A stretch of DNA of 64,000 bases. Origin: Planctomycetota bacterium. GTDB lineage: Bacteria; Planctomycetota; Planctomycetia; Planctomycetales; Planctomycetaceae. Where the stretch lies: the NCBI GenBank assembly GCA_003388505.1, contig QQVO01000004.1:1-64000 (forward strand). Direction: 5' to 3'. Below the pieces are notes generated by a model that saw only the letters and a list, made by a program, of their open reading frames with translations, was not told the origin of the DNA and made no database searches. The position numbers were made by a program, and so were the translations under genes. Below are positions 1-64,000 of the stretch, piece after piece (positions within the stretch are counted from its first letter, which is position 1; every line of letters starts with the position of its first letter).

Positions 1-112
1 GGGCCCGTTCCACCGAGTCGAGCATACGCTCGACGAACTGATCCGCTTGGGCGTGGATCCGCCGCTTGAACTCCTCCACCTGCTCGAGCGACAATTTCGG
101 CAATGCATCCAT
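1..112 (-). CDS. N-terminal part of an unidentified protein (runs off the left edge)
   Basis: An open frame begins with ATG at 112 on the minus strand and stays open to the window edge, giving 37 residues that start MDALPKLSLEQVEEFKRR. A good ribosome binding site (GGAGG, 8 bases before the ATG) supports the start. The visible part is charged and predicted helical, with no signal peptide. I do not recognise the family; a transposase or small cytoplasmic protein are both possible. The partial state prevents any functional call. Confidence 0.5.
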   Translation of the reverse strand, partial: MDALPKLSLEQVEEFKRRIHAQADQFVERMLDSVERA

Positions 113-353
113 TCCAGGTTCCTCCGTGATCGGTTGTGGAAACAAAAAACGTGAAACCCGTTTTACCTATTCCCCCCAAATAGCGCCAGTCAAAATTGCC
201 GCACCCATTTTGTGTTACGAGAAGTGCTGGGCATGGCTACGGCTCCAGAATCCTGAAAAGTGGTAGTCCAACCACTTCTGCAAGGAATTCATGGCCGCAC
301 TGCCGCAGCGGGCAGGTACGCGAAGCTTCGCGTTCGGCAAGAGTTACGACAAA
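113..353. other. Non-coding stretch with two inverted repeats
   Basis: No convincing gene lies between the partial gene and the tRNA. A hairpin is formed by AAGTGGT at 258-264 and ACCACTT at 271-277. A perfect 16-bp palindrome, ACGCGAAGCTTCGCGT, sits at 318-333, just 3' of the tRNA on its own strand. Neither is followed by a T-run on the minus strand, so a Rho-independent terminator is not supported. Confidence 0.4.
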
Positions 354-427
354 TGCGCCCGGCTGGACTCGAACCAGCGACCTCATGCATGTCAAGCATG
401 CACTCTAACCAACTGAGCTACGGGCGC
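354..427 (-). tRNA. tRNA-Val (anticodon GAC)
   Basis: The minus strand folds as a full cloverleaf: acceptor GCGCCCG/CGGGCGC with discriminator A (base 354), D arm GCTC...GAGT, anticodon stem CATGC/GCATG around loop TTGACAT, and T arm GCTGG-TTCGAGT-CCAGC. The loop centre GAC decodes GUC and GUU (valine). CCA is not encoded. It stands alone, without neighbouring tRNA genes. Confidence 0.96.
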
Positions 428-590
428 AGTTCGGTGCGATCACACCGATGATCCGGAAGCGTAAGGCGTTCTTCGCGGATCGTCAAGTTGCTCTCCTGAC
501 CGGCGGTGAATCAGTCGGCTTCCATCACATTTCGCGATTTGGGCGCGACGGCGGGTTCGGCAGACGATCGCATGCTCGTCGCAAAGGGCT

Positions 591-1982
591 TCAGTTTCGA
601 CGCTTGCCGCCGGCGGGACGCACCGGCGGGGAGTCGTCGCCGACGCGGATCGGAGCGTCCGAATCAGGCGTGCGCGGCGGGCGAGGACGCGCTTCGTCGA
701 TGTCGCCCGCTTCGCTCGGATCCAGCAGATCCGCCACGCGAATCGGCGCGGGTGGTGGCGGCGGGAGCATGATGTCGTCCTCCACGCCCGCGCCGTCGTC
801 GATTCGAAGCTCAGGCCGGGATGACTCCGAATCCGGAGTCGGCATCGAGGCTTGCTCGTTTTCGCTCGGCTTCTCGGCAACTTCTGTCGGGGGCTCGACG
901 GTCGGCGGGGTGTCGCCGACTCGCTCCCGGTACAGAACCAGAGCGTGCAGGGCGTGGTAGAGCGGTCCACAATCGGCCGGTTGGTTGCTGTTGACGACGA
1001 GATCCCGCGCGACTGACTCGACGGCTCGCTTCACCCACGTCTCCTCCAGTCGACGTTCCGGCAAGGCCACCATCAGCCATTCGAGCATATGGCCGGACGA
1101 CTTGATCCGCTCATTGAACTCGTAGCTGAAGCCGCGTCCCTTGAAGAACGCCGTCGAGAACGAACCGTCGGAGTTCTGCATCGATTGGGCGGCCGCGATG
1201 TGCGACTGGATCTTCTGATCGGCTTCCAGCCACGCGCCCCGCAATCGTCCGTGCTCCAGCATGTACGCGTTGCGCGAGAGGCTGAGAGCAAACAACTGGT
1301 GCGTGCCGCCGCAAGGGGCTTTGACAACAGGCGAGCGAGTCTGGATCTGGACCAGTCGCTCGATGCTCCACGCTTCGCCGTTGCGGTTCGTCCACTGGGC
1401 TTCGGGTTCGAGATACCGCGTCAGAAACCACAGCGTCCAGGTCGTCTCTTCGTTGCTGTTCGTAAACATCTGGGCATGACGGACCATGTCGGCCATGGTC
1501 ACGACCTGGTTGTCCTTCACCCGGAACTCGTGGTCCAGCGGAAGATTGGACATCGTCAGAATCGCGAGAAACTGGTTGACGTGCCCTTCGAACGCGTACG
1601 GCACGGAGAACGGATGTCCGCGACCGCCGTAAGGAGTCGCTTCGAACCAGTGCTCGCCCTGATAGGTCGCGCCGTCGGAAATCCAGTCGATCGCGCTGAT
1701 CCGCTCACCTTCCGCCTTGATTTCGTAATCCTGCCGCAGCGCCAGAATTCCGTGCATGATCTGCCACGGGGTATGCTGATCGCGATCGAGATACCGCATT
1801 CTGGTGCGGAGAATCGCTTCGTCGACCAACTCAAGTAGCGGATCGGCCTTGGTTGCCTGTTCTGGTTGCGTCGCTTCATTCGCCGCCTTGTCATCCGCCC
1901 TGGCGGGCGACATCCAGCCGCTGACAACCAGGCCGAGCAGAAGTGTCCGTCGCAGCAGCATCATCCTGTATGCAAAGGCCAT
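591..1982 (-). CDS. Secreted protein of unknown function, proline-rich C-terminus
   Basis: 463 residues starting at ATG 1982; a second start at 1964 would give the same signal peptide without six residues. Residues about 7-29 form a signal peptide (LLRRTLLLGLVVSGW...ARA), so the protein is exported. The body (about 40-360) is helical with short aromatic- and glycine-containing motifs such as QNSDGSF, GHMLEW and HALHALVLYRERVG, which loosely recall alpha/alpha-toroid folds of the prenyltransferase/terpene-cyclase kind; this is only a resemblance. From about 370 on the chain is acidic and proline-rich, with a PPPPPAP run, likely a disordered tail. It is a single gene between tRNA-Val and menG, with 495 bases of non-coding DNA upstream. 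No function is claimed. Confidence 0.8.
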   Translation of the reverse strand: MAFAYRMMLLRRTLLLGLVVSGWMSPARADDKAANEATQPEQATKADPLLELVDEAILRTRMRYLDRDQHTPWQIMHGILALRQDYEIKAEGERISAIDWISDGATYQGEHWFEATPYGGRGHPFSVPYAFEGHVNQFLAILTMSNLPLDHEFRVKDNQVVTMADMVRHAQMFTNSNEETTWTLWFLTRYLEPEAQWTNRNGEAWSIERLVQIQTRSPVVKAPCGGTHQLFALSLSRNAYMLEHGRLRGAWLEADQKIQSHIAAAQSMQNSDGSFSTAFFKGRGFSYEFNERIKSSGHMLEWLMVALPERRLEETWVKRAVESVARDLVVNSNQPADCGPLYHALHALVLYRERVGDTPPTVEPPTEVAEKPSENEQASMPTPDSESSRPELRIDDGAGVEDDIMLPPPPPAPIRVADLLDPSEAGDIDEARPRPPRTPDSDAPIRVGDDSPPVRPAGGKRRN

Positions 1983-2477
1983 GCTCTATGCAGCTCCCTG
2001 TTCAATCGCCTCAAGGCCCGTGGCAGGTGAAATACCGGGGGTCTTCTGGTGTCGAGCTGTTCCGGCGACGAGGCGACGGGGACAACGCGCCACCCGAACA
2101 ACCGTCCGGCCGACAGCGGACTTACATTATCTCGGCTGAACCATTGGACTTCCGTAGACGTGCCGGCCCGATTGGGCAAAGGAGGCGGAACATATCTCAT
2201 TGTCCGCCGGAAGAGAATACCGCTTCAGAATCAGCCGCGTTGCCGGCGCAACCGGCAACTCCCACCCGTCAGGAGTGTCCGACACCCGACACGGCCGGTC
2301 CTGTTTGCCGAACCGGAATCACCGGTCTCAGAGGAATCGTGCGGCCGCATTCCGCCATTTCGCCGGACTTCTCCCGAAGTCGAGATTCCGGACCGAGAGA
2401 CCCTGCCCGCAGCCTGAATCGTGCAGAATCTCGCGATGAGTGATTTCCCGCATACGCGGGAGTTGGACACCCGAGGA
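1983..2477. other. 495-base intergenic region without a gene
   Basis: No credible ORF was found. It holds the upstream region of the secreted-protein gene and the 3' side of menG, both on the minus strand. Two inverted repeats are visible: GTTGCCGG/CCGGCAAC (2239-2246 and 2252-2259) and CCCGC/GCGGG (2447-2451 and 2456-2460). The second lies 18 bases after the menG stop and could attenuate or terminate it, but has no T-run. Confidence 0.4.
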
Positions 2478-3230
2478 TCAAGAATCTTCGGGCTTCCGCC
2501 CGACATAGAGTGTCGCTATGCCGAATGTGAGTGGCCGCACCGAGGCATCGCTCAGGCCGCACTCTTCCATCATCACGGCTAACTCTCGCCCTTCGGGAAA
2601 CTCCTGCACCGACTGGGGCAAGTATCGATAGGCCGATTCCCGGTTTCTCGCCAGCAGTTGGCCGACGCGCGGGAGCACGTTCTTGAAATACCAGCGATAC
2701 AAGACGCCGAACAATCGGTTCCGCGGTGTTGAGAATTCGAGCACGGCCACACTGCCCCCCGGCCGGCAGACGCGCACCATTTCGCGAAGACCCGCCCGCG
2801 TGTTGGCGACGTTCCGCAGTCCGAACGCGACGCACACGATCTGAAATGTTCCGTCGCGGAACGGCAATTGCTGCGTATCCGCCTCGAGAAAAGTGATGGC
2901 ACGATTCCCGTCACCCACCGCTCTCCGTCGTCCGACCAGCTTTCGCTTCGCGTGCGTGAGCATCTCGTGCGTGAAATCGGTCCCGACGACCGGTGTGCGT
3001 TCGTCCCCCTTTTTCCAATAGGCGAACGCGAGATCGCCGGTGCCGGTGCAGACGTCGAGAATCGGCGCTGCACCGTGCGGGCTGACGGCTTGCACCGTTC
3101 GCCATCTCCAATAGTGGTCGACTCCCCCCGAGAGGAGGTGGTTCATAAAGTCGTATCGGTGCGCAATCTCCCCGAACATCCGCTGCACGCGGCGTCCCGA
3201 CTTGTCGACAGGTTCAGCGAACGGCGGCAA
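2478..3230 (-). CDS. menG: Demethylmenaquinone methyltransferase (UbiE/MenG family)
   Basis: 250 residues, the usual length. It methylates demethylmenaquinone with S-adenosylmethionine, the last step of menaquinone synthesis. The UbiE signature is present at residues 26-43 (YDFMNHLLSGGVDHYWR), then the Rossmann SAM-binding loop DVCTGTGDLA at 59-68, and the family motif AFGLRNV with VCRPGG further on. The only in-frame start found is TTG at 3230, because the frame has no upstream ATG. It is followed on the same strand 112 bases upstream by a UbiD-type decarboxylase gene, which fits a quinone role. MenG rather than UbiE is inferred because planctomycetes mainly use menaquinone; the sequence alone does not decide the substrate. 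Confidence 0.92.
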   Translation of the reverse strand: MPPFAEPVDKSGRRVQRMFGEIAHRYDFMNHLLSGGVDHYWRWRTVQAVSPHGAAPILDVCTGTGDLAFAYWKKGDERTPVVGTDFTHEMLTHAKRKLVGRRRAVGDGNRAITFLEADTQQLPFRDGTFQIVCVAFGLRNVANTRAGLREMVRVCRPGGSVAVLEFSTPRNRLFGVLYRWYFKNVLPRVGQLLARNRESAYRYLPQSVQEFPEGRELAVMMEECGLSDASVRPLTFGIATLYVGRKPEDS

Positions 3231-3342
3231 GGTTTTGACTCGATCCGAAGCGCGCGATTGCGGAGAATGTGATTTTCTGGCAGAAACCGTACGTAACGGG
3301 CAAGGTTAACCGAGGTTCGTGGATCGGCGACTGACCGGGCCG

Positions 3343-4815
3343 TCACGGTTCCCCCTGTCTGAGGCCCAACTCCGAGGCGCGGGCGATCAGCCGCTCGAGG
3401 CAGTCGGGAGCCGGCGCCGCCACGAACCGTCGGGTTCCCGGGTACGTCATCGACGAGAATTTCCGTGTGGCGTCGATGCAGAGACGACCGGCGGCGCCGT
3501 CGAGCGCGGCCGCGGGATCTGAATAATCTCCCGCCCGATCCGCGATTCGAATGTCCCGCTCCGGTGCGACGTTCGCCGCAACCGCCGCCCACACGTCTGC
3601 CTCCTGCTGAACATCCACGTTGGAATCGACGACGACAATCGTCTTTGCCGCCGAGAAAGCGTCCAGGCTGCCGACGGCGTCCGTCACTTTCTGCGCCTGG
3701 CCGGAGAACCGGCGGTTGATGCTGACAAACAGCATTCGCGACGCACCGCCCGAAAGCGGGCGATTCACGTCGACCACCTCCGGCAACAAGAGTCGGAGGA
3801 GCGGCAGGACCAGCCGCTCGGTGAGCTTGTGATACAGGTGCTCTTCGGTCGGCTGGCGGCCCGGAATGATGACCGGCAGCACCGGATTCGCGCGGTGCGT
3901 GATCGCCGTCACATGCACCGTCGGACACGAATCATACTCGGTGAGATATCCCAGGTCCGATGCCGACGCTCCCCGCTGCTCACACCGATCATCCGGAGAG
4001 AGGTATCCTTCGATCACAATCTCGGCCTCTGCCGGCACTTCCAACTCGATCGTGCGACCGCGCACCACGTCGACACTCTGCCCGCCCAACAGCCCGGCCA
4101 GCAGCAGCGGATCATTGCCCCCGGGGACGGGGGCATCCGCCGCGTAAGTCAGCAGCGGGTCGCCCCCGAGCACGATGGCAATCGGCGTCTGTTGTCCGGC
4201 GTCGGCGCAGGCGCGGAAGGCATGATAGGCCGCGTCGTACGGCGACCAGTGAATCATCAGCGAACGCTCGTCAACGATTTGCAGACGCTGCCGGCTGACA
4301 AGTCGCGTCCCCGTCTCAGCGTCGAGCAGATGGACCTGTCCGGCGGTCATCGTCGGTCCGGTCTCACCCGGCCAGATCGCGGGAATCGGAAGCTCGCTCA
4401 GTTCGACGTCGCTGCCCAGTTTGACGATCTGCTGGCACGCGCCGGTTTTGACAAGCCGCGGCGGCAATCCGCCCAGTTGCGAGATTCTGGGAACGAGTTT
4501 CAGAGCGCCGGCCCAGCCCTCGGGAACCTCCGGCATCAACGCGGAAAACAACCGTCCGGACGCGTCGTCGAAGTCTGCGCAACCCAGCGTTCGACAAATC
4601 CGCCGATTCGCCCCCAGCAGATTCGCCGCGACCGGTATCGCCGACCCGCGAACGTTCTCGAACAGCACCGCCGGTCCGCCGTCGGCCGACTCCCGCGCGA
4701 TCGCGTCCGCCGCCGCCGCCAGCTCGTACTCGGGATCGACCTCGACGCTCACGCGACGCAAGTCGTCTGCGTCGTTGAGAGCCGCCAGAAAATCGGCGAG
4801 TTGATTGCTGGGCAT
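3343..4815 (-). CDS. ubiD: UbiD family decarboxylase (prenylated-FMN dependent)
   Basis: 490 residues from ATG 4815 (TTG 4827 would add four). The family carries out reversible decarboxylation of unsaturated or aromatic acids with prenylated FMN made by UbiX; in quinone pathways it removes the ring carboxyl group. Family features seen are the N-terminal LRRVSVEVDPEYE segment, GPAVLFENVRGSAIPVAANL, the central ELPIPAIWPGETGPTMTAG region, and YLTEYDSCPTVHVTAITHR..PVLPVIIPGRQPTEEHL. It lies between menG and serC on the same strand with short gaps, suggesting co-transcription. The substrate is inferred from the menG neighbour: a futalosine-pathway or menaquinone decarboxylase, or another aromatic acid decarboxylase. 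No ubiX is in the window. Confidence 0.85.
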   Translation of the reverse strand: MPSNQLADFLAALNDADDLRRVSVEVDPEYELAAAADAIARESADGGPAVLFENVRGSAIPVAANLLGANRRICRTLGCADFDDASGRLFSALMPEVPEGWAGALKLVPRISQLGGLPPRLVKTGACQQIVKLGSDVELSELPIPAIWPGETGPTMTAGQVHLLDAETGTRLVSRQRLQIVDERSLMIHWSPYDAAYHAFRACADAGQQTPIAIVLGGDPLLTYAADAPVPGGNDPLLLAGLLGGQSVDVVRGRTIELEVPAEAEIVIEGYLSPDDRCEQRGASASDLGYLTEYDSCPTVHVTAITHRANPVLPVIIPGRQPTEEHLYHKLTERLVLPLLRLLLPEVVDVNRPLSGGASRMLFVSINRRFSGQAQKVTDAVGSLDAFSAAKTIVVVDSNVDVQQEADVWAAVAANVAPERDIRIADRAGDYSDPAAALDGAAGRLCIDATRKFSSMTYPGTRRFVAAPAPDCLERLIARASELGLRQGEP

Positions 4816-4881
4816 CTGTCGCGCCAAACAGGGGAGACGTCGATCGCAGACCCGGAGTATAGATGCGCGCCCGCGTCCCGT

Positions 4882-5964
4882 TCACTCACACGTCCGTTCG
4901 AAATCTCTCATCGCGGCGATCAGGGCGTCCACCCCGGCTTCCGGAAACGCGTTGTAAATGCTGGCCCTCATCCCACCGACGCTGCGATGCCCTTTCAGCC
5001 CGCTCAGTCCCCGCTCCTCCGCAAAGGCCACGAACTTCTGGTCGAGTTCCGCGTTCCCCGTCACGAACGTCACGTTCATCAGCGAGCGGCTGGTGACGTC
5101 GGCCGTTGCGCGAAACACCGGACTTTCATCGATCGCTGCGTACAGCTTCTCCGCTTTGGCCCGGTTGCGACGCTCGATCTCCTCGAGCCCTCCCTCTCGC
5201 AGCAGCCATTGGAATACGAGGCCCATCACATAGATCGCGAACGTCGGCGGCGTGTTGTACGAGGAGTCGTTCTCCGCATGCGTCCGGTACTGGAGCATCT
5301 CCGGGATGTCGAGCGCGCCCGCCTTGACGAGGTCGTCCCGGATGACCACCAGCGTGACGCCGGCCGGGCCGAGGTTCTTCTGCGCCCCCGCGTAGATCAG
5401 GGCGTGCCGCGTCACGTCGATTGGTCGGGAGAAAATGTCGCTGCTGGCGTCACAAATCAGCCAGGCAGCCGCGGGAGATGCGGGCGGACTGGAGAATTGC
5501 GTGCCGAAGATCGTGTTGTTCGACGTGTAATGCACGTACTTCGGCGACCGGCTGTATTCAACCTCAGCCGGAATGTAGCAGTAGTTCCGGTCCGCGGAGT
5601 CGCAGGCGACATGGACCCCGCCGTATCTCTCGGCCTGCTTTGCCGCCTTCTTCGACCACGATCCGGTCACGAGAAAGTCGGCCGTATCCTGCGACGTCAG
5701 GAAATTCATCGGCGTCTGGAAGAACTGTGTCGACGCCCCCCCTTGCAGGAACAGGACGCGGTAGTTGTCGGGAATCCCGGCCAGTTCGCGGCAATCCGCC
5801 TCGGTCTGGGCCAGTATCGCGCGAAAGGCCGGCCCTCGGTGCGAATGCTCCAGGATTCCGATCCCCGTATCACCCAGTGAAAGCAGATTGTTTCGGGCTT
5901 CCTCGAGAACCGGCTCCGGGAGCACGGCAGGGCCGGCGGAGAAATTAAAAATCCGATTTTCCAT
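4882..5964 (-). CDS. serC: Phosphoserine aminotransferase
   Basis: 360 residues, the normal family length. It transfers an amino group from glutamate to 3-phosphohydroxypyruvate in serine synthesis, and also acts on the related intermediate in pyridoxal phosphate synthesis. The N-terminus [20 protein letters not shown] is typical, followed by the phosphate-binding LFLQGGAS (71-78). The pyridoxal phosphate lysine is K196 in the conserved [12 protein letters not shown]. The C-terminal [18 protein letters not shown] segment is also conserved. It starts at ATG 5964, 66 bases upstream of the ubiD-like gene on the same strand and 222 bases from the divergent prs gene, so the shared region should hold promoters for both. 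Confidence 0.96.
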
Positions 5965-6186
5965 GAGTGAGGTTACTTTCTTCCCGGAACTCGGGCTGCT
6001 CCACAGTCCGAGTACCGTTCGACGCGGGCAGATTGTTCAGCAAAGCGCTCGACGTCGACTCTATAGCGGCCGATTCTGTAAACCGTCAATGCCGCCGACC
6101 GTCTGCGTGGGTTGTGCCATGTCTGCGCGAGGATAAGATGCAGGTCGCCGCCCTGAACCTTTGATGCGCTTCTCCGATCGGTCTTC

Positions 6187-7185
<999 letters not shown>

Positions 7186-7244
7186 TTGCTCCCGGACGTG
7201 GTCAGCGACGGTTGCGTCCCCTCGATTCCCCTGCTCTCCTCAAC

Positions 7245-7268
7245 GCCCACGCGCTGCGCCCCGTGGGC
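7245..7268. terminator. Possible shared hairpin between convergent genes
   Basis: GCCCACG (7245-7251) and CGTGGGC (7262-7268) form a 7-bp stem with a 10-base loop between the 3' ends of prs and the RND pump gene. There is no T-run on either side, so termination is only inferred from position. Confidence 0.35.
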
Positions 7269-7298
7269 TCCATCGAACAATCCCCCACTCCCCGCATT

Positions 7299-10200
7299 TC
7301 ACCGCACCGCAACTCGCTCCGCCCGCTCCCGCACCGGCATGAACTGAAACGTCGCGACGAGCCAGTATCCGACCGGGATGGCGAGCAGCGTCATCACCGT
7401 GCCCGACAGCAACCCGCCCACGATCACGCGGGCCAGCGGCGCTTGCAGTTCGCCCCCTTCCCCCGCGCCGATCGCGATCGGCAGCATCCCGAGCACGGTC
7501 GTCAGCGTCGTCATCAGCACGGGACGCAAACGCCTCGTCGCGGCGGATCGCACAACCTCGGCCACGTCGGCATCCGGCCGACGCTTCCGCAACTGGTTGA
7601 TGTAGTCCACCAGCACGATCGCGTTATTCACCACAATCCCCGCCAGCACGATCAATCCGATGAACGACTGCACGTTGAGCGTCGTCTCCCAGTAGACAAG
7701 CACCAGCACGACGCCGATCCCGGCCAGCGGCAGCGCAACCAGAATCAACAGCGGGTCGCGCAGCGATTCGAACTGCGCCGCCATCACCACGTACATCAGA
7801 ATCACCGCCAGAATGAATCCCTGGCTCAGCAACTGGAAGCTCTTCTGCTGCTCCTCCCAGTCGCCCCCCACCTCGATGGAAAACCCGTCCGGCAGCGGCA
7901 GCGCCGCCAGCCGGCTTTGCAGATCGCCGACCACGTTTCCCAGATCGCGCCCCTCGGCAGCCGCGGTGATCACCGAGACCCGTTGACGGTCGAGCCGTTC
8001 GATCTCAAGCGGCGACTCGCCCGGTTCAAACCGCACCAGATTTCGTAATGCCACAATCCGTCCCTGTGGAGTCGCAATCCCGACCTGTCCCAGGTCGTTA
8101 CGACTTTTGCGATCGGTCTCCTTCAGTCGCACGGTGACGTTGAACTCGTCGCCGTCATCGTGAAACACCGTCGCCGGCGTCCCCCGGATCGCCGTTTCCA
8201 GCGTCTGCGTGATGTCGCGCACGCTGATGTCCAGCAGGCTCGCCTTCGATCGGTCGACCAGGGTGGAGAGTTCCGGCCGCCGCTGGTCCTGCTGCAGTTC
8301 GATGTTCACCAGCCCCGGCACGCCCCGCATGATCTCGGCCGCCGCGTTTGCAAGTTCCTCTGCGGTGCGCCGGTCGTGTCCCCGCACGATCACCGCGATT
8401 TCATCGCCGTCCGACCGCCCGAACATCCGGAAGATCGGGAGCGCGCTGCGCACCCGCGTCTTGATCTCCATCCCGGCGATTGCCGGCAGGTTCTCATCCA
8501 GCCGCGACCGGATCTCGGTCACCGTCTCCTCACGTTCGCTGCGGGGAGGTAACTCGATGAAAAACCGGCATTCATGCCAGTCGTCTCCATCCTCCGCTTC
8601 ATCGCCGACGAAAACCGCAATCGCCTCCGCGTCCGGGCACCGCTGTGTGACCGCCTCTTCCAGCCGCCGGGTCTGTCTGTCCAATTCTTCCAGCCGCGTC
8701 GCCGGCGCCATCGTCCCCCGCACCCCAAGCCTTCCATCATCGGGTTGGGGAAGAAATTCGCTGCCGACACGCGGCAGCAACCCCACGGCGGCCGCAAACG
8801 CGAGCATGATCACAAACGCCGTGACCCCGGGAGCGCGAAGCGCTGCCTGCAACAGGCGCCCGTAAGCTCGTTCCACGACGCCGTAAGCCCTCCGCGTCAA
8901 GGAGTGCAGCGGTGCGGCAATTCGCCGGACGCCGTGCAGCGACTTGAGGTCCGCATCCGGCGCGGTTCGGATCCAATGCGCCGCCAGCGCTGGAGTCAGC
9001 GTGACGCTCGCCAGCAACGAGCAGATCAGCGAGAAAGAAACCGCGAACGCCAACTGGTGCACCAGCACGCCGGCCATCCCCTCCACGAACAGCAACGGCA
9101 GAAACACGATCAGCGTCGTCAGTGTGCTCGCGGTAATCGCGGAAATTACTTCGCCGGTCCCCTCAACCGCCGCCTCTTCGGCCGAAAGACCTTCGCTCCG
9201 TTTCCGGAAGATGCTCTCCAGAACCACGATCGAGTTATCGACCAGCATGCCCAGGCCCAGCACGATGCCGCCGAACGACACCATGTTCAGCGAGAAGCCG
9301 CCGAAGTAAATCAACACGAACGTCGCCAGCACCGACAGCGGCATCGAAACGGCGATCACCAGCGTGCTGCGAAAACTCCTCAAGAACAGGACGAGAATGA
9401 CCATCGCCAGGATCATTCCCACGCCGGCCGCCTCACGCATGTCGCTCATCGCATGCCGCACGAAACGCGACTTGTCCACGCGGATGACCAGCCGCGCGTC
9501 CCGCAACTCGTTGTTCAGATTGGCAACCGCTGCCTGAACCGCATCGCTCACTTCGATCGTGTTGGACCCCGACTGCTGGAAAATGTAAATCATGATCCCC
9601 GGCTGGCCGTTCATCCGGGTCAGTTGCGTAATCTCCTCATGCCCGTCGACGACGTCGGCGACGTCGCGAATCCGCACCAGGGCGTCAGTCCTGCGACGAA
9701 CCACCACATCGCCCACGTCGTCGAGCGTCTCGAACTCGGTGCGGCTGCGCACCAGTCGCTGCAGGCCCCCCTCGTCGTAATCGCCGGCTGGCTGATTCAC
9801 GTTCCCGGCGGCCAGGGCCGTAATCACCTCGTTGACGCCCATCCCGAGTGCTTCGAGCTTGGCGCGGTCGAGATTGACCTGAATTTCCCGCCGCACTTCG
9901 CCTCGCATGCCGACCCGCGCCACGCCGTCCAACCGCTCCAGCCGCGGGATCACGTTCCGCTCAACGAACCGCGTCAGATCGACCAAAGGCAACTCGCTCT
10001 GAACGCCCAGGTACATCACGGGAGAGTCATTGACGTCGTAGCGTTCGATCACCGGCGGATCGATGTCGTCCGGCAGTTCATCCCGCATCTTGTCGATCGC
10101 CTGCCGCATGTCGGCGATTGCCGTGTCGAGATTGGTCCCCCACTGGAACTGCACCCGGATCGAACTGCTGCCTTCAAGATTCCTGCTGGAAAGCCGCTCA

Positions 10201-10430
10201 AAGCCGTTCACCGAACTGAGCGCCTGTTCCAGCGGACGCGTGATGAGCGTCTCGACTTCCTCCGGTCCGCTGCCCGGATAGAGCGTGGTCACCGTCACGG
10301 TGGGGAACTGCAGGTGGGGCATCAGATCGACGCTCAGATTCGTGAGCGCCGTGAACCCCAGCAGGACGATCACCACCGCGGCCATCAAAGTCGTAATCGG
10401 ACGATGGACGGCCGTGCGAGTCAGCCACAT
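7299..10430 (-). CDS. RND efflux transporter permease (HAE-1/AcrB-like)
   Basis: 1043 residues, full length for this family. It is the inner-membrane, proton-driven pump of a tripartite efflux system. Layout: TM1 at about 13-33, two large periplasmic loops (about 35-330 and 560-870), and two blocks of membrane helices. Conserved motifs include GSGPEEVETLITRPLE near the N-terminus, the TM4 motif LGMLVDNSIVVLE with its acidic residue, and in the second half FIGLIVLAGIVVNNAIVLVDYI. That pattern suits hydrophobic drugs or lipids rather than heavy metals. It lies 96 bases downstream of its periplasmic adaptor gene on the same strand. No TolC-like outer-membrane gene is adjacent, so the exit duct must be encoded elsewhere. 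Confidence 0.93.
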   Translation of the reverse strand: MWLTRTAVHRPITTLMAAVVIVLLGFTALTNLSVDLMPHLQFPTVTVTTLYPGSGPEEVETLITRPLEQALSSVNGFERLSSRNLEGSSSIRVQFQWGTNLDTAIADMRQAIDKMRDELPDDIDPPVIERYDVNDSPVMYLGVQSELPLVDLTRFVERNVIPRLERLDGVARVGMRGEVRREIQVNLDRAKLEALGMGVNEVITALAAGNVNQPAGDYDEGGLQRLVRSRTEFETLDDVGDVVVRRRTDALVRIRDVADVVDGHEEITQLTRMNGQPGIMIYIFQQSGSNTIEVSDAVQAAVANLNNELRDARLVIRVDKSRFVRHAMSDMREAAGVGMILAMVILVLFLRSFRSTLVIAVSMPLSVLATFVLIYFGGFSLNMVSFGGIVLGLGMLVDNSIVVLESIFRKRSEGLSAEEAAVEGTGEVISAITASTLTTLIVFLPLLFVEGMAGVLVHQLAFAVSFSLICSLLASVTLTPALAAHWIRTAPDADLKSLHGVRRIAAPLHSLTRRAYGVVERAYGRLLQAALRAPGVTAFVIMLAFAAAVGLLPRVGSEFLPQPDDGRLGVRGTMAPATRLEELDRQTRRLEEAVTQRCPDAEAIAVFVGDEAEDGDDWHECRFFIELPPRSEREETVTEIRSRLDENLPAIAGMEIKTRVRSALPIFRMFGRSDGDEIAVIVRGHDRRTAEELANAAAEIMRGVPGLVNIELQQDQRRPELSTLVDRSKASLLDISVRDITQTLETAIRGTPATVFHDDGDEFNVTVRLKETDRKSRNDLGQVGIATPQGRIVALRNLVRFEPGESPLEIERLDRQRVSVITAAAEGRDLGNVVGDLQSRLAALPLPDGFSIEVGGDWEEQQKSFQLLSQGFILAVILMYVVMAAQFESLRDPLLILVALPLAGIGVVLVLVYWETTLNVQSFIGLIVLAGIVVNNAIVLVDYINQLRKRRPDADVAEVVRSAATRRLRPVLMTTLTTVLGMLPIAIGAGEGGELQAPLARVIVGGLLSGTVMTLLAIPVGYWLVATFQFMPVRERAERVAVR

Positions 10431-10499
10431 GACGAGATCACCAACCGCTGGATTTCACAAGTCCCGTTCATCCGCGACCCGCAGCGAAAACAGCGTCTC

Positions 10500-10525
10500 G
10501 CAGCGACCCGTAGGGGAGCGCTCCC
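10500..10525. repeat. Dispersed repeat unit between the two RND genes
   Basis: On the minus strand this 26-base block contains GGAGCGCTCCCCTACGGGTC and continues CGCTGC. It matches 52348-52372 with two mismatches in 25 bases. It lies in the gap between the adaptor and pump genes, and so within their presumed transcript. Confidence 0.6.
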
Positions 10526-10526
10526 A

Positions 10527-11759
10527 CTACTGCGACGGCGTCAGTGGCGCTCCCGCCCCCGCATCCGCCGAGACCGCCTGCAGGTAGCTCGGCCAGGGAA
10601 CTTCCTCAGGATTGACCCGTTGACCGTGCCGCAACAAGCGGTTGCCGAGCGTCACGATTCGTTCATTCGTTCGCAGGCCCTCCAGAATCTCGATCACGTC
10701 GCCATCGTTGATCCCAGTCCGCACCTCCCGCAACTCAGCCTGCGGAGGCTCACCGCTGACGACGAAAACCGCCGGCTTCTCCCCCGCTTCGACAACCGCG
10801 TCGACCGGCACCACGCCGCTCCCCTGCTTGCTCCGGAAGACGATCCCCACCCGGGCGTGCATCCCCGGCTTGAGCAAATGGTCCGGATTGGGAATCTCCA
10901 CCTGCACCAGCGCAGTCCGCGTTTCCGGATCGATCACCGGGGCGATACGGGCCACCTCGCCGTGGAAGGTCCGGTCGGGGAACGCATCGACGCGAATCAC
11001 GGCGGTCTGGCCGGTCTGCACGCGGTCGTAATCTTTCTCGACGATATGCACCGCCGTCTGAATCGTCTCCAGGTCGACGATGACCAACAACGGATTCGCA
11101 GGTTGAGCAAGAGCGCCTGTGTCGACAAACCGCTGAGCGACCTTTCCTGAAATCGGCGAGGCAATTTTCAGGTCGTTCGCCTCCAGCTTGGCCTGCCGCA
11201 GATTGGACTCCGCTTCTCGTACGCGGGCCTCATTCAATTCGACGCGCGCCGCCGCAATGTCCAGAGCCCCCTCTGCCGCGTCGACCTCTCGCTCGGTCCC
11301 CGCGCCCGATTCGACCAGCCCCTGCACGCGCGTCAAAGTCCTCTGGGCCAGCGCGTGTTCCGATTTGCTCGCCCGCAGCTCGGCCTCCGCGACGAGCAGC
11401 GCCGCCTCCATGTTGGCCACCCGCTCCAACTGTTCCGTATCGTCGATAAACACCACGTCCCGCCCCGCCGCGACGTCATCCCCCACATCGTAAGGCAGCG
11501 CCGTAATGTAGCCGTTGACGCGCGAATGAACGGCAACCTCGTTCTTCGCCTCCAGGCTGCCGACGAGTTCGATTCGCTCTTCCAGCGTGGCCGTCCGCAC
11601 CGGCATCACCTCGACGGTGACAACCTCCTCCGCATCATCGGTATTCTCCGTCTCCATCAGTGCGCGGGAATCGGTATAAACGATCCACCAGGCCCCCCAG
11701 CACGCGGCAATCGCCGCCAGCCCGAGCAGCGTCCTCGAAATCAGGTGCAGAATTCTCAT
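10527..11759 (-). CDS. RND efflux periplasmic adaptor (membrane fusion protein)
   Basis: 410 residues from ATG 11759. It bridges the inner-membrane pump to an outer-membrane channel. A membrane anchor lies at about 6-26 (LISRTLLGLAAIAACWGAWW). After it come the first half of the lipoyl domain (LVGSLEAKNEVAVHSRVNGYITALPYDVGDDV), a coiled-coil hairpin (about 110-175, rich in A, E and R), and the second lipoyl half (SPISGKVAQRFVDTGALAQP). A beta-barrel and a membrane-proximal domain with KPGMHARVGI follow. It is the promoter-proximal gene of the operon with the pump. A long non-coding region precedes it, so regulation would act there; no regulator gene is adjacent. Confidence 0.92.
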   Translation of the reverse strand: MRILHLISRTLLGLAAIAACWGAWWIVYTDSRALMETENTDDAEEVVTVEVMPVRTATLEERIELVGSLEAKNEVAVHSRVNGYITALPYDVGDDVAAGRDVVFIDDTEQLERVANMEAALLVAEAELRASKSEHALAQRTLTRVQGLVESGAGTEREVDAAEGALDIAAARVELNEARVREAESNLRQAKLEANDLKIASPISGKVAQRFVDTGALAQPANPLLVIVDLETIQTAVHIVEKDYDRVQTGQTAVIRVDAFPDRTFHGEVARIAPVIDPETRTALVQVEIPNPDHLLKPGMHARVGIVFRSKQGSGVVPVDAVVEAGEKPAVFVVSGEPPQAELREVRTGINDGDVIEILEGLRTNERIVTLGNRLLRHGQRVNPEEVPWPSYLQAVSADAGAGAPLTPSQ

Positions 11760-12422
11760 GCTGACTCAGTTCGCCGCCGCCGGAACCTCGCCACTGCGAC
11801 AGGCGATTGACTCCGGCGGGTCAGTGCCCAGGTGGTTGACCGCGGGGACGACGGAGACCGACTCACGCTGAGCGGCTCCATCCATGCATGGCTTCGCAAC
11901 CTGCCGCGACTCCCCCGGCACGTCGGACTTCAGGTGGGATCGACGCCTTCAGCGGCCCTCCATTCGCGAAACATCCCTGAGTGGTCTGTCAATTCAGATT
12001 TCTCGGGTTGAGCGGCTCTCACGGGAGCACGAAACCCCCAGGGCTCGTGCTAATCCGTAAACCAGCCAACCCGGAAAAAATGCCCTGACAGGCCACTGAC
12101 GGCCGCGCGTCGACGAACTGATTATATCAGAGATCGCTCATGTGTCATTCCAGTCTTCCACTTTCCATAACTCCACCACAAGGCCCGCGGATTGCGCTCC
12201 GTTGGTCCCCACGACTCCCGAATCACACTCTCCTCTGCGTTCCTCCGCATCTCGGCGTCCGGCGTCGTGGCAGAGAAGAAACTGACCATGACTCAATTTC
12301 GGGGATTCCACTATCATTCCCGGAGCCGCTGAGTCGCCCGCTGAGGATTTGCCATCCAGCGTCGTCGATTCGGACGGTCGAACCGATTGTGACACAGCGC
12401 CCTGAGTCCAAGGAGTGAAGTG
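11760..12422. other. Divergent intergenic region, about 660 bases, no gene
   Basis: It separates the RND operon (minus) from the TlpA-like gene (plus), so it must carry promoters for both. No ORF with a plausible start and composition was found. It contains one inverted repeat, listed separately. The last bases hold a clear ribosome binding site, AAGGAG at 12410-12415, for the plus-strand gene. Confidence 0.45.
12026..12051. repeat. Short inverted repeat (stem 7, loop 12)
   Basis: AGCACGA (12026-12032) pairs with TCGTGCT (12045-12051) around a C/G-rich loop containing CCCCCAGGG. It resembles the other intergenic palindromes in this window in size and setting. Confidence 0.5.
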
Positions 12423-14348
12423 ATGCCCGCCCCCCGAACCTTGCTCGTCAAACTTTCACTCGCGGTGGTGGCATCGCTGTCAACCGCCGGGACCGCCCAC
12501 GCGCAGTCCGTCGGTGTCGCACAGATCATGAAGTATCGCCCCGTCCAGAAGGACGTGGACATCGGCGCCGTCGCCGAAGATCAATACGACCAGTGCGAAG
12601 TCAAAGTGGAGCGGGAAGGGAAAAGTTCCGGCTGGGCCGTGTTCGGGCCCGAAGGCCAGATCCTCAGGCGCTTCGTCGACACCGACGGCGACAACGTCGT
12701 CGACCACTGGCGCTACTACAAAGACGGCTTGGAAGTGTACCGCGACATCGACACCAACGCCGACAACGACGTCGACCAGTCTCGCTGGCTGAACCGCGGC
12801 GGAAGCCGCTGGGGAATCGACGCCGACCAGGACGGCAAGATCGAAAAGTGGAAGATGATCTCGGCCGAGGAGGCGACCCGCGAAGCCGTCATGGCCATGG
12901 CGAGCGGCGACGTGCCCCGCCTCGCCGCAGTCTTGATCAACTCGGACGATCTGAAACAGCTTGGCGTCTCCGGCGACGCGGCCGAGGAACTGTTGAATCC
13001 GGTGCAGGATCCGGCGGCGAAACTGCGGCAGGTGCTCTCCCAATCGAAGACGTTCAAGTCCTCGTCGCGCTGGGCTCGATTCGACAGTTCCACGTCAATG
13101 CCCAACGTGATACCGGCCGAATCGGGACTTTCCGAAGATGACCTGCTGATCTATGAGAACGTGATGTCGATCGTCGAAACCGGCGGAGAAACCGGATTCG
13201 TCCAGGTCGGCGAGATGGTGCGTGTGGGCGACGTCTGGAAGTTGACGAGCATCCCGCAACCGCTTGAAGGCGAGGCGCCGCAACTGACCGACTCCGGGGG
13301 ATTCACGCGGCTGCTCGTGGCCGGTCTCTCCACAACGATGGCGCCGGCCGAGGGATCCCCCGAATTCCGGAAAGTCATCGAACAACTGCAGGAACTCGAC
13401 GGCGCTGCGCCGCAGCCGACCGGTCCCAAGCCGGACCTCGTCGCCTACAACTCGCAACGGGCTCAACTCCTGGGACGCCTCGCCGAGATCGCCGGCACCG
13501 CCGAGGAACGACTCACCTGGCGGCAACAGCAGATCGATCAGATCGCGGCCGCCGTGCAGTTGGACGCGTTCAAGGACGGAGTGGAAACTCTTCGTCGGAT
13601 CGAACAGCAGATCCGCGAACAGAATCCGGATTCTCCGCTTGTCTCGTACGTCGTCTACCGCCGCATGACGGCCGAATACAACGCCCAACTGTTGCAGGCC
13701 GACGCGGCCCAACGCGTCGAAGTGCAGGCGAACTGGCTCAGGGCGCTGGAAGGCTTCATCGGCGACTATCCGGAGAGCGACGACGCAGCCGACGCCATGC
13801 TGCAGATCGCCATGGCCGAAGAGTTCGCCGGCAACCACGACAACGCCCGGGAATGGTATGGGAAGATCGTCGACGAGCATCCGAAGTCCCCCGCGCAAGC
13901 GGTCGCCGCCGGCGCTCTCAAGCGGCTGACGCTGGAAGGCAAACCGCTCGCCCTCTCCGGCCCGGCCCTCAGCGGCGGGACGATCGACATCTCCCGCTAC
14001 CGCGGCAAAGTCGTCGCCGTCCTGTTCTGGGCCACCTGGTGCCGCCCCTGCACCGAAGACCTGCCGCAGATCCAGGAACTCTACCGCCAGCACCGCGCGG
14101 CCGGCTTTGAAGTCATCGGCGTCAACGTCGACGTCGAAGGCGCGCCGATCCAGGAGTATATCCAGCAGCACAAGGTCGCCTGGCCCAGCATCCACGAGAA
14201 GGGCGGACTCCAGGGGGGCGCCGCGCAACAGTACGGCGTGATCACCCTGCCCACGACCTTCCTCGTCGACAAGACGGGCAAGGTCGTCTCATCAGCCGCA
14301 TCCGTCGCCGACCTCAAAGAAAAGGTCCCGGAACTCGTCAAACAGTAG
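12423..14348 (+). CDS. Secreted TlpA-like thioredoxin-domain protein
   Basis: 641 residues; ATG 12423 is chosen over GTG 12420 because AAGGAG lies 7 bases before it. A signal peptide covers about 1-28 (LLVKLSLAVVASLSTAGTAHA). Residues about 75-140 contain Asp-rich units (DTDGDNVVDHW, DTNADNDVDQSRW, DADQDGKIEKW) like calcium-binding EF-hand or thrombospondin-3-type loops. A helical middle part, with TPR-like spacing around 430-500, leads to a C-terminal redoxin domain (about 505-641) with FWATWCRPCTED, active cysteines C540 and C543, and the cis-proline in TLPTTFLVD. It probably acts as an extracytoplasmic disulfide reductase, as TlpA/ResA proteins do in cytochrome c maturation. That role is inferred, and may relate to the CxxCH proteins and ResB in this window. 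A palindromic repeat begins at its stop codon. Confidence 0.85.
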   Translation: MPAPRTLLVKLSLAVVASLSTAGTAHAQSVGVAQIMKYRPVQKDVDIGAVAEDQYDQCEVKVEREGKSSGWAVFGPEGQILRRFVDTDGDNVVDHWRYYKDGLEVYRDIDTNADNDVDQSRWLNRGGSRWGIDADQDGKIEKWKMISAEEATREAVMAMASGDVPRLAAVLINSDDLKQLGVSGDAAEELLNPVQDPAAKLRQVLSQSKTFKSSSRWARFDSSTSMPNVIPAESGLSEDDLLIYENVMSIVETGGETGFVQVGEMVRVGDVWKLTSIPQPLEGEAPQLTDSGGFTRLLVAGLSTTMAPAEGSPEFRKVIEQLQELDGAAPQPTGPKPDLVAYNSQRAQLLGRLAEIAGTAEERLTWRQQQIDQIAAAVQLDAFKDGVETLRRIEQQIREQNPDSPLVSYVVYRRMTAEYNAQLLQADAAQRVEVQANWLRALEGFIGDYPESDDAADAMLQIAMAEEFAGNHDNAREWYGKIVDEHPKSPAQAVAAGALKRLTLEGKPLALSGPALSGGTIDISRYRGKVVAVLFWATWCRPCTEDLPQIQELYRQHRAAGFEVIGVNVDVEGAPIQEYIQQHKVAWPSIHEKGGLQGGAAQQYGVITLPTTFLVDKTGKVVSSAASVADLKEKVPELVKQ

Positions 14349-14406
14349 GGTCCGCTGTGCGGACCACCGCTCGAATGTTGCTCGTGGTCTACGGAGCGGA
14401 CTCTAC
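14345..14406. repeat. Palindromic intergenic repeat overlapping a stop codon
   Basis: Left half GTAGGGTCCGCTGTGCGGAC (14345-14364) and right half GGTCTACGGAGCGGACTCTAC (14386-14406) are near-inverted copies around a short spacer. The TAG stop of the TlpA-like gene (14346-14348) lies inside the left half. The architecture matches the GTAGGGCCGGCTGTGCCGG elements at 29055-29952. Confidence 0.7.
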
Positions 14407-14420
14407 TTTCCTGCTGTCGT

Positions 14421-14672
14421 ATGGATACAATTCATGTCTCATGTGGTTGTCAAAGAATCGAGGGACGCTTGCAAACTGTATCCGCATATACTGTCAGTGA
14501 TGGTCAAATTGTGCTGACCTTGGAACCCGCCGATGAAGGGGGATTCGTGGTCTCATCGCCGATGGATCCGGAACTCATTACGCAGGCGGAGACACTCCAG
14601 GAAGCGTTTGAGAACGCGCGCGACGCTTTCGAAGCATTGCGTGAATCTCGCCAACCACTCTTCAAACGATAG
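14421..14672 (+). CDS. Orphan HicB-like antitoxin-family protein
   Basis: 83 residues. The segment DEGGFVVSSPMDPELITQAETLQEAFENARDAFEAL has the pattern of the HicB partial RNase H fold: GGF-V-SP strand, 'T-EEA--N--DA' helix. HicB proteins neutralise the HicA mRNA interferase. No HicA-like gene follows; the next plus-strand frame is repeat-derived and lacks HicA features. It is therefore an orphan, or a regulator without a toxin. It has no obvious DNA-binding extension. It starts 14 bases after the palindromic repeat, so its promoter, if separate, must lie within or before that repeat. Confidence 0.65.
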   Translation: MDTIHVSCGCQRIEGRLQTVSAYTVSDGQIVLTLEPADEGGFVVSSPMDPELITQAETLQEAFENARDAFEALRESRQPLFKR

Positions 14673-14729
14673 TGCCCGTAACGCGGACATTCTGCGGAAC
14701 ACGAGCGGCGAAGCCGCGAAAGCAGATAG

Positions 14730-14749
14730 CTGCGGGCGTCAGCCCGCAG
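14730..14749. repeat. Hairpin repeat after the HicB-like gene
   Basis: CTGCGGGC (14730-14737) and GCCCGCAG (14742-14749) form a perfect 8-bp stem with a GTCA loop. It lies 57 bases beyond the HicB-like stop. It may act as a transcription barrier, but no T-run follows. Confidence 0.55.
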
Positions 14750-14865
14750 TACGCAGGCGAAGGCAGTACAACGAGCCGCGAATGCGGCGCCAGCACCCCT
14801 CGGTGCTCCTCTGCATCTTTGCGACTCTGCGTCAAAACCGAGTGTTGCTGAGCACGTCGGCCGCG

Positions 14866-16746
14866 TCACGCCTTCCGAATAAAGTGCTCCGCATAGCTCC
14901 GCACCTCCTGCCCGTTCAGCACGTGGAACATGCGGAGTTGCTGCACCGTCTCCTGGCTGAAGCGGGCGAACGGCACGTGAATCAGCTTCTTGCCGTACTT
15001 CTTCGCCAGCCTTCGCCAACCGGCCCCCGGCGGCGCGTCTGAGAGCAACGCGATGTGCCGCTCGTTCGAATGGTAACACGCCGCCGCCAATAGCCGCTCT
15101 TCCAGCGTGTCCGCGAAATCGAATCGAGCGTCCCGCCAGACGTCGCGGATCGGCTTGGGCGGAAACAGGAACATCGCCCCCCCGTACGACGCCAGCGCGA
15201 TCCCCGGCCCCACCAGCTCTTCCTGGAAGCTGGTCGCGAAGAACGACAACGTCGATTCGTCGTGAGGCTCCGCGTGCCACGTAATCCGCCACGGATACTC
15301 CCGCGGATCGGCCGGTGAATCGAACAGCATCAGCACGCAGTCCAGGCTCCCCCGGTTCGGTGGGAACACCTTCACGTACAGGTCCCCCGTGTGCCAGTTC
15401 CGCAGCGTCTCGCGGATGTCGAGCCCGTCCTTCAGGCTCGTCGAAAACTTCTCCGTCAGCGCCAGGTCATTCCCAAGTATCGACAGCGCGTGGTCCTTCA
15501 CGTGCGTGCGAAACCGTTCAATCGCAATGTCCTCCGGCGGCCAACTGCATTGCCGGAACGGATTCCACCGCATCGCCCACTGCTGCTGATCGATCTTCGG
15601 CGGCCGCCGGTTGAGCTGGCACGACCGCCACACCACGGGATGCCCGGGCAACCGCGATTTCAAACCGGCCACCTCCCCGTCCGGCAGTTCCCCCCGGCCG
15701 ATGCCCATCTTGATCTCCGGATACGGCAGCCACTCCATTTCCGGATAGTCCCGCGCCGTCTCCGCCAGGTGAATTGCAAACTGGTCCCCCGCAATCTGCC
15801 GCGCCGCGACAATCAACGTGTACAGATCGGGTGTCAACCTCCGCTCGACGAGTGACAGGTTGCGGATGTACTTCAAACAGGTCGACAGCAGATGCGGCGT
15901 GATCTTCCGCGCGCGCGACTTCAGTTCGGCCTCGTACCGTTCGCGCGTCGCCAGCAGCATCTCTTTCACGCCGTCGATCGACAGGTTCTCGTCGTCGTCG
16001 AGTTGCGACCGGGCCCGCTCATACAGCCCGGTGATATACGGCAACTCCCCCAGCAGGAACACCAGCGTGTTCGGATCGGGACGATACAGCGCCGTGTCTT
16101 CGACAACCGAGTCGCCCAGTGAAGGCTCATGCCGCTCGGTGTACGCCTCCCGAATCCACGGCCAGTCGGTCAGCGAACAGACGAAGAGAATCGACTGATA
16201 CCGCTCTTCCAGGTCGCGCAGCCGCCGCGCCATCACCACCGCCCGCTCCAGCGGCTGACCGGCCGGAAGCCGTGGAATCATCGGCAACACCGCCGCCGCA
16301 AACGTTTCGGATGACACTTCCTTCAGCGCGTAAGGGTCCGGCAGCACCGCCCCCAAAGGCTGGTACTGTTCCACTTCCAGATCGATAAACGCCCGCGGCA
16401 TCCGCTCCTGCAGCGCGAACCGCAACGCTGCAATCACCGGTTGGCACGGATCGATCGGCACGTAACTGTACGTCCGCTCGTCTCCCCCGTCATCCCGCTG
16501 TTCACTCTCAGGCGACCAGTCGCTCACCCGGTAGTTCGGCAGTTCCTCCTGCAGCACCAGCGTGATCCCCGGCAGATGCCCCACCGCCCGTTCCACATCC
16601 GCCTGAAACGACGCCGGCAACGGCACCGCCAGACAGTCAAACTCCCGCGAGAGCATCAACCGCCGCACCTCGACAGCAAAATCCCCGCTGCCGTGAATCA
16701 CCGGCAGCACGGTGATGCGAGGACTGATCTGAAGGAACTCGGACAT
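14866..16746 (-). CDS. Large cytoplasmic protein of unknown function
   Basis: 626 residues from ATG 16746, without signal peptide or membrane helices. The N-terminal 250 residues begin ITVLPVIHGSGDFAVEVRRLM and contain YVPIDPCQPVIAALRFALQE with RAFIDLE. That arrangement recalls the TraB/DUF5682-like proteins, in which an N-terminal domain is built from similar 'P---ALR-A' and 'FIDL' segments. This is a weak resemblance and not a firm assignment. The middle (250-330) is helical with many Arg/Glu residues; the C-terminal half has aromatic-rich segments (WAMRWNPFRQCSWPPED, WRITWHAEP). It lies alone between the HicB-like gene and the HicB remnant, on the opposite strand. No catalytic motif was recognised. 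Confidence 0.75.
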   Translation of the reverse strand: MSEFLQISPRITVLPVIHGSGDFAVEVRRLMLSREFDCLAVPLPASFQADVERAVGHLPGITLVLQEELPNYRVSDWSPESEQRDDGGDERTYSYVPIDPCQPVIAALRFALQERMPRAFIDLEVEQYQPLGAVLPDPYALKEVSSETFAAAVLPMIPRLPAGQPLERAVVMARRLRDLEERYQSILFVCSLTDWPWIREAYTERHEPSLGDSVVEDTALYRPDPNTLVFLLGELPYITGLYERARSQLDDDENLSIDGVKEMLLATRERYEAELKSRARKITPHLLSTCLKYIRNLSLVERRLTPDLYTLIVAARQIAGDQFAIHLAETARDYPEMEWLPYPEIKMGIGRGELPDGEVAGLKSRLPGHPVVWRSCQLNRRPPKIDQQQWAMRWNPFRQCSWPPEDIAIERFRTHVKDHALSILGNDLALTEKFSTSLKDGLDIRETLRNWHTGDLYVKVFPPNRGSLDCVLMLFDSPADPREYPWRITWHAEPHDESTLSFFATSFQEELVGPGIALASYGGAMFLFPPKPIRDVWRDARFDFADTLEERLLAAACYHSNERHIALLSDAPPGAGWRRLAKKYGKKLIHVPFARFSQETVQQLRMFHVLNGQEVRSYAEHFIRKA

Positions 16747-16852
16747 GCCGCCATTCTACTCACCGGGCCAACCTCCCGTCAGCCCGCTCGCCGCGCGTTC
16801 ACCCAACGCCACCGCTGAACATGTCAAACACTCCTGCCCCTTGGCACTCCGC

Positions 16853-16880
16853 GCTCGACTCTCGTCGCTCGACTCTCGAC
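16853..16880. repeat. Heptanucleotide tandem repeat (4 units)
   Basis: Four consecutive 7-base units GCTCGAC, TCTCGTC, GCTCGAC, TCTCGAC. The third and fourth repeat the first and second with one change. It lies between the unknown 626-residue gene and the HicB remnant. The same CTCGAC-type heptamer recurs at 25664-25691. Confidence 0.75.
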
Positions 16881-16957
16881 CATCCAGTTTGACATCCCCC
16901 CCGGCACGGACTGTAATTCCCCGAAGGATTTCGCCGCTGTCTGTGGAAGGATTGCCG

Positions 16958-17086
16958 ATGCGATACCGCGTACTGATCGAGCAGGATGAAGACGGGATCC
17001 ATGTCGCGGAAGCGTCGGCGCTGCCCGGTTGCATCTCGCAGGGAAATGCCGGCAATCAGGCGCTCGCAAACGTCGGCGAATGGTGA
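16958..17086 (+). pseudogene. Truncated HicB-type antitoxin remnant
   Basis: An open frame of 42 residues begins at ATG 16958 after a good ribosome binding site (GGAAGG, 8 bases upstream). MRYRVLIEQDEDGIHVAEAS and the following ALPGCISQG is an almost canonical HicB N-terminus. The alignable part continues as ALANVGEW, where normal HicB proteins go on through 'ALANI-EAI--YLESL', and then a TGA stops the frame. The second half of the fold is missing and no HicA gene is present, so this is most likely a broken gene. A stable short peptide cannot be excluded, since the ribosome binding site is intact. The corA start is 10 bases downstream. Confidence 0.7.
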
Positions 17087-17095
17087 GGCCCTCCC

Positions 17096-18232
17096 ATGCA
17101 TCAGCCGTTCACTCCGATCATCAAGCGCGTGCGGCGGCCTTTCCGCCGCCGGACCAAGCCGGGCACGGCTCCCGGAGCCGTCTTTCCCGATCCCGAGTCG
17201 CCCGCGCCGGAGATTCGGGTCTTCGATTACGGCGAAGACCAGTTCAAGGAGTTGAAGTCGGTCTCCGTCGACCAGGTGCGGGACGTCGTCGGTTTGCACG
17301 CGGTGACCTGGGTCGACGTCGTCGGCCTCGGCGATGCGAAGGTCATCAAACAGATCGGGGAACTGTTCCACATCCATCAACTGGCGCTGGAAGACATCGT
17401 CAACGTGCACCAGCGGGCGAAAGTCGAAGTCTACGACGGCCAGTTGTTTATCGTGGCCCGCATGATGTCCCTCGTCGAGGGCGAGAACGAAGAGGCGCCC
17501 CGCGAACTCGATGCGGAACAGATCAGCCTCATCGTGGGCGAGAACTACGTTGTCACCTTTCAGGAACGGCGCGGCGACTGCCTGGAGTCGGTCCGCGAAC
17601 GCATCCGCAAGGCCCGCGGCAACGTCCGCGTCCGCGGTGCGGATTACCTCGCGTACGCCCTGCTCGACGCCATCATCGATGGATATTTTCCCGTCCTTGA
17701 GTACTTCGGAGTCGAACTCGACGCGCTGGAGGACCGACTCGAACGTCAGCCGGGACGTGCAACCATCCACCGGCTCCATCAGCTCCGCAGCGCCCTGATG
17801 ATCGTCCGCCGGGCCGCCTGGCGGCAGCGGGACGCCATCAACACCCTGCTCCGCGAGGACGTGCCGATCATCACGCCCGAGACGCACATCTACCTCCGCG
17901 ACTGTTACGATCACACCGTGCAGATCATTGACGTCTCCGACACCTGCCGCGAACTCTGTGCGGACCTGCGCGACCTGCACTTCTCGCAGATCAACATCCG
18001 CCAGAACGACGTGATGAAGGTTCTGACCATCATGGCCAGCATCTTCATTCCGCTCAGCTTCATCGCCGGTCTGTACGGGATGAATTTCGACCCCAGCGCC
18101 TCCACGTGGAACATGCCGGAACTCAAGTCGCGCTTCGGCTACCCCGCCGCGCTGATCGTCATGGCCCTCACGGCCGGCGGCATGCTCCTCTTCTTCCGAC
18201 GCAAAGGCTGGATCGGGGAACGGCAGAAGTAA
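17096..18232 (+). CDS. corA: Magnesium/cobalt transporter CorA
   Basis: 378 residues. It is a pentameric channel for Mg2+ (also Co2+, Ni2+) in the inner membrane. The N-terminal cytoplasmic domain (about 30-310) includes TWVDVVGLGDAKVIKQIGELFHIH and the long helix with LRSALMIVRRAAWRQRDAI. The selectivity motif YGMN is at 327-330 at the end of the first of two C-terminal membrane helices; the second is YPAALIVMALTAGGMLLFF. The short positively charged tail RRKGWIGERQK is typical. It starts at ATG 17096, ten bases after the HicB remnant, and ends 7 bases from the convergent DUF1080 gene, leaving no room for a separate terminator. Confidence 0.94.
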   Translation: MHQPFTPIIKRVRRPFRRRTKPGTAPGAVFPDPESPAPEIRVFDYGEDQFKELKSVSVDQVRDVVGLHAVTWVDVVGLGDAKVIKQIGELFHIHQLALEDIVNVHQRAKVEVYDGQLFIVARMMSLVEGENEEAPRELDAEQISLIVGENYVVTFQERRGDCLESVRERIRKARGNVRVRGADYLAYALLDAIIDGYFPVLEYFGVELDALEDRLERQPGRATIHRLHQLRSALMIVRRAAWRQRDAINTLLREDVPIITPETHIYLRDCYDHTVQIIDVSDTCRELCADLRDLHFSQINIRQNDVMKVLTIMASIFIPLSFIAGLYGMNFDPSASTWNMPELKSRFGYPAALIVMALTAGGMLLFFRRKGWIGERQK

Positions 18233-18239
18233 GAGGGTG

Positions 18240-19592
18240 CTACTCCGCGCTCACGGCACTCTCCGGCAACTCCACCGCCCGCAGGTTGCGAAACGACAGA
18301 TCGGTCGTCGGATCGTGCCCCTGCAGGCTGATGTGGCCCGCCTCGTCGCGCCGTCCTTGGCGGGGATTCTCGTCCGGTTCGCGCTCGTCGTTCCAGTCGG
18401 TCACCTGGTAGCCGTCGACCCAGACCGCAATGTGATTCCCGGCTGCGATCAGGGTCGTGGTGAACCACTCGTGGTCGTTGGACACAACCCGCCGGGCCTC
18501 GTTTCTTCGAAAGATCGCCCCCGTCCCGGCGTTGGCCGGCTGCGTGCGGTCGTTGTTCAGGTATCCGTTATGGATCTGGACCTCGTACCCATGCGAGGGA
18601 GCGTTCTCGGTTCCCTCCAGGGCGCGGAAAAAGTAGCCGCTGTTGAGCGCGTCGCCGTGCGTGATCGCTTCGGCCTGAAAGATGAAATCGCCGAACGTCT
18701 GCTCCGTTTCCAGGAATCCCGCACCGTCCACGACGCGGATCACCCCGTCTTCGACAGTGAACTCGCTTTTCGATCCCGGCACAACGCGCCAGCCGGTCAG
18801 GTCTTCACCGTTGAACAGGTCCGTCAGGCCAAGCGGCCGCACGATGACTTTGCGGAACTCGATCCGCCCCTCGTTCTTCTGCAGTCCGATCCGTCCGGCC
18901 GCGCGGGCTGCAGAGTCGTCGGTATAGTCAAGCACTTCCGTTCCATCGAGTTCCACGACGATGTGATTCCCTTCCGCCCGGATGCGAAACGTCTTCCAGT
19001 CCCCCGAACCGGCAATCGGCTCATCGGTCTTCGCATGCGCCACAATCGCTCCGGTGGTGAACCCGTCGGGATGCTCGTCGGCGATGTTGAGTTCGTAGCA
19101 ATCGGTGCTCGGATCCGTGGGATGGGCCACCGTCCGCAGGAAGACGCCGCTGTTTCCCCCCGCCTCCATTCGAAACTCGCACACCAGTTCGAAATCGGCA
19201 AACGGCGAAGTCGTATTCAACAGGCCGGCCGGCCCTTCATCCGCCGTGATCGCACCGTCCGCAACGCGCCAGTTGACTTCATCGTTGTTGGCTTCCCACC
19301 CGAAGAGCGTGTGCCCGTCGAACAGACTGATCCAACCCTCGGCGATTTCCTCTGCGCTGAGCGGATTGTGATACGGCGCCGCGGCTTCGGAAGAATCGTC
19401 GTTGCTCTTCGAATCTGCTGCCTCGGCAACGGCTTCGTTCGCAGTCGCATCCCGCGGCGCGGCGGGGGTGGAGAGCGATTCTCCCTGCTGCGGCCCGGCC
19501 TGCTCGTCAGCGGCGGGTCCGGAACATCCTGAAGTGATCCAGAGTGCGCAGCAGAGCGCGAGCGCAGTCAGTCGTCTTGGTCGTTGATTCAT
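18240..19592 (-). CDS. DUF1080 lipoprotein with two 3-keto-disaccharide hydrolase-like domains
   Basis: 450 residues from ATG 19592; the frame is open further upstream but only this start gives a proper signal: RRLTALALCCALWITSGCSG, with lipobox ITSGC. Two DUF1080 (laminin-G-like) domains follow a linker rich in A, E and S: the first at about 95-275 (WISLFDGHTLFGWEANND...NSGVFLRTV), the second at about 278-445 (LTDLFNGEDLTGWRVVPG...NSGYFFRAL). The family has been linked to binding or cleavage of keto-sugars and glycosides outside the cytoplasm. Tandem domains in one chain also occur in the gene at 42556. It ends next to corA on the opposite strand; no enzyme partners are adjacent, so the substrate is unknown. 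Confidence 0.85.
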   Translation of the reverse strand: MNQRPRRLTALALCCALWITSGCSGPAADEQAGPQQGESLSTPAAPRDATANEAVAEAADSKSNDDSSEAAAPYHNPLSAEEIAEGWISLFDGHTLFGWEANNDEVNWRVADGAITADEGPAGLLNTTSPFADFELVCEFRMEAGGNSGVFLRTVAHPTDPSTDCYELNIADEHPDGFTTGAIVAHAKTDEPIAGSGDWKTFRIRAEGNHIVVELDGTEVLDYTDDSAARAAGRIGLQKNEGRIEFRKVIVRPLGLTDLFNGEDLTGWRVVPGSKSEFTVEDGVIRVVDGAGFLETEQTFGDFIFQAEAITHGDALNSGYFFRALEGTENAPSHGYEVQIHNGYLNNDRTQPANAGTGAIFRRNEARRVVSNDHEWFTTTLIAAGNHIAVWVDGYQVTDWNDEREPDENPRQGRRDEAGHISLQGHDPTTDLSFRNLRAVELPESAVSAE

Positions 19593-19762
19593 TGCCATCC
19601 ATTCGGCGGAGAAAGGAAATCGGACGAGGCAAGGCCTCGGCCCATACGAGCTGCCGCTCGAAAGCTGGAACCCGTCCTCGCTGGTTGCTGAAACGTGACT
19701 CACCTGCAACAACTTCCTGGAACAAAGTTAAGCAACCGAATTCCGATCTGGATTCTCGTGAA

Positions 19763-22060
19763 TCACTCGCTCTGCGAGAAGCCTGTCGCCGGCTCGAATC
19801 GGCGCAACCGCAGACTGTTCGTCACCACGCTCACGCTGCTGAGCGCCATCGCGGCCGCCGCAAACATCGGCGGCACGAGCCAGCCCGTCATCGGATAGAG
19901 CACTCCCGCCGCCAGCGGAATCCCAATCACGTTGTAGACAAAAGCGAAAAACAGGTTCTGCTTGACGATCCGCAGCGCCTGTCGCGAGAGCGCCACCGCC
20001 TTCGCCACCCCCACCGGGTCGCCTGATACGAGCGTCATGTCGGCCGCTTCAATTGCAACGTCGGTTCCCGATCCGATCGCGATACCGACGTCGGCCTGCA
20101 CGAGTGCGGGGGCGTCGTTCACGCCGTCCCCCACCATGGCGACCTTGCGATCTTCTGACTGAACCTTCGCGATCGCTTGAGACTTCCCTTCCGGCAGCAC
20201 CTCCGCAAGCACGTCGTCGATGCCGAGTTCCTCCGCAATCGCCCGCGCCGTCGGCTCGCGGTCGCCTGTCAATAAAGTGACTCTGAGGCCAGCCTCACGC
20301 AGCAGATCAACCGCCTCCCGCGCCGTCGCCTTGAGAGTGTCCGCCACGGCGATCGCGCCCATCACCTGCCCGTCGCGCGCGACGTAGACCGCCGTCTTGC
20401 CGGCCCGTGCCACATCATCCGTCGTAACGACGGAGTCGACCGACTCGACTCCCTCCTCTGTCAGATACTTTGCATTGCCGACCAGCACGCGCTGACCGTC
20501 AACCGTCGCAGATGCGCCCTGCCCTGCTCTGTTTTCAAAACCGGACGTCTGCCGTGTCTTCCAGTTGGAGAAATTCTCAACCGCTTCGACGATCGCGCGT
20601 GCGATCGGATGCTCCGAATGCTGCTCCACCGCGGCTGCGGTCTGCAGAACGTCAGCCCCGCTCGCTCCGTTTGCTGGGAAAACATCCGTTACAACGGGCC
20701 GCCCTTCGGTGAGAGTTCCCGTCTTGTCAAACACCACCGTGTCCAGATGCGCTGCCGTTTCGAGTGCCGAGCCGTCGCGGATGAGCAGGCCGAGTTCGGC
20801 CCCCTTTCCCATGGCGACCATCACCGCCGTCGGCGTCGCCAGACCCAGCGCACACGGGCAGGCGATAATCAACACACTCACGGCGGCCAGCAGCGCCATC
20901 TCGAAAGGACCGAGCCACAGCCAGATGAAGAACGTCACCAGCGCGATCCCGATCACGGCCGGCACAAACCACGCCGCAATCCGGTCTGCCAGTCGTGCGA
21001 TCGGTGCTTTCGTACCCTGCGCGTCTCGAACCAGCCCGACAATCCGGCTGAGCGCCGTATCATCGCCGATTCGCACGGTCGCCAGTTTGAGGCGGCCCGA
21101 CTGGTTGACCGTCCCGGCGGCGACTTCGTCTCCGTTCTCCTTATTGACCGGCATCGACTCGCCGGTGAGCATCGACTCGTCCACCGCCGACTCACCCTCG
21201 ACGACGCGGCCGTCGACCGGGATTCGCTGGCCCGGCCGCACGATGACCGTCTCGTCCAACTCAACCTCGCCGACCGGAACTTCGGTCTCGCTCCCGTCGC
21301 GGATGACGACTGCCGTATTCGGCTGAAGCTCGAGCAGGCTGTCGATCGCAGCCGAGGCCCGCCCCTTGGCGCGTTCCTCCAGCACCCGCCCGATCAGAAT
21401 GAACGCGACGATCATTGCCGCCGCGTCATAGTGCACCGGCGGATGCTCGGGCCAGATCGACGGCGCGACAGTCGCCAGCAGGCTCACGGCCCAGGCCACG
21501 CCGCTGCCGACTGCAATCAGCGTATTCATATCGGCGACGCCGCGGCGGAGCGTCTTCGCTGCCCCCGCAAAGAACGACCATCCGCAAAAGAACACGACGG
21601 GAGTCGCCAGCGCGATTTGCACCCACCGCCACACTCCGCCGTGCAACCCGCTCATGTGCAACGACATGACGGCGACCGCCAGCGGAACGGCGACCGCCAG
21701 CCGAATCAGTTGCAGTCGCGCTGCCGAGGCATCGCGCTGCGCCGAATCGGCCTCCTCGTCGGCCGTCTCCGGCACAGCCCGGTAGCCGAATCCAATCCCG
21801 TCCAGCGCGCCGCGAATCTGTTCGCTGCTAGGGAGATGGTCCGCCGATTCGATCCGCGCTTCCCCGGTGGCGAGATTCACGGTCGCCGAACGCACGTCCG
21901 GCAGCGCCGTCAGCGCACCTTCGACACGATTCACGCATCCGGCGCAGTGCATCCCCTCGACGAGAAACCGCGCCGTTCGCGCATCGCGACCGTTCGAGCT
22001 GCCGGAATCGAGTTGTGTCTGAGTCGAGGCCACGTCTTTTCCTGGTTTGCTTTCCTTCAT
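19763..22060 (-). CDS. copA: Copper-exporting P-type ATPase (Cu+ type, P1B-1)
   Basis: 765 residues. It pumps Cu+ out of the cytoplasm using ATP. One N-terminal heavy-metal domain carries GMHCAGC (cysteines 39 and 42). Membrane helices follow, with the actuator TGES loop at 299-302, the metal-channel CPC at 401-403 ([10 protein letters not shown]), the phosphorylation site DKTGT at 445-449, the nucleotide-domain HP pair in SEHPIARAI, and [10 protein letters not shown]. The last two helices hold YN and MALSS, the P1B-1 pattern for Cu+. A 35-residue polar N-terminal extension precedes the metal domain. No copper regulator or chaperone gene is adjacent. It is transcribed divergently from the DUF1549 gene, with a shared region of about 160 bases. 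Confidence 0.95.
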
Positions 22061-22121
22061 TCAAATCATACGCGCCACGTTCAACAATGAGCACCCTCGA
22101 TCGCACCAGCAGCCGAACTAA

Positions 22122-22145
22122 CCGCGCCCGTCAGGAAGCGGTCCC
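22122..22145. repeat. Dispersed 24-base repeat, copy 1
   Basis: CCGCGCCCGTCAGGAAGCGG continuing GTCC C is repeated with one mismatch at 42423-42446. Here it lies in the divergent region between copA and the DUF1549 gene. Confidence 0.6.
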
Positions 22146-22219
22146 TGTCGCGAAAGACAACCGACGCGATCCTCCAATTGTCCGCCGCCTTCCCCGCCCA
22201 TTACAATCAGGATTCACTG

Positions 22220-25200
22220 ATGTCTTGCCTGGGGACGAATCCTGCCGTGCAAATTTCGATACGACGAGCTTCAGTCGCGATCTGCCTGTTTCTTGGGAGC
22301 GGGGAAACTCTTCCCGCCGCCGAGGATCAGCCGCAATTCTCTGCGGAACAACTCGAGTTTTTTGAAAAAGAGGTCCGCCCGATCTTTGTCGAGCACTGCC
22401 ACAAGTGTCACGGACCCGACGAGCAGGAAGGCGGCCTCCGGCTCGATGCCCGCTCCAGCATTCTCAAGGGCGGCGACACCGGCCCGGCGATCGCACCCGG
22501 TAAGCCCGACGAAAGCGAACTCATCCTCGCGATCAGCTACGACCCCGACGGTTATCAGATGCCGCCCGACGGCAAGCTTCCGGACGAACTGATCGCAACC
22601 CTCACCAAGTGGGTCGAGATCGGCGCGCCCTGGCCTGACGAAGAAGCCATCGAATCCGCCGGCGACGAATTCAACCTGGAAGAGCGCGCCGAGTATTGGT
22701 CGTTCCAACCGTTGAGCCATCCGTTGCCTCCGCAAACGCAGGACGCGGACTGGCCGCGCACTCCCGTCGACCGCTTTCTACTGGCCCGTCTGGAAGAAGC
22801 CGGTCTCAAGCCGGCGGCCGAAACCGATCGCCGCACGTGGATCCGCCGCGCCTCTCTGGACGTTATCGGCCTGCCACCGACTCCGGAGGAGGTCCAGGCG
22901 TTTGTGGAAGACGATTCCCCCGCTGCTTTCCAAACAGTCGTCGACCGGTTGCTTGCCTCACCCCACTACGGTGAACGCTGGGGACGCCACTGGCTCGATC
23001 TGGTGCGCTATGCCGAGTCTCGCGGACACGAGTTCGACTACGACGTCGCCAACCCGTGGCACTACCGCGACTACGTCATCCGGGCCCTCAACGACGACGT
23101 CCCCTACGACCGGTTCGTCGTCGAGCACGTCGCGGGAGACTTGTTGAAGAGTGCGGAGGAATTGGCGAGGGAAGCCCACGGGTTGCAACCCGTGGGCGTG
23201 GGCTATCCGTTGAGGTTGCATCCGCAAACCGGCGCGAATGAGTCGATTGTCGCGACCGGGTTCTGGTTCTTCGGCGAGTGGGTCCACTCCCCCGTTGACA
23301 TCCGCCAGGAGGAAGCCGATCGCTTCGAGAACATGATTGACGTCTACGCCAAGACCTTCCTCGGTCTCACCGTCGCCTGCGCCCGCTGCCACGACCACAA
23401 GTTCGACCCGATCACGCAGAAGGACTACTACGCACTGCAAGGCTACCTGCAAAGTTCCTCCTACCGCCAGGCCCGCTTCGAAACGATGGAGCACAACCGC
23501 CGGATCGCGGAGGAACTGGAAGAACTCCGTCGCTCCGCTCTGCCGCATTTGCTGCAGGCCTATCGAGAAGCCGCCACCCCCGTCACTGAGAAGTTCGACA
23601 AGTACTTGCAAGTGTCGTTGACGGCGATCGAGCTAGGTCCGGAACTCAAGCCTGAGTCAAAGCAGATCGTGTTCGAGGACTTCGAGAGCGGCACGTATGA
23701 CGGCTGGGAAGCGACCGGCGACGCCTTCGGGGACAGCCCGCAAACGCAGGAAACAATCGCCGGCTACCTGGGCGACGTAAAGGCCGAAGGGAAGTTCTTC
23801 GTGAACTCGCACCAGAAGCGCGCCGGCGGTCAAGGTGACAACCACGTCGGCACGCTGACCTCCCCCGAGTTCACGATTGAACGCAACTTCATCCGGCTGT
23901 TGGTCGGCGGTGGTTCCCACGCCGGCAAGACCTGCGTCAACCTGTTGATTGACGGACAACCGGTCCTCTCGGCGACCGGTAAGAACAACAACGAAATGGC
24001 ACCCTTCGTCTGGGACGTCACGGAGCACCGCGGCGAAACCGCCCGCATCCAGGTCGTAGACAATGAACGCGGAGGCTGGGGCAACATCGGAGTCGATCAA
24101 ATCGTCTTCACGAATCAGCCGACTGATGGCCATTCACTGGTGGAGCCGGCGCAACTCACTGACGAATTCCAAAAGCAGGTTCGGGAACTCGCCCAAAAGG
24201 ATGAACTGGACGGCGACCGTGTCCTGGCTTGGGTCGCATTTCTAATGACCCCGGAACGGTATCAGCACGACCCGATGTTGGCCTGGTTGTCGGAACCGGT
24301 GCAAGCCGTGCAAGGCGGCGAGGAGGCGGTCAGGAATTTTATAGCGGAAGAGGCGGTCAGAGACTTGATGGCGGAAGAGGAAGCGGCTGCGTCAATCGCA
24401 GCAGACCGTTGGATCGACAACGCAGATGAGATCGCAACGTACTTCGAGGGGCAGAGCCTCGATTTGGCGGATGGTGTGGTTTTCGGGATCCGCGGAGCAG
24501 AGTTGGGGGATATCCGTCTCTCCGACGATCCGAGTCGCCCCATCGATCGCATCTTCCCTGATTCCGCGGCAGAGCGTGATCCGACTTGGGATGTATTACA
24601 ACCGACGGCAGATTCGCGGGACGACGTAGGCAGGATTCAAGGCTGGCAGAGGGGTGGCCGCCTGCTCAGGACGCCGACGTTCGATATCACGAAGGGACGA
24701 ATCTGGGCGTTGGTGTATGGCGGATGTAATACGTACGTTGCAGTTGATTCGCACATCGTCATTAACGGTCCGCTGCACGCTTCTCTGACCAAGCAGCATC
24801 CGACCCTCGAGGAGTGGCGCTGGATCGAACATGACGTGACCCGATATCGGGGGCATCGCGCACACGTCGAGTTTGTGCCGAGCGGCGATGCGCCGCTGCG
24901 AATCAAGGCGATCGTGCAGTCTGACACGCCTCCGCCTCCGGAGGCCGTCGAGGTCGTTACGCCGGATTCGTCGCGAACACTCTTCAGGGCCGCGGTCTAT
25001 CTGAAAGACTTTGACGTTGTCGCCCCCGCATCGGAATTCGGTCCGATCGTTGCGTTGTGGTTTCAGTTCATGATTGACCACCCGCAGTTGTTCGGCCTGG
25101 AGACCGAAGCAGCCAGACAGCGACTGTCCGAAGCCTCTACGCCCTTCATCGAGCGCCGACGCGAACTGGTTTCGCAGATCCGTCCCGTCTCACACACGAC

Positions 25201-26278
25201 CCCCGCGATGCTCGACGGCTCCGGCGAGGACGAATACGTCTTCATCCGCGGGGCCTGGAAAAAACGAGGCGAAACCGTCCCCCGCCGCTTCCTCGAAGTC
25301 TTCAACGGCCACGGCCCCGCCGATATCGAGCCATCCGCCACCAGCCACCAGCCATCAGCCGACCCCGGCAGCGGCCGTCTCGAACTTGCCCTCCAGATGG
25401 TCGACCCCCAGCAAACGCCCATCCTCCCGCGCGTCATCGTCAACCGCATCTGGCAGCACTACTTCGGCCGCGGCATCGTTTCCACCCCCGATGACTTCGG
25501 CCACATGGGACAATTGCCGTCGCACCCGGAACTGCTCGACTGGCTCGCCGGCGAACTGGTCGGGGGCGACTGGTCCCTCAAGCACGTCCACCGGCTCATC
25601 CTGCTTTCCTCCGCCTACCGCATGCAAAGCGCAATCGATGACAGCGACGACTCCACCGTCTCCCTCGACCGTCGACCCTCGACCCTCGACCCGAACAACA
25701 TCCTCCTCCACCGCATGAACATCAAACGCCTCGAAGGCGAGATCATCCGCGATCAGGTCCTCACCGTCTCCGGCCGGCTGGACGAACAACTCTACGGCAG
25801 GAGCGTTCCGGTCCATCTCACCCCCTTCATGGAAGGCCGCGGACGTCCGGGCGAGTCGGGCCCGGTCGACGGTCGGGGCCGCCGGAGTCTTTACACGTCC
25901 GTCCGCCGCAACTTTCCCGATCCGTTCTATCAGGCGTTCGACTTCCCCAACCCGCACACCACGATCGGCCGCCGCAGCGTCTCCAACGTTCCCGCCCAGG
26001 CGCTGGCGCTGATGAACAACCCGTTCATCGTCGAACAATCCCGTGTCTGGGCCGACCGGCTGCTCGCCGAGATGCCCGATGGATCCGACGCCGAACGCGT
26101 CACCCGCCTGTACGAGTCGGCCTTCTCTCGCTCCCCCACTGAAGAACAACTGACGGCCGGCGAACTTTTCGTCAAATCTCAGGCCGACGAGTACAATACG
26201 AATACCAGCGACCCCCGCGTCTGGGCTGACTACTGCCACGTGCTCGTGAACGTCAAGGAATTCGTGTTTGTGCAGTGA
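22220..26278 (+). CDS. Secreted CxxCH/DUF1549/DUF1553 protein (planctomycete cytochrome-like)
   Basis: 1352 residues from ATG 22220 (TTG 22178 is less likely). A signal peptide is followed by a PSCyt1-type domain with heme-binding-like CHKCH at 60-64, then DUF1549 (about 120-400; PVDRFLLARLEEAGLKP, RRASLDVIGLPPTPEEV, WGRHWLDLVRYAESRGHEFD). A long insertion (about 440-960) holds two beta-rich carbohydrate-binding-like segments, the first starting EDFESGTYDGWEATGDAF. The C-terminal DUF1553 domain (about 1010-1330) has VNRIWQHYFGRGIVSTPDDFG. Proteins of this kind are paired with DUF1501 proteins and are thought to act on polysaccharides or their sulfates; their activity is not established. The coding region contains a perfect palindrome and two heptamer tandem repeats that look like inserted intergenic repeats. 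DUF1501 normally follows directly; here two kilobases of other material intervene. Confidence 0.9.
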   Translation: MSCLGTNPAVQISIRRASVAICLFLGSGETLPAAEDQPQFSAEQLEFFEKEVRPIFVEHCHKCHGPDEQEGGLRLDARSSILKGGDTGPAIAPGKPDESELILAISYDPDGYQMPPDGKLPDELIATLTKWVEIGAPWPDEEAIESAGDEFNLEERAEYWSFQPLSHPLPPQTQDADWPRTPVDRFLLARLEEAGLKPAAETDRRTWIRRASLDVIGLPPTPEEVQAFVEDDSPAAFQTVVDRLLASPHYGERWGRHWLDLVRYAESRGHEFDYDVANPWHYRDYVIRALNDDVPYDRFVVEHVAGDLLKSAEELAREAHGLQPVGVGYPLRLHPQTGANESIVATGFWFFGEWVHSPVDIRQEEADRFENMIDVYAKTFLGLTVACARCHDHKFDPITQKDYYALQGYLQSSSYRQARFETMEHNRRIAEELEELRRSALPHLLQAYREAATPVTEKFDKYLQVSLTAIELGPELKPESKQIVFEDFESGTYDGWEATGDAFGDSPQTQETIAGYLGDVKAEGKFFVNSHQKRAGGQGDNHVGTLTSPEFTIERNFIRLLVGGGSHAGKTCVNLLIDGQPVLSATGKNNNEMAPFVWDVTEHRGETARIQVVDNERGGWGNIGVDQIVFTNQPTDGHSLVEPAQLTDEFQKQVRELAQKDELDGDRVLAWVAFLMTPERYQHDPMLAWLSEPVQAVQGGEEAVRNFIAEEAVRDLMAEEEAAASIAADRWIDNADEIATYFEGQSLDLADGVVFGIRGAELGDIRLSDDPSRPIDRIFPDSAAERDPTWDVLQPTADSRDDVGRIQGWQRGGRLLRTPTFDITKGRIWALVYGGCNTYVAVDSHIVINGPLHASLTKQHPTLEEWRWIEHDVTRYRGHRAHVEFVPSGDAPLRIKAIVQSDTPPPPEAVEVVTPDSSRTLFRAAVYLKDFDVVAPASEFGPIVALWFQFMIDHPQLFGLETEAARQRLSEASTPFIERRRELVSQIRPVSHTTPAMLDGSGEDEYVFIRGAWKKRGETVPRRFLEVFNGHGPADIEPSATSHQPSADPGSGRLELALQMVDPQQTPILPRVIVNRIWQHYFGRGIVSTPDDFGHMGQLPSHPELLDWLAGELVGGDWSLKHVHRLILLSSAYRMQSAIDDSDDSTVSLDRRPSTLDPNNILLHRMNIKRLEGEIIRDQVLTVSGRLDEQLYGRSVPVHLTPFMEGRGRPGESGPVDGRGRRSLYTSVRRNFPDPFYQAFDFPNPHTTIGRRSVSNVPAQALALMNNPFIVEQSRVWADRLLAEMPDGSDAERVTRLYESAFSRSPTEEQLTAGELFVKSQADEYNTNTSDPRVWADYCHVLVNVKEFVFVQ
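23174..23197. repeat. Perfect 24-bp palindrome inside the DUF1549 coding region
   Basis: The sequence reads GCCCACGGGTTG followed directly by its exact reverse complement. It is translated as AHGLQPVG within the DUF1549 domain, in a stretch (EELAREAHGLQPVGVGYPLRL) that interrupts otherwise family-like sequence. The form is that of the intergenic palindromes of this genome. Confidence 0.85.
25331..25365. repeat. Heptanucleotide tandem repeat in the DUF1549 gene (site 1)
   Basis: Five 7-base units: CCATCCG, CCACCAG, CCACCAG, CCATCAG, CCGACCC. They are translated as a Ser/His/Pro/Gln-rich stretch (SATSHQPSADPG) just before the DUF1553 domain. Confidence 0.8.
25664..25691. repeat. Heptanucleotide tandem repeat in the DUF1549 gene (site 2)
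   Basis: Four 7-base units: CTCGACC, GTCGACC, CTCGACC, CTCGACC. They are translated as SLDRRPSTLDP inside the DUF1553 domain, between AIDDSDDSTV and NNILLHRMNIKRLEGE. Confidence 0.85.
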
Positions 26279-26296
26279 CGCAACTTGAGAAGCATC

Positions 26297-26539
26297 ATGT
26301 CGACCAATCAACGCGAACTCACCCGCGAAGAAATCCGCGACGTCCTCCAGCGTCAGCGAGAAGCGTACGAGCAGATGGAACTCGACCGTCTCCGCCAGCC
26401 GTGGCGGGAACCGACAACGGAAGAGAAGATCGCCTTTGATCGTTTCATGTCCGATGTCCTGCGGAGCAGCAAGCCGGCGAAACGAGAGTGTGGGATGGTG
26501 GAGTGGTATCGTGCGCTGCTGCGGACGCGAGATGAATGA
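26297..26539 (+). CDS. Small protein, paralogue A (candidate antitoxin-like)
   Basis: 80 residues, ATG 26297. Shares a pattern with the 77-residue protein at 26800: an MST start, RD-L-RQR--YE, and an ending of the form (S/C)G(M/L)V(E/D)W-RALLR. It is highly charged (R, E) and predicted helical, with no cysteine pairs, signal or membrane segment. It begins 18 bases after the DUF1549 stop and is probably co-transcribed with it. Its paralogue overlaps a nucleotidyltransferase gene by four bases, which suggests an antitoxin or partner role for the family. Here no nucleotidyltransferase follows, so this copy is an orphan. The function is inferred only from that context. Confidence 0.7.
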   Translation: MSTNQRELTREEIRDVLQRQREAYEQMELDRLRQPWREPTTEEKIAFDRFMSDVLRSSKPAKRECGMVEWYRALLRTRDE

Positions 26540-26561
26540 CGATTGTCAACGAATCGAGTGC

Positions 26562-26580
26562 CACTGGCGTCTCGCCAGTG
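26562..26580. repeat. Short palindrome downstream of paralogue A
   Basis: CACTGGCG (26562-26569) and CGCCAGTG (26573-26580) form an 8-bp stem with a TCT loop. It lies between paralogue A and the DUF1501 5' remnant. Confidence 0.6.
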
Positions 26581-26654
26581 CGAACCAAATGCACGAGCAA
26601 GATGCCCTTGGCACCCGTCGAGGTCCATCTGACGCGAAAGTGTGACCAGATCCC

Positions 26655-26795
26655 ATGCACTGCGACCGCTACCTCCCGCGACCGCTCAATCGCCGTCAAC
26701 TCCTGCAGCAAACAGGCAGCGGATTCGGCGCCGCACTGGGCGTGCCACTCGCTCAAAGCGACGTTGTGAGCGTGCAACAGATCGGATGGACCTGA
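26655..26795 (+). pseudogene. 5' remnant of a second DUF1501 gene
   Basis: An ATG-started frame of 46 residues begins MHCDRYLPRPLNRRQLLQQT and continues GSGFGAA, 25 of 27 residues identical to residues 3-29 of the intact DUF1501 protein at 27627. Over the matching 80 bases there are 11 differences; nine are silent. The match ends near 26736, after which the frame reads through unrelated sequence to a TGA at 26793. It therefore looks like the broken start of a once-functional paralogue. The Tat-type RRQLL motif is kept. The small gene at 26800 starts four bases after its stop. Confidence 0.8.
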
Positions 26796-26799
26796 GATT

Positions 26800-27033
26800 A
26801 TGTCGACGAGACGAATCGAATCCTCATTGACCAACACACGAGACATGCTCCGGCGGCAGCGCGCGGGATACGAGACTGCGCAGCACATGCGTTGGCGAAG
26901 TCTTCGCGCATTCTCTCACGATGAGAATCGTGACAGTATCGAAGAACTCCTTGATCTGGCGCACCGCCATGGTTCCAAGCGTCGGGCCAGCGGACTCGTT
27001 GACTGGCAACAGCGCATCAGCCGAGCAAGATGA
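26800..27033 (+). CDS. Small protein, paralogue A' (candidate antitoxin of the adjacent nucleotidyltransferase)
   Basis: 77 residues, ATG 26800. Related to the 80-residue protein at 26297 (RDMLRRQRAGYE and SGLVDWQQRISRAR). Basic and helical with no recognisable DNA-binding domain. Its stop codon overlaps the start of the nucleotidyltransferase gene in an ATGA arrangement, a sign of translational coupling that is common in toxin-antitoxin and nucleotidyltransferase/partner pairs. The likely role is to accompany or control that enzyme. No known antitoxin family was recognised, so this is inference from position and duplication. Confidence 0.7.
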   Translation: MSTRRIESSLTNTRDMLRRQRAGYETAQHMRWRSLRAFSHDENRDSIEELLDLAHRHGSKRRASGLVDWQQRISRAR

Positions 27034-27623
27034 TGACTCCGGTGATCGAGGCGGCGATCAAGATTCAGGAATTCTGCCAACAAGAGCAGTGGAGATTCTG
27101 CATCATCGGAGGACTCGCAGTATTGCGCTGGGGCGAGCCGCGAGCAACCAGGGACGTTGATGTTGCGTTGTTGACCGGTTTGGGAGGCGAGCAGGACTAC
27201 ATTGATAAACTGACGTCAAGGTTCGCGGAGCGCGAGCCCGGCGCAGCCCGCTTTGCATTGGAGGCGCGAGTGCTCCTGCTCGATGCTGAAAACGGAGTGC
27301 CCCTCGATGTCACGTTCGCCTGGCTTCCCTACGAGGAAAAGCTGATGGAAAGGGCTTCTGACTTTGAATTCGCCCCCGGACAGATGCTTCATACCGCCTC
27401 GTTGGAAGATCTTGTCGTGCTGAAGGCGCTTGCTCCTCGTCCACAGGACGAGACGGACCTTGAAGGCATCATTGCGCGGTCCGACCCCGAGATTGACTGG
27501 AACTACGTAGAAGACAATCTCTCGGAGATGGATCGAATCCTGGAAACGGATGAAGCATCAAGACGTCTATCGGAGGTGCGGCAGCGAGTTCGAGCCGCTT
27601 TCGATGATCCTTCGTCGCTTTGA
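27030..27623 (+). CDS. Nucleotidyltransferase-fold protein (AbiEii/MNT-like)
   Basis: 197 residues from ATG 27030 (27033 is the next choice). The minimal nucleotidyltransferase active-site pattern is present: IIGGLA with G27-G28, the metal-binding pair D42-x-D44 in TRDVDVALL, and a third aspartate, D93, in PLDVTFAWLP. The family transfers nucleotides to RNA, proteins or small molecules; AbiEii and MNT toxins and their antitoxin relatives share this core. The C-terminal part is helical (VLKALAPRPQDETDLEGII). It overlaps the small gene A' by four bases and ends three bases before the DUF1501 gene. That places a probable defence or toxin-antitoxin pair inside a DUF1549-DUF1501 unit. Which partner is toxic is not known. 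Confidence 0.8.
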   Translation: MMTPVIEAAIKIQEFCQQEQWRFCIIGGLAVLRWGEPRATRDVDVALLTGLGGEQDYIDKLTSRFAEREPGAARFALEARVLLLDAENGVPLDVTFAWLPYEEKLMERASDFEFAPGQMLHTASLEDLVVLKALAPRPQDETDLEGIIARSDPEIDWNYVEDNLSEMDRILETDEASRRLSEVRQRVRAAFDDPSSL

Positions 27624-27626
27624 GAA

Positions 27627-29054
27627 ATGACCATGCATTGCAACCGCTACCTCCCCCGCCCCCTCAATCGCCGCCAACTGCTCAGGCAGACAGGCAGCGG
27701 ATTCGGCGCCGCCGCGCTTAGCGCGCTGCTGGCTGACGGTTCGCTCGCTGCGCCCGGCAAAGCGCCCTTTGCGCTCAAGGAGCCGCATCATGAGCCGCGG
27801 GCGAAGCACGTCATCTTTCTGTACATGGACGGTGGTCCCTCACAGGTCGATACGTTCGACCCGAAACCCGCGCTGCAGGCGGAGAACGGCGAGCCATTCA
27901 AAATGGAGATCCAGCCTACGCAGTTCGATAACATCGGCAATTCGCTCGGCTCCCCGTGGCAGTTCCGTCCCGGCGGGGAATGCGGCCTGCCGGTGAGCGA
28001 CCTGTTTCCGCACGTCAGGGAATGCGCCGACGAACTTTGCGTCATTCGCTCGATGACCTCCGAGTTCCCCGAGCACACCAACGCCAATTACTTCCTGCAC
28101 ACGGGCCACGGCTTGCAGGGGCGGCCCAGTATGGGCGCCTGGTGCGCATACGGACTCGGTTCCGAATGCCAGAACCTGCCCGGCTACATCGTCCTCAACG
28201 GCGGACTCATCCCCCCCGGCGGCCTGGAGTGTTTCGGCAGCGGATTTCTGCCCGCCACCTATCAAGGCTCCGTCTTCAAGAAGGGCGCCACGCCCGTCGC
28301 CGATGTCACCCGGCTGGAACCGACCGATGCGGCCCAACTCCGCAAATTGGAGTTGATGCGACGCCTGGACGAGAGCGTCATCGAACGGGCCGGAAAACAG
28401 GACGCGCTTGAATCGGCGATCGCCAACTACGAACTTGCGTTCCGCATGCAGACCGCCGTCCCCGACCTGATGGACATCGCGCAGGAAACGCCCGCCACCC
28501 AGCAGATGTACGGCCTCAACCACGAATGGCCCGGCACACAGACCTTCGGCCACGCCTGCCTCGTCGCCCGCCGGTTGGTCGAGCGCGGCGTCCGCTTCAT
28601 TCAACTCACCTGCCCCGGCGGCAACGGAGACCGCTGGGATCAGCACTCAGGTCTCCGCGACGGCCACGAAAAGAACGCCCGTTCCGTCGATCAGCCGATC
28701 GCCGCGCTGATCAGCGATCTCAAGGCCCGCGGACTCCTGGATGAAACGCTCATCATCTGGGCCGGCGAATTCGGCAGAACGCCCTTCGCACAGGGGACCG
28801 ACGGCCGCGACCACAACCCGTTCGGCTACACCGTCTGGATGGCCGGCGGCGGAGTCAAGGGCGGCTTGGCCTACGGCGCGACTGACGAGTACGGCTATCA
28901 CGCCATCGAGAACAAACTCGAGATGCACGACCTGCATGCCACGATGTTGCACCTGCTCGGGATTGACCACGAGCGCCTGACCGTTCGCTTCTCCGGCCGG
29001 GATATGCGGCTGACGGACGTCTTTGGACATGTGGTGACGGACATCATCGCATAA
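27627..29054 (+). CDS. DUF1501 protein with Tat signal
   Basis: 475 residues. The N-terminus carries a Tat-like signal (RRQLLRQTGSGFGAAALSALL, twin arginines at 15-16), so it is exported folded. The body has the alkaline-phosphatase-superfamily-like features of DUF1501: VIFLYMDGGPSQVDTFDPKP near 50, GPSMGAWCAYGLGSE-type motif, WDQHSGLRDGHEKNARSVDQPI, and IIWAGEFGRTPFAQGTDGRDHNPFGY. These proteins are usually encoded directly after DUF1549 genes and are thought to act with them on sulfated or other carbohydrates; the reaction is unproven. Fragments of a second copy lie upstream (26655) and downstream (29711). A palindromic repeat begins right after the stop codon. Confidence 0.9.
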   Translation: MTMHCNRYLPRPLNRRQLLRQTGSGFGAAALSALLADGSLAAPGKAPFALKEPHHEPRAKHVIFLYMDGGPSQVDTFDPKPALQAENGEPFKMEIQPTQFDNIGNSLGSPWQFRPGGECGLPVSDLFPHVRECADELCVIRSMTSEFPEHTNANYFLHTGHGLQGRPSMGAWCAYGLGSECQNLPGYIVLNGGLIPPGGLECFGSGFLPATYQGSVFKKGATPVADVTRLEPTDAAQLRKLELMRRLDESVIERAGKQDALESAIANYELAFRMQTAVPDLMDIAQETPATQQMYGLNHEWPGTQTFGHACLVARRLVERGVRFIQLTCPGGNGDRWDQHSGLRDGHEKNARSVDQPIAALISDLKARGLLDETLIIWAGEFGRTPFAQGTDGRDHNPFGYTVWMAGGGVKGGLAYGATDEYGYHAIENKLEMHDLHATMLHLLGIDHERLTVRFSGRDMRLTDVFGHVVTDIIA

Positions 29055-29129
29055 CAAGTAGGGCCGGCTGTGCCGGCCGCCGACTGACGGTTGGTCGATT
29101 CCGGCCGGCACAGCCGGCCCTACTTGGCT
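29055..29129. repeat. Palindromic repeat element, complete copy 1
   Basis: Left half GTAGGGCCGGCTGTGCCGGC (29058-29077) and right half GCCGGCACAGCCGGCCCTAC (29104-29123) are inverted copies separated by a 26-base spacer. The last 35 bases (29095-29129) are repeated without any mismatch at 29677-29711. Confidence 0.85.
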
Positions 29130-29560
29130 CACGCCGCACGATACGCGGCGATATGCCGAAGCGCCACTACGACCGCAACGGTACCGGCGATGAAGAACCA
29201 TAGGAATGCGGTGAGACCGCCAAGAACGACTATGACAATGCCCAATCCATATCGCACCGCCATCCAGATCCAAAGCGGGCTGGCGTAAATGAAGACCACT
29301 ATTCCGATTCGTCCGAGTATTCTGTCGACAAAACAAGACGACGATTTCATCGTGCTGTGATTGCTGGTCCGCAGCGCGAGAGCAGCCCCGACGAAGAACC
29401 CAATCGGGGCGGCAACCGCTGCACCGGCGAAACCGCCAACGAAGAAACCCAGCCCGACGAGCACGACCGTCAAGCTGATTGATGAAATGAGCGTCAATGT
29501 CACAGGGCCATCCACATCCAGCTCCCACCAATGTGCGGAACTGTCGTTGGACTGGCCCAT
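29129..29560 (-). CDS. Small membrane protein of unknown function
   Basis: 143 residues. The start at ATG 29560 is chosen because GAGGAG lies 6 bases upstream; ATG 29593 and TTG 29632 are longer options without such a site. Three to four hydrophobic helices are visible, including VTLTLISSISLTVVLVGLGF, FAGAAVAAPIGFFVGAALAL and YGLGIVIVVLGGLTAFLWFF, with short charged loops. No family was recognised. The gene is flanked by identical 35-base direct repeats (29095-29129 and 29677-29711), and its strand is opposite to its neighbours, so it may have arrived with or been duplicated by repeat recombination. Confidence 0.6.
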   Translation of the reverse strand: MGQSNDSSAHWWELDVDGPVTLTLISSISLTVVLVGLGFFVGGFAGAAVAAPIGFFVGAALALRTSNHSTMKSSSCFVDRILGRIGIVVFIYASPLWIWMAVRYGLGIVIVVLGGLTAFLWFFIAGTVAVVVALRHIAAYRAA

Positions 29561-29676
29561 TTCTGACTCCTCACTTGTTTTCGGAGTTGGCATCGATCTT
29601 ACATCATAGCCAGGTTTTTTTGACTTCGGCAAGCCTTGACACGGCGCGACACCACGCCTTCAAGACTATCGCTATA

Positions 29677-29768
29677 TCGATTCCGGCCGGCACAGCCGGC
29701 CCTACTTGGCTTTGGACATGTGGTGACCGACATCATTGCGTAGCAAGCAGGGCCGGCTGTGCCGGCCA
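29677..29768. repeat. Palindromic repeat halves flanking the DUF1501 3' remnant
   Basis: A right half (29677-29711, identical over 35 bases to 29095-29129) is followed by 33 bases of DUF1501 tail, then by a left half CAGGGCCGGCTGTGCCGGCC (29748-29767). The order right half - gene tail - left half is what tandem duplication of [gene tail + element] would leave. Confidence 0.8.
29711..29743 (+). pseudogene. 3' remnant of a second DUF1501 gene
   Basis: The frame reads FGHVVTDIIA and stops at TAG (29741-29743), the same as the last ten residues of the intact DUF1501 protein. Differences from 29022-29054 are at third codon positions (ACG/ACC, ATC/ATT, GCA/GCG) and in the stop codon (TAA/TAG). All are silent, which suggests the fragment derives from a gene that diverged under selection. 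Both copies are followed by the same CAAG(T/C)AGGGCCGG repeat. Confidence 0.75.
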
Positions 29769-29830
29769 GTCGGCAGGCCCCTCGAGTGAGCCCAACGAGT
29801 AGACGATGTCGAGGGACCGACGAATGGGCC

Positions 29831-29864
29831 GCGGATGACGCGGATTGAACGGATTCTCGCTGAT
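29831..29864. repeat. Partial copy of the large dispersed repeat
   Basis: GCGGATGACGCGGATTGAAC followed by GGATTCTCGCTGAT matches the first part of the 37054 and 44237 repeats (GCGGATGAC, CGGATTG, GATTTTCGCTGAT). Only this short piece is present. Confidence 0.55.
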
Positions 29865-29883
29865 CGTCTTGCGTGGAACTCAG

Positions 29884-29952
29884 CAAGTAGGTCGGCTGTG
29901 CCGGCCGACGACTATTGCTTTGTCGATTCCGGCCGGCACAGCCGGCCCTACT
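29884..29952. repeat. Palindromic repeat element, complete copy 2
   Basis: Left half CAAGTAGGTCGGCTGTGCCG (29884-29903) and right half 29923-29952, the latter identical to the first 30 bases of 29095-29129. It lies 100 bases upstream of the WD40 gene start. Confidence 0.8.
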
Positions 29953-30053
29953 GGACTCTTGCGCACCGATCGCCTTGCTGCAACGCATCAGACAGTTCTG
30001 ATACGATTTCCGTCAGCTGGAGGAGTCGGAATCCGCGATCGGAGATCAAAGCA

Positions 30054-33000
30054 ATGCTCGCATTCCAGCGCAAACAGAACGCGCTCGTGTTTTTCGCTCT
30101 CTTGGCGCTGCTCGCGCTCACCTCAGCCCCTTCCGATGCTCAGGATGAAGCGGCCGAGCCCCTCGTCCTTGAAGGGCACGAATCCGCCGTCAACATGGCC
30201 AGCTTCACGCCCGACGGCGAGCAGGTCGTCACGGTCAGTTCCGACCACACCGCGATTCTCTGGGACGCCGAGACAGGCGAAGTAATCAAGACGTTCGAAG
30301 CGCACACCGCCCCCATCTCCTGTCTCTCGATCAGCGCCGACGGACGACTGCTTGTCACCGGCGCTCAGGACAACACGCTCCGACTCTGGGATCTCCCCCA
30401 ATCACGTCCCCAGAAACAACTGGTCCTCCACGAGGGAACGCTCTCCACGTTCGCGCTCAGCGGCGATTCAACCAGTTTCCTCTCGGTCGGCGCGGACAAG
30501 GCCGTCCGCTTTGGTCCCTGGTCGAGTGATGAGCAGGCTCAGTCCGCGCCCGGTCACGAAGTGTCCGTCTCGGCAGCCGCCATGCGCAGCGACAATGCCC
30601 TCTTCGCCACCGGAGACGAACAGGGAACCGTGCTCATCTGGAGCCCGTTTCTGGAAGGACCGCAGGGCACACTCGGCGCCCACACAGGTCCGGTCAGCGC
30701 GATCGCCTTTCATCCCAATAATCAGCAATTCCTCACCGCCGGCGCCGACGGCCGCCTCAAGCTGTGGCAGCTTCCGATCGCACCGGCGAAAGAACTGGCC
30801 GGCGAATCCGGCGTGCTGCGCACAGTCACCGCTCCCACAAACCAGCCATGGAGCGTCGTCGCCGGCGACGACAAGACAATCCGCGTCTTCAACACGACCA
30901 CCGGTGAGTTGGTCCGCGAAATCCCCGGCCACGAAGCCTCGATCGGCGTGCTCGCCGTCAGCCCGAACAACGCTCTCCTCGCCAGCGGCGATGACTCCGG
31001 AGCCGTTCGCTTCTGGAACCTCAATGACGGCGCTGACCGATTGTCCGTCGCCGGTCACACCGGACCGGTGCGGTCCGCTGCGTTTCTTCCCGACAACGCC
31101 CGCCTCGCGACCACAGGCGAGGACGGAACGCTCAGGCTCTGGAAGTTGCCCATCGCCCGGCAACCGCTCGCGGGGCACTCCCAGCCGATCCGCGCCGTCG
31201 CCGCCAGCCCGGATGGGCAGATGTTCGCGACCGCATCGGACGATCGTACAGTCAGGGTGTGGAACGCCGCCGGCCAGGCGACCCGAGCGCTTCAGGGATT
31301 CGAGCAACCGGTCCGGTCGCTGGAGTTCCGCAGGGACGGGACACAACTGGCGACGGGAGACGCCGCCGGCGTCATTCGGCTCTTCAACCCGGCCGATGGG
31401 GCGCTGCAAGCCACGTACGGCGGACATGCCGCACCGGTCCTGCATCTCGCGTATGCACCGGAAGGGAATCACCTCGACAGCGCCGGGGAGGACGGCACGC
31501 TCAAGCGTTGGATGCTTCCCCCGCCCGCCGCCCGCGTTCTGACAGGCCATCCACAACCGGTGCAATCGGTTGCCATGACGAACGACGGGAAACAGACAGT
31601 GAGCGGCGGCGCGGATGGCACAGTCCGCGTTTGGGATGCAGAAACCGGCCAGGCCGTCCGCACGCTTGAAGGCCAGGAGGGCCCCGTCAAGTCGGTCTCC
31701 CTCAGTGAAGACGACACGCTCATCGCCGCCGCCGGCGACGCCGGCAACGTCAGGTTCTGGAAAGCGGCCGACGGCGCGCCCTCCGAACTCCTTCCCGGCC
31801 ATGCCGGCCCGATTGCCGCAGTCGCCGTCAGTGCGAAACGCAACCTCGCCGCCACGGGGGACGCCGACGGCGTCGTTCGCCTCTGGCGGTTGGGAGTTGA
31901 GCGAACGCAATTTCCCGGAGAAGCCTCCCCGATCACCGCCGCCCGCGTCAGTCCCGATGGAAAGCGGATCGTCCTCGGAACGACTGTCGGCGAACGCCCG
32001 GCTCTCGTTATCCGGGATACGAAAACCGGCGAGACTCTGGCCACACTGCTGGGACACGAGGCCCCGGTCACCGCCGTCGCCTTCGGAAACAACTCCAGAC
32101 TCATCTCCGGCAGCGCCGACAAGACGGCCCGCGTCTGGGATCTGGCCGACCCGAAGTTTGCTCAAATCGGCATGCTGGCCGATCATGCCGGCCCTGTTCT
32201 CGCTGTCGCTCTCAGTGAAGAAGGCGATGTCGCCTGGTCCTCCGGAACCGAAAACGTCATCCGGCAGTGGACGGTCGCCGACGGCGCGGAAGTCCGCCAG
32301 ATCGCCGGCCACGGCACCACCGTCACAGCTTTGGAGACGGCGAAGGAACGACTGATCTCCGGTTCCATGGACGGCACTCTGCGGATCTGGAATCCTGCCG
32401 ACGGCGCCGCAGTACGAACAATCAACCACGGGGCGGCGGTCCACTCGTTCGACGTGATGACAGCCGGCGATCAGTTGCGGATCGTCTCGGGAGGTGCCGA
32501 CAAGAACGGCAAGATCTTTAGTGCCGCGGACGGCCAACTCCTGGCCACCCTCGCCGGCGCAGCCGACGTCGTCACGCACGTCGCCGTCTCACCGGACGGA
32601 GAACGCATCGCCTGCAATTCGGCCGACGGCGTCCGCGTGTGGGATCAAGACGGAATCCCGATCGAGCGAATCGTCACCGATGTGCCGTTTGATGCGGCGG
32701 CCGGTTTTCGTGCCGACTCTCGCACAGTCCTGCTGGCAACCACCGATGGAGTCATCCGCGTCCAGCCCTCGCGCGTGCAGTCCCTCCTCACCGGCCACGA
32801 GGGCCCCGTCACGGCAGTCGCGTTCACGGCAGATGGGACGCATCTCATCAGCGGCGGGGCCGACAAGACTGTCAGAACATGGGCGACGGCAGACGGCGCG
32901 TCCTTGAGAACACTCACCGGTGCGGCAGACGCCGTCACGAGCCTGTCGGTCTCCGCCGAACACAAGCGCGTCGCCGCCGCCGCGGGAGCAGGAGGCGTTC

Positions 33001-35411
33001 GCGTGTGGGACGCGGCGGTGCTCACCAAACCGGGTGGACCCGCCATTAAGCCGCCGGTAGTCCTTCCAGCCGAGCAACCAATTCGCAGCGTCAGCTTCAG
33101 CGGCGACGGACAGTTCCTCGCGACATGCGGCGACGACCAGACCGTCAGAGTCTGGCACGTCGAGAAGTCCGTCGAACTCGAACGCTTCACCGGACACACC
33201 GCCGCGGCAACGAGCGTGGCCTTCGCACGGGACGCCCGGCGGCTCGTTTCCGGTGCGGCCGACAACTCCGCCCGCGTGTGGGATCTGTCGGCCGAACTGA
33301 TCGCAGTGACGGAGAATCCAGCCGCGCAGATCAGCGTCCTCTCCGGTGACCTCGGGTTCGCGTCGATCGACGGTTCATCGCCGCATCTCACGCTCTGGTC
33401 GGCCGATGACGGACCGCAGCCTGCCTTTGAGAAATCAGAGCGACCCCTCACCGATTTCGCTGTTTCTCCCGACGGCGAACATCTCTGCACGGTCGATGCG
33501 GAAGGCGTCCTCCGCTTGCTGTCCCTGCCGGAGGGTGAGCAACTCGCCGTCGTTGGAACCGGTTCCCCCGTGACGTCCCTGGCCTACAGTCCCGACAACA
33601 CGAAGATCGCCGCCAGCGACGAGCAGCACCGCCTGCGGATTTACGATGCCGGGACTCTCCGCCTGCTCGAGCAGCACTCCACAACTTCAACGGCGGTCGA
33701 TATCGCCGTCGGAGCCGAAGCCGCGACCATTCTCACGGCGGAAGCCGAGCCGACCCCTTACTTGACCACGTCATCGCTGACCATGCTGATCGACGCACAC
33801 GAGGGGCCTGCAACGAGTGGCGCCGTCGCGGCCAACGGCCAATTCGCGGTGACGGTGGGAGAAGACCGGGCCGTCCATCTCTGGAATCTCGCCGACGGCA
33901 GCCTCACGCGGTCGTTTGAAGGAGCCGCAGAATCGCTCACCTGTCTCGCCCTCACGCCCGATGCGACGAAAGTCATCGCAGCCGGAGCGGCCGGCGTCGT
34001 TCACATCTGGAACACGGCCGACGCAGCGGAACTGATGACGATCAACCACGGCGCGCCGATCGCCGCCCTGCACTGCAGCCCTGACGGGACCAAGCTCGCC
34101 ACCGGCGGAGACGACGACACCGTCCGCGTCTGGGATCTCGTCACCGGCAATGAGTTGCAGTATTTCTCCGGGCACGAAGCGGCGGTCACGGGAGTCAGAT
34201 TCGGTTCCGACAATCGCACACTCACTTCGGTCGGCGAGGACAAGTCGGCCCGCGTCTGGATGCTCAGTGCCGTCTGGGCCGGCGCAGCACACGATGGAGC
34301 AGTGCACGACCTTGAGCTGCAGACCGGCGGCGCACAGGTCGCGACCTGCGGAGCCGACGGACGCATTGCGGTCTGGAACTCCGCCAACGGCCAACTCGCT
34401 CGTGAAATCGAAGCCGAAACCGAATCACTGTCAATCGTCATTCGCCCCGACAACTCCCGCCTCGCGGCCGGTGGAGCCGACGGCGTTGTCCGCGTCTTCA
34501 ACTTCGGCAACGGCGCGCCGCTCTTCGAACTTCCGGGGAACGAGAGCGTCTCCGCCCTCGCTTACAGCCCCGACAACCAGAAACTCGGCGTCTGCGCGGC
34601 GCAATCGCTCACCGTCTATGGGCCGCCGGTTCCCGCCCAACAGGGCGTCGAACTGGCCCGGCACCAGTCGATCGCGGCCGATTCCGAGCTGACCGACCTC
34701 CATTTCGCTTCGGACAACCGGCGGATGTTCGTCTCCGACGTCGACGGCCGTCTGAGCGAATGGACCTATGCCACGCCCGGCCCTGTGCGGCAATTCAATC
34801 ATGGCGGATCGGTCTTCGGCGTCGCGATCAACGGTGACGGCACAACGATCGTCTCCTGCAGCGCCGACCAGACCGTCAGAGTCTGGAACGCCGAAACCGG
34901 ACAACAGCGGGCCCAGTTGAACGGCCACCAGGGACCGGTCTACGCCATCGCACTTTCAGGCGACGCCGCCCTCGCTCTCTCCGCCGGAGCCGACAGCACG
35001 CTCCGCCTGTGGGATATCGCCGGCGGACGTCAGCTTAAACAACTGCCGGCGGGCGACGGCAACGTCTACTCCATCGCGATCAATCCCGAGGGAACGCTCT
35101 TCGCCACGGCCGGAAGCGATCGGACCGTGCGCATTTACGATCTGCTGACCGGCGAGGAACAACGAGCAATGACCGGTCACTCCGACTTCATCCACAGCGT
35201 CGCGTTCAGCCCCGCCGGCAACCGCCTCCTTTCGTACGGATACGCCGGGAATCTCATCGTCTGGAATCCGGCGGACGGGGCGCAGGTCTACGGCGGTGAA
35301 GTGGGGCGCGTCGGAAATTACGCAGCCTGGTCGCCGGACGGAACTCGCGTCGTTGTTGCCAACGGCAACGGCACGGCCGAGATCGCCGATCTCCCGCCCG
35401 AAGCCCGGTAG
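30054..35411 (+). CDS. Giant secreted WD40-repeat protein
   Basis: 1785 residues from ATG 30054; the frame is open for 73 further codons upstream, but only this start gives a signal peptide (MLAFQRKQNALVFFALLALL, cleavage after SDA). Counting by eye, the mature chain divides into 42 WD-type blades of 38-46 residues, many of the canonical form GH-GPV-AVAFS-DG--L-SG-ADKTVRVWD. Blades 3, 15, 21, 26, 29 and 36 are divergent. Forty-two equals six seven-bladed propellers, which would make a rigid string of beta-propellers outside the cytoplasm. No catalytic, cytochrome or membrane-anchor segment was seen. Such proteins usually act as scaffolds. It is a single gene, 63 bases from a convergent lipoprotein gene. 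Confidence 0.9.
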   Translation: MLAFQRKQNALVFFALLALLALTSAPSDAQDEAAEPLVLEGHESAVNMASFTPDGEQVVTVSSDHTAILWDAETGEVIKTFEAHTAPISCLSISADGRLLVTGAQDNTLRLWDLPQSRPQKQLVLHEGTLSTFALSGDSTSFLSVGADKAVRFGPWSSDEQAQSAPGHEVSVSAAAMRSDNALFATGDEQGTVLIWSPFLEGPQGTLGAHTGPVSAIAFHPNNQQFLTAGADGRLKLWQLPIAPAKELAGESGVLRTVTAPTNQPWSVVAGDDKTIRVFNTTTGELVREIPGHEASIGVLAVSPNNALLASGDDSGAVRFWNLNDGADRLSVAGHTGPVRSAAFLPDNARLATTGEDGTLRLWKLPIARQPLAGHSQPIRAVAASPDGQMFATASDDRTVRVWNAAGQATRALQGFEQPVRSLEFRRDGTQLATGDAAGVIRLFNPADGALQATYGGHAAPVLHLAYAPEGNHLDSAGEDGTLKRWMLPPPAARVLTGHPQPVQSVAMTNDGKQTVSGGADGTVRVWDAETGQAVRTLEGQEGPVKSVSLSEDDTLIAAAGDAGNVRFWKAADGAPSELLPGHAGPIAAVAVSAKRNLAATGDADGVVRLWRLGVERTQFPGEASPITAARVSPDGKRIVLGTTVGERPALVIRDTKTGETLATLLGHEAPVTAVAFGNNSRLISGSADKTARVWDLADPKFAQIGMLADHAGPVLAVALSEEGDVAWSSGTENVIRQWTVADGAEVRQIAGHGTTVTALETAKERLISGSMDGTLRIWNPADGAAVRTINHGAAVHSFDVMTAGDQLRIVSGGADKNGKIFSAADGQLLATLAGAADVVTHVAVSPDGERIACNSADGVRVWDQDGIPIERIVTDVPFDAAAGFRADSRTVLLATTDGVIRVQPSRVQSLLTGHEGPVTAVAFTADGTHLISGGADKTVRTWATADGASLRTLTGAADAVTSLSVSAEHKRVAAAAGAGGVRVWDAAVLTKPGGPAIKPPVVLPAEQPIRSVSFSGDGQFLATCGDDQTVRVWHVEKSVELERFTGHTAAATSVAFARDARRLVSGAADNSARVWDLSAELIAVTENPAAQISVLSGDLGFASIDGSSPHLTLWSADDGPQPAFEKSERPLTDFAVSPDGEHLCTVDAEGVLRLLSLPEGEQLAVVGTGSPVTSLAYSPDNTKIAASDEQHRLRIYDAGTLRLLEQHSTTSTAVDIAVGAEAATILTAEAEPTPYLTTSSLTMLIDAHEGPATSGAVAANGQFAVTVGEDRAVHLWNLADGSLTRSFEGAAESLTCLALTPDATKVIAAGAAGVVHIWNTADAAELMTINHGAPIAALHCSPDGTKLATGGDDDTVRVWDLVTGNELQYFSGHEAAVTGVRFGSDNRTLTSVGEDKSARVWMLSAVWAGAAHDGAVHDLELQTGGAQVATCGADGRIAVWNSANGQLAREIEAETESLSIVIRPDNSRLAAGGADGVVRVFNFGNGAPLFELPGNESVSALAYSPDNQKLGVCAAQSLTVYGPPVPAQQGVELARHQSIAADSELTDLHFASDNRRMFVSDVDGRLSEWTYATPGPVRQFNHGGSVFGVAINGDGTTIVSCSADQTVRVWNAETGQQRAQLNGHQGPVYAIALSGDAALALSAGADSTLRLWDIAGGRQLKQLPAGDGNVYSIAINPEGTLFATAGSDRTVRIYDLLTGEEQRAMTGHSDFIHSVAFSPAGNRLLSYGYAGNLIVWNPADGAQVYGGEVGRVGNYAAWSPDGTRVVVANGNGTAEIADLPPEAR

Positions 35412-35473
35412 ATCAACGCACCCAATACGCGTCCCTCCGTTGCGCACGCAGCCTGCCTCTGCATCTCACTTCA

Positions 35474-36970
35474 TCATGGCAAGCTGACCGGGCTGAGCCC
35501 CAGACAGGCCCGGTAAGTGTTCAGCACCCGTTGCCGCCCCAGTTCTTCGATCAACTCGATCCACTCGTCGCCGACCGCCTGCAGCGCATCTTCCGGGGAG
35601 GCGTCTTCCGTCAGCGCGCGCGTTACCTGTTCGCCTAGTGGTTCCCGAAATCGCTGCCGCTGCGGAAGTGGAAGATCGGCCGCCACTCGCGTCGACGTCA
35701 ACTGTTTCGCCGCCACCTCCAGATGCGCCTGCCACGTGCTCGCCGGCAAACCGCTCATGGGCGATCGCCGTGCACCCGCCAGCCGGCTGGTGCGGCAGAT
35801 TCCCGGCAACCAGGCAGGCGGTTCTCCACTGGTCTGCAGATCGTCTTCAATCATTCCCCACAGATTCCAGGACGCTCGCTGCTGCGGTTCCGTCGCTCCG
35901 GCATGCACGCAGACCGCGTATCCCTCGAAACCCGCCAGGGTCACGCGATAAGGTCCACTCTCCGCCGAGAGATCGCTCCATTCCCCAGTCTCTCGATTGA
36001 AGACGCTCAGCGATCCGGGCAGCGGACAGACGCCGATCGTCCCCCCGGCCGTCCCCTCCCCGGCGTCCGTGGAGTCCGGGACATCGCGGGTCGGACTCGC
36101 CGGAAGTCCGATCGCCAACGCGGCGCGGCCCTCCGTCACCTCCCGCAAACATTCGCCCGGGCCGAGCGTCAGAGAGGCCTGATCGAGATACGGCGATGCC
36201 GCCTGCATGTCGGCGAGCGACCGCAGGAATGCCTCCGAAGCAATCAAGGGCTCACCCGTCTGGATATCGAGGTATAGCGACAGACTGTCCGGATGCAGCG
36301 CCAAAGAGGCCGCTCGAGCCAGAAACAGACTCGCCCGAAACTCCTCGCCCCACGGTTCCACCGCGGCCATTTCAGGAGCCCAGTCCGGCAGCGTTTCCAG
36401 CAGAGTCTGGTAGTCGTCCCACGTTTCCGGCGGCGATTTCCCGGCCGCTTCCAGCAGGTCAGACCGGTAGTAACATGCCAGCACGGGACACGACACGGGA
36501 AGCACCCCCGGTTCCCCGCCCGGACGACACATCCCGTTTCTCAGCCCTTCCATCACGTCGTCCCACCGCGCGTCGAGCGCATCGTCATTGAGCGTCATCG
36601 AAGCCACCCAACCCGCGTCGACCAGTTCCGGCAGCGACGACAGTGGCGCCAGGACGATCGTGCACTCGCCCGGCAGACGCGGAGAATCTCCCGCCTCCCC
36701 TGCGAAATCCAGTTCCGTGACCGCGCACGTCCCCCCCGTCGACGTCTCCCATTCTGAAACAGGGATCGCGATCTGTTCCTCGAAGCTCAGTTCTTTCGGA
36801 ATCGTCAAGTGGGTCCGGACGCCGCGAACAGCGGAGATTTCCTCCGGAGGCTGTTCGGGAGTCGCCTGACCGCGGCATCCGCCACACACAGCCGCCGCTG
36901 CCAAGATCGCCAGCAACGTGCCCACCGCATTCAAGTTGCCGCCGACAACCGAAGATTCCTGCCGCGTCAT
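35474..36970 (-). CDS. Extracellular solute-binding lipoprotein (family 1-like)
   Basis: 498 residues from ATG 36970 (TTG 36997 would add nine). The signal LLAILAAAAVCGGC ends in a lipobox with lipid-accepting cysteine. The fold pattern is that of ABC-type solute-binding proteins: an N-terminal strand-helix lobe, LSSLPELVDAGWVASM, VLPVSCPVLACYYRSDLLEAAGKSPPETWDDYQTLLETLP, and a later GRAALAIGLP segment. Those last two regions are the usual signature of carbohydrate-binding proteins. No permease or ATPase gene is adjacent, so it may be a receptor or work with a distant transporter. It is transcribed towards the WD40 gene's 3' end. The next gene upstream is 343 bases away, behind a dispersed repeat. 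Confidence 0.75.
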   Translation of the reverse strand: MTRQESSVVGGNLNAVGTLLAILAAAAVCGGCRGQATPEQPPEEISAVRGVRTHLTIPKELSFEEQIAIPVSEWETSTGGTCAVTELDFAGEAGDSPRLPGECTIVLAPLSSLPELVDAGWVASMTLNDDALDARWDDVMEGLRNGMCRPGGEPGVLPVSCPVLACYYRSDLLEAAGKSPPETWDDYQTLLETLPDWAPEMAAVEPWGEEFRASLFLARAASLALHPDSLSLYLDIQTGEPLIASEAFLRSLADMQAASPYLDQASLTLGPGECLREVTEGRAALAIGLPASPTRDVPDSTDAGEGTAGGTIGVCPLPGSLSVFNRETGEWSDLSAESGPYRVTLAGFEGYAVCVHAGATEPQQRASWNLWGMIEDDLQTSGEPPAWLPGICRTSRLAGARRSPMSGLPASTWQAHLEVAAKQLTSTRVAADLPLPQRQRFREPLGEQVTRALTEDASPEDALQAVGDEWIELIEELGRQRVLNTYRACLGLSPVSLP

Positions 36971-37053
36971 GGTCCGCGCCGTCCCTGCCAGATTCAAGTG
37001 CTGTCGTTTCTATACAAATCCTGTTCAGCCGGTCTCCAATCAGTTCATTGATT

Positions 37054-37293
37054 GAGTGACTCTTCGAGAGATTCGAATGGAACGCGGATGACCACGGATT
37101 GGACTGATTTTCGCTGATTGCTTTCTGTGGAGTGCAGAATATTCACGCTTGAATCGGTGCGGTCTCGTCGCTGCCGCCCCTTGAAGAAATTCACCGCAGA
37201 ATCCGTGCTGATCCGCCAAATCCGCGAAAATCTGTGTCCTGTTCGAGAATCCCCTGGGGCCGGGCCCCAGCCGACTTGTGTGTAACTGACAGG
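37054..37293. repeat. Large dispersed repeat, copy 1 (about 240 bases)
   Basis: Matches 44237-44489 along its length: a conserved left part (GAGTGRCTC, TTCGAGAGAT, GCGGATGAC, CGGATTGGAC, GATTTTCGCTGATTGC), a variable centre, and a strongly conserved right part (AATCCGTGCTG, CCGCCAAATCCGCGAAAATC, TGTGTCCTGTTCGAGAATCC). It fills most of the 343-base gap between the lipoprotein and the 1066-residue gene, which otherwise holds no gene. Confidence 0.85.
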
Positions 37294-37313
37294 GGTCAAG
37301 AGTCGTCTTCCCC

Positions 37314-40300
37314 TCAGTTTGAAATCGTTTCCGCAGACGGGGGAGGCGGAGGAAACTGAAATTCCAGCGACTGATTGGGGCTTTGAAGTTCCACCGGGTC
37401 TCCAGTCAGCGTTCCCAGGTAGAATGCAATCAGCGGGCGAAAACTCGACTCTGGATCGAACTCCAGGATTTCTCGCAACAGTTCCACGCAACGGGCCGTC
37501 TCGGCCATTTCCAGATGGCACAACGCGCGATGCAACTGCGCCAATGAAAACTGCGGGGGATACGCCGTCAGAAGATCCCCGGCGATCGCGGCCCGCAGAA
37601 TCGGCCTGATCTCGAGCAATTCCGTCGGAGTGTGCGACAACGGGACCGATCCCATGGCGGGAACCTGGCCAGGCGCGGGACTCATCCCCAGCACCGACTT
37701 GAGCCGCGCTTCCGTCAATGTTTGCTGCTCTTCCTGCCACAGGTCGATCGCACCGCGAAAATCCCCCGTCGCGGCGCAGGCCCGCGCGGTCTCGCGGCGC
37801 CACTGATTCGCGATCGCCGCCGGCTGGCCCTCCATCATCGGCGACATCGCCAGGTATTCGTCGCGGGATTCGTCGGTGCGGCCGTTCGTGAGCAGCAGGT
37901 TCGCGTACAGCATTCGGGCGAATCCGTCCTCGGCGCGCAGCACAGGATCCTCTTCCAGAATCTGCAGCGCGTAGCGGGGGAGTCCGCTGCGAAGCGCCGA
38001 CTGTGCAACCTGCGTTCGGCTGTTGCCGTCCGCCAGAAGTCCGTCGATTTCCGCAAGTCGCTGTTCGATCTGCGGAATCAACTCATCCATCACCGCGCGA
38101 TTTCGCTCCGTCTGAGCCTCGGCGTACTCCGTGTTCGGCGGAAAGACCGTCAGCCCCCCCGTCAGCCGCTCCACTTCCTCAAGATGGAACAGGGCCAGGT
38201 CCAACTGCTGCGCCCCCAGGTGCGCTTCATACAGCGCGTTATGGGTGATCGCGTTGTCGGGATCGCAGGTCAGCGCGAAATACCAGGCCGACAACCCCTG
38301 CTGTGCCAGCAGTTGCTGCGGCGCCTCGCCGCCGAAGGTTCCGCTGATCACCTGCTGCACCGCGCTCTGCGCCCGGTACGCGTCCGCCAGCGCGGTGTAG
38401 GCCTCTTCGGAGTTCGCATTCGAATCCAGCGCCCGGCGAGCGTGCCGTTCCGTCAAAACCGCCAGTGCGAGAGTCAGGTCAAGCGGCAGCGACTGCTGAA
38501 AGCGGGCGATCAACTCGTTCGTCAACTGGCTGTAGTGACGCGCCAACTGCGCGTCGTTCGAGACCCTTCGCTTCTGCAGCACGAATAGATCGTCGTACCA
38601 GGTCCGCTCCCGAGGCCACACCGCCAGACCGCTGATGTCCCCCCCCTCTGTTTCCCCCGCGTCAACGGGGAAGGCGGTCCGGACGAAATCGACCGGTTCG
38701 TGCTCCGACAAAAATTCCTCAATCTGGTCGTCCCCAGGCTGCCGCCAATAGAACGAGGCCGCGGCCGCATCCACCCGAAACAACTGCCACCGCCCCTCGG
38801 GGTCCAGCAACAGATCGAGGAACGTCTCGTAATCGGGACGGCTGCCCGCCAGACCCGGAATGACGCGCGAAACCTCGTACTCGCGAAACGCCTCCTGCCA
38901 CAGGTCGGGCCGGCCCGACGACGGACTCGTGGATTTGGGCTGTCGCAACGCGGGACGCAATTCCCGATGCAACTCCGAAATCGAATCACTCTCCGACTCG
39001 TACTTCGGCTCGGCTGCCGCATACAGAGACACCCGGCTGTCGACGAACGGCTTCTCTCCGTTCCACACCAGAATGTCCCCCTGCTCCACCCGGAAGTTGA
39101 AAGGCCGATCGTCCAGCGAGTCCGATTCCACACGCTCGAGACTCTCGATCTCCGTCTCAACCTGATGGCTGAAACCGACTCCGATCCGGCGGCCCTCCGG
39201 ACCCATCAGGCGCCCGCTGATCGCCAGGTAACCGATCGCGAAAAACGCCACCACGGTCACCGCTCGGCCGCCCCGCGAAAACAGCAACTCCGCCGTCTCC
39301 ACCGAATAGCCCTGCCGGAAGTTCGCCCGAAACCAGTCCTGCCCGTTCAGTCCCGCCAGCACCGCGTTCACAACCGCGGCCGCCGCCAGTTGTCGACCGG
39401 CCGCCACCGCCAGGCCGTTCGCCGCCAGCCACAACAGAGCATGGCTCCACCGCAACCGGTCGCGGTTGAGGACCATCGCGGCCAGAGAGACCGCCGCCGA
39501 AAGCAGCCCCGCAATCGTAAATACGTCGACGTTCGACCAGTAGTCCTGGTCGGTCAGCGGAAACCACAACCGCCGCGCCTCCGAATCGACCCCGGCGTAG
39601 GCCAGCATCTCCGGATATTCTACCGTGTGCAGCACGAACGGCGCCTCCAGCACATGCCAGTGGAAGGGATGCACCAGCATCGCCAGCAACGAAACCACCG
39701 TTACCAGCCACAAACGCCCCACCGGACTCGCCGGCAGGTCGTCGCTCCCGTCCAGCGTCCGTCCCACCACGTACGCCGCCAGCATCGCCAAGCCGACAAA
39801 CGCATGGCTGTCCGTATTGCTCCAGAAGAAGAACACGACGGGCAACGCCCACAGCAACTTCGTCTCCGGCCTGTTCTCACTCGCCGCCAGCAGGAACATC
39901 GTCACGGCGAGGCCGACGACCGTTATGACGTCCGGCCCCGCGCGCAGAATCGGATAAACCGCGACCAGCGCGATCACCGCGCACACCGATCCCCACCAGG
40001 TTGAGACCCCCCTTCGCCCGCTGCGGACGATCAGCCAGAACGAAATTCCCGCCAGCACCGCCGTCGCCACCGACAACGCGATGTCTCCCCCGGCGCCGTA
40101 CAGGCCCGCCTGCACCAGGTCGTTCAGCCACGACAGATTGATCCACGCCGTCTCATTCGCGGTATAGGAGAAGACGTCGTGCGCGGGAGGCAGAATTCCA
40201 TGACTGGCGAGATACTGCCCCGTCCGGATTCGCACCAGCGTCAGCGTCTGGGTGATCTCCGTGCATCCGATCAGCACCGCCAGCAGCACCGCTGCCCAGC

Positions 40301-40514
40301 GCAGCATGAAGTCGCCCCGCAGCGCCTCGTCTTCAACGAGTTCCGGCGTCAGCGGCTCATATTCCGGCAACCCCTCCTCCGATTCCGCACTTGTCGCGGC
40401 GTCCGATGGCGGCTCGGTTGCGGTGTCTGTCTTCGATTCAGCGGGAGGCGTCGGCTCGACCTGTTCGGACTCTGGATGTTCGGAATCTTCAGTCGGTTTC
40501 GATGTGTCCACCAC
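37314..40514 (-). CDS. Large membrane protein with C-terminal TPR region
   Basis: 1066 residues, GTG start at 40514. An acidic, proline-rich disordered N-terminus (about 1-65) precedes roughly ten membrane helices (about 72-450), arranged like GT-C-type glycosyltransferases (FMLRWAAVLLAVLIGC, FLLAASE..., LLWALPVVFFFWSNTDSHAFVG). A soluble region follows (about 490-1050) with helical pairs of TPR type (ALADAYRAQSAVQQ, WYFALTCDPDNAITHNALYEAHLGAQQLDLALFHLEEV). The tail is proline-rich (QFPPPPPSAE). Unnamed planctomycete proteins with this layout are known to me only as conserved hypotheticals. A role in cell-envelope glycan or lipid-linked sugar transfer is a guess from the membrane-domain shape. 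It stands alone, with dispersed repeats on its 3' side. Confidence 0.75.
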   Translation of the reverse strand: MVDTSKPTEDSEHPESEQVEPTPPAESKTDTATEPPSDAATSAESEEGLPEYEPLTPELVEDEALRGDFMLRWAAVLLAVLIGCTEITQTLTLVRIRTGQYLASHGILPPAHDVFSYTANETAWINLSWLNDLVQAGLYGAGGDIALSVATAVLAGISFWLIVRSGRRGVSTWWGSVCAVIALVAVYPILRAGPDVITVVGLAVTMFLLAASENRPETKLLWALPVVFFFWSNTDSHAFVGLAMLAAYVVGRTLDGSDDLPASPVGRLWLVTVVSLLAMLVHPFHWHVLEAPFVLHTVEYPEMLAYAGVDSEARRLWFPLTDQDYWSNVDVFTIAGLLSAAVSLAAMVLNRDRLRWSHALLWLAANGLAVAAGRQLAAAAVVNAVLAGLNGQDWFRANFRQGYSVETAELLFSRGGRAVTVVAFFAIGYLAISGRLMGPEGRRIGVGFSHQVETEIESLERVESDSLDDRPFNFRVEQGDILVWNGEKPFVDSRVSLYAAAEPKYESESDSISELHRELRPALRQPKSTSPSSGRPDLWQEAFREYEVSRVIPGLAGSRPDYETFLDLLLDPEGRWQLFRVDAAAASFYWRQPGDDQIEEFLSEHEPVDFVRTAFPVDAGETEGGDISGLAVWPRERTWYDDLFVLQKRRVSNDAQLARHYSQLTNELIARFQQSLPLDLTLALAVLTERHARRALDSNANSEEAYTALADAYRAQSAVQQVISGTFGGEAPQQLLAQQGLSAWYFALTCDPDNAITHNALYEAHLGAQQLDLALFHLEEVERLTGGLTVFPPNTEYAEAQTERNRAVMDELIPQIEQRLAEIDGLLADGNSRTQVAQSALRSGLPRYALQILEEDPVLRAEDGFARMLYANLLLTNGRTDESRDEYLAMSPMMEGQPAAIANQWRRETARACAATGDFRGAIDLWQEEQQTLTEARLKSVLGMSPAPGQVPAMGSVPLSHTPTELLEIRPILRAAIAGDLLTAYPPQFSLAQLHRALCHLEMAETARCVELLREILEFDPESSFRPLIAFYLGTLTGDPVELQSPNQSLEFQFPPPPPSAETISN

Positions 40515-40781
40515 GGATGCTGCTACTCTCAGGAGAAACGAAAAAGAGAACGACGATTAGCGGCCGGAACCCCGGATCAGCGAAGCGATGCACGCTGGCG
40601 AAAAGAGATTGAACAGGAAAAAACGGTGCGACGCCCCGCCCTGGAGTCCGGTACTGGAAGAATACGCTCAGAATGCCCGTTCTGTGGGATCGTCTTCCGC
40701 GAAGAGTCCCACGGCGCAAACTCTCCCCACAGGGCATGCTACGGGCGTTACGGATGCACGGTCAAGCGCCCCTCGACCGCT

Positions 40782-41762
40782 TTACTTGCTCCCGGAGGCC
40801 CCGCTCACGGCGCCCGCAGTCGCATCCATCAGCCCCCGCAGGTATCCGTACGCAAACAGCCGGCCCTGCATCGTGTAGCCCGGTTCCCCGTCCTCTTCCC
40901 CCACCAGTTGCGGCACGTGATCCGGACGGATCGGCCCATCGAACCCCACCTCGCGGTAAGCCCGCATCGCGGCCGCCATGTCGGTCGGGCCGTTGTCGTG
41001 GAACGTCTCAGCGAAGCAGGTCGGCCCCCCCCGCACGTCCCGGCAATGCACATACTTGATGTGCGCCCCCAACCGCCGGATCGTCGCTGGAATGTCGACG
41101 CCCATCTCCGCAAACGTCCCCTGGCAAAAGCAGATCGCATTCTGTTCGCTGGGGACGAGCTGCACCAGTCGCTCAAACCCCTCCACCGAGTTCATGATCC
41201 GTGCCTTCCCCAGCAACTCCGGCAGCGGCGGATCGTCCGGATGCATCGCCAGCGTCACGCCGGCCTGCTCCGCCACCGGGACCAGTTCGTTCAGCAGTCG
41301 TTCCAGGTTCGTCCACAACATCTCCGGCGTGATCTTCTCATCCTCCCGCACCACCCCCCGCTCCGCATCCAGTGAGACCGCCCGCTCCACTTCCTTCAGA
41401 TCAAACGCCGTCACCAGCGCTCCGCCTCGCTCCGGCGCATCCAGCCGCGTCCGCACCCAGTCGGTCCCTGCCATGAAGTTGTAACACAGGATCGGGACGC
41501 CCGTGTCCCCCATCCGTTTCACGACATCCTTCAGCGCCGTCAACTCAATCCCATCGTCGGTCCCCAGCTTGATCCGCTCCAGCGGCAGATCACCCTCCAG
41601 CACCGAAAGCTTCATCCCGAACGACTCGACTCGCGACTGCAACGCCACCAGATCAGCCGTCCGCGGCCCCGGATTCCGCGACACGACGTCGGTCACACCA
41701 CATTGAGCCGCAAGCTGCAGATTCTCATCCGAGAGGGGCGTCAGAACAGTCGCGAGGCGCAT
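40782..41762 (-). CDS. uxuA: Mannonate dehydratase
   Basis: 326 residues from ATG 41762 (TTG 41777 is less likely). The enzyme converts D-mannonate to 2-keto-3-deoxygluconate in hexuronate breakdown. Motifs: VPILCYNFMAGTDWVRT, LAMHPDDPPLPELLG, ICFCQGTFAEMG, and the metal-binding KYVHCRDVRGG and FHDNGPTDM segment that holds the Mn2+ ligands. The chain is shorter than the E. coli enzyme (about 394) but matches the compact group. No other hexuronate genes are adjacent, and the window carries no kdgK or kdgA. The next gene downstream is a large membrane protein on the same strand, 267 bases away. Confidence 0.92.
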   Translation of the reverse strand: MRLATVLTPLSDENLQLAAQCGVTDVVSRNPGPRTADLVALQSRVESFGMKLSVLEGDLPLERIKLGTDDGIELTALKDVVKRMGDTGVPILCYNFMAGTDWVRTRLDAPERGGALVTAFDLKEVERAVSLDAERGVVREDEKITPEMLWTNLERLLNELVPVAEQAGVTLAMHPDDPPLPELLGKARIMNSVEGFERLVQLVPSEQNAICFCQGTFAEMGVDIPATIRRLGAHIKYVHCRDVRGGPTCFAETFHDNGPTDMAAAMRAYREVGFDGPIRPDHVPQLVGEEDGEPGYTMQGRLFAYGYLRGLMDATAGAVSGASGSK

Positions 41763-41983
41763 GATTCGTCGATCCAAAATGCGGGGACAGCGCGAGCATC
41801 ATCGCGACGAACATGTCCGACGTCAAAGTAATGGTGCGGCACATCATCGCCAATACAATGGTACAGACGAAGCCACCGCGTCGCGTAGAATGGGGACGAA
41901 ACACCCGGGTGACGGCACACACAGCGGCTCACCGAATTGCCAATTGCTCGGGTGGACGGCATACGAAGACAGGTTCGGTTCCG

Positions 41984-42310
41984 GTGTCAGTCCTCGACAA
42001 CGAATTTCGAACAGGCAACCGACGCCTCCGCTGGATTATCGTCGCGCATCTGTCCGCGGTCGTGCTGACGATATGTTTTGCGCGTGCAGATCGTGGTTTG
42101 TTAATCAACGACGCAGTTTCAGACTGGCTTGTCACATATGGCCAGATTCTCTTTGCGCCCGCTCTGATCGCCTTTTTTCTCTGCCCGTTCTACTTCCTAG
42201 TGGCCCTCATCGTCAGTTCGGTTCGCAGGGGACCAGCCGTTCGTGCCTTCATCGCGGAGGCGCTCATCACTTTGGCGCACGTTTATGCGTTTCTCCCAAT
42301 GGTACAGTGA
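41984..42310 (+). CDS. Possible small membrane protein
   Basis: An open frame from GTG 41984 gives 108 residues; the frame is open back to 41813. Three hydrophobic helices are visible: LRWIIVAHLSAVVLTICFA, ILFAPALIAFFLCPFYFLVAL and AFIAEALITLAHVYAFLP. Charges follow a membrane-protein pattern. The upstream part (41813-41983) is Arg/His-rich and not protein-like, which is why the later start is preferred. No family was recognised and no ribosome binding site is strong, so the gene is only probable. Confidence 0.4.
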   Translation: MSVLDNEFRTGNRRLRWIIVAHLSAVVLTICFARADRGLLINDAVSDWLVTYGQILFAPALIAFFLCPFYFLVALIVSSVRRGPAVRAFIAEALITLAHVYAFLPMVQ

Positions 42311-42422
42311 TTCAAGCTCCGGAGTTGTCGACTGCGTCACTGTTTCGGGGTCGGCCGTCATCGCCCGTGGTCGTGCTGCGCTTCCGCCGCGTTTACCAGA
42401 ATGCCACCATAAGCTCCACTGG

Positions 42423-42446
42423 CCGCGCCCGTCAGAAAGCGGTCCC
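42423..42446. repeat. Dispersed 24-base repeat, copy 2
   Basis: CCGCGCCCGTCAGAAAGCGG continuing GTCC C; one mismatch to 22122-22145. It lies upstream of the DUF1080 gene at 42556, as copy 1 lies upstream of a secreted-protein gene. Confidence 0.6.
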
Positions 42447-42555
42447 CACCACCGGTGCATTACCACTCCCTTCACGATATTCTGTAACTCGAAACGAGCA
42501 CAATCACTCGCGGTCGATACTCAACTGCAACGCCGCTCGCACCCAGGAGCCTCTC

Positions 42556-43752
42556 ATGCCTCGCACCGCCGCCCTGCTGCTGTTCGCCCTCGTTACATCG
42601 GCCCCCGCTGCCGATCCCGGTTTCGTCGACCTCTTCAACGGCGAGAATCTTAACGGCTGGACGCAGCGTAACGGAACGGCCACGTATCGCGTCGAAGACG
42701 ACGCCATCGTCGGCACAACTTCTGAAGGCAGCCCCAATTCATTTCTCTGCACCGACGAACTCTATGGCGACTTTGAACTGACATTCGACGTCAAGGTCGA
42801 CTCCGCCCTCAATTCCGGCGTCCAGATCAGATCGCAGAGCGTCGGCGACGTCCCCGAAGGACGCGTCAACGGACCGCAGGTCGAGATCGCCACCAACGGC
42901 ACGGCCAGTTACATCTATGGTGAAGCGGCGGGAGGCTGGATGACCCCCGACGAAGATCGCGTCCCGCACGACTATTTCCAGGACGGAGAGTGGAACAATT
43001 ACCGCGTCGTCGCCTTCGGCAACCACATCGAAACCTGGGTCAACGGCCACCCCGTTTCCGATCTCACCCATCAGGAACGCTACGAGTCCCACCCCGAAGG
43101 ATTCATCGGCCTGCAGGTGCACGGCATCCCGGCGGGGGAAGGCCCCTACGAAGTCCGCTGGCGCAATCTCAAACTCCGTGACCTTTCCGAATTCAAACCG
43201 CTCTACAACGGCAAAGATCTCACCGGCTGGCAGACGACCGGCAACTGGCTCCCCCAGGACGACGGCTCGCTCCTCATCCAGCCCCGCGAAGGTGAAGAAG
43301 GCTGGCAGCGCTACAGCGATTATCTCTCGTCCGAAAAGAAATACGGCGACTTCGTCCTCGATCTCGAATACGCTTACCCGCCCGGCGGCAACAGCGGCGT
43401 CTACTTCCGCATCGGTGATCTCGCCAACCCGGTCGACACCGGCATCGAAGCCCAGATCCTCGACTGCTCAGAGACCGAAGGCGAACTCACCAATCACGAC
43501 CACGGCGGCATCATCCGCGCCGCAGCGCCCTCAAAGAACATGTCCCGCCCGCCCCACGAGTGGAACCGCATGGTCGTCACCTGCATCGGCTCGCATCTGC
43601 AGGTCGAACTCAACGGCGAGCAGATCATCGACATGCAGCTCGACGACAGCCCGCTGAGTGACCGCCCCTGGGAGGGCTACATCAGCCTCCAGGACCACGG
43701 CCGGCCCAACGACATCAAGTTCCGCCACATCCGCATCCGCGAACTCGACTGA
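42556..43752 (+). CDS. Secreted DUF1080 protein with two domains
   Basis: 398 residues from ATG 42556, with CAGGAG 6 bases upstream; the frame is open much further back but has no protein-like sequence there. The signal peptide is MPRTAALLLFALVTSAPAA. The first DUF1080 domain starts FVDLFNGENLNGWTQRNGTA and includes NSGVQIRSQS; the second starts FKPLYNGKDLTGWQTTGNW and includes NSGVYFRIGD. Both end with the usual EVRWRNLKLRDL or IKFRHIRIREL strand. The family is associated with 3-keto-glycoside hydrolysis or binding outside the cytoplasm. Unlike the lipoprotein copy at 18240, it has no lipobox, so it is likely soluble in the periplasm. It is not clearly part of an operon. Confidence 0.85.
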   Translation: MPRTAALLLFALVTSAPAADPGFVDLFNGENLNGWTQRNGTATYRVEDDAIVGTTSEGSPNSFLCTDELYGDFELTFDVKVDSALNSGVQIRSQSVGDVPEGRVNGPQVEIATNGTASYIYGEAAGGWMTPDEDRVPHDYFQDGEWNNYRVVAFGNHIETWVNGHPVSDLTHQERYESHPEGFIGLQVHGIPAGEGPYEVRWRNLKLRDLSEFKPLYNGKDLTGWQTTGNWLPQDDGSLLIQPREGEEGWQRYSDYLSSEKKYGDFVLDLEYAYPPGGNSGVYFRIGDLANPVDTGIEAQILDCSETEGELTNHDHGGIIRAAAPSKNMSRPPHEWNRMVVTCIGSHLQVELNGEQIIDMQLDDSPLSDRPWEGYISLQDHGRPNDIKFRHIRIRELD

Positions 43753-43768
43753 CAGCGCGCACTGGACC

Positions 43769-44158
43769 TCACCGAATCCGCTGCTCGCTGGCGGTGTTGC
43801 GGATCGCGGCGACCGCCTGCTCCAGGGACGGATACCAGGCCCATTGCCTGGACAATTTCAATCTGCCGAGCAACTGCTGGAATGCCTCGCCTCCGCCGCA
43901 GAAAGCGGCTGCTCCCCCGTGATCGCGGGCCTCGCGCAACAGCCGGACGAGGGAGCGGACATGTTCCGGACCGGCCTGCGAAGACTCCGGAATGCGAATG
44001 ATCAGGTTTTTTCCCTTGTTCCTCGCGATCTGGGCGCGAATCAGATTCGCCTCCAGTGAGAACTCCCGCGAGATCGTCTTGCGGACCGCCTCGGTCAATG
44101 ACGCGCAGATTGTGTCATCGAACTGGCGCACCTCGAACAGAGTCAAATGCTTGGCCAT
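43769..44158 (-). CDS. STAS-domain protein (anti-sigma-factor-antagonist-like)
   Basis: 129 residues, ATG 44158. The order of elements fits the STAS fold: a first strand with VRQFDDTICASLTE, a helix, IRIPESSQAGPEHVRSLVRLLREARDHGGAAAFCGGG (strand-helix-strand), and QLLGRLKLSRQWAWYPSLEQAVAAI (last helix pair). In STAS antagonists a serine or threonine sits at the end of the middle strand; here the candidate is S60/S61 in PESSQAG. Phospho-switch function is inferred only. It is convergent with the DUF1080 gene (16-base gap). No sigma factor or kinase is adjacent. Confidence 0.6.
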   Translation of the reverse strand: MAKHLTLFEVRQFDDTICASLTEAVRKTISREFSLEANLIRAQIARNKGKNLIIRIPESSQAGPEHVRSLVRLLREARDHGGAAAFCGGGEAFQQLLGRLKLSRQWAWYPSLEQAVAAIRNTASEQRIR

Positions 44159-44236
44159 CACACCGCGCAGTCTACACCGAACACCGGGAACAGGTCACCA
44201 ACGCTGTCGTTTCCACGCATCTCTGAATCGCCGTTC

Positions 44237-44489
44237 GAGTGGCTCCTCGAGAGATTTGAATGGAGCGCGGATGACGACGGATTGGACCGATTTTCGCTGA
44301 TTGCCGTATTCCGTGTCGACGCCAGGCGCGCCTGGGTCGATGCATTCTCGGCGCTGCCGCCTCTTCAGGAACACCCCTCAAAATCCGTGCTGGTCCGCCA
44401 AATCCGCGAAAATCTGTGTCCTGTTCGAGAATCCCCTGGGCCCGGTTTCCTCGCGGCGGGCTCCCGCCGGGTTGTGTGGAACTGACAGG
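44237..44489. repeat. Large dispersed repeat, copy 2 (about 250 bases)
   Basis: Same layout as 37054-37293; the two differ mainly in the middle and in the GC-rich block before the end. Both end at TGTGGAACTGACAGG or TGTGTAACTGACAGG. It occupies most of the gap between the STAS-like gene and the toxin-antitoxin-like operon. Confidence 0.85.
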
Positions 44490-44584
44490 TCACCAACGTC
44501 CCCGGCCTCCCCCCGCAGCGCGACCGCGGCGTCGAGGCCGACGAATCCGCCGCAGACGATCAGGATTTGCGTCTCGGTGTACAA
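44488..44584 (-). pseudogene. Possible fragment of a ClpX-like ATPase gene
   Basis: On the minus strand a reading frame gives LYTETQILIVCGGFVGLDAAVALRGEAG (shown here only in part: ETQILIVCGG and FVGLDAAV). It resembles the conserved ClpX segment 'DTS-ILFICGGAFAGLDKVI--R'. No start, Walker motif or remaining ClpX sequence is present, and the match ends at the border of the dispersed repeat. It may be a decayed fragment. The match is short, so chance similarity cannot be excluded. Confidence 0.3.
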
Positions 44585-44633
44585 CTCTCGAATATCAGTT
44601 CTCAGGCCGTCGGTACAATCTTCGGCCGGATCG

Positions 44634-44987
44634 CTATCGCAATGGCAGATAGCGAACTTGTCCTTCCCATTCGCCTTCGTGACTGCACACGACGAGCAGG
44701 CACACTTCTTCGATGGCAGTTGAAAGTGCCACTTTACGAGTGACCTCGAAGACGCCCGGCATTGGCTTTCCATCCGCTACGCGCTCGTACGCGTACCGGG
44801 TCATCGTGCTGACGTCGTGAGTCAACATCACCCGCTGTTCACCCGCCGCCCATTCGAGTACGGTCGGATCATCGGCACCGGCAAGCCCCACGTCCTGGAC
44901 GCGAACGATGTCAGCATCCTGAATCGTCCGCTTGACGCCGCGAACGATGTTGTTGTTGAAGTTTTCATCCGCCAGCATGCGTAACAC
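44634..44987 (-). CDS. DUF5615 PIN-like toxin-family protein
   Basis: 117 residues, GTG start at 44987 with GGGGA 9 bases upstream; ATG 44978 would also give a normal family start. DUF5615 proteins are small PIN-fold relatives, probably nucleases, usually paired with DUF433 antitoxins. The acidic active-site motifs are visible: LADENF with D7 and E8, and VMLTHDVSTM with D58. The start lies five bases after the stop of the DUF433 gene upstream, so they form one operon. The end of the chain (SHEGEWEGQVRYLPLR) is typical. It is the distal gene of a four-gene unit. Confidence 0.85.
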   Translation of the reverse strand: MLRMLADENFNNNIVRGVKRTIQDADIVRVQDVGLAGADDPTVLEWAAGEQRVMLTHDVSTMTRYAYERVADGKPMPGVFEVTRKVALSTAIEEVCLLVVCSHEGEWEGQVRYLPLR

Positions 44988-44992
44988 GGGTT

Positions 44993-45325
44993 TTATTCCC
45001 CGTCACGGCGGCGCGCCAGCAGACGTGATCTCACCCCGGATGGGTCGAACCTCGTCTCATTCTCCGAGCGAACGGTATCGGCATGACTCTGCCGCTCGCC
45101 CAGATACGCATCAACCTCCACTCGATTGCCGAGATAATAGGCGATCACCGCGTAAACGTCGCCCAGGTCAACCGTGGGATATTGCCCCGCAATCTCCTCA
45201 GCCGTAAGGCCCTCGAGAAAGGCGGCGACGATGGTATCGAGTGTGACGCGCGTCCCTCCCACGCGCACCACCCCGTCGGCGTCTTCCAGCAGAGGAAGGG
45301 GTTGTGCCTCAAGAGTCAGCGACAT
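44993..45325 (-). CDS. DUF433 protein (candidate antitoxin), second of two
   Basis: 110 residues from ATG 45325, which has GGGGGA 8 bases upstream; ATG 45340 is the longer option. The DUF433 helix-turn-helix-like core is present: GVVRVGGTRVTLDTIVAAFLEGLTAEEIAGQYPTVDLGDVYAVIAYYLGN. In the common arrangement DUF433 precedes DUF5615 and neutralises it. A C-terminal extension (RQSHADTVRSENETRFDPSGVRSRL) distinguishes it from the other DUF433 protein. It is 5 bases upstream of the DUF5615 gene and probably is its direct partner. Confidence 0.85.
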   Translation of the reverse strand: MSLTLEAQPLPLLEDADGVVRVGGTRVTLDTIVAAFLEGLTAEEIAGQYPTVDLGDVYAVIAYYLGNRVEVDAYLGERQSHADTVRSENETRFDPSGVRSRLLARRRDGE

Positions 45326-45356
45326 GTTATGGTCCCCCATTCACCCTTGAACTCCA

Positions 45357-45590
45357 TCAGGCGGCTCCGCCCGGCAAAACCAGCATGCGATCCCGCGCCA
45401 GGTCGGCTGCATATTGCAGCGCCGCCTGAATGTCCTCCTCGTCGATATGGTATCCCCGCATAATCTCTTCGTGACTCTCGCCGGCAGCCAGGTTGTCCAG
45501 CACCACCGAAACCATCACCCGCGTCCCCTTGATGCAAGGCTTGCCGTGGCAGACGTTCGAGTCAACACTGATCCGATCCCGCCAGTTCAT
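45357..45590 (-). CDS. DUF433 protein, first of two
   Basis: 77 residues from ATG 45590 (GGAGA about 10 bases before it). Short form of the family: MNWRDRISVDSNVCHGKPCI, then GTRVMVSVVLDNLAAGESHEEIMRGYHIDEEDIQAALQYAADLA. It is a different subtype from the longer DUF433 protein downstream: it has the N-terminal RI-VD--VCHGKPCIKGTR motif that the other lacks. Two DUF433 genes in front of one DUF5615 gene is unusual. It may bind another toxin, or both may repress the operon. The gap to the next gene is 31 bases. Confidence 0.85.
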   Translation of the reverse strand: MNWRDRISVDSNVCHGKPCIKGTRVMVSVVLDNLAAGESHEEIMRGYHIDEEDIQAALQYAADLARDRMLVLPGGAA

Positions 45591-45611
45591 TGTGTCACGA
45601 TCTCCCATTCG

Positions 45612-45896
45612 TCACTCGCCCTCCGCAGTGTGCGTTGAACTCCCCGACACCGAAGTCGCCGCTCCCGACGGCACAGCACTCTGCTCCTCTCCTTCCAGCC
45701 GTGTTTCGAGTTCCCGGCGATGCCGGTACAGCACGGCTACCAGTTCATCGTCCTCAATGTCGCCCAGTCCACGTCCCAGGTGAGCCTCACCCAGTAATCC
45801 TTGGTCGGCGAACAACTGCCCCAGCCGCACGTCGGGCGCAAGCTCCGAAACTTCGGCAAGCACCGCCAGTGCTTCGCGCTTTGCATCTGTCGTCAT
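45612..45896 (-). CDS. Small conserved protein of unknown function, first gene of the operon
   Basis: 94 residues, ATG 45896. It contains VSELAPDVRLGQLFADQGLLGEAHLGRGLGDIEDDELVAVLYRHRRELE, a pattern I associate with small planctomycete proteins of unknown role, often near toxin-like genes. The end is Ser/Thr/Gly-rich and probably flexible. It is acidic, with no signal peptide or metal site. Its stop lies 22 bases before the next start, so it is likely transcribed with both DUF433 genes and DUF5615. The promoter should lie in the short gap before the convergent side, 19 bases from the DUF1501 stop. Confidence 0.65.
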   Translation of the reverse strand: MTTDAKREALAVLAEVSELAPDVRLGQLFADQGLLGEAHLGRGLGDIEDDELVAVLYRHRRELETRLEGEEQSAVPSGAATSVSGSSTHTAEGE

Positions 45897-45915
45897 GGCA
45901 GCACGTCTTCGCCAT

Positions 45916-47352
45916 TTAGAATAACCCTGACACCACCCGCCCGTCCTGCACCAGCCGTCGCGGGCGGTTCAGCGTGTCATGGTACTCGCTCTCCGGGTCG
46001 ATCCCCAGCGCGTGGTACAGCGTGGCGATCAGGTCGTACGGGTGGACCGCGTCCAATTTGGGCCACGCGCCGTGACGGTCCGACTCGCCGTAGGATCCGC
46101 CCGGCTGCACCCCGCCGCCTGCGATCAGAAAACTGTAACACTCCGGCCAGTGGTCGCGACCGCCGGGCCCGACGTTATCGGTCGTCGGCGCGCCGATCTT
46201 CGGCGACCGGCCGAACTCACCGATCGCGACGAGCAGCGTCTTATCGAGCAGTCCCCGCTGCGCCATGTCTTCGATCAGGGCCGAGAGCGACTGGTCGAAC
46301 ACCGGGCAGCGGTGCTCGCGCAGCATCGGGAAGTTGTTGCGATGCGTATCCCATGAACCGTCCGGTCCCGGCGCAGGCTCGTCGTCCGACCGCGCCGGCC
46401 AGGTCACCTGCACGAACCGCGTGCCGGCTTCGATCAGCCGCCGGGCGAGCAGGCAACTCTGCCCGAACTGCGTCCGGCCGTATCGATCCCGCGTGCTCTC
46501 CGCTTCCTGCTCCAACTGAAACGCCCGCACCGCCCGCTGTGACTGAATCAGCGACAGCGCCGTTTCGTAATAGGCGTCAAGCGCGTCTGACCGCGGGGCC
46601 AACTGCCGATCGATCACTCCCTTCAGATCAACCCGAGATTGGAGCCGATCCAGCGGAATCTCCGCCGGCAGCGCGAACCCCTGGGGACTGAGGGGGCCGG
46701 TGGCGTCTTCGTACATGGTGTAGGGGTCGTAAGCTCCGCCCAGCAGTCCGGCCCCCTGCCCGACCCCGACTTCCCGGCCTTCCTTCACCGGTCCGCAAAC
46801 CGCCACGTTGTTGAACCGCCCCGTCTGGGCGGGTCGGTACTTCGCGACGACCGATCCCATCGACGGCAGGTCTTCCCGCGACGGCGGCACCGCCAGGCCG
46901 GTCGGGGAAAAGTTGCGCGGGTCGTGACCCGTCATCAGCATGTAGATGGCCGCACCGTGATTCCGCAGCCCCTTCGGATCAACACCGATCGACCGCACCA
47001 CCCGGTAATGCCGCGCCTGCTGCGCCAGGAGCGGCAGCACCTCCCCGAGGTACAGCCCCGGTGCGGTGGTGGCAATCGGCCGGAACTCGCCCCGGATGTC
47101 CTCCGGGGCCTCGGGCTTGGGATCCCACAGATCGATATGACTCGGCGATCCCTGGAGGAACACGAGAATCACTGAATCCGCCGCACCGAAACCCGTTCTC
47201 GCCTTCGCTTGCCCTCCGCTCTTCGCGGCCGCCTCCTGCCCCAGAAACTCCGGCAGTCCCAGTCCGAGCAGCGACAGTCCCCCCACTGTGAGAACTTCAC
47301 GCCGCGACCAGCCGTCGCACAAGCGTCCGCTGTTTCCGGTCAGAGAGAACAT
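45916..47352 (-). CDS. DUF1501 protein with Tat signal (second gene)
   Basis: 478 residues. A twin-arginine signal is clear: SRREVLTVGGLSLLGLGLPE (residues 16-35). The DUF1501 body has SVILVFLQGSPSHIDLWDPKPEAPEDIRGEF, VRSIGVDPKGLRNHGAAIYMLMTGHDP, and LLVAIGEFGRSPKIGAPTTDNVGPGGRDHWPECYS. It differs from the gene at 27627 in being without an adjacent DUF1549 gene and in a longer middle region, so the two are paralogues and not recent copies. It is exported and probably acts on carbohydrate or sulfate esters; this is inference from the family. It is the next gene upstream of the DUF433 operon on the same strand, 19 bases away. Confidence 0.88.
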   Translation of the reverse strand: MFSLTGNSGRLCDGWSRREVLTVGGLSLLGLGLPEFLGQEAAAKSGGQAKARTGFGAADSVILVFLQGSPSHIDLWDPKPEAPEDIRGEFRPIATTAPGLYLGEVLPLLAQQARHYRVVRSIGVDPKGLRNHGAAIYMLMTGHDPRNFSPTGLAVPPSREDLPSMGSVVAKYRPAQTGRFNNVAVCGPVKEGREVGVGQGAGLLGGAYDPYTMYEDATGPLSPQGFALPAEIPLDRLQSRVDLKGVIDRQLAPRSDALDAYYETALSLIQSQRAVRAFQLEQEAESTRDRYGRTQFGQSCLLARRLIEAGTRFVQVTWPARSDDEPAPGPDGSWDTHRNNFPMLREHRCPVFDQSLSALIEDMAQRGLLDKTLLVAIGEFGRSPKIGAPTTDNVGPGGRDHWPECYSFLIAGGGVQPGGSYGESDRHGAWPKLDAVHPYDLIATLYHALGIDPESEYHDTLNRPRRLVQDGRVVSGLF

Positions 47353-47585
47353 GTCTGATTCGCTTTCTGAGCGGGGGGAGTCTTATCGACAGTCTATTCG
47401 GCCGGGATGGGGCGGGTCTATTCACAACATGGAAAACGATGTCTTCACCGACGGGGACACGACCGGACAACGGCGCGTGAAATCAGCATGACACGTGAGC
47501 CTTCTCAGCGCTTCGCATCAGGCTTATCCTGCGGGCGGCGCCATCTCGGAGATCGAGATCTTGCAACGCATGTTTGAAAAGAAGT

Positions 47586-48965
47586 ATGCCCATGGTTCGC
47601 ACGGCCACAGTTTTCTTCAGCGCGCGTCTCACGATCTGTCTGGTGCTGACCGGCGATTGTGAGGCCCAGCAGCCCCGACTCGGACGCGGGGCGCAGTGGG
47701 TGAGGTCGCATTCGTTCTGGATCAGCGGGCTCACGCAGAATGGAGAGCTGTATGAGGTCGACGAATACCGAGGGGCCGGGCTGAATACTCTGATGGCGTG
47801 GGATCCGCGGCCGCTGTTGTTTCAAAAGTCGGCGGACGGGGGCCTGCCGATTCACTACCACGTCCACCAGAACCATGGGGAGACGCCGCAGGACTTCATC
47901 GAGCACGTGCGGGGTCTCGTCTCGGAGTCCGGTTGGATCACAGGACTGCTGATGCACGACGAGCCGCGCGTTCCGGCGATGGACAGAGTGGGCGCCGTGT
48001 GCGACGCGCTGCGCGAGGCGTTCCCCGATTTGCTCGTTTACTCGAATGCGCTGCCCAAGGGAGCGACGAACCCCGCCAAGTACGGCTTCACTGAGGATGT
48101 TCCCGACGACTTCTACGCGGCGTATGTCGAAGAATTTGCTCGCCGCGTTCGCGGCGACGTCCTGATGGTTGACATCTATCCACTCGGCACAGGCGGAGGC
48201 CATTCGCGAGTCTACTTCGAAACGCTGGCCCTTTTTCGTCACTGGGGTCTGAGACAGGACGTTCCGTACTGGTTGTTCATTCAGTCCACCGATCTCGGCG
48301 GGCGGGGACGCAGGCCCAGCGAGAGCGATCTGCGATTCCAGATTTTCGCGCCGCTGACATTCGGGTTTACCGGCATCTGTTACTTCACGTACGACCCCGC
48401 ACTCGGATCGGGGCTGATTGACGGCAACCGGAATCGCACGCCGCTTTACGAGCTTGCCGCGGACGTGAACGACGAAGTTATGCACATCGGCAGATCGTTG
48501 CGGTTTCTGCGTAGCACGCGAATTGCGTTCATCCTCGGCCGGCACGAAGCCGACGGGCGACTGGTTGAGAACGAGATGCCGCCGCTGCCGGACACCGAAC
48601 CCTGGACGTTGGACGAAGTCTCGGATCGACGGGAGATGTCTCTGATCGGCGTCGACATCGAGAAAGACGGCGCAGGTCGCGATGCGCTGGTCGGCTTTTT
48701 CAGGGACGACGACGGCGGGGAATACTTCATGGTGACCAACCTTTTCCATGAAAAGCATATGTCGGCCGCCGACGCTACACAGGTCGTCACGCTCCATTTC
48801 AGTCCGGACGTGGCTGCGGTCACCCGCCTGTCCCGGGAAACCGGCAAACCCGAAGAACTCGCGATCCGCGACGGTAGACTCGAACTCCGCCTGCCCGGAG
48901 GCACGGGAGACCTGTTTCGATTCGGGGATGCGAAATTTCCGGGACTTGAATCCGACGGTCTATAG
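47586..48965 (+). CDS. Secreted TIM-barrel glycosidase-like protein
   Basis: 459 residues from ATG 47586 (47592 also possible). A signal peptide is present (VFFSARLTICLVLTGDCEA). The chain reads like a beta/alpha barrel of the clan that includes GH42-type enzymes: LNTLMAWDPRPLLF, GLLMHDEPRVPAMD with an acidic HDEPR motif at the end of a strand, LLVYSNALPKGATNP, VLMVDIYPLG, and YWLFIQSTD followed by GFTGICYFTYDPALG. The acidic residues D/E in HDEP and D in VDIYP are plausible catalytic groups. A beta-rich C-terminal part (about 350-459) includes GEYFMVTNLFHEKHMS. The substrate is unknown. It is a single gene between two minus-strand genes, and no sugar transporter is adjacent. Confidence 0.7.
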   Translation: MPMVRTATVFFSARLTICLVLTGDCEAQQPRLGRGAQWVRSHSFWISGLTQNGELYEVDEYRGAGLNTLMAWDPRPLLFQKSADGGLPIHYHVHQNHGETPQDFIEHVRGLVSESGWITGLLMHDEPRVPAMDRVGAVCDALREAFPDLLVYSNALPKGATNPAKYGFTEDVPDDFYAAYVEEFARRVRGDVLMVDIYPLGTGGGHSRVYFETLALFRHWGLRQDVPYWLFIQSTDLGGRGRRPSESDLRFQIFAPLTFGFTGICYFTYDPALGSGLIDGNRNRTPLYELAADVNDEVMHIGRSLRFLRSTRIAFILGRHEADGRLVENEMPPLPDTEPWTLDEVSDRREMSLIGVDIEKDGAGRDALVGFFRDDDGGEYFMVTNLFHEKHMSAADATQVVTLHFSPDVAAVTRLSRETGKPEELAIRDGRLELRLPGGTGDLFRFGDAKFPGLESDGL

Positions 48966-49062
48966 TGCGGCTTACGGTAGGGCTCTTGATGGGGCACGAA
49001 CCCGTATGAAGCAGCAACGATGTGATCAGAGGTAGTAGCGGCGATGAGCCACTGTCACAGTT

Positions 49063-50382
49063 TCAGCGAACCTCCTCATCCAGATTCATTTCAAGCCGTT
49101 TGAGAATGGCTTCGGTGAGTCTGTCGAAGTCGGGGTCGCCGGGGGAACGGGTGAGGGCGAGGTGTTCGAAGGGGAGCAATTCGGTGTCGTCGACGCCTTC
49201 CAGCCTGGCCCGTTTGACGGCGACCGCGCCGTCCCCCTCTTCTTCGATGAATTCATCGAGGTCTTCGAGGGCGTCTTCGATTCGCGGCCGCACGATCTGC
49301 AGGAGTCTGCTTTCGTCGATCGCTGCCCGGATTTCGGTTCGCAGTTCGTCCGCGCCCGCTTCGCTCAAGGGGCCCCGCGTTCCGATCAGCAGGGAATACC
49401 GGACGTCGGAGTTGCGTTCGCGGTCGTTGAGGCTGTGCAGGAAGGCGGAGTCTGGCCACAAGTCGAGCGCGGCTTCATTCAGGCCGTCGGTGGTTGACCT
49501 CAAGAGCAGGCTGCCTGCCTCTGCAGATTCTTCCTGTTCCCGATGCTCGAGCCAATCGAGACCCGCGGGGAAATAGGCCAGTTGGCTGCCGTGGTTGGGA
49601 GTGGCAACCATGATGAGTTGGCGGACATTGCCGGGGTCGAGTTCCGGATTTTCGATGACGGCCCGCGTCACGAGTCCCCCCATCGAGTGGGCGACGACTG
49701 CGATGCGTCGATCGGGGTTGTCCCGACGGAATTCCGCGAGTTCCAACGCCAGCAGCGCGGCTGATTCATCGAGGGGGCCGTCGTTCGGATATTCGAAAAC
49801 TCCACAGGACCAGCTTTCCGATTGCAGAACCTCGTGGAAACCGCTGAGAAACCGGTGACTCGAGTTGTAGCCATGAACAATGACGACGAGGGGGCGCTCG
49901 TCGCTGACGTTTTCCCAGCCTTCGTCGAGGAAGAGCCCGTATTTGCCGGCATCTTCGCCGATGCGTTCGCGGATCTGTCGCTGGATGTCTCTCAAGCGGG
50001 CCAGAGCCGCATCCTTATCGAGAGTAATCACCAATTGCGGTTCGTCGCCGTCTTCGCCGCGATCGATCTGGACGGAGCATTCCTCCGGTAATGCGAGATT
50101 GAGCGCCAGCAGTCCGAGCAGTGTGCGGCTGTCGTTGAGGTTGATCGATCCATCCGGCAGGTTTTCGAATCCGGAAACGTCAAACCGGCCGGTTTCGGCG
50201 ACGGCTTGGACGACGGTGCTCCATGCCACACAGCCTTCGACCGCTGTGATGCGGATCTCATAGATGTTCGTTCGGACCGGTTCTACGGATTGCGGCGGAT
50301 CGTCCGCAGCGGCCTGACCGACGAGGAGCAGAGCGGAAAGGCAGCAGAGGGGATGCAACAGTCTCGACTGCTTCAAGATCAT
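49063..50382 (-). CDS. Secreted alpha/beta hydrolase (lipase/PGAP1-like)
   Basis: 439 residues, ATG 50382. A signal peptide is followed by an acidic region, then an alpha/beta-hydrolase core: oxyanion-type HGYN at 170-173 (VVIVHGYNSS), nucleophile S233 in VVAHSMGGLV, and ATPNHGSQLAYFPAGLDWLE. The catalytic Asp and His are not clearly assigned, though the acid may be in the DPGN region. This group hydrolyses esters such as triacylglycerols or acyl-inositol; here the substrate is unknown. The C-terminal 120 residues are acidic (EEEGDGAVAV). The first 140 residues are unusual for lipases and may hold an adaptor domain. It is transcribed away from the small gene at 50662. Confidence 0.75.
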   Translation of the reverse strand: MILKQSRLLHPLCCLSALLLVGQAAADDPPQSVEPVRTNIYEIRITAVEGCVAWSTVVQAVAETGRFDVSGFENLPDGSINLNDSRTLLGLLALNLALPEECSVQIDRGEDGDEPQLVITLDKDAALARLRDIQRQIRERIGEDAGKYGLFLDEGWENVSDERPLVVIVHGYNSSHRFLSGFHEVLQSESWSCGVFEYPNDGPLDESAALLALELAEFRRDNPDRRIAVVAHSMGGLVTRAVIENPELDPGNVRQLIMVATPNHGSQLAYFPAGLDWLEHREQEESAEAGSLLLRSTTDGLNEAALDLWPDSAFLHSLNDRERNSDVRYSLLIGTRGPLSEAGADELRTEIRAAIDESRLLQIVRPRIEDALEDLDEFIEEEGDGAVAVKRARLEGVDDTELLPFEHLALTRSPGDPDFDRLTEAILKRLEMNLDEEVR

Positions 50383-50661
50383 TATTCCTGTGGGGGAATT
50401 TCGTAATTCACCGGGAAGCCATTGTAAGCGGCCTGCGGAGGCTGTCGAAACTCGCAGATCGCTGCGGATAAGGTTCGGTGGACTGGACGGCGTGTTTCAG
50501 GAGTTGCGGCGTACTCCGCGGCGGCGGGTGTGGTTTGACCGCTTCGTGCCGTGGAACTACGATCACTGGTTCGCTGTCCGGAGTGACGTCTCGACCTGCG
50601 GTCACGGTGTCGTGGGTTGTGTCTGTTCCCGTTATCTGCTGACTGGAGATAGAGCCGAACC

Positions 50662-50826
50662 ATGGGTCGTGTTGAACGCACACGGGAGATCGCCCGTCGC
50701 CGAGCGCGTCGGGCCAAGCTGACCAAGCTGAAGAAGCGGTACGAAGCCGCGAAGACTCAGTCTGAAAAGACCGAACTCGAGGCGAAGATCCGCAAAGTCA
50801 GCCCCTTCGCGACGATCTCCGACTGA
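50662..50826 (+). CDS. Small basic planctomycete protein (DUF6800-like)
   Basis: 54 residues, too short for routine ORF lists: MGRVERTREIARRRARRAKL, then TKLKKRYEAAKTQSEKTELEAKIRKVSPFATISD. It is dominated by Arg, Lys, Ala and Glu and predicted to be one long helix, with no membrane or signal segment. The start, RRRARR run and KIRKVSPF ending match a small protein I associate with planctomycete genomes (DUF6800), and I am moderately sure of that. Its role is unknown; an RNA- or ribosome-associated protein would fit the charge. GGAG lies 14 bases upstream, which is weak. A hairpin (GCCGTGG/CCACGGC, 50834-50849) follows 7 bases after the stop. Confidence 0.7.
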   Translation: MGRVERTREIARRRARRAKLTKLKKRYEAAKTQSEKTELEAKIRKVSPFATISD

Positions 50827-51101
50827 CGGGGAGGCCGTGGAGCCACGGCTTGCGCGCAGTCTTGAGGATGCCTGAGGCGTTGCGGGGGGATGCCTGAGGT
50901 CGTGCACTGCGGTACAATGTTGTTTGCGGTCATGCTTTCGGCGCTCTTACCGTTGCTCGCGATGTGCCGGCAACGTTCGCCGAGTTGCTGCCGATCTGAG
51001 GACCGGAGGCAGGACGCGCTCCCGCCGATTACCGCACCGGGGAAGTCAGGAGTTCTTCCGAGATCCGGTGTCCCGCCTGTTTGACATCCCGGAGGAATCT
51101 G

Positions 51102-51902
51102 ATGAATCGAAGCCGACTTCGAAACGGTCTGTTCTGCGCACTCGCGTGTACGACGTTGTGGACGGTTTGCGGCGCCGCGTCCGCTGAAGAGTGGGGGACG
51201 CTGGAGGGACAGTTCATTCTTGAAGGAAGTCCGCTGGAACTCGATCCGCTGGTGGCGAAAGGGGACTCCAGCGCGAAGGACGCGGCCGTGTGCGCGGTCG
51301 ACGGCGTGCCGGACCAGTCTCTGGTGGTCAATCCGGAGAACATGGGGATCGCCAACATCTGCATCTACATGAGGAAGGCGCCCGACGAGATTCATCCCGA
51401 GTTGGAAGAGAGCGACGAAAAAGAAGTCGTCTTCGATCAGAAGGGGTGCCAGTTTGTGCCCCATATCCTGATCGTGCGGACCGACCAGACGGTGCTGGTG
51501 AAGAGCGACGATCCGATCAACCACAACACGCGGACGAGCCCCTTCAGCAACGATCCGATTAATCTCATCATCCGCCCCAACGATCGCGAGGGGGTGGAAG
51601 TCGAAATGCCGAAGTCGGAGTTGCGCACGCCGCCGGTGAAGGTTTCGTGCGATATCCATCCGTGGATGTCGGCTTACTGGATGGTGACCGACCATCCATA
51701 CGTCGCGGTGACCGACAAGGACGGCAAATTCAAGATCGAGAACCTTCCCGCAGGGGAACACACGTTTCGCGTGTGGCAGGAGCGATCGGGGTATGTTGAG
51801 ACGGCGGAATTTGAGCGGGATCTGACGGTCGAGATTACGGCCGGCGAGACATTGACGCTGGAGCCGTTCAAGGTGCCGGCGGCTTCGTTCGAGAAGGAAT
51901 GA
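51102..51902 (+). CDS. Secreted cupredoxin-like protein with carboxypeptidase-regulatory-like segment
   Basis: 266 residues from ATG 51102, with GGAGGA 5 bases upstream; a TTG at 51081 is less likely. A signal peptide spans about 1-28 (LFCALACTTLWTVCGAASA). A type I copper site is suggested by H141 in DDPINHNTR and by C183, H186 and M189 in VSCDIHPWM. The rest of the cupredoxin fold surrounds it: VVNPENMGIANICIYMRKAP, VPHILIVRTDQTVLVKSDD. The C-terminal part (TDKDGKFKIENLPAGEHTFRVWQE) looks like a small beta-sandwich regulatory domain. It may carry electrons outside the cytoplasm, perhaps to c-type cytochromes; the partner is not in view. A strong terminator follows. Confidence 0.75.
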   Translation: MNRSRLRNGLFCALACTTLWTVCGAASAEEWGTLEGQFILEGSPLELDPLVAKGDSSAKDAAVCAVDGVPDQSLVVNPENMGIANICIYMRKAPDEIHPELEESDEKEVVFDQKGCQFVPHILIVRTDQTVLVKSDDPINHNTRTSPFSNDPINLIIRPNDREGVEVEMPKSELRTPPVKVSCDIHPWMSAYWMVTDHPYVAVTDKDGKFKIENLPAGEHTFRVWQERSGYVETAEFERDLTVEITAGETLTLEPFKVPAASFEKE

Positions 51903-51927
51903 TCGCAGCAGAACCGATCATCTGATC

Positions 51928-51973
51928 AGCCCGGCTCTGCTTTGTTCGCGGAGCCGGGCTTTGTTGTGTTTTG
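51928..51973 (+). terminator. Rho-independent terminator of the cupredoxin-like gene
   Basis: AGCCCGGCTC (51928-51937) and GAGCCGGGCT (51951-51960) make a perfect 10-bp stem with a 13-base loop. It is followed at once by TTGTTGTGTTTT. It begins 26 bases after the stop codon and is the clearest factor-independent terminator in the window. Confidence 0.88.
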
Positions 51974-52031
51974 AGCGTTCCATGTTGTACCCGTACCGCT
52001 CGAAGTTCCCGCTTTCGAGGGTTGCCCGGCT

Positions 52032-52048
52032 TAGAGCAAATTGCTCTA
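52032..52048. repeat. Perfect short palindrome (8-bp arms)
   Basis: TAGAGCAA, A, TTGCTCTA. It is AT-richer than its surroundings and lies 93 bases before the small membrane-protein gene. It could be an operator, but no regulator is known to match it. Confidence 0.5.
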
Positions 52049-52140
52049 CGGTGTGTCCGCGTCGAGCGATGTTTGGACTTTCGAGGACGGGAATTCGCGA
52101 GACAGATCGCCAACACTGATTTGCGAAGCGCTATAACGTG

Positions 52141-52311
52141 ATGCGAAACCACGTTGGATTCATCCTGCAGTTCGCTGCGCTGGTCTTTCTGCCGTTGTTG
52201 ATTCTGTGGCAGCTTAATTTCGGGTTTCGGCTGATCTGGATGCCGGGGCTGACGGTGGCGGCTGTGGTGGTGTTCTATGTCGGCCATCTGTTGCGCGGGG
52301 GGTCGCGATGA
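52141..52311 (+). CDS. Small membrane protein coupled to the BamB-like gene
   Basis: 56 residues from ATG 52141, too short for routine ORF lists: MRNHVGFILQFAALVFLPLL, then ILWQLNFGFRLIWMPGLTVAAVVVFYVGHLLRGGSR. Two hydrophobic helices with a positively charged end are visible. Its stop overlaps the start of the next gene (ATGA at 52308), which argues for translational coupling. No family is recognised. A role together with the large repeat protein is likely but unproven. Confidence 0.7.
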   Translation: MRNHVGFILQFAALVFLPLLILWQLNFGFRLIWMPGLTVAAVVVFYVGHLLRGGSR

Positions 52312-54500
52312 GGGGCGCGGCGGGAGCTTCGCCCTGCCGGGGGACGCGGAGCGCTCCCCTGCGGGTCGCGGCTAAACGGAGTGTGTCAAAGCGCGTCGGC
52401 GATTGTGGAGCGGGCCACTTTCTGGGCGCGTGCGTATTGTGGTTGGTCGTTGGTCTGCTCGCGACGTCGGGACGGGCGTTGTGGGCGCAGGGCGGTCGAC
52501 CGGCGGCGCGGCCGATTGGACTTGATGTTTCTCTTGTGGCCACGAAGCGGCTTGCGGCGGCGCAGGAATTCGTTGGCCGGGGCGAATGGACGGCGGCCAT
52601 CGATGCTCTGGAACGTCTCTCTCGCGATTTCGGCGATCAGATGGTGGAGGTGGAACCGGGACGTTTCTTGAAGGTCCCCGATGCGGCGACGGCGGTGCTG
52701 CTGCAGATGTCCCCGCCCGGACTCGCGCAATACCGGCTGCGCGTCGATCCGTTGATGCAACCGGTGTACGAACGGGCGTTTGAGCGACGGAATCCTGAGG
52801 AGATGCGTCGCGTTGTGGCGGAGGGATTCGCGAGCAGTTTCGGCGATAACGCGCTCTGGTGGCTGGGGGAAGAGGCCTGGGAACAGGGGGATCTGGATGC
52901 GGCCCGGGGTTTCTGGACGGCGATGCTGCCGCTGCCGGGAGGAGATGATGAGCCCGCGCCGCTCGTGTTTCGGTATCCCGATACGGAGTTTGCGCCGGAG
53001 CAGATTCGGGCGCGTCTCGTGTTGTGCAGCATCATGCAGGGCGCGCATGGGCAGGCGCGGCACGAGTTGGAGGCGTTTCGGGCGCTGCATCCCGCTGCCG
53101 AGGGGCAACTTGCGGGGAGAGTGGGAGATCTCGCCGAGACGCTGGAATCGATCCTGAGCGACGTCGATTCGAGGGGATTGGCGGGAATGAAGCAGCCGCC
53201 TCCTCCCCAAATGGAGATCGTGAGTTGGACTCGCGATTTGCCGGCTGCGGAGTTGCCGCTTATCGAGCGATCGCGTCCCGGTCTGCCGTCCGCGGGGCCG
53301 CTGGCTTATGTTCCGGTGGTGTGGGCCGATTCGGTGTTGACGACCGATGGCCGATCGGTGTGGGCGAATCGGCTGTCCGACGGTTCCGCGACATGGCCGA
53401 GCGGCGCAGAGGGGGAGCCGGGACTGATTTACAGCGACCGTTCGCGCGATGTGACGCTGAATCTGCCTACGGCGGGCGTGCCGCGATTTACAGGGGTCGT
53501 CTCCGAAGGCCGCTACTACGCCCGCATGGGGCCGCCCGTCGTCGTCGCCGCGCAGCGTTCCTTGCGGATGTTCGAGTCCCGCCTCATCTGCCTCGATCTT
53601 GCCGGAGCCGAGGGCCGGCTCGCCTGGAGCGCCGCTCCGGACGAAACTCTCGCGACGCCCGGCTGGACCTTCTCCGGCGCGCCACTCGTCGATGGGGATT
53701 CCCTGTTTGTGCCGTTGCGGCGTCCTGCACCGCAGATGGAGATCGGAGTCGCCTGCCTCTCCGCATCGACCGGACAATTGCTCTGGGAGACGTCGATCTG
53801 CAGCGACCTGCAGGAGCGCCCCGCCACGCATCATCTGGTCGACGAGGAACGTCTCGCTCTGGGAAACGGCTTTGTGTACCGGTATTGCGGCAGTGGAAGC
53901 GTTGCGGCCCTCGAGCGAGCGACCGGGAAGACACGCTGGCTGACGACGTATCCCGCTTTGTCAGCCGCCGCGGAAGATGTGAGTGATGAGCGAGAACTTC
54001 GGTCGGCGGTTCCTCTGTTTGCGCGGGGACGCTTGTATCTCGCGCCGCGTCACTCGGACGAACTATTGGCGATCGACGCGGCGAGCGGAGTGGTGCTGTG
54101 GCGTCGCCGGGAACCGGGGCGAATTCGAGATCTGATTGCGGCGCGCGACGGGGTGCTGATTGCCGCCGGCGATCAGTTGTGGGGCATTGAGTGCGACAGC
54201 GGAAGAGTTTCGTGGACGGTGGGATTCAGTGACCCACAGGGCTTCGGCTATGGGCGGGGCCTGCAGGTCGGGGGCGACGTCTACTGGACGACGCGGGAAG
54301 AGTTGTTTGTGGTCGACGCGCAGCGGGGATTGATACGGCGACGACTTCCGCTGAACGTTCTGCGAGGAACAACGGGGGGCAATCTGGCGACCGGAGGAGG
54401 TGTGCTCCTCATCGCCCAGCCTCGCCGTCTGACGGCCTTTGGACCAACCGTCGAACACTCAGCCGCAGACGATCTCCGGAACTCTTCTCAAGAGAAATAG
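52308..54500 (+). CDS. Secreted BamB-like/PQQ-repeat protein
   Basis: 730 residues if started at ATG 52308. A hydrophobic segment (FLGACVLWLVVGLLATSGRALWA) acts as signal peptide after an unusually long, Arg-rich leader of about 35 residues. The leader coincides with a dispersed repeat, so GTG 52381 is an alternative start. The body starts with a helical TPR-like part (about 70-230; ALERLSRDFGDQMVEV, WWLGEEAWEQGDLDAARGFW) and continues with beta-propeller blades of the PQQ/BamB type: ALERATGKTRWLTTYP, LLAIDAASGVVLWRRREPG, LWGIECDSGRVSWTVG. BamB-type proteins act in outer-membrane assembly or as PQQ enzymes; no catalytic residues were seen. The 3' end overlaps the convergent amidohydrolase gene by 13 bases. 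Confidence 0.75.
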   Translation: MRGAAGASPCRGTRSAPLRVAAKRSVSKRVGDCGAGHFLGACVLWLVVGLLATSGRALWAQGGRPAARPIGLDVSLVATKRLAAAQEFVGRGEWTAAIDALERLSRDFGDQMVEVEPGRFLKVPDAATAVLLQMSPPGLAQYRLRVDPLMQPVYERAFERRNPEEMRRVVAEGFASSFGDNALWWLGEEAWEQGDLDAARGFWTAMLPLPGGDDEPAPLVFRYPDTEFAPEQIRARLVLCSIMQGAHGQARHELEAFRALHPAAEGQLAGRVGDLAETLESILSDVDSRGLAGMKQPPPPQMEIVSWTRDLPAAELPLIERSRPGLPSAGPLAYVPVVWADSVLTTDGRSVWANRLSDGSATWPSGAEGEPGLIYSDRSRDVTLNLPTAGVPRFTGVVSEGRYYARMGPPVVVAAQRSLRMFESRLICLDLAGAEGRLAWSAAPDETLATPGWTFSGAPLVDGDSLFVPLRRPAPQMEIGVACLSASTGQLLWETSICSDLQERPATHHLVDEERLALGNGFVYRYCGSGSVAALERATGKTRWLTTYPALSAAAEDVSDERELRSAVPLFARGRLYLAPRHSDELLAIDAASGVVLWRRREPGRIRDLIAARDGVLIAAGDQLWGIECDSGRVSWTVGFSDPQGFGYGRGLQVGGDVYWTTREELFVVDAQRGLIRRRLPLNVLRGTTGGNLATGGGVLLIAQPRRLTAFGPTVEHSAADDLRNSSQEK
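52324..52372. repeat. Composite dispersed repeat at the start of the BamB-like gene
   Basis: GAGCTTCGCCCTGCCGGGG at 52324-52342 is identical to 60813-60831. GGAGCGCTCCCCTGCGGGTC (52348-52367) with the following CGCGGC matches 10500-10525 reverse-complemented, with two mismatches. Both halves of one element are therefore present here and only single halves at the other sites. Confidence 0.75.
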
Positions 54501-55453
54501 ACCTTGTCGGCGGTCTTCCGCATGACCCAGTCTGTCTCTTCGGCCGAGAGGAAGTCGATTCGCTCAGTGACCAGTTCGACCGAATCGCCGTAGGTGTTGT
54601 CAGCGGTGAGTTGATAGGGACAGTCGCTGGCCCACATCAGCCTCTCGGCGCCGTAGGCGTCGTACATGCGGCGGATCATCGGAATGAGATCGCTGTATGG
54701 CGGGCGCTTCTTTCCGAGCGCGTAGTAGGCGGAAATCTTGACGTGTACATTCTCGTGTGAGGCGAGTGCGGCGAGAGCCTTGAGATCCGGCTCGCGCATT
54801 TCGCCGTCGATTCCGATCCGCGCGAAGTGGTCGACGACTACCGTGGTCTCGGGATACATCTCACACATTTCGGAGACCTGGGGAATGTATTCGGCGTCGA
54901 TCAGTGGGCAGATGGCGAGGCCGGTGTCGGCGGCGTAGGCCCACATTGTATTCATGCCGTCGCTCTCGGCCCAGCGGTCGGTGCCTCCCTCTCCCGGCCG
55001 GATACGGAATCCGCGAATGCCGAGTTTCTTCAGGCGAGACATCTCCTGGTCGGGATGGTCGGCCTCGGCTTCGATGCAGGCCACTCCGGAAAAGACGCCG
55101 GGGTATTTTGCGATGGTGTCGGTGATGTAGCTGTTGTCCACGCCGTGATAGGTCTTGTGCTGAATCAGCACGACCCGCGTGACGCCGTGAGGCCGTGCGG
55201 TCTCCAGCAATTCCTCGGCGGTGAAACTGGGCGGCTGGAGGTCGTCGACGGTCTGGCCCTCGGCCAGGGGGTATTCGTCGACGCTGCGCGTCCAGATGTG
55301 CGAATGTGCGTCGACGTATCCGCTGGCAGGGTCCACGTCTTGCTCCGCGGCGAAGGCTGCTTGAGGAAGATTCGAGACTGCTGCGGCGGAGGCCGCCGAC
55401 GCCATTTTGAGGAAATCCCGTCGATTCGGTGGATTTGAGTCGGTCTTGAACAT
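54488..55453 (-). CDS. Secreted amidohydrolase (Tat-exported, amidohydrolase 2 family)
   Basis: 321 residues from ATG 55453; the longer frame upstream is not protein-like. The Tat signal is NRRDFLKMASAASAAAVSNL, and export of a folded metalloenzyme is expected. The barrel begins YVDAHSHIW, with the metal-binding HxH motif (H49-x-H51). Later strands give GVTRVVLIQHKTYHGVDNSY, VVDHFARIGIDG and LMWASDCPYQL, where the aspartate of WASDCPY is the usual catalytic acid. The family (amidohydrolase 2) hydrolyses or decarboxylates cyclic or lactone substrates. It starts divergently from rpsT. Its 3' end overlaps the BamB-like gene by 13 bases tail to tail. Confidence 0.85.
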   Translation of the reverse strand: MFKTDSNPPNRRDFLKMASAASAAAVSNLPQAAFAAEQDVDPASGYVDAHSHIWTRSVDEYPLAEGQTVDDLQPPSFTAEELLETARPHGVTRVVLIQHKTYHGVDNSYITDTIAKYPGVFSGVACIEAEADHPDQEMSRLKKLGIRGFRIRPGEGGTDRWAESDGMNTMWAYAADTGLAICPLIDAEYIPQVSEMCEMYPETTVVVDHFARIGIDGEMREPDLKALAALASHENVHVKISAYYALGKKRPPYSDLIPMIRRMYDAYGAERLMWASDCPYQLTADNTYGDSVELVTERIDFLSAEETDWVMRKTADKVYFS

Positions 55454-55759
55454 GGTGGAAGCGCCCAGGGTGGTGTGGATTCGGAGTTCGGTGATGTTTG
55501 ATCGTTGCAAAGTTCCGGGGGAAACACCAGTTTGCGGCGGCGATTCGGTGTTGAACGCGAGAGGGCAGCGAGGACGTGCGGAATCGCGATCGGAGCAGGT
55601 GGATTTCGAGAATGGAAATCGTGCACCCACAGGGTGGAAATCCGGGCTCGGCTTCTCTACTATTTTCTGCTTCAATCGCACAATGCTGAGGCACTGCCGC
55701 CGTGTGGGTGGCAGCGGACAAATTGATGGTCCTGCCTCACCGGAAACTGCTACAGGTCG
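55454..55759. other. Divergent region between the amidohydrolase and rpsT
   Basis: 306 bases without a gene that I would support. It must hold the promoters of two divergent genes. No clear -35/-10 pair or operator could be named. Confidence 0.4.
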
Positions 55760-56032
55760 ATGCCGAACTCTCCCAGCGCCAAGAAAGCCCTTCGACAGAA
55801 CGCAAAGCGGCGTTTGAGGAACCGTACCCAGCGGTCGAGCTTGCGAACTGCGGTGAAAAAATGCCGCGCTGCTGCTGCGGGGGATGATGCGGCGGCGGCG
55901 CAGGAGTCTCTGCGGTCTGTGTCGAAGAAGCTCGATCAGGCGGCGGCCAAGAACCTGATTCACAAGAATGCGGCCGCGCGGACGAAGTCGCGGTTGACAA
56001 AGCTGGTGAAATCGCAGTTCGACTCCGAGTGA
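55760..56032 (+). CDS. rpsT: 30S ribosomal protein S20
   Basis: 90 residues, the normal length. It binds 16S rRNA in the body of the small subunit. The sequence is typical: [20 protein letters not shown], then [22 protein letters not shown], and the C-terminal [20 protein letters not shown] segment. It is basic and helical. Planctomycete S20 proteins share the NSPSAKK start. The gene stands alone, followed 10 bases later by a hairpin. Confidence 0.96.
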
Positions 56033-56042
56033 GGGATTCGGC

Positions 56043-56069
56043 GTAATTGCCGCTGCTGCTGGCAATTAC
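56043..56069 (+). terminator. Hairpin after rpsT
   Basis: GTAATTGCC (56043-56051) and GGCAATTAC (56061-56069) form a perfect 9-bp stem with a GCTGCTGCT loop. It begins 10 bases after the rpsT stop. The downstream GGGTCTTG is poor in T, so termination may be Rho-dependent or partial. Confidence 0.6.
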
Positions 56070-56074
56070 GGGTC

Positions 56075-56103
56075 TTGTGGCGTTTCTGCCCGCTGCCTAA
56101 AAT
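56075..56103 (+). promoter_or_regulatory. Candidate sigma-70-type promoter for dxr
   Basis: TTGTGG (56075-56080) and TAAAAT (56098-56103) are separated by 17 bases. The -35 hexamer matches 4 of 6 and the -10 hexamer 5 of 6 consensus bases. It lies 148 bases upstream of the dxr start and 6 bases after the rpsT hairpin. Confidence 0.5.
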
Positions 56104-56251
56104 ACGTCGGTCGTGCTGGTCGTGCGCCGAATCGCGCCTGCTGATCGCCGACCGCGCCTGCCGGGACGGCGGCCGCTGCAATACCTACGCAGAGTGCGAC
56201 CGGGACGGTCCCGTGCTTGACGCTCGCAGTGAATCGAGATCGCGCAGCCCG

Positions 56252-57436
56252 ATGAAGCGGATCGCCGTACTCGGCTCGACCGGATCAATCGGGACGAACT
56301 GTCTCGAAGTCGCTGCGGCGATGCCCGACCGGTTGACGATCGACTCGCTTTGCGCGCACTCCAACTGGGAACTGCTCTCACAGCAGGCCAAAGAAGTCCG
56401 TCCTCGGCGGGTGATTCTGGCGGATGAGGGTATGAAGCAAGTCGTTTCCCGGAGCGACCTTCCGGAAGGCGTGGGATTGGAGTTCGGCTCCGACGCCGTG
56501 GAAGCTGCAGCGGCTTCGGCAGACGTTGATATCGTGGTCTCCGCGATCGTGGGGGCGGCAGGACTGCGGGGGACGTGGGCCGCGCTGGAAGCGGGAAAGA
56601 CGGTCGCTCTGGCGAACAAAGAGTCGCTGGTGGTGGCGGGTCCGCTGGTGACCGATCTCGCCCGCCGGCGCGGAACGACGATCCTTCCGGTCGACAGCGA
56701 GCACAGCGCGGTCTTTCAGGCGTTGCAGTCGGGACGGAGATCGGAAGTTCGCCGCGTGGTGCTCACGGCCAGCGGCGGGCCGTTCCGCACGTGGACGCGG
56801 GAACGAATCGAGCAGGCGACGCCCGAGCAGGCTCTGGAGCATCCGACTTGGTCGATGGGGTCAAAGATCACGATCGATTCGGCCTCGATGATGAACAAGG
56901 CGCTGGAGGTGATCGAAGCGCGGTGGCTGTTCGACCTCCCGGCGGATCAGATCGAAGTGGTGGTCCATCCGCAATCGATCGTGCATTCGTTCGTCGAGTT
57001 TGTGGACGGGTCGGTGATCGCACAACTTTCTCCGCCCGATATGAAGCTGCCGATCCAATACGCCCTGACGTATCCCGACCGTCTGAACGGTCCGTCTCCA
57101 CGACTGGACCTGAGTGAAACGCTCCGACTCGACTTTGAGCCGCCCGACTTCGATCGATTTCCCGCCTTGTCGCTGGGATTTGAAGTGGCTCGCCAGGGGG
57201 GCACCTGTGGAGCGGTTTTGAACGCCTCGAATGAGGCCGCGGTTGAACGGTTTTTGAACGGCAACCTCGCATTTCCCGACATTGCCCGCGTTTGCCGGGC
57301 GGTGCTGGAGACCCATCAATTTGACCCCTCGCCCACGTTGTCTGACTTGTTACGGATCGATCAGTGGGCGCGGAAGGAGACGGAACGTTGGACACCTTCT
57401 TACTCGCATTCCTGCCTGACCTCGACGCCGTCCTGA
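56252..57436 (+). CDS. dxr: 1-deoxy-D-xylulose 5-phosphate reductoisomerase
   Basis: 394 residues from ATG 56252. It makes 2-C-methyl-D-erythritol 4-phosphate, the first committed step of the MEP isoprenoid pathway; isoprenoids are needed for the menaquinone enzymes seen earlier. Conserved parts: NADPH-binding [15 protein letters not shown] (6-20), [10 protein letters not shown], substrate-site [20 protein letters not shown], and the metal-site segment [20 protein letters not shown]. Start residues upstream of MKRIAVLG are not conserved. It overlaps the start of rseP by 49 bases, a sign of coupled expression, and planctomycetes often keep this order. Confidence 0.95.
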
Positions 57437-59394
57437 ACATTCTGAAGGTCGCCATCGGACTCGGTCTGGTGATCTTCTTCCACGAACTCGGCCATTTCGC
57501 CGTGGCGAAGTGGTGCGACGTCAACGTGGAACGATTCAGCATCGGATTCGGGCCGATCCTGTTCAGCCGCAAGTGGGGAGAGACCGAATACGCGCTTTCG
57601 GCGGTGCCGTTCGGCGGCTATGTGAAGATGCTCGGGCAGGACGACTCCGATCCGAGCCAACTCACGAGCGAGGAGATTGCGGAGGATCCGCGGTCGTATA
57701 CCGCCAAGACCGTCCCGCAGCGGATGGCGATCATCTCTGCCGGCGTGACGATGAACATCATCACCGGACTGATGTTTTTCGTGATTGCGTTTCTATGGGG
57801 CGTTTACCGATTGGACAACGAGGTCGGTGCCGTGCAGCCGGGCGGCCCCGCGTGGGAACACGGCATCCGTCCGGGAGACACGCTGACGGAAATTGATGAT
57901 TCGCCGATCAATGGATTCGAGGACATCATGCGGGCCGTCGCGCTCTCGCACGGCGCGATCGACATCAATGGAAAGCATTCGGACGGCAGCAAGTACAGTG
58001 TGACTCTGAGTCCGATGAACCCGGATGGGGACAAGAAGACGCGGCGGCAGATCGGCGCCGTTCCTCCGATGAGCCTCGAAATTCCGGCCGTACCAGACAA
58101 GGCCGATCAGGCGGCGATCGTTCCCGGTTCTCCTGCGGCGCGGGCCGAGGGGGGATTTCTGCCGGGCGACCGGATTCGACAGGCGGGCGACGAACCGATC
58201 GAGAGATATCCGCAGCTTGAAGCGTATCTGGCTGCGCATCGCTCGGAACCTGTTGACATCTACGTGAAGCGTCGCGGAGCGGGGGAGGAACTGGTCAAGG
58301 TCACGGTTCCGCCGCAGAAGTACCGCGTCCTCGGCCTGCAGATGGACATCGGAAAGATCGAAGCCGTCCGTCCCGGTTCTCCGGCGCATCGGGCCGGAAT
58401 CAAGGAGGGGGACAAGCTGACGGCGATCAACGGCCGGGAGATCGGGGACGACCTCGACCCGATGCGATTGCCGGAGTTTCTGGACGATCTGGCAGGCGAG
58501 GAGGTTGCGATTACCGTTTCACGTGAGGGGCAGGGACGCGCTCCGGAGACGATTGAGTTCAGGCTGACTCCGGAGTCCATTGACGACTGGATTGAATCTC
58601 CGGAACTGCCCGGTTGGCCGCTTTCGATCACGTCGATCGGCGCGGCATATCATGTCATTCCGACGGTTTTTCGAGTCGATCCCAACGGGCCCGCGGCGGA
58701 CACGCATGTTGCGGCGCTCGATACGATCGAGAAGGTCACGCTGCATCAGCGCGACGACGTACCGAAACCGTTCAAACTGACCGACTCGAAGGTGGAGATC
58801 TCAATCGGCGAGGATAGCTGGGCCTACGTCTTCTGGAGCATGCAGGATCCGACGATCGAGTCGGTGGAGTTGAAACTCAAGTCCGGGTCGGACACCAAGC
58901 CGAAGAGCGTGCTGGTGAATCTGACCGAAGCCCCCGGCGACTGGTACGTGCCGAACAACCGGGGGATCAATACGCAATACAAGCGGATCGACCTGAAGGC
59001 GGATTCCGTTGGGGACGCGATCGAACTAGGGTGGCTGCATACGACGAACTCCATTAAAGACATCTACCTCACGCTGCGCGGTCTGGTGGCGGGGGACATC
59101 TCGGTCAAAGAGCTGCACGGGCCGATTGGAATCGCGCAGATGGCGTACGCCCAGGCGGACGTCAAGCTTTCGCAATTCATCCTGTTTCTCGGGCTGATCA
59201 GCGTGAACCTGGCGGTGATCAACTTCCTGCCGATCCCGGTGCTGGACGGGGGCCACATGGTGTTCCTGATCTGGGAAGCGCTGTCTCGCCGCAAGCCGAG
59301 CGAGCGGGTGGTTGTCGCGGCCACCTACTGCGGATTGGCGTTTGTGCTGGGACTGATGGTTTTCGTGATTTACATCGACATCTTTGTGCATTGA
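57388..59394 (+). CDS. rseP: Site-2 membrane metalloprotease RseP (M50)
   Basis: 668 residues from TTG 57388, which has AAGGAGA 7 bases upstream; the GTG at 57364 lacks such a site. It cuts transmembrane anti-sigma factors or signal peptides inside the membrane. The zinc motif HELGH is at 32-36 in [13 protein letters not shown], and the second metal ligand is in [13 protein letters not shown] near the C-terminus. At least two PDZ domains lie between ([41 protein letters not shown]). The chain is about 200 residues longer than the E. coli protein, with a large insert after the second PDZ. The start overlaps dxr by 49 bases, and an MFS gene follows 9 bases after the stop. Confidence 0.93.
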
Positions 59395-59403
59395 CGCCGC
59401 TTG

Positions 59404-60738
59404 ATGACTGAGACGACCGAAACTGGATCGGCCGCCACTGACGCGTACCGGCGGGATCGGTCGTTCTGGGGCATGACGGCGACGCAGTTTCTGGGGGCGT
59501 TCAACGACAACGTCTTCAAGCAACTGATTCTGCTGCTGTGCGTTGATTACAAGCTGCACCACGAACTGGCCAGCGACCCGTATCAGTCGACGGCGCAGGC
59601 GCTGTTCGCTTTGCCGTTCGTGCTCTTCTCCGGCGTCGCGGGATGGCTGGCGGATCGTATCAGTAAGCAGACTGTCGTCGTCTGGGCGAAAGTCGCAGAG
59701 ATCGTGGTGATGCTGGCCGGCATGGCGGCCTTTCTGAGCGCGGAGGTGTATTCAGACACACTGATTACGCTGCTGTTCTGTGTGTTGTGCCTGATGAGTC
59801 TGCAGAGCGCCTTTTTCGGCCCGTCCAAGTACGGCATTCTGCCGGAGCTGTTTGCCAAGCACGATCTGCCGGCGGTGAACGGCATGATCCAGATGACGAC
59901 GTTTCTGGCGATTATTTTCGGAATGGCGGTGTGCGGTGCGGCCAAGCAATGGCTCACAGAGTCGGGGATCGGTCTGTGGGTGCTTTCGGCGGGATGCGTG
60001 GGCGTTGCGGTGATCGGGACGGGGACGTCGCTGTTTGTGAGACGAACTCCCGTCGCGCAACCGGGCCTGCGTCTTACGCCCGCATCGTTCGGCGTCGACA
60101 AGAACACCTGGCGGATGCTCAAGGCGGACCGGGTGTTGCGAACCGTGTTGCTGGTTTCGTGCCTGTTCTGGTTTCTGGGGGGTGTGCTGGTTCCCGTCGT
60201 GAATGATTTCGGGAAATCGCAGATGGGATATCAGGATCGCATGACGAGCCTGCTGGCGGCGCTGCTGGGATTGGGCATCGCGGCGGGTTGCATTCTCTCG
60301 GCCCAGATTTCGCGGGCGAGCGTGCGGTTCGGACTGGTGCGGAAGGCGGCCGGAGGCATCTGCGTCTCGCTGCTGGGATTGTCTCTTCTGCCGTGGTCGG
60401 GACTGTCTGCGGACGGGGTCGCCGCCGGAGCGGGAGTGCTGCTCGTTCTGCTGGGCGTGTGTTCGGGCGTATTCGTGATCCCGCTGCAGGTGTTCCTGCA
60501 GGCGCGGCCTCCGGCTGAGGAGAAAGGCCGGATGATTGGCACGATGAATCTGCTGAACTGGACCGCGATGCTCTTTTCTGCGGCTGTCTACAAGGTGTGC
60601 AGTTCGCTGTTCACACTCTCTCCGGCGGTCGAGGAAGGCGCGCCCCGGTCGGTCATCAGTTGGACGTTCGCTGTGATGGCGGTTCTGATTCTGCCGGTCG
60701 GGTTGTTGCTGAGGCTTGAGGACGAGCCGCTGCCCTGA
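59404..60738 (+). CDS. MFS transporter (LplT/Aas-type lysophospholipid transporter-like)
   Basis: 444 residues from ATG 59404 (TTG 59401 precedes it). About 12 hydrophobic helices are visible. FWGMTATQFLGAFNDNVFKQ at residues about 21-40 is the signature of the LplT branch, which flips lysophospholipids across the inner membrane for re-acylation; FALPFVLFSGVAGWLADR, MSLQSAFFGPSKYGILPELF and LQVFLQARPPAEEKGRMIGTMN follow. A fused acyltransferase domain, present in some relatives, is absent. It begins 9 bases after rseP, so it may share its transcript. The lipid role is inferred from the family. Confidence 0.85.
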   Translation: MTETTETGSAATDAYRRDRSFWGMTATQFLGAFNDNVFKQLILLLCVDYKLHHELASDPYQSTAQALFALPFVLFSGVAGWLADRISKQTVVVWAKVAEIVVMLAGMAAFLSAEVYSDTLITLLFCVLCLMSLQSAFFGPSKYGILPELFAKHDLPAVNGMIQMTTFLAIIFGMAVCGAAKQWLTESGIGLWVLSAGCVGVAVIGTGTSLFVRRTPVAQPGLRLTPASFGVDKNTWRMLKADRVLRTVLLVSCLFWFLGGVLVPVVNDFGKSQMGYQDRMTSLLAALLGLGIAAGCILSAQISRASVRFGLVRKAAGGICVSLLGLSLLPWSGLSADGVAAGAGVLLVLLGVCSGVFVIPLQVFLQARPPAEEKGRMIGTMNLLNWTAMLFSAAVYKVCSSLFTLSPAVEEGAPRSVISWTFAVMAVLILPVGLLLRLEDEPLP

Positions 60739-61052
60739 CGAGACGGGTGCTCTGGCAGGGCTTTGTTTTCGAAGTGGCCGGATCGCGAAGTTCAAGCAGC
60801 GGGGCTGAGCCTGAGCTTCGCCCTGCCGGGGCGTGCCCGGTTCGCGAATCCCGGTCGCCCGGTGCTTTTTGCGACAACCGTATACAATCGCCACGGCGAG
60901 GCGCTATAATGTTGGGACCGGGGCATGCCGGGTCTGGAGACTGCCAGTCCGGCGTTATGGGGGGCCGCGAACGGATTCCCCCAACGGCTCCGTTTCCCTC
61001 CCCGAGCCACGGTTGGACGTCACATTCCCGTGTCCCCCAGCCGCCCGCCGTA
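60739..61052. other. 314-base region with repeats and a TATAAT box
   Basis: No gene is supported. It contains the dispersed GAGCTTCGCCCTGCCGGGG unit at 60813-60831 and a TATAAT hexamer at 60905-60910 without a recognisable -35. The latter is the best promoter candidate for the following lipoprotein gene. Confidence 0.4.
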
Positions 61053-62129
61053 ATGCAAACAGCGCTTCAAATCAACAGGGCGCGACTTCCGGTCGCCGCC
61101 TGCTGCATCGCAATTCTGCTCTCGGTTTCTTCGTGCGCCGAGCGTGAAGGAGTCCGGAGCTACACGGCGGAGGATCTATCGGTTCCCCGCGCTGCGCCGC
61201 TGAACGATCCTCCCCCCGCAGCGGAACCGGGCGTGGCCTGGTTCTTCAAGATGCAGGGTTCGCCGGAGAGCGTCGACGGCAACAAGGACGCATTTGGAGA
61301 GGTGGTCGGATCCCTGCAGTTCGATGAGGAAGGGACGCCGAGTTGGGACGTCCCCGAGGGCTGGACGCAGTCTGAAGGCAACCAGTTCCGGTACGCGACT
61401 TTGACGCGGGACGGCAGCGATCCTCCGCTGGAACTGACGATCTCCCGTCTCGCGGCCCCCGATCCAACCGCCGACGAATACCTGAAGCTGAATATTGATC
61501 GTTGGCGGGGACAGGTCGGACTCGAACCGTACCCGCAGGAGAACTGGCGTCAAAACGCGATCGAGGCGGGCGAATTCCGCGAGCCGGACCAGACCAACGG
61601 CGACTTCTACCTCGTCATACTGGAAGGGACCGGCGGCGACGGTCAGCCGGAGAAAATGTTGGCGGCGATTGTTCCCCGCCCGGCGGGGGGCGACGGGGAC
61701 GACGCATCGCAATCCGGGGCCGACCGGGTTCCGGAGGGAGCGGAGCCTGTCTACTCAACGCCGGAGGAATGGCAGACGGCGCCGCTGCGGACGTTTCAGT
61801 TGGCGCACTGGTCCTCCGGAGAGGATACAGATCAAGCGGATATCAGTGTCAGTTCCGCCGGGGGTGGACTGCAGGCGAACATCGCGCGCTGGCGGCGGCA
61901 GATCGGACTGAATCCGGACGGAAGGGACGCCCAGGCGGTGAGTGAGGTCACGGTCGATGAGTATCCCGCCCTGCGGGTCGAACTGACGGGCGCTGAAGAA
62001 TCGATCATCGCGATTATCGTCCCGGGCCGGACTGAGCAGTGGTTCTTCAAGCTGCAGGGAACAACGGCGGCCGTCGAGGCGGAGCGGGAACGCTTCGATG
62101 CGTTTGTCGAGTCGATCCATTTTGAGTAG
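61053..62129 (+). CDS. Lipoprotein with an internally duplicated module
   Basis: 358 residues from ATG 61053; the longer frame begins in repeat DNA. The signal is MQTALQINRARLPVAACCIA, ending in lipobox LSVSSC. Two copies of one module flank an acidic centre: VAWFFKMQGSPESVDGNKDAF...VVGSLQF (about 55-80) with a beta part, and EQWFFKLQGTTAAVEAERERF...FVESIHF at the C-terminus. Between them lie ANIARWRRQIGLNP and LNIDRWRGQVGLEP, again similar to each other. The family is not named. It lies just upstream of the ResB gene and may help in cytochrome c biogenesis, which is inferred from position only. Confidence 0.65.
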   Translation: MQTALQINRARLPVAACCIAILLSVSSCAEREGVRSYTAEDLSVPRAAPLNDPPPAAEPGVAWFFKMQGSPESVDGNKDAFGEVVGSLQFDEEGTPSWDVPEGWTQSEGNQFRYATLTRDGSDPPLELTISRLAAPDPTADEYLKLNIDRWRGQVGLEPYPQENWRQNAIEAGEFREPDQTNGDFYLVILEGTGGDGQPEKMLAAIVPRPAGGDGDDASQSGADRVPEGAEPVYSTPEEWQTAPLRTFQLAHWSSGEDTDQADISVSSAGGGLQANIARWRRQIGLNPDGRDAQAVSEVTVDEYPALRVELTGAEESIIAIIVPGRTEQWFFKLQGTTAAVEAERERFDAFVESIHFE

Positions 62130-62141
62130 CCGGGCAGCGAA

Positions 62142-62169
62142 CATAGAGCATAGAGCAGAGGTCAGAGGT
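62142..62169. repeat. Heptanucleotide tandem repeat (4 units)
   Basis: CATAGAG, CATAGAG, CAGAGGT, CAGAGGT: two doublets of 7-base units directly after the lipoprotein stop codon. Confidence 0.75.
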
Positions 62170-62203
62170 TATGAGATTGCTCGTATGAACGATCCGACCG
62201 ATC

Positions 62204-62231
62204 ACTGACAACCGACAACCAGGAACGACAA
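62204..62231. repeat. Heptanucleotide-spaced repeat (4 imperfect units)
   Basis: ACTGACA, ACCGACA, ACCAGGA, ACGACAA: 7-base periodicity with an AC start in each unit. It lies 22 bases before the ResB start. Confidence 0.6.
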
Positions 62232-62253
62232 CCCCACACTTGGGGGAGCGATT

Positions 62254-64000
62254 ATGGCAACCACCACGAGACCGGAAACGACTTCGCGCCAGCCGGCTGA
62301 CGAAGGGGGCTTTCTCGATGCGCCGGGAGATGCGGTGCCGGGGACGTACTCCGTTTCCGAACCGGTGCGGAGGGCGCTGAAGCCCCTGGCTTCGCTCAAG
62401 TTGACGGTCGTCCTGTTTGCGTTGTCGATCTTCATCGTCCTGGCGGGCACACTCGCGCAGGTCGAGAAAGACATCTGGGACGTCATCAACGAATACTTCC
62501 GCGTCGACTTTGCGCACATCACTCAGCAAAGCTTCCCGTGGATCAATTTCGGTGCGTTTTTCACGTGGATCGACGTGCAGCTCTTTTTCCCGGTTTCGTT
62601 TTTCCCGTCGCGGCCCGACCTGCCCGACTGGCTCGGGTTCCCCTTCCCCAAGGGCTGGCTGATCGGCGCGGTGATGATGCTGAACCTGTTCGCGGCGCAC
62701 ACCGTGCGGTTCAAGGTGCAGGCTTCCGGGATGCGGCTGTTGACGGGTTGCGGCGTGCTGGTGTTGGGAGCGATCGTGACGACGCTCGTGATTGCGGGCG
62801 GCAGCGGGGCGGGCGGCTTCACGGGTGACACGCTCATCAGCTACGGCATGCTGTGGAAACTGATGCAACTCAGTCTGCTGGCGCTGCTGGCCGGTTGCGT
62901 GTACGGCGTTGTGGCTCTGAGTCGTGAACGGTCCGGTCTGCGGTGGCTGCTGGGAATCTGCGGAGCGTTGCTGGCAGTCGCGCTCTATTTCAGTTGGGCG
63001 TACGCCTCCGGCATCGACGATTCGTCGATGCGGATTCTCTACCAACTCGTAAAGGGGACGCTAGCGGGCCTGGTGCTGCTGGCCGGTTGCGTGATGGTAT
63101 TTCGCAAGCGGGCCGGCATTGTGCTGTTGCACGGCGGCATCGGGCTGATGATGGTCAGCGAAGTGGTGGTCGGCGTGCAGGCGACCGAAGCGCGGATGCA
63201 AATCGAAGAAGGTCAGTCTTCGAACTTCGTGGAGGACATCAACACGTCGGAACTCGCGTTCGTCACCGACGCGGACGAAGGCGAACAGCGGCACATTGTC
63301 GTTCCCGAGCGATTGCTCAAAGCGGGAGAAACGATTTCGAGCGACGAACTCCCGGTGGATGTCGAGGTTCTGCAGTTCATGCGGAACTCTGACATCGTTC
63401 CACTGCGGCGAGCGCCGGATGGCCTGGAGAATCCGGCCACCGCTGGTGTCGGCACGGCGAATGTCGCCGTCGAGAAGAAGCCGGTGACGGGGATGGAGAG
63501 CGAAGTGAATCTTCCCTCCGCGTACGTCACGCTCCGTGAAAAGGAGACCGGCCGAGAACTGGGAACCTACCTCGTCAGCGCCGCGCTGGACATGTTCGAT
63601 CTCGACTGGAATTACCAGACGGTGAACGTCGACGGCGTCGAATACAAGCTGAACCTGCGGTTTGAGCGGTCGTACAAGCCTTACGTTGTCACTCTCAAGA
63701 ATGTGGAGAAGGAAGACTACATCGGCACCGACACGCCGCGCGACTATTCGTCGTACATCAGCCTGAAGGATGAATCACGCGGCGAGGAACGGTCGACGAT
63801 TCACATCTGGATGAATAATCCGTTGCGTTACGCAGGGGAGACGTTCTACCAGAGCAGTTATACGCCGGCGAATGCCGTGTATGAGGGGTCGAAGGAATGG
63901 ACGTCCCTGCAGGTCGTCAAGAACAGCGGCTGGATGATCCCCTACGTGGGGTGCATGATCGTGCTGGTCGGGATGTGCGCCCAGTTCTGCCTGACGCTGT
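62254..64000 (+). CDS. resB: ResB-family cytochrome c biogenesis protein (cut by the right edge)
   Basis: 582 complete codons are visible from ATG 62254; no stop is reached. ResB works with CcsA/ResC to hand heme to apocytochromes outside the inner membrane. Seen: a cytoplasmic leader, then LKPLASLKLTVVLFALSIFIVLAGTLAQ (first helix, typical ResB sequence), IDVQLFFPVSFFPSRPDLPDWLGFPFPKGWLIGAVMMLNLFAAHTVRF (second helix region), GIVLLHGGIGLMMVSEVVVG, a long extracytoplasmic beta-rich domain with RYAGETFYQSSYTPANAVYEG, and a last helix GWMIPYVGCMIVLVGMCAQF. Extra helices between 210 and 330 are more than in the minimal family, so the gene could continue into a CcsA-type domain beyond the edge. 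The CxxCH protein at 22220 is a possible client. Confidence 0.88.
   Translation, partial: MATTTRPETTSRQPADEGGFLDAPGDAVPGTYSVSEPVRRALKPLASLKLTVVLFALSIFIVLAGTLAQVEKDIWDVINEYFRVDFAHITQQSFPWINFGAFFTWIDVQLFFPVSFFPSRPDLPDWLGFPFPKGWLIGAVMMLNLFAAHTVRFKVQASGMRLLTGCGVLVLGAIVTTLVIAGGSGAGGFTGDTLISYGMLWKLMQLSLLALLAGCVYGVVALSRERSGLRWLLGICGALLAVALYFSWAYASGIDDSSMRILYQLVKGTLAGLVLLAGCVMVFRKRAGIVLLHGGIGLMMVSEVVVGVQATEARMQIEEGQSSNFVEDINTSELAFVTDADEGEQRHIVVPERLLKAGETISSDELPVDVEVLQFMRNSDIVPLRRAPDGLENPATAGVGTANVAVEKKPVTGMESEVNLPSAYVTLREKETGRELGTYLVSAALDMFDLDWNYQTVNVDGVEYKLNLRFERSYKPYVVTLKNVEKEDYIGTDTPRDYSSYISLKDESRGEERSTIHIWMNNPLRYAGETFYQSSYTPANAVYEGSKEWTSLQVVKNSGWMIPYVGCMIVLVGMCAQFCLTL

Follow-up and report, generated by a model that had tools for sequence, protein, structure and literature searches.

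How does a single exported chain of 42 WD40 blades close into propellers? The question is raised by an open reading frame at 30054 to 35411 (+ strand; 1,785 aa) of the window, that is, the whole 64,000-nucleotide stretch of Planctomycetota contig QQVO01000004.1 that was analysed. The frame starts with ATG, has GGAG 9 nt upstream, and encodes an N terminus (MLAFQRKQNALVFFALLALLALTSAPSDA|QD) that by eye resembles a Sec signal. Residues 37 to 1785 could be cut by hand into exactly 42 blades with no remainder, and an independent cyclic blade profile, built from 255 blades of relatives with the window excluded, also found 42, each scoring at least 3 bits. The count given in the initial annotation, against which a profile result of 40 or 43 would have spoken, was thus borne out by the hand cut, by the window-free profile, and by a collinear 42-blade orthologue (L072). 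With leave-one-out profiles, 39 of the 42 window blades outscored the best of 300 shuffles of themselves; blades 21, 26, and 29 did not, and blades 37 and 42 passed narrowly. Among the blades earlier listed as divergent, 21, 26, 29, and 36 are weak, but blades 3 and 15 score 26 and 24 bits in the leave-one-out scan, and blades 37 and 42 are weaker than either. The chain belongs to the Pfam WD40 family (PF00400), with 786 bits over 20 stretches against a cut-off of 27. The earlier remark that no enzyme is attached is true of the chain itself, though PSCyt/PSD1 and DUF1501 genes adjoin it.

The count of 42 is conserved in three relatives. L072 (VGZA01000016.1, a Planctomycetota MAG) is collinear with the window chain blade for blade at 37.5% identity; L151 is 44% identical to it across residues 2 to 1785; L048 has 41 full blades and a final blade matched over 20 columns and was entered as 42. 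Under a fixed filter, and among the matches listed, blade totals are multiples of seven in 49 of 54 complete strings, counts that are not phylogenetically independent, the relatives being linked by kinship and several coming from one genus. These totals are 14 (5 strings), 21 (22), 28 (9), 35 (6), 42 (4), 56 (2), and 70 (1). The set consists of the window and relatives from genome searches and a related-locus listing, includes some WD40 chains of other families, and was hand-picked from search matches, with long open frames given priority. The filter removed 22 ORFs truncated at the edge of a contig, two duplicate entries, 57 ORFs whose first blade lay past residue 180, 7 carrying long tails, and 12 that fell short of 14 blades. 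The five strings with other totals are L047 (57 by count; on inspection, an alanine-rich loop was taken for a blade, and the total is otherwise 56), L164 (53, with a stretch not readable as blades), L156 at 5091 to 10028 (34 blades, also matched by the PSCyt query), L089 from Gemmatales (19), and L116 from Spirochaetaceae (23). Elsewhere in the window genome there are two more 28-blade strings (L051:6408-10541 and L057:4341-8048, one of which has a last blade matched only in part), as well as shorter WD40 genes in a cluster (L059). L053, L047, and L170 lie on one contig of genome G006; this contig encodes several very long WD40 strings, of which the longest complete example has 70 blades.

The initial annotation proposed six contiguous seven-bladed propellers in tandem. 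The arithmetic (42 = 6 × 7) agrees with it, and the multiples of seven in the family fit tandem propellers as well as nested ones, so that these totals alone cannot discriminate; the junctions between blades are more informative. In the window chain, those after blades 2, 5, 8, 11, 14, 21, 25, 29, 33, and 37 were read as lacking a D-x-x-T-G-like turn (by score alone, the ten lowest junctions coincide with these ten in 6 of 10). The spacing of three, followed by seven blades and then a spacing of four, gives each ring three outgoing and four returning blades, the base ring receiving two and five. On its outward path, the chain would contribute two blades to the base ring and then three to each of four rings; the tip ring would be made whole in one contiguous stretch; and the returning chain would then complete the four rings, last to first, with four blades apiece, and finally the base ring with five. 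The proposed rings are 1-2+38-42, 3-5+34-37, 6-8+30-33, 9-11+26-29, 12-14+22-25, and 15-21. Such an out-and-back path would bring both chain ends into the base ring, with the tip ring forming the far end of a ladder. Very probably, then, the window chain comprises six seven-bladed WD40 propellers nested recursively in one another (Table 1).

Table 1. Features of the window discussed here, with the basis of each assignment
Feature	Positions	Strand	Basis
PSCyt1-PSCyt2(DUF1549)-PSD1(DUF1553) protein, 1366 aa	22178..26278	+	Pfam 71, 275, 270 bits
DUF6036 nucleotidyltransferase-like	27030..27623	+	Pfam 29.2 bits, cut-off 23.6
DUF1501 protein, probable Tat signal (RRQLL, by eye)	27627..29054	+	Pfam 493 bits
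Signal peptide, probable Sec, cleavage after SDA	30054..30140	+	Translation read by eye
Proposed ring 1 (base), outgoing, blades 1-2	30162..30407	+	Blade table, break model; AF2 pLDDT <50 at junction after blade 2
Proposed ring 2, outgoing, blades 3-5	30408..30782	+	Break model, blade table; AF2 pLDDT dip at junction after 5
Proposed ring 3, outgoing, blades 6-8	30783..31157	+	Break model, blade table; AF2 pLDDT dip at junction after 8
Proposed ring 4, outgoing, blades 9-11	31158..31526	+	Break model, blade table
Proposed ring 5, outgoing, blades 12-14	31527..31898	+	Break model, blade table; VIA alignment starts at blade 12
Proposed ring 6 (tip), contiguous, blades 15-21	31899..32774	+	Break model, blade table; fits length skipped by VIA
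Proposed ring 5, returning, blades 22-25	32775..33299	+	Break model, blade table, VIA end; ring edge of second AF2 piece at end of blade 25
Proposed ring 4, returning, blades 26-29	33300..33779	+	Break model, blade table
Proposed ring 3, returning, blades 30-33	33780..34274	+	Break model, blade table; ring edge of second AF2 piece at end of blade 33
Proposed ring 2, returning, blades 34-37	34275..34778	+	Break model, blade table
Proposed ring 1 (base), returning, blades 38-42	34779..35408	+	Break model, blade table, blade-41 motif

For a string of n rings, the nested path predicts breaks after blades 3k-1 (k = 1 to n-1) and 3n+3+4j (j = 0 to n-2). Because the rule came from visual inspection of the window, a p-value for the window is post hoc. 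Junction scores were compared across 64 split models, not all of which are distinct. The nested split scored 8.0 in the window versus 2.3 for tandem propellers; in 28 relatives, with the window left out, its mean was 6.7, compared with 3.6 for the next split and -1.7 for the tandem one. The nested split with two and then three outgoing blades ranked first of 64 in 16 of 29 chains including the window and in 10 of the 11 with at least four rings (9 of 10 when only relatives with four or more rings are counted). In a second set, fetched after the rule was fixed and containing several members closely related to one another, 14 of 16 complete strings had multiples of seven, and the nested split came first in 11 of 14. 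When both sets were pooled, it was first in 28 of 44 strings with at least three rings and in all 13 with at least five, and it outscored the tandem split in 46 of 49. The tandem split scored higher in the other 3 and was second best in L151 (4.6 versus 5.8) and L072 (3.8 versus 5.8). Strings of at least three rings in which another split ranked first number 16 of 44, including L046 (nested rank 10), L160 (14), L161 (5), and L159 (2). As a general rule for 14-blade double propellers, the nested split was rejected, being first in 0 of 5 such strings, each of which has just two breaks and hence gives low power; in two more 14-blade regions, one in a multidomain ORF and one in a cut-off ORF, it ranked 29 and 37.

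The window chain thus shows the marks of a ladder family, which most, not all, relatives share: a blade total of 7n, breaks after 3k-1 and 3n+3+4j, and a GYAGNLxVW-like motif, found here in blade 41, the last blade but one. The base ring is the part common to all aligned relatives.

Self-similarity along the chain gives a second view of the arms. At offset 7 it is absent in the 13 chains tested whole (z at most 1.5; window, -0.9), which argues against tandem propellers; duplication of whole rings was discarded for the same missing signal. In longer chains, whole-chain self-similarity peaks at offsets 3, 6, and 8, with a period of 3/6 on the outgoing arm and 4/8 on the returning arm. All 13 chains with at least five rings have a returning-arm z of at least 2.5 at offset 8, and 12 of them have an outgoing-arm z of at least 2.8 at offset 3 or 6, L151 being weak. 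The corresponding values are 4.9 (offset 3, outgoing) and 4.0 (offset 8, returning) in the window, and 10.9 (offset 6) and 9.9 (offset 8) in the two arms of the 70-blade L053. The 28-blade chains mostly have a weak outgoing period and lack the returning one; the two-period score beat shuffles (p<0.05) in 2 of ten such chains, and the mirrored arrangement scored higher in 5. The best position for the switch of period falls inside the predicted tip ring in 18 of 23 chains overall and in 12 of 13 with at least five rings, the sole exception among the latter being the window, where it falls at blade 23, two blades beyond that ring.

Two pieces of the window chain, chosen before the nested model was formulated, were predicted by AF2 from shallow alignments: blades 1 to 25 (10 rows) and blades 18 to 42 (12 rows). 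The first model has a mean pLDDT of 84.9 and a pTM of 0.57. From 10-residue means, pLDDT is 89.6 over blades 12 to 25 and 79.1 over blades 1 to 11, whose nested partner blades are missing from that construct. Besides the first three residues, segments of at least three residues with pLDDT below 50 are found only at model residues 87 to 89, 212 to 216, and 337 to 341, which are the junctions after blades 2, 5, and 8. The best VIA-align match in the PDB is 7big_A, a designed seven-bladed propeller (Z 43.4, rmsd 1.6 Å), for which 285 of 286 residues are aligned, spread over model residues 461 to 1049, from blade 12 to blade 25. The best 50 rows start at 432 to 469, end at 1038 to 1052, and align 276 to 303 residues. 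About 300 residues, seven blades' worth, are therefore skipped inside one seven-bladed ring, which matches blades 15 to 21 nested in 12-14+22-25. Since VIA reports just the first and last aligned residues, the exact 3+4 split of ring 5 is taken from junctions and periods. The discontinuity of ring 5 is thus seen in the AF2 model and its VIA alignment, and that of the other discontinuous rings is deduced from junctions and periods.

These results bear directly on consecutive closure. The initial annotation had suggested structure prediction as a check, expecting rings at blades 1 to 7, 8 to 14, and so on; contiguous blades 12 to 18 and 19 to 25 were available to AF2, which nevertheless built the ring from 12 to 25. 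The number and size of the propellers in that annotation hold, whereas their consecutive closure is not supported by junction score or offset-7 similarity, and neither the junction test nor the AF2 ring agrees with every ring being contiguous. Six tandem propellers are accordingly an improbable arrangement for this chain.

The second piece, blades 18 to 42, yielded a model with a mean pLDDT of 81.1 and a pTM of 0.45. Its best matches over model residues 1 to 335 (blades 18 to 25) are propellers of eight or more blades, and a seven-bladed match covers residues 334 to 661 (blades 26 to 33, about seven of the eight blades aligning); the ring edges are the predicted breaks after blades 25 and 33. 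Under the nested model, the construct holds no complete ring and lacks the outgoing arm, and the modelled rings are probably a forced closure of orphan quartets. Such odd rings imply that AF2 rings of truncated chains need care, those of blades 1 to 25 included. More generally, domain annotation or structure prediction on contiguous pieces can give wrong rings, as AF2 probably did for blades 18 to 42.

The eight-bladed ring over blades 18 to 25 would suit three six-bladed propellers followed by three eight-bladed ones, all contiguous (6+6+6+8+8+8 = 42), as would the dominance of offsets 6 and 8 in the two arms of the longest chains. However, sixes and eights alone cannot produce the odd totals of 21 and 35 (28 of 54 strings), the outgoing arms of the window chain and L108 peak mainly at offset 3, the breaks are spaced by 3 and 4, and AF2 of blades 1 to 25 gave a seven-bladed ring over 12 to 25. 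With the equal numbers in both arms also left unexplained, this arrangement is very improbable.

The pairing of triplets with quartets was assessed through ring similarity. The nested pairing gave a higher correlation than the parallel one in all seven chains of the first set (six at p<0.05) and in 5 of 6 in the second set (none at p<0.05); it was not significant in the window (r 0.21) or L151 (0.08), and L165 goes against it (-0.94 versus -0.18 for parallel). Composite 3+4 rings paired in parallel, the first triplet with the first quartet, predict identical periods and totals, reach p<0.05 in 3 of the first 7 chains, as expected if ring types alternate, and do less badly in L165, but they are barely credible given the higher nested correlation in 12 of 13 chains together and an AF2 ring that spans 12 to 25 around an inner stretch.

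Under the nested arrangement, rings can be compared along the chain. In L053, rings 3, 5, 7, and 9 are mutually 47 to 57% identical and rings 4, 6, and 8 are 45 to 51% identical, compared with 30 to 43% for other pairs; L050 and L049 show a like alternation, with 38 to 43% for most mid-chain pairs two rings apart. In the window and L048, rings 3 and 5 form the sole conspicuous pair (39% and 42%, respectively), and L072 and L151 have no such pair. Inter-ring identity in the window is 24 to 39%, values that are ring averages rather than blade medians and lie outside the highly repetitive class (median internal identity above 60%). Growth by one contiguous insertion at the tip was considered for L053, in which identity rises tipward (57% for rings 7 and 9); it does not account for the pattern, as the tip ring itself is unlike the other rings. 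Taken together, we consider it likely that these chains form an exported bacterial family in which propellers are inserted recursively, three to ten deep (21 to 70 blades), on a shared base ring, with two alternating ring types in the longest chains and arms that grow in matched steps of three and four. To add a ring, one arm must gain three blades and the other four, and the totals nevertheless remain multiples of seven; if the reading is true, the arms gain matched steps, and the architecture itself counts. A closed ring fold would then build up an elongated assembly whose two chain termini share the same end.

To our knowledge, domain nesting six to ten deep goes far beyond the usual nested insertions. 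AIP1 (1NR0) is a possible two-ring precedent, for whose chain path no passage was found in the literature searched. Searches at title and abstract level, with subscription journals mostly outside their scope, returned no description of a nested or serially discontinuous propeller ladder, nor of such a ladder among planctomycete or multi-propeller WD40 strings. What is new here very probably lies within the multi-propeller WD40 proteins, as a nested topology in place of a tandem one. The best PDB sequence match of the window chain is 2YMU (407 bits), described in the accessible part of PMC5587647 as a Nostoc WD40 protein with 14 repeats in two propellers. Like the window chain, it is a bacterial multi-propeller WD40 protein; compared without regard to its chain path, it has two rings and is highly repetitive by title, whereas the window chain would have six discontinuously built rings at 24 to 39% identity.

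Split propellers are known from several systems. In AMBRA1, according to the passages available from PMC10665379, a seven-bladed ring is likewise formed from N- and C-terminal parts, about half each, but it is a single split ring around a long loop, and those passages describe no nested second propeller. The triple propellers of DDB1 and CPSF160 also contain a ring built from three discontinuous regions; as the accessible text of PMC5760199 has it, one of three rings is discontinuous within a compact tristar, unlike the window chain, in which five of six rings appear discontinuous and nested in series, with relatives reaching ten rings. The EML TAPE domain resembles the window chain in having two associated propellers and a blade assembled from distant chain parts, but differs in that just one blade is composite, as far as the available section of PMC4761370 goes. 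Highly repetitive propellers (Pereira and Lupas, PMC9218822) share the large number of blades, 47 in one fungal protein; in the portion of that paper at hand, they are over 60% identical and 92% are amplified from single blades, unlike the ladder, with its units of three and four blades and much lower identity. Blade amplification has no counting system, as its authors state in that portion, and the ladder makes this point testable.

The neighbourhood of the gene offers some hints on function. PSCyt2/PSD1 and DUF1501 genes both lie close upstream of the window string, and relatives share this linkage in part: judged by similarity to the window's gene products, the next gene after the string is of PSCyt type in L071, L072, L151, and L153, and DUF1501 and PSCyt-type genes flank it in L047 and L049. 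Among 21-blade loci, a PSCyt or DUF1501 match occurs within the fetched stretch in 5 of 20 distinct loci. That planctomycete WD40 genes often neighbour DUF1501 has already been published (PMC5587647, in the part available), and a carbohydrate role is suggested for PSCyt in the accessible text of PMC5615132. The extracellular scaffold or surface binder of the initial annotation is plausible. We tentatively suggest an exported, stiff, two-stranded ladder acting as a spacer or scaffold. Neighbouring rings would be joined by two crossings and should therefore be stiffer than beads on a string; the base ring, the family-shared part, might dock on a partner, for instance a product of the nearby PSCyt/PSD1 or DUF1501 genes, and ring number would set the reach of the ladder.

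Several minor features accompany the locus. The convergent neighbour at 35474 to 36997 (- strand) has a weak solute-binding protein match (Pfam, 26.5 bits, below the cut-off of 27). Between the PSCyt and DUF6036 genes, 26653 to 26734 is an 87% duplicate of the beginning of the DUF1501 gene (27631 to 27712), a pattern that an insertion of the nucleotidyltransferase-like gene, accompanied by duplication of that segment, would leave. The gap between the DUF1501 and WD40 genes contains palindromic GGCCGGCTGTGCCGGCC-type elements at 29055 to 29126, 29684 to 29767, and 29890 to 29958. Downstream, 37054 to 37263 and 44237 to 44445 are two repeat pairs about 90% alike, with the same order and spacing.
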